Shown here: positions 1 to 23,695 of the stretch, piece by piece | How positions within the stretch are numbered: position 1 is the first letter of the stretch | Layout: each line of letters starts with the position of its first letter | Virus record (IMG/VR): IMGVR_UViG_3300008259_000313 | Coordinates: 1 to 23,695 of that record | Source: a virus | DNA: 23,695 nt | Direction: 5' to 3' (one strand) | The notes under the pieces: generated by a model | What the model saw: the letters and a program-made list of their open reading frames with translations, nothing else | Database searches by the model: none | What the model was told of the DNA's origin: nothing | Program-made: the position numbers and the translations under genes

Positions 1-1487
1 CCTTGAGTTCTTCCCATGTAGTCCATAGTACCATTTTGGTACCACCACTTCAATTGGTTATCCCAAGAAAGTTTCAACATAAAGATGTTATCATTAGTGT
101 TATCAGTGATATCAAAGATGATAAAGCTGTATGAAGATAATGGGAAACCATCAATGATTGGGTTCTCAATATCATTTGTATGAACATTGTCAAATGCTGG
201 GTTAAGAACAAACTTAACATTTGCCAAGAATGGAATTACATATGAAGTATAAGCAAATCCAAAGTTCAAGTCCATACCTTTACCAGTGATAGCACCAATA
301 TCAGCAGCCTGAATTAACAAACCTGATGCGATAGCTTCTTGTCTAATGGCCTCATTAACCATACGCATACCACCCATACCAGTTTGTACAATAAGAGATC
401 TTTTTGGATCTGGTCCTTGGAACTCAACCTTACCATTGAAGAAGTTATAGATTTCTCCACGGAATAAGTCAAGAGTAAAGTTATTTTTGTTGTATACTCT
501 TTTGAACGCGTTGTTCAACTGTTGCCAAAGTCCAACAGACAATCTGATATCATCTGGACCATCTTGACGAACTTTACCTCCTTGTCCCCACATTAAGTAA
601 GTCTCAATGTCAGTTGCAATTTTAGAAAGGTGAGCTGCTTCCATATTTGTCAAGAAAGTTCTAGAAAGATCTCCATTGTCAAATGCTTTTTTAACAGCGT
701 CTTTACCCATAACTTTAACCATATCCTCTAAAGATGTGATTGATGGGTCTAAGTTATTTTTGTCAAATGTTCTCCAGATCTCAGTTACAGGAACTGTACC
801 ATCTGCATTCATACCACCTTTGATCATTAAGTCTGCTCTAGAAGAGATAGAATAATGTACGTGAGCTTCAGCACCACCAACAAAGTTATAGTATTCACGG
901 AATCCAGCTTGAGTAATGATGTCAGAGAATCTTTCACCATATTCACCTCTTGCTGAACCTTTTCTAAAGAATCTTGTACCATTAGCCAAGAATCTGTTAT
1001 CAAGGAATCTGTTGTTATCGTTGTTTACCAACTGTACAGTGTAAACATAACCGTCACCTAAGTTGAGGATATCCTCATCTGTAATGTACATCTCAACCCC
1101 ATTGTATTTGTCATAAGTGATGATATCACCATGTCCAAATTCTCTGCGGCTTAATTTAATTCTGAAGGTACTTCCATCAACACCTTTAAATGTGTTAAGT
1201 GGTTCAATATCCTCAAGAATATATGGAAGATCTGTAGAGACAGGGGTCTGCCACTTATACTCTCCACGAGCATTATCAACCATAATTACATTTTTGCCAC
1301 CAAAGCTAGAAAGCTGGTAAAGCGGCATTTCTACTTTTTGAGCCATAGCCCAAAGGTCTACTGGACCTAAATCCATAGGTTCAGCATCTTTTAACATATT
1401 CACTAAGTGATAAGAGTCTACATGCGATGACGCTTGGTAGGCTGTGTCTCTTAGGAATATCCCATTGTTTAAAATTGGAGTTGCCAT
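1..1487 (-). CDS. Major capsid protein, crAss-like (3' end cut by window edge)
   Basis: An open frame runs from the ATG at 1487 to the left edge with no stop: 495 full codons beginning MATPILNNGIFLRD and still open at ...DYMGRTQ. Because its stop lies outside the window it is a partial gene. It is the third large gene after terminase and portal, the place of the major capsid protein in crAss-like phages, and its length of roughly 500 aa fits that family, which has an HK97-type fold and builds the icosahedral head. No single diagnostic motif is visible; the call rests on position, size and general resemblance. The leader just upstream is A/T-rich with no Shine-Dalgarno site, as usual in Bacteroidetes. 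It starts 29 bp after the preceding putative scaffold gene and is probably co-transcribed with it. Confidence 0.8.
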   Translation of the reverse strand, partial: MATPILNNGIFLRDTAYQASSHVDSYHLVNMLKDAEPMDLGPVDLWAMAQKVEMPLYQLSSFGGKNVIMVDNARGEYKWQTPVSTDLPYILEDIEPLNTFKGVDGSTFRIKLSRREFGHGDIITYDKYNGVEMYITDEDILNLGDGYVYTVQLVNNDNNRFLDNRFLANGTRFFRKGSARGEYGERFSDIITQAGFREYYNFVGGAEAHVHYSISSRADLMIKGGMNADGTVPVTEIWRTFDKNNLDPSITSLEDMVKVMGKDAVKKAFDNGDLSRTFLTNMEAAHLSKIATDIETYLMWGQGGKVRQDGPDDIRLSVGLWQQLNNAFKRVYNKNNFTLDLFRGEIYNFFNGKVEFQGPDPKRSLIVQTGMGGMRMVNEAIRQEAIASGLLIQAADIGAITGKGMDLNFGFAYTSYVIPFLANVKFVLNPAFDNVHTNDIENPIIDGFPLSSYSFIIFDITDNTNDNIFMLKLSWDNQLKWWYQNGTMDYMGRTQ

Positions 1488-1515
1488 TTTTATATTTGTT
1501 TTTATTGTTACTTAA

Positions 1516-2757
1516 TTAAAATCTCTTGAACATATTATTTCTAGAGATAGTTCTTTGTGGTTTACTTGTTTTTGTTTTAGAATCATATTCTCTATCATCA
1601 TTTACAGAAGAAGTAATTTTTCTAGACTGTTCTGTCTTCAATTGTCTTACAGTTTTTTCTACAGCTTGTTTACCTCCTTGATCTTTAACTTTAGATTTAT
1701 ATCCATCTGGATCTGCAAGTAACCAAAGTGCTTCTGCAATAAGATCGTGTCTTGGTTCTACAAACTGATACTTCTCTAATAAGTGCCCAAGTAAGTTAGT
1801 AGGTTTACCAGAAATTGAAGGGTAGTTAGGTTGAACTAATCCTGAGAATAAAATACTTTGAGTTTTTCTATCTAATTTAAGACCTCCTAGTTCGCCAGCA
1901 GATAGTGTATTGTATACATTATCTTGATAAGCTTTTGCTTGAGCTGCTTGTTGTTCTTTCTTATACTCTTGTTCTGCAAGTTTTCTAGCTACAATTTCTT
2001 CTTGCATTCTATCTAACTTTGGTTTGAACTGGTCAGCTTTTTGTTTAAGTTTCCCCATTTCATGCCAATCTTGAATCTCAGCTTCAATTTCTTCTGCAGT
2101 TCCAAACTGTGTAGCATGTAAGTATTGTCTTGCAATCTCAGCTTGATCATACTCATTGGATGTATCTAGTTCATACATCTCTTCTACTTGCGCAAGAGTT
2201 CTAAACAAACCTTTAAGATCTTGTCCACCATCTGCAACATATTTTGCAGCTACTTGAAGTTCTTCAGGTAATGATTGAAAAAATTCTTTTGGAGTATTCT
2301 CTCTAACTGCATTTTCTCTTTCCTGAAAGTTAGCTTCAAATAGTTCACGGAAATCTTTTGTAGTATATTCCTCTAATGGTTTATCATCATCAAAAGGAAT
2401 AAGAGTTCCTTCCTCAATCATTTTTACTGCTAATTCAGCAAGACCTGATTTATCAACTTTTGGTCTTCCTTTATTACCGGCATCTTCTTCCTGAGAAATT
2501 AGATTATCTAACTCAGCTATAGTTTCATTAACTACTTCTTTATTTGCTGCTTCTTCTTTAGAAGCAGGCGTGTCAAGGAACGTGGTGTCTACTGTTTCTT
2601 TAGAAAACATAGACTTTGGTTTCTCTTCTTCTGCTGGTAGCATAACACTGTCAGCTCCTGGCATTCCAAAGATCTCATCAATGTTTACATCTGCTTGACC
2701 TACCGTTGTAGAATCTTGCACTTGATTCTCATCAAGATTTTTTTCTAATTCTTCCAT
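1516..2757 (-). CDS. Acidic coiled-coil head protein, putative scaffold
   Basis: 413 aa, very rich in Glu, Asp, Gln and Lys. The first 150 residues are acidic and low-complexity, a probable coiled coil of E/Q/K/A-rich sequence covers about 235-285, and the C-terminus is basic (ending NNMFKRF). There is no signal peptide or membrane segment. It sits between portal and major capsid genes, where many tailed phages encode the scaffolding protein that guides capsid assembly, and the charged, helical, low-complexity make-up fits that role. No catalytic protease motif is evident. The scaffold role is inferred from position and composition; another internal head or cargo protein is possible. A 90-bp AT-rich gap separates it from the portal gene. 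Confidence 0.55.
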   Translation of the reverse strand: MEELEKNLDENQVQDSTTVGQADVNIDEIFGMPGADSVMLPAEEEKPKSMFSKETVDTTFLDTPASKEEAANKEVVNETIAELDNLISQEEDAGNKGRPKVDKSGLAELAVKMIEEGTLIPFDDDKPLEEYTTKDFRELFEANFQERENAVRENTPKEFFQSLPEELQVAAKYVADGGQDLKGLFRTLAQVEEMYELDTSNEYDQAEIARQYLHATQFGTAEEIEAEIQDWHEMGKLKQKADQFKPKLDRMQEEIVARKLAEQEYKKEQQAAQAKAYQDNVYNTLSAGELGGLKLDRKTQSILFSGLVQPNYPSISGKPTNLLGHLLEKYQFVEPRHDLIAEALWLLADPDGYKSKVKDQGGKQAVEKTVRQLKTEQSRKITSSVNDDREYDSKTKTSKPQRTISRNNMFKRF

Positions 2758-2847
2758 GTTTGTTGGTTTTGTTTATAATTTAATATAAGCAATAAACTTC
2801 AAAAATTTATATGATAAAAAATTTTTTTTCAGACTATATAGCTAAGT

Positions 2848-5505
2848 CTATTTTTTATTATTCTTATTATCATATTTGTTTTTGTTTTCCTGTGCAATTT
2901 GCAACTGTTTATCTGCTATATCTCTCTGCGCTTGGATTTTTTCTCTTTCAATTTGAGATTTTTGAGATTCAATAGACATTCTATTTACTTCTTTTTCTCT
3001 TTGCAAATCTGTTTGTTGTTGGTATTGTTCACTTGATCTAATCTCTTTCATGGCATCATTATAGTCTGACATCATGTTTTGATTAACATCAGACATAGAA
3101 CCATAACCAGCAGCTCTAATTTCGGCAACTAAGATATCTCTTTGTCTATCTTTTTCTTTCTCAGCAGCTTGTGCATCAATCTTCATTTGCTCAATCTCTT
3201 GTTGTTTTTGAAGTTGTTCTTGTTGCATTTGCTGTTGACTTTGCATTTCTTGTTGTTTCTGAGCTTGTTGTTTTTGATCAGATGCTTTAAGTACTGTATT
3301 AACTTCAGCAATTGACTCAGATTGCATAATCTTACCAAGATCGTAAATAGATGCTCCTGTAGTATTATTCTGAATTGCCATTTGTTTTAATTGCTCAAGA
3401 ATAGATCTATGATTTGCAGTTGTACTACAGAAGATATTAAGATCTCTCATTAAAAGATCTGTACCATTAATTTCAAAATTAACTTTCTCATCTGCTCCTG
3501 TGATATATGTTAATCTTGTAGATGGTTTAGTAGAGTTATAATATTGAGCTAAATCAGTTCTCATCTGATGTACTCTTGGCATTAAGTAATCACAGTGCTG
3601 AATAAAGAATATTTCAGTTTGCGCATAAGATGCTGCAACAGCTTGCTCTACTCCTGTAGCGGTTTGCTGTGATAACTGTTGCCCCATTCTTTGTGGATTA
3701 ACCCCAATTACTTCATATGCTTGTTGTTTAAAGTAATTAGCAAGCTGAATCCTGGACATTAATCTATTTGTTTGTTCTAGATCAAGTTTCTGGAAATGAG
3801 AAAAGTTTAATGCATTCTCTGTATTTGTAATAGATGTATCAAGAGGTAGCATTTGGAAATTCTTCATTGCTACATAAGCCTTAGCATAATTACCTTTACC
3901 CCAATCTTCACCTAATGAGTGCCTAGGTAAAGAGTTTTGATCTAACATAATAACAGTACCAAGTTCATCTACTAAGATATCTGCAATCTGATTATTTACA
4001 ATGTTATATCCAATCTGGTATGGTTTCATTAAATCTATTAGTGCTGTAGACTTTGTATTTCTATCTGAGAATACAGAACCCTCTACAGGAAGTTTACATC
4101 CATATAAACTTTGATCTCCTTTAAATTGAAACTTTAATGGTCCAATTTTATTTTTTTGGATACCGATATATATAGGAGAGAACCCACCTGGATTATTCAT
4201 ACCCCAGAATGAAGGAATGTTTGGTCCAATTTTAATTCCTCCCCATACTTCATTAATCCAAATCCAATCAATGTGTTCTCCAAATACTAAATTATCTTTT
4301 GTTTTATTATTAAATAATCTAGTATCATATATTGGTTTATCAATTACTTTGTAGTCTTCAGTAACAATCTCATTAGTTACTTCACCTTCTTCTGTAATCT
4401 TAGTAAGGTGACCAACTTTTCTTTGAGACTTCCAATATGCTTGAGTTACTCTAAGTAAGTATGCAGTACCTTGGTCAAAGTAATCTTCTCCTTGTGATAA
4501 TATCTGGTTTATAATATCACCGCCATCCATAATAGAATTGGCTCTAGCAGTAGTATATTGTCTATATGCAAGAGATGGCATATTGACATTCCATTCATGT
4601 GATTTAGTTCCATCATAATATGTACCATCATTTTGATATCTATCTATTACATCTGATACAGTTAACATATCTATCTTACCTACCCAGTTACCTTGAGATA
4701 TATATCTTACATCCGGAGACTTGTGATAGAAAGTAACTACAGGATTCCAGAGCTCTACTTCATAGTCATCTTCCATCATATGGAAATGCCAGAATTCTCT
4801 ATCTGTGATAAGCATGTCTCTAAAGCCTCTTTCTTCTAGCTCATCCATTTTAAATCTTTCTACATCCACTTTATGCTGATGTGAAGCCCATTGCTCTACC
4901 ATAGATCTATAATCCTTTTTAAAGAATTGCTCTATTTCAGGAAGACTTTTTAATTGTTCTGGATTTAATTGTTGTTGAGCTTCTTCTGATTGAGGATCTA
5001 ATCCTTGTTCTATAAGAGCTGCTGAAATTTTAACTTGTGCTTGAGACATCAAAGTGTCTTCTACCATTTTTCTTTTTTGCTCAAGCATTTCATTATATGA
5101 ATACTCATCAATGGTTTTGTATGTAAGCTTTGTTGATCTTTTAGCAAATTCAGCTACTAAGACATTAATAACATTTGGAATAATTGGATAGAACTTTAAC
5201 TCTAATGCTGATGCTTCTTCTCTAGTTAATAATTCTACTATATCTTTATATTCATTATCTTCTTCAATTATATAATCAGATCTATCAATAATACCTTTTG
5301 CAAGCTTATAGTTTTTCATTAGTCTTCTTGCATTTCTTCTGATTTGCTTAAGACCATTCCATTCTAACCAGTCTAAGTTCCAAGCAGCCCATTCTGGATC
5401 TTTATCTTTTTTAGATAAAAACTGCAAAGGTTGGGTAATACTACCCATTCTATTCTGCTCTACTTTAGCACCTTTTTTTAACTGTAATGCGTTATATACT
5501 TGCAT
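2848..5505 (-). CDS. Portal protein, crAss-like
   Basis: 885 aa, directly after the terminase gene (2-bp gap) and before the putative scaffold and capsid genes, so the position is that of the portal. Crassvirales portals are unusually long, which fits. The body up to about residue 720 is a mixed alpha/beta protein with many aromatic residues. The last ~150 residues are dominated by Gln, Glu, Lys and Met (QQQMQQEQLQKQQEIEQ and similar), predicting long helices, as expected of a portal C-terminal barrel or coiled-coil crown reaching into the capsid. The portal forms the dodecameric ring through which the motor packs DNA and to which the tail attaches. Identification is by context, size and the helical C-terminus, with no catalytic motif to check. 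Confidence 0.8.
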   Translation of the reverse strand: MQVYNALQLKKGAKVEQNRMGSITQPLQFLSKKDKDPEWAAWNLDWLEWNGLKQIRRNARRLMKNYKLAKGIIDRSDYIIEEDNEYKDIVELLTREEASALELKFYPIIPNVINVLVAEFAKRSTKLTYKTIDEYSYNEMLEQKRKMVEDTLMSQAQVKISAALIEQGLDPQSEEAQQQLNPEQLKSLPEIEQFFKKDYRSMVEQWASHQHKVDVERFKMDELEERGFRDMLITDREFWHFHMMEDDYEVELWNPVVTFYHKSPDVRYISQGNWVGKIDMLTVSDVIDRYQNDGTYYDGTKSHEWNVNMPSLAYRQYTTARANSIMDGGDIINQILSQGEDYFDQGTAYLLRVTQAYWKSQRKVGHLTKITEEGEVTNEIVTEDYKVIDKPIYDTRLFNNKTKDNLVFGEHIDWIWINEVWGGIKIGPNIPSFWGMNNPGGFSPIYIGIQKNKIGPLKFQFKGDQSLYGCKLPVEGSVFSDRNTKSTALIDLMKPYQIGYNIVNNQIADILVDELGTVIMLDQNSLPRHSLGEDWGKGNYAKAYVAMKNFQMLPLDTSITNTENALNFSHFQKLDLEQTNRLMSRIQLANYFKQQAYEVIGVNPQRMGQQLSQQTATGVEQAVAASYAQTEIFFIQHCDYLMPRVHQMRTDLAQYYNSTKPSTRLTYITGADEKVNFEINGTDLLMRDLNIFCSTTANHRSILEQLKQMAIQNNTTGASIYDLGKIMQSESIAEVNTVLKASDQKQQAQKQQEMQSQQQMQQEQLQKQQEIEQMKIDAQAAEKEKDRQRDILVAEIRAAGYGSMSDVNQNMMSDYNDAMKEIRSSEQYQQQTDLQREKEVNRMSIESQKSQIEREKIQAQRDIADKQLQIAQENKNKYDNKNNKK

Positions 5506-5507
5506 AG

Positions 5508-7709
5508 TTATTTTATATTTTTAAATGGGGATTTTTTAAACACTGACCCATTTGTTAATCCACGGTTGCTGCCCATATGCCTAAATGGACTACTATTTAA
5601 TTTAAACATTTTTTCTGACTTTTGCAAGTTTTTAGCTGCATCATCCATGATTGTTCTTTTAGCATATCCTCTATTTGATTGCTGAATCCTCATAAATGCA
5701 ACTAAAGCAGTAAATGCTACAAGTCTATCCACGTTGAGTCCTTCTACATATTCTTGCATCTCTTTGATTAACATGGGATCTGGAATTCTTTCTATTCCAT
5801 ATTTAGTTCTTACTATTGTTCCATCTGGTTTTGTTTCTGTATCTAGCTCTTCTTTGCAATACTCAATAACATAACTAAGCATGTGAGCTTTAAATAAGTT
5901 ACCCGTGTTTCTCCAACCATACTCCTGATAAACGTTAGTATTTGCACCAAGATCTTTAAGGAACATAATCTGTCCTTTTGGTACAAGATATCTTTGTTTC
6001 TTTCTAGATATCATGTATTGAATAAAAAGAGATATGTTACTTTCTATTAATGCCCAAGCATTATACCATTCTATTATTAGTTCTAATCTTTGATGAGTTT
6101 TATTAATATCATCAAACCTACCGCACCATGCTGCAACTATTTTATCTTGTTCTAGATAAGTCTCTGTTTCTACGCCAGTTACCTTAGTTACTTCAACTGG
6201 AGCTTTCATTACATAAATAGAACACAGTGATTCTGAGGTAGTTGTCTTACCTTCTGACACGGGGTCAATAGATGCATAATACTGACCAAAGGTTGGATCT
6301 TTAATTGGTCTTTCCCAAACTACTAATGTTCCTGTTTTATCTTCTAGTTTTTTAGATACAGGAAACTCCATAATTGGGAGTTTAGTTGTTTCTCTTACAG
6401 CAGGTTTACCATTCTCATCATAGAATATATCTAAGAATTCATATGCATATTCCTTCTCTTCTATTCTTCTTCTTTGTGCTGCTACTAAATGTGGAGGGAA
6501 TACAGATACTGATCTATGTGCAAATGCCTCTTCAATATTTCTAGGGTGCTGAGATATCCTTAACTGGTAATCTTCTGGAGATAATTCTTTCTTCCATTTT
6601 TCAAATTGTTCTTCCAGGGCAATCAAAGCTTCTTCTACTTGTGAATTACCATATTGGTCTATATGTGGTGGCATAGACCATTGCTCAGGAATAAACAAAC
6701 CTGAGAGACCTTCTGTTCCTTTACTGTCTATTAAATTAGTTTCTACAGCATAAATATCTTTTGAAGTAGGATTCAGGATCATATCCTTAAGAGGGTTACA
6801 CTGAGATAAATCCCCTACTGAGCCTGCAGCTATAAACATACCTGTAGTAATTAAACCAGATCTCATTGCTGGTCTCATATACTCATATGTCTGATCCATC
6901 TTAGGAGCAATACCTGCCTCCTCATGGAAAAAGAACTTTACCGGACCCCCTACACCATTTGTTGGATCTTTCTCAAATGACATACCTTGCATAGTACCTT
7001 TGAGACCAACCTCATTCTTTCTATCTCCTTTTCTAACTTCTATCTTCTGTTGCCACATCATTACCTTGTGTGGAGTCATTGGTCTATACCAAGCAGTATG
7101 TTCATTTAAGAATGCAGCATATTCATCTAAGAATTTCCAAGAGCCTTTCTCATTTATATAGTCTTTAAGACTTGCTCCTATCTTTAATGTGACCCCAGAC
7201 TCAAACCATATCTGGTTTAAAAGCTTAGCCATATGAAAGTAAGAGGAAGCTATCTGACGTTTCTTAAGAATAGCTACATGCTTGTAGTTGAGTTCTGCCA
7301 ATAGTTCATAGAGGGCCATGTGATACTGTGCATCCCGTATTTTGGCAAAGTCAAAAATTTGCTGTTCTTTATCAAATATTGGTAGGAAGTTAAGCCACAT
7401 GTAATAGTCTCTAGTAAGGTACCATATGTTGTCTTCTGATTTATAGATAACTCCTCTCCTACATCTGAGTTTTTGTTCATCCCAGTAATTGATAAAATCT
7501 TTGGATTTAAATGGAGAGTCGCAGTAATATCCGTCTTGTCTGAACTTTCTGGATTCAGCATTAAATAATAAGCTAGTTTCATCAAAGTTATATTTACCTG
7601 GTTCTTTAAATAAGTCTCTTAAAAACTTGGCAAACTCTTCTCTTGAAGAAAAGTCTGTAACAGTCCAAGTTCCATTATCATAAGTTGGTATGTTTTCAAA
7701 TATCTCCAT
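5508..7709 (-). CDS. terL: Terminase large subunit (packaging ATPase and nuclease)
   Basis: 733 aa. The N-terminal half is an ATPase. A deviant Walker A lies at about 149-157 (KKRQIASSY; compare the K-x-R-Q-x-G-x-S form of many terminases, here with Ala at the usual Gly). A Walker B follows at 257-266 (VKFFFHEEAG) with the catalytic acid pair HEE. The C-terminal half has a plausible RNase H-like nuclease triad: D482 in SIDPVSEG, E556 in LIESN, and D661 in NVDRLVAF. It cuts the concatemer and pumps DNA through the portal encoded next. The start ATG overlaps the stop of the upstream gene (TAATG), supporting the start and co-translation. The C-terminal ~50 residues are basic. Function is secure; the exact active-site residues are read by eye. 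Confidence 0.9.
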   Translation of the reverse strand: MEIFENIPTYDNGTWTVTDFSSREEFAKFLRDLFKEPGKYNFDETSLLFNAESRKFRQDGYYCDSPFKSKDFINYWDEQKLRCRRGVIYKSEDNIWYLTRDYYMWLNFLPIFDKEQQIFDFAKIRDAQYHMALYELLAELNYKHVAILKKRQIASSYFHMAKLLNQIWFESGVTLKIGASLKDYINEKGSWKFLDEYAAFLNEHTAWYRPMTPHKVMMWQQKIEVRKGDRKNEVGLKGTMQGMSFEKDPTNGVGGPVKFFFHEEAGIAPKMDQTYEYMRPAMRSGLITTGMFIAAGSVGDLSQCNPLKDMILNPTSKDIYAVETNLIDSKGTEGLSGLFIPEQWSMPPHIDQYGNSQVEEALIALEEQFEKWKKELSPEDYQLRISQHPRNIEEAFAHRSVSVFPPHLVAAQRRRIEEKEYAYEFLDIFYDENGKPAVRETTKLPIMEFPVSKKLEDKTGTLVVWERPIKDPTFGQYYASIDPVSEGKTTTSESLCSIYVMKAPVEVTKVTGVETETYLEQDKIVAAWCGRFDDINKTHQRLELIIEWYNAWALIESNISLFIQYMISRKKQRYLVPKGQIMFLKDLGANTNVYQEYGWRNTGNLFKAHMLSYVIEYCKEELDTETKPDGTIVRTKYGIERIPDPMLIKEMQEYVEGLNVDRLVAFTALVAFMRIQQSNRGYAKRTIMDDAAKNLQKSEKMFKLNSSPFRHMGSNRGLTNGSVFKKSPFKNIK

Positions 7710-8224
7710 TACTGATCATATGCCATTCCAATACCACCTCTTACTCTACTAGATTGTTCTTCTTGTAGATCTTTATAAGCTCCTTTGAAAGATGCTCTAA
7801 TTGCCTCATAGTTTTTAGCAGCATTTACTAAAGCAGTAATATTACCATCACGCCCGTGTGTAATAGGTGTAGTTTCCATATATCTACCTAATCTATCTAA
7901 CATGGATGCAATTCCTTTGTATGCTCTGGATGTAGGAGTCTCATACATTCTCTGGCAGAACTGCAGTGCTATGTATATATCTTCATCTTCAGTAGAGAAG
8001 TCTGCTTCTATTTGATCTAGAATTAAAGACTCTTTATCTAAATCCGGAGTATAAAAGAATGGATTTAAATCTGGATTAGGACAAGTCATATAGAATAAGT
8101 ACTGATATATCTTGATATAGTTATCAGGATAGTTATCCATAACCATTTTAAGAGCCTTTAGAGTATAGCAATGTTCTGTGGGAATTACTTTACCATTCTG
8201 TATATCAAATAGTTTTACTATCAT
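7709..8224 (-). CDS. Conserved-position protein just upstream of terminase, unknown
   Basis: 171 aa with no motif I can assign. The N-terminus is beta-like (MIVKLFDIQNGKVIP). An aromatic stretch follows (YQYLFYMTCPNPDLNPFFYTPD, described here only as Tyr/Phe/Pro-rich, about 42-62), then an acidic segment and a helical C-terminal half. There is no signal peptide or membrane segment. It is locked between a nuclease gene (4-bp ATGA overlap) and terL (1-bp TAATG overlap), so it is translated with both and probably acts in head assembly or DNA packaging. A small terminase subunit is possible from position alone, but no helix-turn-helix is obvious. Treat as unknown. Confidence 0.8.
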   Translation of the reverse strand: MIVKLFDIQNGKVIPTEHCYTLKALKMVMDNYPDNYIKIYQYLFYMTCPNPDLNPFFYTPDLDKESLILDQIEADFSTEDEDIYIALQFCQRMYETPTSRAYKGIASMLDRLGRYMETTPITHGRDGNITALVNAAKNYEAIRASFKGAYKDLQEEQSSRVRGGIGMAYDQ

Positions 8225-9054
8225 TTCTTTTTAATTTTATCTCTGTTATCATGTAGGTAGTGCATAATTGCAATTACCTCATCTTTTAAATATGGTATTT
8301 CCATCTGCACTACATCTTTAACAATTGGATCTCCATTATCATCATAACTAGTTAAAGGGTATCCATATTTATCTAAACCATCTGTTTCAAATACTATATG
8401 ATGGATAAACATTTTCCCGGGTTGTAATTTAGGGTTATGCTTTAGTATCATGTACATATAGATACTTAACTGCAGACTGTAGTGATTAAAATTACAATCA
8501 TCTAAACTAGATACAGGAGAGAGCATTTTTTCAGACACCCCCTCCCAATCTTTGTAAGATTCAGTCTTAATCTCTTTATTAGTTTTATAGTCAATAATGT
8601 TTACTTTACCATTAACTACTTCTACGAGATCTGACTGACCACAGATGCCTGCTGATTTAAGATAAACCATATGCTCTGGATACACGCCTGGTTCTAGTTT
8701 TTGTGATGGTGCTAACTTAATACCATCATTTAAATCTGTTGGTTTAAATACAGGTACAGTTATACCTTCTCTTTCTATTGAAGCTAAAGCACATAAGTCA
8801 GCTTCTCTTTGGTTATGATAAAAAGTACCAAGAGACATTGCTCTTTCTGATTCAGCATTCCAAATAGTTACAATTTCTTTTGGAGTATAGCCGTACCACT
8901 TAGATCTTTTATTCTTACAAACCTTCTTTGCTACTTTCTCAGCATCAAAAGGTATCTTAAAATGTGATACCAAAGTAGTTACACTTATCCAATTAATCTC
9001 TGAGCCGTCATTGCTTCTATAGCTATGATCCTTGGCATTAAATACTATACTCAT
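8221..9054 (-). CDS. PD-(D/E)XK nuclease, RecB/Cas4-like
   Basis: 277 aa with the full signature of the RecB-type PD-(D/E)XK family in order: the GxxxH element (SLGTFYHN, G76-H80), D142 in CGQSDLVE, the D-x-K pair D155/K157 in NIIDYKTNK, and the Q-x-x-x-Y motif Q195-Y199 (LQLSIY). These residues bind metal and cleave DNA in the family. Homologous nucleases are recurrent in crAss-like genomes. It lies in the packaging block, coupled to neighbours by 4-bp ATGA overlaps on both sides, so it may process replicated DNA before packaging; a recombination or host-DNA role is equally open. Only two Cys (C46, C138 region) are evident, so an Fe-S cluster as in Cas4 is unlikely. Confidence 0.85.
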   Translation of the reverse strand: MSIVFNAKDHSYRSNDGSEINWISVTTLVSHFKIPFDAEKVAKKVCKNKRSKWYGYTPKEIVTIWNAESERAMSLGTFYHNQREADLCALASIEREGITVPVFKPTDLNDGIKLAPSQKLEPGVYPEHMVYLKSAGICGQSDLVEVVNGKVNIIDYKTNKEIKTESYKDWEGVSEKMLSPVSSLDDCNFNHYSLQLSIYMYMILKHNPKLQPGKMFIHHIVFETDGLDKYGYPLTSYDDNGDPIVKDVVQMEIPYLKDEVIAIMHYLHDNRDKIKKK

Positions 9055-9344
9055 AGTTTCTCTAATTCTTCTTCTTGTTCTTCAGTAATTAAAGCATCCC
9101 ATTTACCTAATGGACATGATGATGATAGTGATCTAGTTTTAAAAGCAAGAGAGCATCCACATTCATTACAGCATGGAGCTGTACCCTTTACCGCACACTT
9201 CTTACCTTTTTCTGGACACTCATCACAGATGTCATATCTAAGTCTAGAGATTTCTTCTACAGTCTCATCTCTAACAACTGAGTTTTTAATTCCCTCAAAT
9301 ATTTGTGATCTGTTTTGCCAGATAAGATTAAGTACGTTCTTCAT
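9051..9344 (-). CDS. Small cysteine-rich zinc-ribbon-like protein
   Basis: 97 aa. Eight Cys cluster between residues 40 and 77: C40-x2-C43, C50, C58-C59-x2-C62-x-C64 and C77. The pattern suggests one or two bound zinc ions. The N-terminal 35 residues are helical and the C-terminus is acidic (EEQEEELEKL). Comparable small Cys-rich proteins are common in large phages, but I cannot name a function. The start ATG at 9344 lies inside the end of the upstream gene (17-bp overlap), and its stop overlaps the nuclease start by ATGA. Tight coupling to the nuclease suggests a shared process, possibly DNA or RNA binding. Confidence 0.75.
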   Translation of the reverse strand: MKNVLNLIWQNRSQIFEGIKNSVVRDETVEEISRLRYDICDECPEKGKKCAVKGTAPCCNECGCSLAFKTRSLSSSCPLGKWDALITEEQEEELEKL

Positions 9345-9702
9345 TATTTTTAGTTTTAAAAAAATTTGTTTTCTTTTCCTTTTGCTCTAAAATTTTTTGT
9401 TGAAGTTTTAATAAATTATCAAGTTTTAATTCCATTGCTTTTTTGTTGTGGTATGCATTAAATGTAGACGTATCATGTCCATCTAAAACTTTATATAGTT
9501 TATTTATTGTTTTATCTACAATTGTAGGTTTAGCATATATATGACCTAAACCATCAACATTTATTCTTGGATATTTTAAATTACTAAGTATATCTCTTAA
9601 ATGTTTATAGTAAAACTCAATAGCATTTTCAACTAAATGTTCTTCATAATTATTGTCTTCTGCAAAAGATTTGTAAAGTCTACTTGCTTTCTTGGGATTC
9701 AT
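9328..9702 (-). CDS. Small basic protein, possibly HU/IHF-like
   Basis: 124 aa, Lys/Asn-rich and basic. Residues ~24-62 read as a helix (EHLVENAIEFYYKHLRDIL), then PRINVDGLGHIYAKP. This recalls HU/IHF proteins, where a helical dimer core leads into a V-x-L-x-GFG-x-F strand before the DNA-binding arm. crAss-like phages are known to carry IHF-like proteins, so the resemblance is plausible but weak. The C-terminal 40 residues are a charged helix (LQQKILEQKEKK). It overlaps both neighbours (23 bp upstream, 17 bp downstream), as expected of a real gene in this packed block. Gene reality is secure; function is a guess. Confidence 0.75.
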   Translation of the reverse strand: MNPKKASRLYKSFAEDNNYEEHLVENAIEFYYKHLRDILSNLKYPRINVDGLGHIYAKPTIVDKTINKLYKVLDGHDTSTFNAYHNKKAMELKLDNLLKLQQKILEQKEKKTNFFKTKNNEERT

Positions 9703-10060
9703 TGCTTAGAAACTTAAAGTCTAAAAGTATAACACCTTCAGTTTGAATTTTTAAATTTGGATTAACTAGTATTTGTTTTTTATTAGTTTGATCTTTAATA
9801 ACTAATCCAGTTTTCTCAGCTTTATTTATACAATTCCTTACAGTTTGTGCTGATTTAAAGATTGGTTCTTCTTCTGAAGATGCATCATAACAAAAACTTG
9901 TAAGTTCAATTGGTTGATTAAAACTTAAAAGAGTTAAGCAATTAAGATCAGAATCACTCATTGTTATTCTATTTACATAACAATGAGTGAGTATCTGAAA
10001 TTTTACAACCTCCCACTTTGGCATTTTTACACGCTTCTGTACTTGGTTAACTAATGCCAT
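9680..10060 (-). CDS. Putative winged-helix DNA-binding protein
   Basis: 126 aa. The N-terminal part (VVKFQILTHCYVNRITMSDSDLNCLTLL) is helical. Residues ~70-97 (SAQTVRNCINKAEKTGLV, then IKDQTNKKQILVNP) look like the recognition helix and beta-wing of a winged helix-turn-helix: a helix with basic residues, Gly-Leu-Val turn, and a two-stranded wing. The family is unknown to me. Such a protein upstream of terminase could be a small terminase subunit that recognises the packaging site, or a late regulator; neither is proven. The start ATG is 2 bp after the preceding stop (TAG-TC-ATG) and the 3' end overlaps the next gene by 23 bp. Confidence 0.7.
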   Translation of the reverse strand: MALVNQVQKRVKMPKWEVVKFQILTHCYVNRITMSDSDLNCLTLLSFNQPIELTSFCYDASSEEEPIFKSAQTVRNCINKAEKTGLVIKDQTNKKQILVNPNLKIQTEGVILLDFKFLSNESQESK

Positions 10061-10062
10061 GA

Positions 10063-10350
10063 CTATCCTCTTTTAAGTTTTCTGCTTTCTGATTTAGTAG
10101 CAGTTTCTGGTTGATCATTTTCTAAATCTTCCTCTTCATCTTGTGGAGGATTCATCATCATAGCAAATTGATATTGGATACTTGATCTTTTAAATCTTGC
10201 TTCATCAATTTCTAATAACAATTTTTCATAATCTAATTGAGCTTTTAAGTATGGCATTGAAGTTTTATAAAACTCAAGCATTCTTTCTTTTTGCTCTTCT
10301 AATTGTTCTGGAGTCATCTCCATTTCCGGTTGTTGGTTTGTTGTTTCCAT
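10063..10350 (-). CDS. Small acidic helical protein, first gene of the head block
   Basis: 95 aa. It is Gln/Glu-rich at the N-terminus, has a central amphipathic helix (about residues 17-58, with YLKAQLDYEKLLLEIDEARF), then an acidic stretch (QDEEEDLENDQPE) and a basic tail (SESRKLKRG). No enzyme motif or membrane segment is present. It is the first gene after the terminator at about 10430, so its upstream region should hold the promoter for the packaging and head genes. Function unknown; a structural, scaffold or cargo-associated peptide would fit the composition. Confidence 0.7.
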   Translation of the reverse strand: METTNQQPEMEMTPEQLEEQKERMLEFYKTSMPYLKAQLDYEKLLLEIDEARFKRSSIQYQFAMMMNPPQDEEEDLENDQPETATKSESRKLKRG

Positions 10351-10376
10351 AGTGTATTAATTTACATTAGTTTACA

Positions 10377-10410
10377 CAAATATATATAAAATAAGTTTAA
10401 ATAAAACAAG
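10377..10410 (-). promoter_or_regulatory. Candidate Bacteroidetes-type promoter for the head block
   Basis: On the minus strand the sequence TATATTTG (10384-10377) matches the Bacteroidetes -7 consensus TAnnTTTG. A CTTG (10410-10407) lies 22 bases upstream, near the expected -33 TTTG. The predicted start would fall near 10371, giving a leader of about 20 nt before the ATG at 10350. It lies just downstream of the intrinsic terminator, where a promoter for the head genes is needed. Confidence 0.45.
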
Positions 10411-10421
10411 TTTAAATAAAA
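10393..10421. repeat. Two 14-bp direct repeats AAGTTTAAATAAAA
   Basis: Perfect copies at 10393-10406 and 10408-10421, period 15 bp. They occupy the space between the terminator U-tract and the candidate -7 box, so they overlap the -33 region and could bind a regulator; chance in AT-rich DNA is possible. Confidence 0.5.
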
Positions 10422-10445
10422 AATCCAGGTATAGTATATACCCGG
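10415..10445 (-). terminator. Intrinsic terminator closing the tail/lysis operon
   Basis: On the minus strand the stem CCGGGTATA (10445-10437) pairs with TATACCTGG (10433-10425) across a 3-nt loop, with one G-U pair. It is followed by A and six T (10423-10418), then A and three T. It lies 31 bp after the last lysis-block gene and before the head block. Confidence 0.75.
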
Positions 10446-10475
10446 ATCATGTTACTTAGAGAAGATTAAATAATA

Positions 10476-10634
10476 TTATCTATTCTTAATAGTCAAATTT
10501 AATATTGTAAGTAAATAAAAGTTTCTTGATATGTCCATTTCAAATGTAAATATATCTAATGATGATAATCTTATTCTAATCATTATTTTATCCCATTGCT
10601 TAGCAGATGATTTCCAAGAGTTTCTAAATTTCAT
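10476..10634 (-). CDS. Small 52-aa protein, unknown (short gene after the amidase)
   Basis: 52 codons from ATG 10634 to TAA 10476, too short for usual length cut-offs. The product starts MKFRNSWKSSAKQWDK and ends TILNLTIKNR; it is basic, with alternating hydrophobic residues that suggest beta strands. The ATG is one base after the stop of the amidase gene (TAA-T-ATG), the same tight coupling used by the surrounding genes. The frame ends 31 bp before the terminator, so it neatly fills the gap. Function unknown; the place in a lysis cassette makes a lysis-associated role possible. The main doubt is the lack of any recognisable family. Confidence 0.6.
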   Translation of the reverse strand: MKFRNSWKSSAKQWDKIMIRIRLSSLDIFTFEMDISRNFYLLTILNLTIKNR

Positions 10635-10635
10635 A

Positions 10636-11283
10636 TTATAGGTTTTTTAACATTTCTATTACTTTAGGATCTGGATACATATCACTCTTGTCTTTTCTTA
10701 CAGAATTATGTGTGTAGATTCCAGGTACTCCTTTGAATGCTTCTTTATCAATAGCCCAGATTTCTGATCTATAAGTTTTGGGAATATCATATGTTTCACA
10801 TAAATACTCTACCAATTGTCTTAAAGATTCTATCTGTGCATCTGAATACTTGTACCAATATTTGGTACCTTTAAATGGTGTCTCTAGTGTTGTAACATTC
10901 TCAGGTTTAACTACACCATTTACATAGTTATAGTATTTACCATTGCGGAGTTTTAATGGACCCCAGTTACACACTTCTATACCTACAGAAAGTTTATTAA
11001 GGTTCTGATACTTTGCACCATTCTTAGTAAAGTCTTCTGAATCAATACCTAAATGCCAAGCCCAATGTTTAGATGAAAAGCATTGTACAATGTCTCCATT
11101 CTCCCCAATAACAAATGCAGTTGCTATTCTTGTATCATTACTATTCCAGTACCGTGATACAGCTACTGCATTGCCTCCACCTGCTGTATGATGCAGATAG
11201 ATTTGTGTCTTCTTAGACTCTTCAGCATAGAACTGATCTTTGTCTAATCTCGCTTGTACTATTTTACTAATATCTAGTTTCAT
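10636..11283 (-). CDS. Endolysin: N-acetylmuramoyl-L-alanine amidase
   Basis: 215 aa with an Amidase_2 (T7 lysozyme/PGRP-like) fold. The first zinc His lies in IYLHHTAGGG (H31/H32), followed by the family's FVIGENGDIVQ strand (57-67), HLG (77-79) and SVGIEVCN with E103. The second zinc His is H192 in YTHNSVRKDKSD, with K199 and D201 spaced like the catalytic Lys and third ligand of T7 lysozyme. The enzyme cuts the amide bond between MurNAc and L-Ala in peptidoglycan. No signal peptide is seen, so release depends on the holin encoded immediately upstream (1-bp TAATG overlap). It is nearly all catalytic domain, with no evident separate cell-wall-binding domain. Confidence 0.9.
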   Translation of the reverse strand: MKLDISKIVQARLDKDQFYAEESKKTQIYLHHTAGGGNAVAVSRYWNSNDTRIATAFVIGENGDIVQCFSSKHWAWHLGIDSEDFTKNGAKYQNLNKLSVGIEVCNWGPLKLRNGKYYNYVNGVVKPENVTTLETPFKGTKYWYKYSDAQIESLRQLVEYLCETYDIPKTYRSEIWAIDKEAFKGVPGIYTHNSVRKDKSDMYPDPKVIEMLKNL

Positions 11284-11780
11284 TAGTTCTTGATGTCTTT
11301 ATAAGTGTCTGATGCGTCTTTTAAACCTTTTCTTAGTTTCTTTACAGTATCACATGTTTTATTAAGTACATTGTTACCTGTAATATCAAACCAGTTCTCA
11401 TTGATTGAAGCTAATTCTATAATTGAGAATATGCCAAGTAAAATATTTGTAAGTATTGCCGGAACAGCAATTACAAAATCAAAGTTTAAAAACTTTAGTA
11501 ATCCATTAATGAATGGAGTAAGTGCATAGTAGTCTAATGGGAATACAACACCCGCAGTAATATAATAACCCAGGGCTTTGTAAACATATCCTTGTCTAAG
11601 GATTCTAGATTTAAATACATCTCTGTATTTTCTCTTAGTTTCTTTAGTTATTTTTTTAAGAGATATTAGTTTAACAACTGTATCTACAAAGATTATAAAC
11701 ATTAAAACTATTGCCATTAATTGAATAGGTGCAAAGAAAGATGAAATTGTCAAAACTGCCAGTGTTATATTTGTTCTCAT
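11283..11780 (-). CDS. Putative holin
   Basis: 165 aa with hydrophobic segments at about 5-38, 66-90 and 98-122, and a charged Lys-rich C-terminal helix (after ~140). The spacing of segments and the SIIELASINENWFDITG region recall the Phage_holin_4 group, whose last membrane helix is followed by a similar E-N-x-x-x-x-G pattern. Holins make the inner-membrane lesions that let the endolysin reach the cell wall. The gene sits between spanin (4-bp ATGA overlap) and amidase (1-bp overlap), completing a classic lysis cassette. Position is the strongest support. Confidence 0.75.
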   Translation of the reverse strand: MRTNITLAVLTISSFFAPIQLMAIVLMFIIFVDTVVKLISLKKITKETKRKYRDVFKSRILRQGYVYKALGYYITAGVVFPLDYYALTPFINGLLKFLNFDFVIAVPAILTNILLGIFSIIELASINENWFDITGNNVLNKTCDTVKKLRKGLKDASDTYKDIKN

Positions 11781-12265
11781 AATGTAGGTATTTGAGCTTT
11801 AATCAGACGGTATATAATATATAATATAATAATTATTAACCATATACCACCTAACCATGCTAGGAAGTTGACCCAACCCGGGATATATTTTATTTTTTGT
11901 GGCTTTTGAGTTTTTGTTACAAGTTTGGTTTTGTAAATTGTATTGCCTTTAACTGTCTTGTATACAGTATCTACACGGGCAATTACTTTGTATTTATTAT
12001 CTCTTACTCTTGATTGTAGTTTAATAATAGTACCATCTTTTTCAGCTAGTCTAGAAGCATATACATTACCTAATGAATCACAGAATAATGTATCTTCTAT
12101 ATATACAGTTTCTCCAGGAATCTTAATTGTAGTATCTCTAATTTGAGTTATATATACTGTACTATCTTTTTGTGTACATAGTGGACAGTATTTCTCCAAT
12201 CTTCTTTCTAGTGAACAAGAAGTAACAAATACTAGCAATAAAGAACATAGAAATAATCTTTTCAT
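11777..12265 (-). CDS. Probable single-protein spanin (u-spanin), outer-membrane lipoprotein with C-terminal TM
   Basis: 162 aa. The N-terminus is a lipoprotein signal (MKRLFLCSLLLVFVTSC, lipidated C17), placing it in the outer-membrane inner leaflet. The middle (about 30-125) is periplasmic, rich in Thr/Val/Lys and beta-like. A single strong membrane helix lies at about 131-153 (LAWLGGIWLIIIILYIIY) followed by a short tail. A lipid anchor at one end and an inner-membrane helix at the other is the architecture of unimolecular spanins such as phage T1 gp11, which fuse inner and outer membranes in the last step of lysis of diderm hosts. It precedes holin and endolysin with ATGA coupling. This implies a Gram-negative host. 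Confidence 0.75.
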   Translation of the reverse strand: MKRLFLCSLLLVFVTSCSLERRLEKYCPLCTQKDSTVYITQIRDTTIKIPGETVYIEDTLFCDSLGNVYASRLAEKDGTIIKLQSRVRDNKYKVIARVDTVYKTVKGNTIYKTKLVTKTQKPQKIKYIPGWVNFLAWLGGIWLIIIILYIIYRLIKAQIPTL

Positions 12266-12525
12266 TATAAAGTAGCAAATGTTATAAATGCTGCAAATGT
12301 ATTTGTTGAACCATCAAAGAATACATTCTGGGACACTAAATATGAATCAGGTGCATTAGCAAATTCTGCATTAATTAAAGACTCTAATGTTGACGGATTA
12401 TTATCAAATAAGTAAAGAGTTCTTAAGTTTCTATACTGAGGTATTGAAAGCCCTTGTAAAGTTTTCAATTGAAAAGGAAAGTTATTTCCTTTATTACCAT
12501 AATCTTTTAAATTTCCTACTGACAT
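12265..12525 (-). CDS. Short tail/fibre protein with NLKDYGNKGNNFP N-terminal module
   Basis: 86 aa. Residues 1-19 read MSVGNLKDYGNKGNNFPFQ and nearly repeat the start of the next protein upstream (MSIGNLKDYGNKGNNFPWQ), 17 of 19 identical. The remainder (about 25-86) is a small beta-like domain ending FFDGSTNTFAAFITFATL. The shared head suggests an attachment tag that docks different proteins on the same virion site; this is inference. Its stop overlaps the spanin start (TAATG). Function otherwise unknown. Confidence 0.7.
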   Translation of the reverse strand: MSVGNLKDYGNKGNNFPFQLKTLQGLSIPQYRNLRTLYLFDNNPSTLESLINAEFANAPDSYLVSQNVFFDGSTNTFAAFITFATL

Positions 12526-12541
12526 AATTATTATTTTTTAT

Positions 12542-13849
12542 TTATCTACTTACTTCTTCCCAGTCCATTGATGCATAAATAAGCTCAGTATTTGTACTTG
12601 CACTAACTATTAAAGCAATCTCATAAGGAGTACTAGTAAAAGTATCTCTTTCAAGTTGAAAACTAAACAATGCTTCTTTAAGTATATCTAAACTTACTGA
12701 TGCTTGTGTACTTGATGTTAAGAATCCGGATGCTAATATTCTTCCTCCTGCAAAACTTGTACCTGTAATATTATATTCAACTGATGAATTTACTCCTGCA
12801 GGAACCCATGCTCCACCAGTTGTTGTGCCAGATGCTACTATTTTCCAATTGTAAATACCTGTTGCTACACCCATTATTGAAAGAGCTGTGAGGATTACTA
12901 CACTATCTAAATAACCTGCTCTTAATTTTATACTTATTATTGGATAATAAGTTCCTGCAACAGCCAAACTTGTTGGAGCTGTAATAGGAGTACCTATCGC
13001 TTGTTGCGCACCTCTTAATTCATAACCACCTTCAGAAATTACTGTAGAGCAAACCTGTTTTAGTGTACTTGGATTTACGGTTACTCCTATATTAGTTATT
13101 TCATATCTCAATGGTAGAGTTGCAGTTGTTATATATGTTGATGGAATTAAATTAGCATGATTAAATTTATGGCACACAATAAAATTACCATCTATAATAA
13201 AACCTAATCTTACTGTTCCTTCTCCCAACCATTCAATATCCATAAACATTATCTGAGCTTTGGTAATATCTAATGTTACACCAGAAGGACCAGTACCATT
13301 CATTTTATCAACATTCCATGCTGATTGATCTACTACAGATTCAGTAACTACTCCAGTAACTATACTTCTTTCAACAAAACTAAGTGTGTAGTTATTTAAT
13401 TGAAGATATAAACCATTATCTGTTCCAAAGTAACCGACTCGTTGTCTAAGATTATTTTGAGCTGGAGACATTACAAATGTAGTAAGTATTAAAAGTGATT
13501 TTCCTGGTTGATAAGAAAATACTTTAGTAGTTTCACGTAGTACTTGAGAACCATTTGTAGTATTTACATTTAAATTTACTAAACCTTCATTAGGACTAAA
13601 TACGGCAGCACCTCCACTAGCAGTAGATGTATTCCATAAACCATTGTCATGATATCTATGGGAAGAATCAAATAATGTTAATGGATTAGAAACTCTTTGT
13701 CTTCCAAAGGCATCTACAGCCATTGCGCCAGCGGATACAAGATTTGTATTAATACTATCATTAATAGTATCCAAACCTAGCAACATTCTATATTGCCAAG
13801 GGAAATTATTCCCTTTGTTTCCGTAGTCCTTTAGATTGCCTATTGACAT
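12542..13849 (-). CDS. Virion fibre or decoration protein with NLKDYGNKGNNFP module
   Basis: 435 aa. The N-terminal module (1-25) is shared with the 86-aa neighbour. After a linker comes DAFGRQRVSNPLTLFDS (46-62), then a long beta-rich domain with YQPGKS, RVGYFGTDNG, DIEWLGEGTVRLGFIIDG, FNHAN and LPLRYEI elements. I recognise this string of motifs (GRxRVSxPxTLFDS ... YQPGKS ... eWLGxGxVRxGF ... HAN ... LPxRYEI) from uncharacterised structural proteins spread through marine and other viruses, so it is probably a virion surface protein; this recognition is from memory. The C-terminal third looks like a separate beta-sandwich. It starts 2 bp after the preceding gene. Confidence 0.75.
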   Translation of the reverse strand: MSIGNLKDYGNKGNNFPWQYRMLLGLDTINDSINTNLVSAGAMAVDAFGRQRVSNPLTLFDSSHRYHDNGLWNTSTASGGAAVFSPNEGLVNLNVNTTNGSQVLRETTKVFSYQPGKSLLILTTFVMSPAQNNLRQRVGYFGTDNGLYLQLNNYTLSFVERSIVTGVVTESVVDQSAWNVDKMNGTGPSGVTLDITKAQIMFMDIEWLGEGTVRLGFIIDGNFIVCHKFNHANLIPSTYITTATLPLRYEITNIGVTVNPSTLKQVCSTVISEGGYELRGAQQAIGTPITAPTSLAVAGTYYPIISIKLRAGYLDSVVILTALSIMGVATGIYNWKIVASGTTTGGAWVPAGVNSSVEYNITGTSFAGGRILASGFLTSSTQASVSLDILKEALFSFQLERDTFTSTPYEIALIVSASTNTELIYASMDWEEVSR

Positions 13850-13851
13850 AA

Positions 13852-14319
13852 TTAATCAATGATCATAAAGTGTATACGTACAGCACCATTTAATGCATTA
13901 AGAGCATCAACATTAGATATAACTAATGTAAGTGATCCTGCAGATAAATTACCAAAACTAACCACTGGAAAACCAGTACTAAAATACTCAACAGTTAAAA
14001 GAACAGTTGATTTAGTTGTAAGGTTAGCATTGTTAAAAGTAAATGACTCTTGTCCTGTTGCTGCTGTAGTAAGTGCTACAGTTTCAACAACTCCATTTCT
14101 TGAATTAAGAGTTACTGGATTACTAGAAACAATTGTTTGAGTTACTGTTCCTTTATCATATAATGATTGTAATGGTTCTGCATTTACTGCTAATGGTAAC
14201 CAAGCATCATCTCTTGTTACATCTCTAGATCCAATTGCTAAAAGATTAGGTACATCTGTTGGTAAAGTGGTTCTATAATTACCAGCTTTAATCCACGAAA
14301 TAAAATTTAGAATATCCAT
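13852..14319 (-). CDS. Small tail/fibre protein with LNFISWIK N-terminal module
   Basis: 155 aa. Residues 1-11 are MDILNFISWIK, and the similarity to two other proteins in this block extends to about residue 50 (TTLP..., then L-x-x-G-x-x-D-x-x-R-x-D-x-x-LP-x-A). From about 55 the protein is one beta-rich domain (TVTQTIVSSNPVTLNSRNG ... LNALNGAVRIHFMIID), which looks like the short beta-sandwich tip seen in many Bacteroidetes phage structural proteins. There is no enzyme motif. It is probably a short fibre or decoration protein that docks by its N-terminal module. Gaps to neighbours are 2 and 20 bp. Confidence 0.7.
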   Translation of the reverse strand: MDILNFISWIKAGNYRTTLPTDVPNLLAIGSRDVTRDDAWLPLAVNAEPLQSLYDKGTVTQTIVSSNPVTLNSRNGVVETVALTTAATGQESFTFNNANLTTKSTVLLTVEYFSTGFPVVSFGNLSAGSLTLVISNVDALNALNGAVRIHFMIID

Positions 14320-14339
14320 GATTTATTGTATTATTATTA

Positions 14340-15317
14340 TTAAATTCTTGCTACTGAAAGATATCTAGCTGCAATAGTAGAAGTCCCTCCAACTGATTCT
14401 ACAGTAACTACAATATATGTATTAAGTGACCAGTTTATAAATCCTGCTGTCATTGCATTTTCAAAAATTCCAGAATTATATGTTGCTCCAGCATTACTTC
14501 CAATAGCTGAATCAGAAAATCCTACATTTGGGTTTGTTCCATTATTTAAAAATTGACAAGCATTATTAGTAAACCATATATCTTTTTCAATTTTTACAAC
14601 CCTTTGATTTACACCTGATGTTGCAGTATCTGTATCTGCAATAAGAGTTGCTCCAACAGCATTAAAAATAGATCCTTGATTAGGGGCTGTATTAGTTATA
14701 TAAACTTTTGTTTTTAAAGTTGTTGCTGCTGCTAGTTTTTGCAAAGCTGTATTTATAGCAAAAATAGGCCAAGAGCTATTATTATAAGTATTAGCAGGTA
14801 TTGTGCTAAATGTAACAGTTATATTAGATCCCGGTGCTACAACAACTAATCCTGATGGAACTTTACTAAAACTTGGTGTAGCTGTTCCAGATGGACCTAC
14901 AGGACCCTGAATCCCTTGAGGACCTTGAGGTCCGGTTGCTCCTTGGGAAGCTAATAATGCCCAGCTAGTTGGATCTGCAGAAGGATTAACTCCACCTGGT
15001 CCTACATTGGCAATACAAAACCAAGATGCTCCACCAAAACCTACTGCATCATCAACAACATATGTTCCTGCTGCTGACCATGCACCTTGCCAGTTAAGAC
15101 CTGCTGGTCCTACTGGTCCTGGTACTCCTTGAGGACCCATTGGTCCTTGTGCTCCCGCAGGAAGATTTGCTAATAAATCCTGACTAGTAATAACAGCTGG
15201 TAAAAAGCTATCTCCTCTAGTAGGATCTTGAATTCCAACAGGAATTAAAGTATTATTAGGAAGAGTAGTGGTAATCTTTAAAGATTTAATCCAGCTTATA
15301 AAATTTAATACATCCAT
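14340..15317 (-). CDS. Collagen-like tail fibre with LNFISWIK module
   Basis: 325 aa from the ATG at 15317. A longer frame starts at 15377 but would overlap the upstream gene, whereas 15317 gives the shared start MDVLNFISWIK and lies 5 bp after that gene's stop. Order: N-terminal module 1-50; Gly-X-Y collagen-like run 55-73 (GAQGPMGPQGVPGPVGPAG); an insert 74-125 with WQGAWSAAGTYVVDDAV, resembling small chitin/carbohydrate-binding (CBM5/12-like) modules; a second collagen-like run 126-144; then a Thr/Asn-rich beta domain to the end. Collagen-like runs make trimeric stalks in phage fibres, so this is probably a trimeric receptor-binding or decoration fibre. The carbohydrate-binding call is tentative. 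Confidence 0.8.
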   Translation of the reverse strand: MDVLNFISWIKSLKITTTLPNNTLIPVGIQDPTRGDSFLPAVITSQDLLANLPAGAQGPMGPQGVPGPVGPAGLNWQGAWSAAGTYVVDDAVGFGGASWFCIANVGPGGVNPSADPTSWALLASQGATGPQGPQGIQGPVGPSGTATPSFSKVPSGLVVVAPGSNITVTFSTIPANTYNNSSWPIFAINTALQKLAAATTLKTKVYITNTAPNQGSIFNAVGATLIADTDTATSGVNQRVVKIEKDIWFTNNACQFLNNGTNPNVGFSDSAIGSNAGATYNSGIFENAMTAGFINWSLNTYIVVTVESVGGTSTIAARYLSVARI

Positions 15318-15322
15318 GACTT

Positions 15323-15661
15323 TTATACTATTGTTAATGTTGTACCTGCAGGTACAGTTAATGTTTTCCCTACGCACATTGCTAATGGTGATTGATATTC
15401 TAAATTTGAATTATCAGGCAATACTAAATTTTCATTAATACAACCAACTACTTTAAAACCATTAGCCCAAATAGAAGATGTAACAGCAGGAGTAATAGGA
15501 GTTATTTGAGAAATAAAATCACTTAATGTGATTGCACCCGCTAAATAACCATCATCTCTTCTAGCATCTTTTAATCCAAGAGGCAAAAGAGTTTGAGTAG
15601 GATTTGCAGTAGTAACTATTCTACTTCCTTTAATCCAACTTATAAAATTTAAAATATCCAT
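15323..15661 (-). CDS. Short protein with LNFISWIK module
   Basis: 112 aa starting MDILNFISWIK. The first ~50 residues match the module of the two following genes, including LLPLGLKDARRDDGYL. The remaining 60 residues contain two Cys (about 74 and 96) and end VGKTLTVPAGTTLTIV, which looks like the start of a beta repeat and may be a minimal trimeric tip. It could be a degenerate fibre that has lost its stalk and head, or a stand-alone anchor or decoy occupying the same docking site. The start is 25 bp after the S74 fibre gene. Confidence 0.7.
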   Translation of the reverse strand: MDILNFISWIKGSRIVTTANPTQTLLPLGLKDARRDDGYLAGAITLSDFISQITPITPAVTSSIWANGFKVVGCINENLVLPDNSNLEYQSPLAMCVGKTLTVPAGTTLTIV

Positions 15662-15686
15662 GACCTTTTATTTTAATGTGCAATTA

Positions 15687-16691
15687 TTATTTATTTTCTA
15701 ATGCCTCTACTTTAGCAGACAATTCTTTAATAGCTTTAACCAAGATTGGTATAAGTTTACCATAACTTGCTTCTAACTTCTCTGGGTTTTCTTCATATAC
15801 AAGACCTAATGTTTCAGCCATCTCATATTTTTCTTGAGTAGACTTTAAATCTTGTGCAATGAATCCAAAATCTTTTACACCATGCTTTCCATCTTCTTCT
15901 CTATCATTCCAAACAAATGATACAGGATTAAGCTCTTTAACAAATTCTAATCCCACTGCTAATTCAGCAACTTCTTCTTTGTCTCTTGCATCTGATAAAG
16001 ATGTAATAGACGTTACTGCACATCTTAAAACATTATTAGAACTATTACCTAATGTAATTGAATTACTAGTGCTTGATGTAGGTGCTCCGGAATTTGAACC
16101 AATGCAAATATTATTTGAACCTGTTGTAATAGGATTTAAACCGTTTCCTTCACCAGCATATACACCTAAAAAAGTATTATCTGAACCGGTGCTAACACTT
16201 TGACCAGATCCCGCACCTACAGTTGTATTTGCACCAGAAGACGTAGTATTCCATAGAGATCGCCATCCAATAGCTGTGTTAGGACTAGATGTTACAGCTA
16301 TAATACTTTTTAGTGCCCCACTTCCTACTGCTACTTGACCAAATGAGCTGTTTCCTACCACGGCAAGAGCTTGTTTACCCACTGCTACATTTTCAGAACC
16401 AGAATTAGTATTTGTTAAAGCAATAGATCCTACGGCAACATTATCATCACCATCTGTAAGTGAGCCTCCACTAAATAAACCTAATACGGTATTACTACTT
16501 CCAGTAGTAATGCCACTTCCTCCACTACCAACCATAAGGTTAGCATTAGCTGTTAATGATGCTGGAGCTGAAGCTCCAATATATTTATTTAATGTTCCTG
16601 GACCACCAGATAAAGATCTTAATTCAATACCGTTTACATCAACATAGTTTGCTGATTGTGGATTAACAATATCTACATTTATTGTACTCAT
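15687..16691 (-). CDS. Tail fibre with C-terminal S74 chaperone (endosialidase-type) domain, copy 2
   Basis: 334 aa. The N-terminal 30 residues (MSTINVDIVNPQSANYVDVNG...) are shared with the gene upstream. Residues ~55-215 are degenerate repeats of about 20-25 residues built on N-x-x-[VLI]-G-x-x-[AS] (NTVLGLFSG, NVAVGSIAL, NVAVGKQAL, NTAIGWRSL, NTFLGVYAG), as in YadA-like trimeric adhesin heads. The C-terminal domain from ~230 is an intramolecular chaperone: SDARDK (S233, D234, R236, K238) matches the S-[DN]-x-R-x-K core of Peptidase_S74, which trimerises the fibre and then cleaves itself off before the Ser, and a helical end (LVKAIKELSAKVEALENK) follows. Probable receptor-binding fibre. It starts one base after the upstream stop. 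Confidence 0.85.
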   Translation of the reverse strand: MSTINVDIVNPQSANYVDVNGIELRSLSGGPGTLNKYIGASAPASLTANANLMVGSGGSGITTGSSNTVLGLFSGGSLTDGDDNVAVGSIALTNTNSGSENVAVGKQALAVVGNSSFGQVAVGSGALKSIIAVTSSPNTAIGWRSLWNTTSSGANTTVGAGSGQSVSTGSDNTFLGVYAGEGNGLNPITTGSNNICIGSNSGAPTSSTSNSITLGNSSNNVLRCAVTSITSLSDARDKEEVAELAVGLEFVKELNPVSFVWNDREEDGKHGVKDFGFIAQDLKSTQEKYEMAETLGLVYEENPEKLEASYGKLIPILVKAIKELSAKVEALENK

Positions 16692-16692
16692 C

Positions 16693-17826
16693 TTATTTAT
16701 TTTTTAATTCATTAAGTTCTTTTGATAAATCTTGTATTGCTTTGACAAGAATTGGAACAAGTTTTCCATAAGAAGCTTCAAGTCTCTCAGGATTTTGTTC
16801 ATATACTAAATTTAATGTTTCAGCTAATGCTGCATCTTCCTGAGATTTTTTAAGATCTTGTGCTATGAAACCAAAATCTTTAACATCATGTTTACCATTT
16901 TCATTTCTTTCATCCCACACAAACTCCACTGGTTTAAGAGTATTTACAAAATTAAGTCCTGCAGTTAACTCAGTAACTTCTTTTTTGTCTCTAACATCTG
17001 AGAGTGATGTTATAGAAGTAACAGCACATCTAAGAACTGTATTGCTTGAGTTACCAAGAGTAATTTCATTACTCACAATTGGAGTAGATGGTTCTGCAAG
17101 ATAACCTATTAGTATATTGTTACTTCCAGAACTTAAATAAGATGCACCAGCTTGACCAGTACCGAGCATAACATTATTATTTCCAGAAGTTAATGTCCAA
17201 CCCATTTGATAACCCACAATAGTATTCTGACTTCCGGAATTAAATGTTGCACCAGCTCGCAATCCTAAAGCTGTATTCCCTGTTCCACTAGTTAAACTAG
17301 GTAAACATTCATGTCCAACTGATGTATTACTTGATCCGGTTGCTAAACCTAGAGCTGAAACTCCAATTGCAGTATTATTAATACCAGTTGTTGTACTTGC
17401 CAAAGCATTAAAACCAATTGCTACTTGACCAGGAGTACCAGTATAAAGTTTTAAAGCTTCATATCCAATTGCTACACTGTTGTTACCTACTGTATTTGAA
17501 TATAATGCAAAATTTCCAATTGATATATTTCTATTTCCAGTAACATTAGCAAATAATGAATTCATACCAACAGCAACATTATTACTTCCTGTTGTACAAT
17601 TTACTAATGAATATGTACCAACTGCTGTATTTTGATTTCCTGTTGTTAGTGACCCACCAGCACTACTACCAATTAATGTAGTATTAGAACCTGAAACCAT
17701 TGAAAGACCACCATTTCCAAAAGCAACGTTAGCAGGATCTCCTAGTGGGGAACTTATGTTTACTCCATTTACTCCTACAACATTTGATGATTGAGGAAGT
17801 ATTATATCTACATTAATTTGGCTCAT
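16693..17826 (-). CDS. Tail fibre with C-terminal S74 chaperone domain, copy 1
   Basis: 377 aa, tandem paralogue of the next gene. N-terminus MSQINVDIILPQSSNVVGVNG is followed by about nine YadA-like repeats (NTAVGTYSLVN, NVAVGMNSLF, NISIGNFAL, NSVAIGYEAL, NTAIGVSAL, NTSVGHECL, NTALGLRAG, NTIVGYQMG) between ~45 and 245. S74 domain from ~272, with SDVRDK (S276, D277, R279, K281) and FGFIAQDLK. The two copies are very similar in the first 30 residues and the last ~115 (SITSLSD onward) but differ in number and sequence of the middle repeats, pointing to duplication and diversification of receptor specificity. Trimeric fibre expected, with autocleavage of the chaperone. Confidence 0.85.
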   Translation of the reverse strand: MSQINVDIILPQSSNVVGVNGVNISSPLGDPANVAFGNGGLSMVSGSNTTLIGSSAGGSLTTGNQNTAVGTYSLVNCTTGSNNVAVGMNSLFANVTGNRNISIGNFALYSNTVGNNSVAIGYEALKLYTGTPGQVAIGFNALASTTTGINNTAIGVSALGLATGSSNTSVGHECLPSLTSGTGNTALGLRAGATFNSGSQNTIVGYQMGWTLTSGNNNVMLGTGQAGASYLSSGSNNILIGYLAEPSTPIVSNEITLGNSSNTVLRCAVTSITSLSDVRDKKEVTELTAGLNFVNTLKPVEFVWDERNENGKHDVKDFGFIAQDLKKSQEDAALAETLNLVYEQNPERLEASYGKLVPILVKAIQDLSKELNELKNK

Positions 17827-17911
17827 ATTATATTATTTTAGTAGTAATTATATACACTATATCTATAATATAATAAAAATTATTTAGATAACAAACTTAT
17901 AAGAAGAGTAT

Positions 17912-18043
17912 TTATACTTTGTCCCCGATTTCTAATGTATCAGATATTATATGATCTACATCTAATAACATATCTAGGTTTTCTTGTGTGATTACAATTA
18001 CATTTTCTACAACACCGTCTACTATTATGGCTACTCTTATCAT
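17912..18043 (-). CDS. Small 43-aa protein downstream of the glycine-rich adhesin
   Basis: 43 codons from ATG 18043 to TAA 17912, beginning MIRVAIIVDGVVENVIVITQ and ending ISDTLEIGDKV. The ATG overlaps the stop of the adhesin gene by one base (TAATG), the same junction used four other times in this window, which strongly supports it. The composition (Val/Ile/Asp with VDGVVENVIV) is like the N-terminus of small phage proteins encoded next to tail fibres, some of which act in fibre assembly; that link is a guess. It is followed by an 85-bp AT-rich gap before the first S74 fibre. Confidence 0.75.
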   Translation of the reverse strand: MIRVAIIVDGVVENVIVITQENLDMLLDVDHIISDTLEIGDKV

Positions 18044-19452
18044 TAGAAATATGTTATAATTAAACAAAAACCATTTCCTCCAGTTCCGCCCGCGCCTGAG
18101 TTTGCACCATTTGCAGATGCTCCTCCTCCCCCACCTCCGGCACCAGGACCTCCATTTCCACCCCTACCCCCAGCTATAGTGCCGGCTGCATCTCCAGAAT
18201 TTCCACCACTTCCAGCACTTGCAAAAAATAATCCTGAAGGACTATTTGTTAGTAAACTACCATTATTTCCAGAACTACCTACAGCTGATGCTGTTGAAAC
18301 ACTTGCAATTGTTTGTGTTGTAGCAATACCTGTTATAAGAACACCACCTCCTGTATTAGTTGCATTTACTGTACTAAGGCCCCCACCTATTCCACCTCCC
18401 GTTAATGGTCTAGATAAATAAGTAGTTGAACCTCCTGAAAAAGCACCTGGTCCTAATGTTCCTGTAGCAAAAATAGATGAGCTATACAATACCCCAAACA
18501 TAACTGAGTTTCCTATAGAAGAACCACCTTGTGCAGCAGCAGTTCCTCCAACACCACCAAATCCATTTCCAGTAGTAAGTTTTGCAGTAATAGCAGTACC
18601 TGAACCACCAAATAATGAAAGTCCCCCAGTACCTCCTGGTGAACCATTGGTATCATTAACTGCTATAGCAGGGCCCGAAGTTCCTCCTGTACCAATCCAA
18701 ATATTTTCTGTTGCAGCTAAATTGTCCGCATTTATTTTAGCAATGTTAAAAGAACCAGATGAACCACCACCACCTCCATATCGTGCAGTATTAGTTGCCC
18801 CCCTTCTGCCTGATCCACCTCCTCCACCACCACTAACTAAATAAACCTCTACATATTTTGCTCCAGTAGGTTTAGTCCATACACCACTGCTTAAAAAAAG
18901 TTGAGTATCTATTGCTGAAACACTACTTGTATAATTAGGAATATTTAATGTGGCACCACTTAAAGTAGCTACACCTGATGTTCCTGTAGTAGTTAAAGTT
19001 AATTTTGGTTGATAAGTAGTAGCTGCTGTTGCAGATGTTAAGTATGGAGTTAGTGCAGATGAATCTATATATCCTGCAGGATTAGCTGCATCATACGGAG
19101 TATATCCAAGAGCTGTTACTACATCTGATCCTGTTATACCTGAGATAAATGCATTAGGATTTGTAAGCGGATAATAGGTACTTGCTGCGGTAGCCACAGT
19201 TAAATAACCTGAGAGAGCTGCAGTTGTAATATATCCAGCAGGATTTGAACTTAATGGATAATAATACATGCTATATGTAGATATACCCAAGTTCCAATCT
19301 ACACCAGGGTTTGGATAGGTACCATATAAATCACCCCCGGCTGGCCCTGTAGGTGAACCACCTCCGCCCCCTGTTGTTTTTGGCTTTCCATCTGGACCAG
19401 TTATTTCTATTCCACCACCAAAGACATTACCATTCTTATCAATCAGTTGCAT
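18043..19452 (-). CDS. Glycine-rich tail adhesin
   Basis: 469 aa. The N-terminus (MQLIDKNGNVFGGGIEITGP) leads to a poly-Gly run (28-32) and GPAGGDLYGTYPNPGV (36-51), a motif common in Bacteroidetes phage fibres. Residues ~60-150 repeat YYPLxxxPxGYI...YLT units that look like a triple beta-helix shaft. From ~185 (VWTKPTGAKYVEVYLVSG followed by Gly6) to the end it is a glycine-rich domain with many GGxGG and Gly5-7 runs, ending FCLIITYF. This is the glycine-rich tip domain of phage fibres; similar Gly runs in phage S16 gp38 stack as polyglycine-II helices carrying receptor-binding loops. Probable receptor-binding protein. The start overlaps the upstream gene by 14 bp. Confidence 0.8.
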   Translation of the reverse strand: MQLIDKNGNVFGGGIEITGPDGKPKTTGGGGGSPTGPAGGDLYGTYPNPGVDWNLGISTYSMYYYPLSSNPAGYITTAALSGYLTVATAASTYYPLTNPNAFISGITGSDVVTALGYTPYDAANPAGYIDSSALTPYLTSATAATTYQPKLTLTTTGTSGVATLSGATLNIPNYTSSVSAIDTQLFLSSGVWTKPTGAKYVEVYLVSGGGGGGSGRRGATNTARYGGGGGSSGSFNIAKINADNLAATENIWIGTGGTSGPAIAVNDTNGSPGGTGGLSLFGGSGTAITAKLTTGNGFGGVGGTAAAQGGSSIGNSVMFGVLYSSSIFATGTLGPGAFSGGSTTYLSRPLTGGGIGGGLSTVNATNTGGGVLITGIATTQTIASVSTASAVGSSGNNGSLLTNSPSGLFFASAGSGGNSGDAAGTIAGGRGGNGGPGAGGGGGGASANGANSGAGGTGGNGFCLIITYF

Positions 19453-19750
19453 AGTCTACTCCGTAAATATAGTATGTTGTTCCTGGAATATCTGAATAAG
19501 CAGTTATCTTGTCTCCAGCTTTTAACGCATATTGCAAGTTATCATTAATTGTGTCACCCGCTGCTAGATTAAATTCATATAATACTTCACTAGTAGCTGT
19601 TGATGCATCATATCTTTCTATAGTAAGTACATAAGCTAAAGGATTATAAAACCTCATTGTTAATAGTTTAGTAGATACTACAGCTGTACTACCCGTAGCT
19701 AGTGTAGTACCAAGTACATTTAACTCACCTTGTTCAATGATTTCTGCCAT
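19439..19750 (-). CDS. Small beta-rich virion protein, first gene of the tail module
   Basis: 103 aa, beginning MAEIIEQGELNVLGTTLATG. It is Thr/Ala/Tyr-rich with alternating hydrophobics and no Cys, signal or membrane helix, so a compact beta-sandwich is expected (LTMRFYNPLAYVLTIERYD, then AGDTINDNLQYALKAGDKITAYSD). It heads the adhesin operon right after the terminator at about 19770 and overlaps the glycine-rich adhesin gene by 14 bp. A virion decoration, tail-tip or fibre-adaptor role is inferred from position. Family not recognised. Confidence 0.7.
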   Translation of the reverse strand: MAEIIEQGELNVLGTTLATGSTAVVSTKLLTMRFYNPLAYVLTIERYDASTATSEVLYEFNLAAGDTINDNLQYALKAGDKITAYSDIPGTTYYIYGVDYATD

Positions 19751-19753
19751 ACA

Positions 19754-19785
19754 CTAATATACAAAAAAATCCCCAGCTTTGCAAC
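19754..19785 (-). promoter_or_regulatory. Candidate promoter of the tail module
   Basis: On the minus strand TATATTAG (19761-19754) resembles the -7 box TAnnTTTG, and GTTG (19785-19782) lies 20 bases upstream, resembling -33 TTTG. The box is only 3 bases from the ATG at 19750, so the message would be almost leaderless. It overlaps the terminator, so readthrough and initiation may be linked. Confidence 0.35.
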
Positions 19786-19793
19786 CGGGGATT
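19763..19793 (-). terminator. Intrinsic terminator between accessory block and tail module
   Basis: On the minus strand ATCCCC (19792-19787) pairs with GGGGAT (19774-19769), and the inner bases extend the stem with G-U pairs. Seven T follow (19769-19763). It ends the transcript of the upstream small genes 30-60 bp after their last stop. Confidence 0.85.
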
Positions 19794-19822
19794 GTACCTG
19801 TATGAGAAACAAGGAAAACAGG

Positions 19823-20014
19823 CTAGAGTAGTAGGCCGATTGATAGTGCAATAGCTAACATAACGCCAATGCAAATATTTGCAATTTTAAAATCATCTTC
19901 ATTAATTACATACTGCTGTGAGATTTTATCATACACAGGCTTATATAGTAAATGTGCTATTGCCCATAACATAGCAATAACTGTAAATAATATAATAATT
20001 GCAACTATTCTCAT
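19823..20014 (-). CDS. Small protein with two membrane helices
   Basis: 63 aa from the ATG at 20014, which overlaps the upstream stop (TGATG); a GTG three bases earlier is possible. Helix one covers ~3-24 (IVAIIILFTVIAMLWAIAHLLY), a 20-residue charged loop follows, and helix two covers ~45-63 (IANICIGVMLAIALSIGLLL), ending at the C-terminus. Last gene before the terminator. Such small membrane proteins in early phage clusters can act in superinfection exclusion or membrane takeover; nothing here proves that. It follows an Acb2-like gene, so an anti-defence locus is conceivable. Confidence 0.7.
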   Translation of the reverse strand: MRIVAIIILFTVIAMLWAIAHLLYKPVYDKISQQYVINEDDFKIANICIGVMLAIALSIGLLL

Positions 20015-20268
20015 CACTTCATTTTTAATAGTTTCTCAGATAACAATAATGTTCTTGTGATCTCTCCAATTGCTTGGTCAAACAAAAGACTCTTTACTGG
20101 TGATCTGTTTTCATTATAGTTATCCTTAAGATCTTCTGCTAATTTAGAGAAGGTCTTTCTCAATTCAATAATTTGTTCAGACTCATTGATCTCTTCTGAG
20201 TCCAAACCTACTAAGATATCCCCGAAAGAATATATCTTAGTTTCTTTAAAGGCTACTTGTTCACTCAT
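20014..20268 (-). CDS. 84-aa protein resembling the Acb2/Vs.4 (anti-CBASS) family
   Basis: 84 aa, helical. The pattern SFGDILVGLD at 14-23, a short polar turn, a first helix IIELRKTFSKLAEDLKD (33-49), a variable loop, Ser-Pro-x-x-x-LL, and a second helix QAIGEITRTLLLSEKLLK (65-82) recalls phage proteins of the Acb2/T4 Vs.4 type, which begin FGxxxVGLxF and end with A-x-x-E-x-x-x-A-x-x-x-x-VK. Acb2 forms a hexamer that soaks up cyclic nucleotides and blocks CBASS and related immunity. The resemblance is by eye and short proteins can mislead. It overlaps the DUF3310 gene upstream by ATGA and the membrane-protein gene downstream by one base. Confidence 0.5.
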   Translation of the reverse strand: MSEQVAFKETKIYSFGDILVGLDSEEINESEQIIELRKTFSKLAEDLKDNYNENRSPVKSLLFDQAIGEITRTLLLSEKLLKMK

Positions 20269-20573
20269 AATTTATCTATTCTTCGTTGTAAATATACTAA
20301 AGCTTTTTGTAAATCTTCTTTCTTATTAGAAGTTTTTTTACCAGCTCGTGCTAAATACTTTATAACATTCCCTAGATAAAAGTCTTCATCTAATCCCCAG
20401 GCTTCTAGTACATTAAATACCTCATAAGTATTTCCTGCTCCGCCATAATACTTGGGTCTATCAAGATTTACAAGTCTATCTTCAAGTGGTATCTGTTTAG
20501 ATACTATCTTATCAAACGGTGTTTTCATTTGACTCTGATATATATCTTCTGATTCTTGTGTAAAGTTTACCAT
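20265..20573 (-). CDS. DUF3310 family protein
   Basis: 102 aa. Residues ~40-100 carry the family pattern: PKYYGGAGNTYEVFNVLEAWGL, then DFYLGNVIKYLARAGKK and KKEDLQKALVYLQRRID, matching P-x-[HY]-Y-x-G...E-v-x-x-x-x-e-a-w-g-L...F-x-x-G-N-x-x-K-Y-x-x-R-a-g-k-K...DL-x-K-A-x-x-Y-L. DUF3310 proteins are widespread in phages and sometimes labelled SaV-like or nucleotide kinase, but their biochemical role is not established; a nucleotide-metabolism link is only suspected. Overlaps of 7 bp upstream and 4 bp downstream tie it into the operon. Confidence 0.85.
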   Translation of the reverse strand: MVNFTQESEDIYQSQMKTPFDKIVSKQIPLEDRLVNLDRPKYYGGAGNTYEVFNVLEAWGLDEDFYLGNVIKYLARAGKKTSNKKEDLQKALVYLQRRIDKL

Positions 20574-20773
20574 ACTATTGCAATGTCTCTTTCAGCTACC
20601 ATTACCTTCATTCCGTCCTCAAGCTCTACTGCTTCAGATCCTTGTAGACCAGTGATACCCATGTACACTTTGTCCCTATTGGTTTTTAATTTTTCAAATA
20701 ATTCTCTAGCTTGCAGGTTATCTTCTGCAAGATTAGTTGCCTTTTCCCAAAGTACTTTTTCTTCTAGAGTCAC
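20567..20773 (-). CDS. Small acidic protein of unknown function, probable GTG start
   Basis: 68 aa from GTG 20773 (a TTG at 20779 is the only further upstream option and no ATG is available before residue 38). The N-terminal half is a helix (LEEKVLWEKATNLAEDNLQARELFEKLKTN), the C-terminal half is beta-like (KVYMGITGLQGSEAVELED, then MKVMVAERDIAIVW). No family is recognised. GTG is preferred because the element TATATTTGTCT lies immediately before it exactly as before the ATG at 22410. Overlaps the DUF3310 gene by 7 bp. Confidence 0.6.
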   Translation of the reverse strand: MTLEEKVLWEKATNLAEDNLQARELFEKLKTNRDKVYMGITGLQGSEAVELEDGMKVMVAERDIAIVW

Positions 20774-20776
20774 AGA

Positions 20777-20784
20777 CAAATATA
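20777..20784 (-). promoter_or_regulatory. Start-adjacent TATATTTG element
   Basis: Minus-strand TATATTTG, then TCT, then the GTG start. Matches the -7 consensus TAnnTTTG, but no -33 TTTG is at the expected distance. Could be a promoter giving a leaderless message or an initiation signal. Confidence 0.35.
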
Positions 20785-20792
20785 AACAAAAT

Positions 20793-20930
20793 TTATTTAC
20801 CTTGACCTCTATATAACTTTTTATAGTTTTTGCTAGACTTTAAATTACTAGTTTTCGCTTTAGCATGTACACCTGGACGGGATACTTTTGGACTTTCAAG
20901 CTTAGTTGATATTTCTTTTATTTTTGCCAT
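20793..20930 (-). CDS. 45-aa basic SRPGVHAK peptide, conserved small phage protein
   Basis: 45 codons from ATG 20930 to TAA 20793: starts MAKIKEISTKLESPKV, then SRPGVHAKAKTSNLKSSKNY, and ends KKLYRGQGK. It is strongly basic (13 Lys, 2 Arg) with no acidic residues after position 12. I recall the same signature (RPGVHAK, TS, SKNYKK, Y-x-GQG) in short proteins of many Bacteroidetes and crAss-like phages, so this is a real gene despite its length. The function is unknown; charge and lack of hydrophobic core suggest nucleic-acid binding, perhaps with ribosomes or packaged DNA. It lies 31 bp after the preceding stop and 19 bp before the next start. Confidence 0.8.
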   Translation of the reverse strand: MAKIKEISTKLESPKVSRPGVHAKAKTSNLKSSKNYKKLYRGQGK

Positions 20931-20961
20931 GATATAAATTATTAAGTACTATATAATATAC

Positions 20962-21162
20962 TTAATTTTTTATTACCCGGTTATATGTAATATTGTTTTT
21001 TGCTCTTATGTCTTTGTGAGTAAACTGCCAAAACTCTCCCGTATCATTTAGAATCACAGTGTATATAGTATCTGTTTCATGCCCATATTCAGTTACTAAC
21101 CAAATAACCCCCGGGCCTTTTGGTGTGTTTACTTCTACTCTATTAGTTGGTTCATAGATCAT
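20962..21162 (-). CDS. Small SH3-like beta protein, unknown
   Basis: 66 aa, all beta-like: NRVEVNTPKGPGVIWLVTEYG, then DTIYTVILNDTGEFWQFTHKDIR and ITYNRVIKN. The order 'V-x-x-x-x-G-x-G-x-[IV]' then 'Y-x-V-x-L-x-D-x-G-x-x-W-x-F-x-x-x-D-[IL]-R' is typical of small SH3-fold proteins common in phages and phage-like islands. Binding to nucleic acid or protein is possible. Its start lies inside the end of the transferase-like gene (11-bp overlap), so they are co-expressed. Confidence 0.75.
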   Translation of the reverse strand: MIYEPTNRVEVNTPKGPGVIWLVTEYGHETDTIYTVILNDTGEFWQFTHKDIRAKNNITYNRVIKN

Positions 21163-21826
21163 AATTCTCTATCTTAATTTGTTCATCCCTTTCTACTAGT
21201 CTTGTGTAGAGTTCAATATCTTTACTCCACTCTTTTCCTGTCCAGAATTCAAACCCTGAATAGTTTGACTTATACAGACAGCACTTCTCATATCCCCCCA
21301 ACAAATATACATATTCGCAGCCAAGTAACTTAGCAGTTTCACATTCATACATTTGAGCTACTGTTCCTAGAGAAAGTTTAGGATCAGCATAATCCCAGAT
21401 AAACTGGTATGCTACAAATTGTGTATCAAACTGTTTATACAAACTAATTCCCACCAATGTATCTGCCCAGTACTCTATGACTTTACAATCCTTAAAAGAT
21501 TCTAGTTTAATATCCCGCTTAAATCCATGATATGTACAATACTTATCATACAACTCCACGTAAGCTTCTAGATTACCAGCAACATCCCCGTGTTCTAGTA
21601 TAATTCTTTTAGATAATTTCTTTGTGGTTTTAGTTGGCTTGTATTCTGTTAGATCTATCCGGGTACTTCTTTCATTGTACCACTTCCCCTCCCAGGGAAT
21701 CCATCCCTCTTTGAGTGCATCTATAGAAGATTCATTTTCTTCTAGTATACCATAGGCACAATTCACTATGACTTCTAGATCACTTACTTTACCAAAACCA
21801 TTAATGTGATCAAAATATATTTTCAC
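21152..21826 (-). CDS. Aminoacyl-tRNA-protein transferase-like (ATE1/Bpt) GNAT-fold protein
   Basis: 224 aa. Two regions align by eye with arginyl/leucyl-tRNA-protein transferases. N-terminal: DALKEGWIPWEGKWYN, then RSTRIDLTEYKPTKTTKKL and SKR (36-74), parallel to the ATE 'GWR...Y...C..C...RI...F.PS.SQRR..KR' segment but without its Cys pair. C-terminal: AYQFIWDYADPKLSLGTVAQ, then ECETAKLLGCEYVYLLGGYE and YKSNYSGFEFWTGKEW (139-200), parallel to the 'Y.F.DP.....SLGT...L.EI..A...G...YLGY.I.....YK....P.E...G.W' core. Those enzymes add Arg or Leu from tRNA to protein N-termini and mark them for degradation. Starts at GTG 21826, overlapping the metalloprotease stop (GTGA). Activity is unproven; a diverged GNAT is the alternative. 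Confidence 0.65.
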   Translation of the reverse strand: MKIYFDHINGFGKVSDLEVIVNCAYGILEENESSIDALKEGWIPWEGKWYNERSTRIDLTEYKPTKTTKKLSKRIILEHGDVAGNLEAYVELYDKYCTYHGFKRDIKLESFKDCKVIEYWADTLVGISLYKQFDTQFVAYQFIWDYADPKLSLGTVAQMYECETAKLLGCEYVYLLGGYEKCCLYKSNYSGFEFWTGKEWSKDIELYTRLVERDEQIKIENYDL

Positions 21827-22269
21827 TTTCTTGAGAAGAAGTTCTTCTTTGGTGCTTCTACCTTGGTAGTCTTTAGTTTCTCTATGATCTTGTTTGCTTC
21901 ATCTTCGGCAAACCCAATAACCTCTTCTTCTTTGTCTTTGATATTCCAGTTGTTTAGTAGAATACTCATGTGCATAGTTTCATGCATAACAGCTGTTGCC
22001 TTCTCTGTAGGATTATACTTCTTGAAAGTACCCATGTTCAAAAACAAGAATGGTTTATATGGATCTTTAGCCGTTAGCTTCTTATCCGCGGGATCATAGT
22101 TAGTCCACCCATATATGTAAACACCATTACCCTTAGTCTTGTCTACTTCTTCAGCTTGTGCATCCTGACGGTTTAGACCATGCATTTCCGGGACTTTGTA
22201 ATAGTCAAATATCTCAGTGGCATCATTACCAATGAGTACTATATACTTACCCATGTCTATCTTCTTCAT
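21823..22269 (-). CDS. Putative HExxH zinc metalloprotease-like protein
   Basis: 148 aa. Residues 92-100 read TAVMHETMH, giving HETMH (H96, E97, H100), the HExxH zinc motif in a hydrophobic-flanked helix. Downstream KEEEVIGFAEDEAN (113-126) supplies Glu residues (E116, E122) able to act as third ligand, as in gluzincins. The N-terminal half has GKYIVLIGNDATEIFDYY and LFLNMG, a small alpha/beta domain. No signal peptide, so a cytoplasmic enzyme or zinc-binding protein. Its short length and absence of an obvious pro-region make it a minimal peptidase-like protein. The 3' end overlaps the transferase-like gene by 4 bp (GTGA), so the two are translationally coupled. Confidence 0.7.
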   Translation of the reverse strand: MKKIDMGKYIVLIGNDATEIFDYYKVPEMHGLNRQDAQAEEVDKTKGNGVYIYGWTNYDPADKKLTAKDPYKPFLFLNMGTFKKYNPTEKATAVMHETMHMSILLNNWNIKDKEEEVIGFAEDEANKIIEKLKTTKVEAPKKNFFSRK

Positions 22270-22272
22270 ATA

Positions 22273-22280
22273 CTAATATA
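22273..22280 (-). promoter_or_regulatory. Start-adjacent TATATTAG element
   Basis: Minus-strand TATATTAG, then TAT and the ATG at 22269. The 13 bases TTTGTATATTAGT also precede the gene starting at 19750. See the finding on this element. Confidence 0.35.
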
Positions 22281-22284
22281 CAAA

Positions 22285-22410
22285 TTATTTAGCACACTTA
22301 CTATAGGCATCACACTTCTGGGTAGACTTACATCCAGACATCATGTACCCTATAGCAACTCCTACACATACACCTAATACATATAGGACAAATAGTTTCC
22401 ATTTTTCCAT
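22285..22410 (-). CDS. 41-aa small lipoprotein
   Basis: 41 codons from ATG 22410 to TAA 22285. The N-terminus MEKWKLF leads into a hydrophobic stretch (VLYVLGVCVGVAIGYMMSGC, 8-27) with a lipobox-like MSGC, then a short Cys-containing tail KSTQKCDAYSKCAK. This is a lipoprotein signal with a 14-residue mature tail, alternatively a single-helix membrane peptide. Tiny lipoproteins of this GCKS type occur in phages of Bacteroidetes and might alter the cell envelope, for example against superinfection; that is inference. It is the first minus-strand gene after the divergent region, 15 bp before the metalloprotease start. Confidence 0.75.
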   Translation of the reverse strand: MEKWKLFVLYVLGVCVGVAIGYMMSGCKSTQKCDAYSKCAK

Positions 22411-22414
22411 AAGA

Positions 22415-22422
22415 CAAATATA
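22415..22422 (-). promoter_or_regulatory. Start-adjacent TATATTTG element, candidate leftward promoter
   Basis: Minus-strand TATATTTG, then TCTT and the ATG at 22410. It matches the TAnnTTTG -7 box and sits where the leftward operon must begin. TTTG at 22436-22433 is too close (10-base spacer) to be a normal -33 box. Confidence 0.45.
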
Positions 22423-22432
22423 ATACAAATAA

Positions 22433-22464
22433 CAAAGGCCCGGGCTTTCAACTCCAGACCTTTG
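22433..22464 (-). other. 11-bp hairpin in the divergent region
   Basis: As minus-strand RNA, CAAAGGUCUGG pairs with CCGGGCCUUUG (two G-U pairs) around a 10-nt loop. The plus-strand RNA would have A-C mismatches at those two places, so the structure favours the minus strand. It could be a weak terminator, a 5' structure of the leftward transcript or a protein site. Confidence 0.55.
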
Positions 22465-22540
22465 CTACTTGTTTTTGATAGCTCAGCAAACATACAACTA
22501 AATTTTAAAACTCCAAACCGGTAGGAGAAATTTTTTATTC

Positions 22541-22640
22541 TAGAGGATGTGATGGATCCCCTATGCAGACACCCCCCGGGCCAAGCCAAGGAGGGGGACC
22601 CCCCTTGTCTTTCCACAGCACGTGTCCTTTTTCTAACAGG
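22541..22640. other. GC-rich island with alternative C/G-run pairings, no gene
   Basis: About 100 bp far richer in G and C than anything else here. It holds CCCCCC (22572-22577), GGGGG (22593-22597) and CCCCCC (22599-22604); the G run can pair with either C run, giving two exclusive structures, and CAAGG (22587-22591) pairs with CCTTG (22603-22607). CACGTG is at 22619-22624. A minus-strand frame of 91 codons crosses it but has an improbable composition and ignores the lipoprotein gene, so I treat it as noncoding. A structured leader, ncRNA or replication site is possible. Confidence 0.5.
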
Positions 22641-22644
22641 CTCA

Positions 22645-22676
22645 GACAAATTTTTTGCAAGACAAAAAAGTTTGTC
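22645..22676. other. Long AT hairpin upstream of the rightward gene
   Basis: GACAAATTTTTT (22645-22656) pairs with AAAAAGTTTGTC (22665-22676) around GCAAGACA, with one G-T pair. It ends 26 bp before the 19-bp repeated motif. Possible regulator site or transcript structure; both strands can fold. Confidence 0.55.
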
Positions 22677-22702
22677 ATTGCCTCTGCGCTCTCCATCTTC
22701 TG

Positions 22703-22721
22703 CTAACCCTAAATTTAAAAG
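22703..22721 (+). promoter_or_regulatory. 19-bp motif CTAACCCTAAATTTAAAAG, copy 1 (candidate early promoter)
   Basis: Differs at one base from copy 2 at 23262-23280. It starts 53 bp before the ATG at 22756. Two near-identical long motifs upstream of plus-strand genes only suggest a phage-specific promoter or operator; crAss-like phages encode their own RNA polymerase, which would need such signals. Confidence 0.5.
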
Positions 22722-22755
22722 GATAATATTTATTAACCTTTTAAATTAACAAATT

Positions 22756-23199
22756 ATGCTACAAGCAAAATTTATTAAATCTTACAGAAGCAAAGCTACT
22801 GGTAAGATTAGAGCCATTTACGCCTTATCAGGCGCACCTGCCGAACTTGATAAGTATAAAACTTATCAAGGTGCCAATCACCGCTTTGCTGATGATGGCA
22901 CAACACATGTTATCTTCGGGGCAAGCCCTTTAGATAACACTAGGCTCTACAATGTAACCTTCACCGAAGGCATTGGTTACTTTGTAGATTTCAATGAGAT
23001 CACTGCTGCTGCAGGATCTATTGAAACTGCGGAGAGCAAAGGCTCTGCCAGATTAGCTGACAAGGTAGCGGAGCTACAAGCTCGTCAACTAATGGGCAGT
23101 GGCATTTCCTCTGCCGCGGCTTCTGCATTTGATGCTGAGACTCCACAGGAGTCTGCACCAAAAGCAAAGGTTAATCTTAAGAATCCAGTAGGTTCTTAA
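22756..23199 (+). CDS. Conserved small phage protein, unknown, first rightward gene
   Basis: 147 aa beginning MLQAKFIKSYRSKATGKIRA with IYALSGAPAELDKYKTYQG next. The pattern AKF-x-x-S-x-x-S...[IV]Y-x-[LV]SG-x-x-x-[EQ]L-x-x-[YF]K-x-x-QG is one I associate with short uncharacterised proteins of Bacteroidetes phages and mobile elements. Residues 1-80 look beta-rich; 85-125 form Ala/Glu/Ser-rich helices (AELQARQLMGSGISSAAASA); the tail is Lys/Pro-rich. Codons use more G and C than most genes here (for example GCC, GGC), suggesting high expression or different origin. It has its own motif upstream and a strong terminator 15 bp downstream, so it forms a one-gene unit, probably early and abundant. 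Confidence 0.8.
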   Translation: MLQAKFIKSYRSKATGKIRAIYALSGAPAELDKYKTYQGANHRFADDGTTHVIFGASPLDNTRLYNVTFTEGIGYFVDFNEITAAAGSIETAESKGSARLADKVAELQARQLMGSGISSAAASAFDAETPQESAPKAKVNLKNPVGS

Positions 23200-23214
23200 G
23201 AATAACAAAAAATA

Positions 23215-23245
23215 AGAGAGAGTTTATGACTCTCTCTTTTTTTTC
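23215..23245 (+). terminator. Strong intrinsic terminator of the 147-aa gene
   Basis: AGAGAGAGT (23215-23223) pairs perfectly with ACTCTCTCT (23229-23237) around TTATG, followed by eight further T, then C and four T. Confidence 0.9.
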
Positions 23246-23261
23246 TTTTACCCATTTTTTT

Positions 23262-23280
23262 CTAACCCTAAATTTGAAAG
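23262..23280 (+). promoter_or_regulatory. 19-bp motif CTAACCCTAAATTTGAAAG, copy 2 (candidate early promoter)
   Basis: 18 of 19 bases match copy 1. It starts 17 bp after the terminator tail and 298 bp before the next plus-strand ATG, so any transcript starting here would have a long leader. Confidence 0.5.
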
Positions 23281-23559
23281 AGATATGGGAGTGGGGTTGG
23301 GTCAATGACTACAGCAAATAGTTAATAGTTAATAGTTATTGGTACTTGGAAGATTATATTTTTATATTTTTTCCTTGATAACTATCTACGCGCGCGTATA
23401 CTTTAGTTTAATTAAGTGTATGTAACTAGCTTATAATAAACCACCTCTTATATCTATACCTTATAGTTACTATGTATTATTTAGATTTAGTATTTATACT
23501 AAATAAAAAATATATATAGCTAACTACTCAATTAGTAATCAACTAAAACAATATAAACC
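23281..23559 (+). other. Noncoding leader region with repeats, palindrome and hairpin
   Basis: No gene is seen in this ~280-bp stretch. It contains three tandem ATAGTTA units (23318-23338), a perfect 12-bp palindrome TACGCGCGCGTA (23387-23398) that is conspicuous in AT-rich DNA, and an 8-bp inverted repeat ATTTAGTA/TACTAAAT with a TTTA loop (23485-23504). The first 30 bp are G-rich (GGGAGTGGGGTTGGGTC, 23288-23303). It may be a regulatory leader or a replication origin. Confidence 0.5.
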
Positions 23560-23695
23560 ATGAAAGGATTTGAACAAGCACAGAAGTTAGGTAATCAAGT
23601 ATTAGCTAACCCATCATTACTTAATCAACTTGATGAAGATACTTTTATTAAGTTTGTTATTAGCCTATCTAAACATGATAAGCCATTAGCACAAA
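23560..23695 (+). CDS. Start of an unknown gene (3' end cut by window edge)
   Basis: An ATG at 23560 opens a frame that stays open to the right edge, 45 codons: starts MKGFEQAQKLGNQVLANPSL and continues LNQLDEDTFIKFVISLSKHD. It is helical and polar, with no signal peptide. The A-rich leader (ACTAAAACAATATAAACC) is like other starts in the window. Too short to assign a family; it belongs to the rightward, probably early, gene arm. Confidence 0.65.
   Translation, partial: MKGFEQAQKLGNQVLANPSLLNQLDEDTFIKFVISLSKHDKPLAQ

Follow-up and report, generated by a model that had tools for sequence, protein, structure and literature searches.

A transferase-like gene and its neighbors

Does this virus encode an enzyme that attaches amino acids to proteins and, if so, which of the neighboring genes works with it? 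The question is raised by a locus on the minus strand of a virus record (IMGVR_UViG_3300008259_000313), the whole of which, 23,695 bases, was analyzed and is referred to as the window. The gene for a 148-aa protein with an HETMH motif (22269-21823) is followed there by the gene for a 224-aa transferase-like protein with a GTG start (21826-21152), and the two share the 4 bp GTGA (21823-21826, as read on the minus strand). A second overlap, of 11 bp, joins the 3' end of the transferase gene to the start of a gene for a small conserved protein of 66 residues, p66 (21162-20962). A sequence-only reading of the window had located the first two open reading frames and their overlap correctly, missing the p66 gene, and had proposed that they form a coupled system in which a peptidase exposes N-termini that its neighbor tags.

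The terminase of the window is about 25% identical to the terminases of crAss-like phages and of Flavobacterium and Cellulophaga phages. Because of this resemblance, Bacteroidota is the likely host phylum of this virus group. PADLOC gave no match.

The 224-aa protein as a relative of ATE1 and Bpt

The 224-aa protein matched the ATE_C domain (PF04377) with 31.2 bits for a cut-off of 25 (E = 3.8e-7), and this domain was matched by 40 of the 40 aligned members of the phage family (E ≤ 0.1). A search with the profile of the phage family reached yeast ATE1 (E = 2.6e-5). With hhalign, five proteobacterial Bpt proteins (bacterial aspartate/glutamate leucyltransferases, annotated as arginyltransferases; PF04376/PF04377) were aligned at 5.8e-7 over residues 53-201, the basic segment included. 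These results bear out the ATE1/Bpt assignment, with its basic segment, that had been made from the letters alone. Seven NCBIfam arginyltransferase models (PRK01305) also matched, with scores far below their equivalog cut-offs (29.3 versus 252 bits), and we do not file the protein as a Bpt orthologue.

Bpt and the phage protein are colinear over residues 53-201 and have invariant residues in common; unlike Bpt, the phage protein has no N-terminal Cys pairs, is 224 aa long, belongs to a long-branch clade of its own and is phage-encoded. Pfam showed no ATE_N domain in it, the CxxC motif is absent and Cys23 is not conserved across the aligned members, confirming that the N-terminal Cys pair is missing, as the sequence-only reading had it. 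The zinc-finger cysteines of yeast ATE1 (C20, C23, C94 and C95), which help tRNA and substrate binding in that enzyme (PMC10115844), have no counterpart in the phage transferase; with less than half the size of yeast ATE1, it lacks both the zinc finger and the variable domain.

The 17 phage and 27 cellular members that were compared all agreed in nine residues (G41, R56, G154, Y174, G178, Y179, Y185, K186 and W200), these being the columns in which the cellular sequences also carry the phage consensus residue; variation of the W42/F type is found elsewhere. The segment TKTTKKLSKR (residues 65-74; codons at 21605-21634, minus strand), in which position 70 is K or R in 40/40 members and position 69 in 38/40, is, by alignment, the counterpart of the Bpt basic segment. 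The basic helix of yeast ATE1 binds the tRNA acceptor stem (PMC10115844), and the same contact is probable for this segment.

The AlphaFold model of the transferase (pLDDT 84.3, pTM 0.83) has a helix at residues 66-72 and a predicted GNAT-type ATE fold. When it was compared with the PDB by Foldseek, ranks 1-23 were all ATE1 (1.8e-8 for the human enzyme), followed by FemX, MprF/LPGS (lysyl-phosphatidylglycerol synthases) and L/F-transferase. The GNAT core and the basic, tRNA-facing helix are common to the model and to eukaryotic ATE1 (8tzv, 7tif, 8e3s, 7wfx). Since the top fold matches are enzymes that use charged tRNAs, an aminoacyl-tRNA-using enzyme is favored over an ordinary acetyltransferase, the alternative against which the sequence-only reading had proposed to check its assignment by structure prediction. 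By sequence, profile and predicted fold, the 224-aa protein is thus a genuine ATE1/Bpt relative.

One pattern scan of IMG/VR found 479 stretches that encode a relative of the transferase. No relative was found in 50,697 GenBank phages, nor in 84,980 prokaryote genomes by a pattern scan of contigs with a phage alignment. The phage sequences formed a monophyletic clade (100/99) with a stem branch of 3.2 changes per column, apart from Bpt and from the cellular homologues of Bacteroidota; as long branches meet in this tree, we trust its placement no further than this separate clade. Given the very long branch, the function of the phage clade may have shifted. ATE_C proteins over the cut-off were encoded by 19 of 396 Bacteroidota genomes (about 5%; L229-L250). 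They belong to the same family as the phage transferase and are colinear with it, apparently without an N-terminal Cys cluster, and some have long C-terminal extensions; the phage clade is separate (100/99) and not nested inside them. As several of these cellular members also appear to be devoid of the ATE_N Cys pairs, ATE_N marks out the canonical ATE1/Bpt enzymes and not the superfamily as a whole.

Linkage of p66 to the transferase

p66 was present in 182 of 182 transferase-anchored loci, many of which are overlapping copies of one contig, and it was encoded directly downstream of the transferase in 254 of 263 pairs. One branch (8 loci) has a diverged p66 upstream, on the opposite strand; this form was included in the search profile, though BLAST clustering had already joined it to the others. 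Among 21 long records, p66 was found in all 15 that encode the transferase versus none of the 6 that do not. Similarly, the loci with a transferase among those anchored on the HExxH gene (16/71) were the same ones that had p66. Of 78 p66 loci, 13 had no transferase. We found no convincing relative of p66 in Pfam, PHROG or PDB.

For neighbor counts, the transferase proteins were collapsed at 95% identity, which gave 50 clusters. Transferase and p66 occupied two sites. In the lineage of the window, they lie near the start of a leftward operon with tail, portal and terminase genes; in at least 14 of the 50 clusters, they lie exactly between the exonuclease gene and a gene of about 170 aa that precedes the terminase large subunit. 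The homologues of these two flanking genes, encoding a PD-(D/E)XK exonuclease and a 171-aa protein, directly abut each other in the window (7709-9054, minus strand). Given their occurrence at two separate genomic sites, transferase and p66 appear to move together. A special co-evolution of the two proteins was not supported by distance correlation, which was 0.49 for p66 and transferase and 0.83 for terminase and transferase, the latter value coming from a different subset of clusters. It is linkage, not evolutionary rate, that is the evidence for p66 as the partner.

The HExxH gene as a facultative neighbor

The HETMH motif claimed in the sequence-only reading, with its downstream Glu residues, was kept in 36 of 36 aligned relatives (Glu114, Glu115 and Glu122); rare HEAMH and HETVH variants occurred in other relatives. 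This invariance makes a metallopeptidase plausible, and we designate the protein a putative zincin. It had no relative in Pfam, PHROG, PDB sequences or PDB folds, its model being moderate (pLDDT 74).

The co-occurrence survey went against this gene as a partner. It was found in the locus of 13 of the 50 transferase clusters, all belonging to one subclade with about 74% identity or more to the transferase of the window, and in none of the clusters of the deeper branches. Its position relative to the transferase varied from -1794 to +880, and in some loci it lay 1.8 kb upstream, in others beyond p66 on the downstream side; the 4-bp overlap was observed in the window and several relatives. Of 24 longer records, which were picked for carrying either gene and so indicate separability rather than a rate, 9 had both genes, 9 the transferase only and 6 the HExxH gene only; each gene was present without the other in records of about 100 kb. 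An obligate partnership was rejected on these counts: the HExxH gene is a frequent yet dispensable neighbor, outside the conserved unit. Thus, of the coupled two-gene system proposed earlier, the family of the transferase was retained and the partner was not.

Two further HExxH sequences were encountered. A match to an HExxH homologue at G013:C1:68515-68934 contains one in-frame TGA. At L338:2525-3001, a different HExxH protein (AHEVLH...DEEHEAEA, phrog_20436) is encoded directly upstream of p66, at the usual position of the transferase; a comparison with the HETMH protein gave no relation.

ClpS, tRNA and the N-degron context

In the Bacteroidota genomes sampled, ClpS was encoded by 146 of 148 and L/F-transferase by 134 of 148. 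This recognition adaptor would therefore be available in the infected cell if the host is, as its phylum was inferred, a member of the Bacteroidota. ClpS (about 84 aa) was also encoded by 14 of 21 related phage records, most versions having the NDD motif and the conserved His, and it clearly resembles Bacteroidota ClpS. (The phage ClpS genes are those of L393-L405 and of G001, G003, G005, G007, G008, G012, G013 and G018-G023.) It was found in 9 of 15 transferase-positive versus 5 of 6 transferase-negative records, and in none of four transferase-positive records of deeper branches (G009, G010, G011 and G014); the gene lies some 10-15 kb from that of the transferase. Being equally common without the transferase and 10-15 kb away from it, phage ClpS provides context, not proof. 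A possible link to N-degron proteolysis is strengthened by the near-universal ClpS and L/F-transferase of Bacteroidota and by the ClpS genes that many of the related phages have.

A lone tRNA-Arg(TCT) gene is present in many of these phages, whether or not they encode the transferase (L087, L089, L110, L120, L131; L373, L374, L376), and in several transferase loci it lies within 2-10 kb. A tie between this tRNA and the transferase was considered and rejected, since the tRNA is also found in records that have no transferase and is absent from several that do.

Proposed function and alternatives

The explanation that we favor, at slightly better than even chances, is that of a compact, phage-specific ATE1/Bpt transferase that works with p66 and marks proteins for ClpS-guided Clp proteolysis. 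The basic helix and the GNAT-like core would bind a charged host tRNA, and an amino acid would be moved onto an amino group of a protein, probably its N-terminus, p66 acting alongside the transferase or mediating its action. Host or phage proteins tagged in this manner would then undergo ClpS-guided Clp proteolysis during infection. Within this scheme, tRNA-dependent transfer of an amino acid to a protein is likely, and proteolytic tagging is its most likely purpose. A more specific version, which we put forward tentatively and as less likely than not, is that p66 serves as an adaptor that stands in, in trans, for the lost zinc-finger domain for substrates, and that chosen host or defense proteins are tagged and handed by phage or host ClpS to Clp proteases.

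We considered the possibility that an enzyme of the same class tags a phage assembly or structural protein (of the virion, of packaging, or p66 itself) without leading to degradation. Such a role, the strongest competitor of proteolytic tagging, appears rather unlikely. The two sites at which the transferase and p66 genes are found, between exonuclease and terminase large subunit genes, in the packaging region, and near the start of an operon for tail, portal and terminase, are in keeping with it, as are the constancy of p66 as the partner and the lack of ClpS in the deeper-branch records checked. Yet, ATE/Bpt and L/F-transferases of established role mostly feed N-degron pathways, and we know of no example of a tagged virion protein. 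The ATE fold might also have been kept by an enzyme with another donor, such as acyl-CoA, or another acceptor, for instance an envelope component as with FemX or MprF. The GNAT superfamily fold, the long stem branch, the absent zinc finger, the weak Acetyltransf_6 matches observed in 10 of the 40 aligned members and the presence of FemX and MprF among the fold matches would fit such a change, but ATE1 came clearly first in both fold and profile searches, and the basic helix and the ATE-wide residues are retained, making it improbable. The system initially proposed, in which the HExxH peptidase exposes N-termini for the transferase next to it, could account for the 4-bp overlap, the intact and conserved state of both proteins and their joint presence in 9 of the 24 long records. 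It is nevertheless very hard to reconcile with a neighborhood limited to the 13 clusters, with the shifting position of the gene, with the long records that have one gene alone, and with a model in which no zincin fold was recognized; we give it very little credence.

The preferred explanation, a p66-assisted transferase that feeds Clp proteolysis, has parallels in jumbo phages, whose ClpS has been described as probably linking substrates to the ClpAP of the host, and whose R2K ATP-grasp peptide ligases may attach aminoacyl groups to proteins of the host (PMC7824862). A term search of that article found no ATE/Bpt-family enzyme, and no virus-encoded one was found in a literature search with subscription literature outside its reach. 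If active, the transferase would allow a phage to control which proteins are destroyed by the host, by means of the host's own charged tRNAs, and it would offer a naturally minimal example of a class of enzymes in which the substrate-binding domain is little understood. The fixed linkage makes p66 a direct candidate for an accessory subunit, and the role of the phage ClpS genes becomes testable through the transferase.

Elsewhere in the window (15687-17826), two adjacent paralogues contain repeated glycine- and threonine-rich motifs, one of them with a confirmed S74 endosialidase-chaperone domain.
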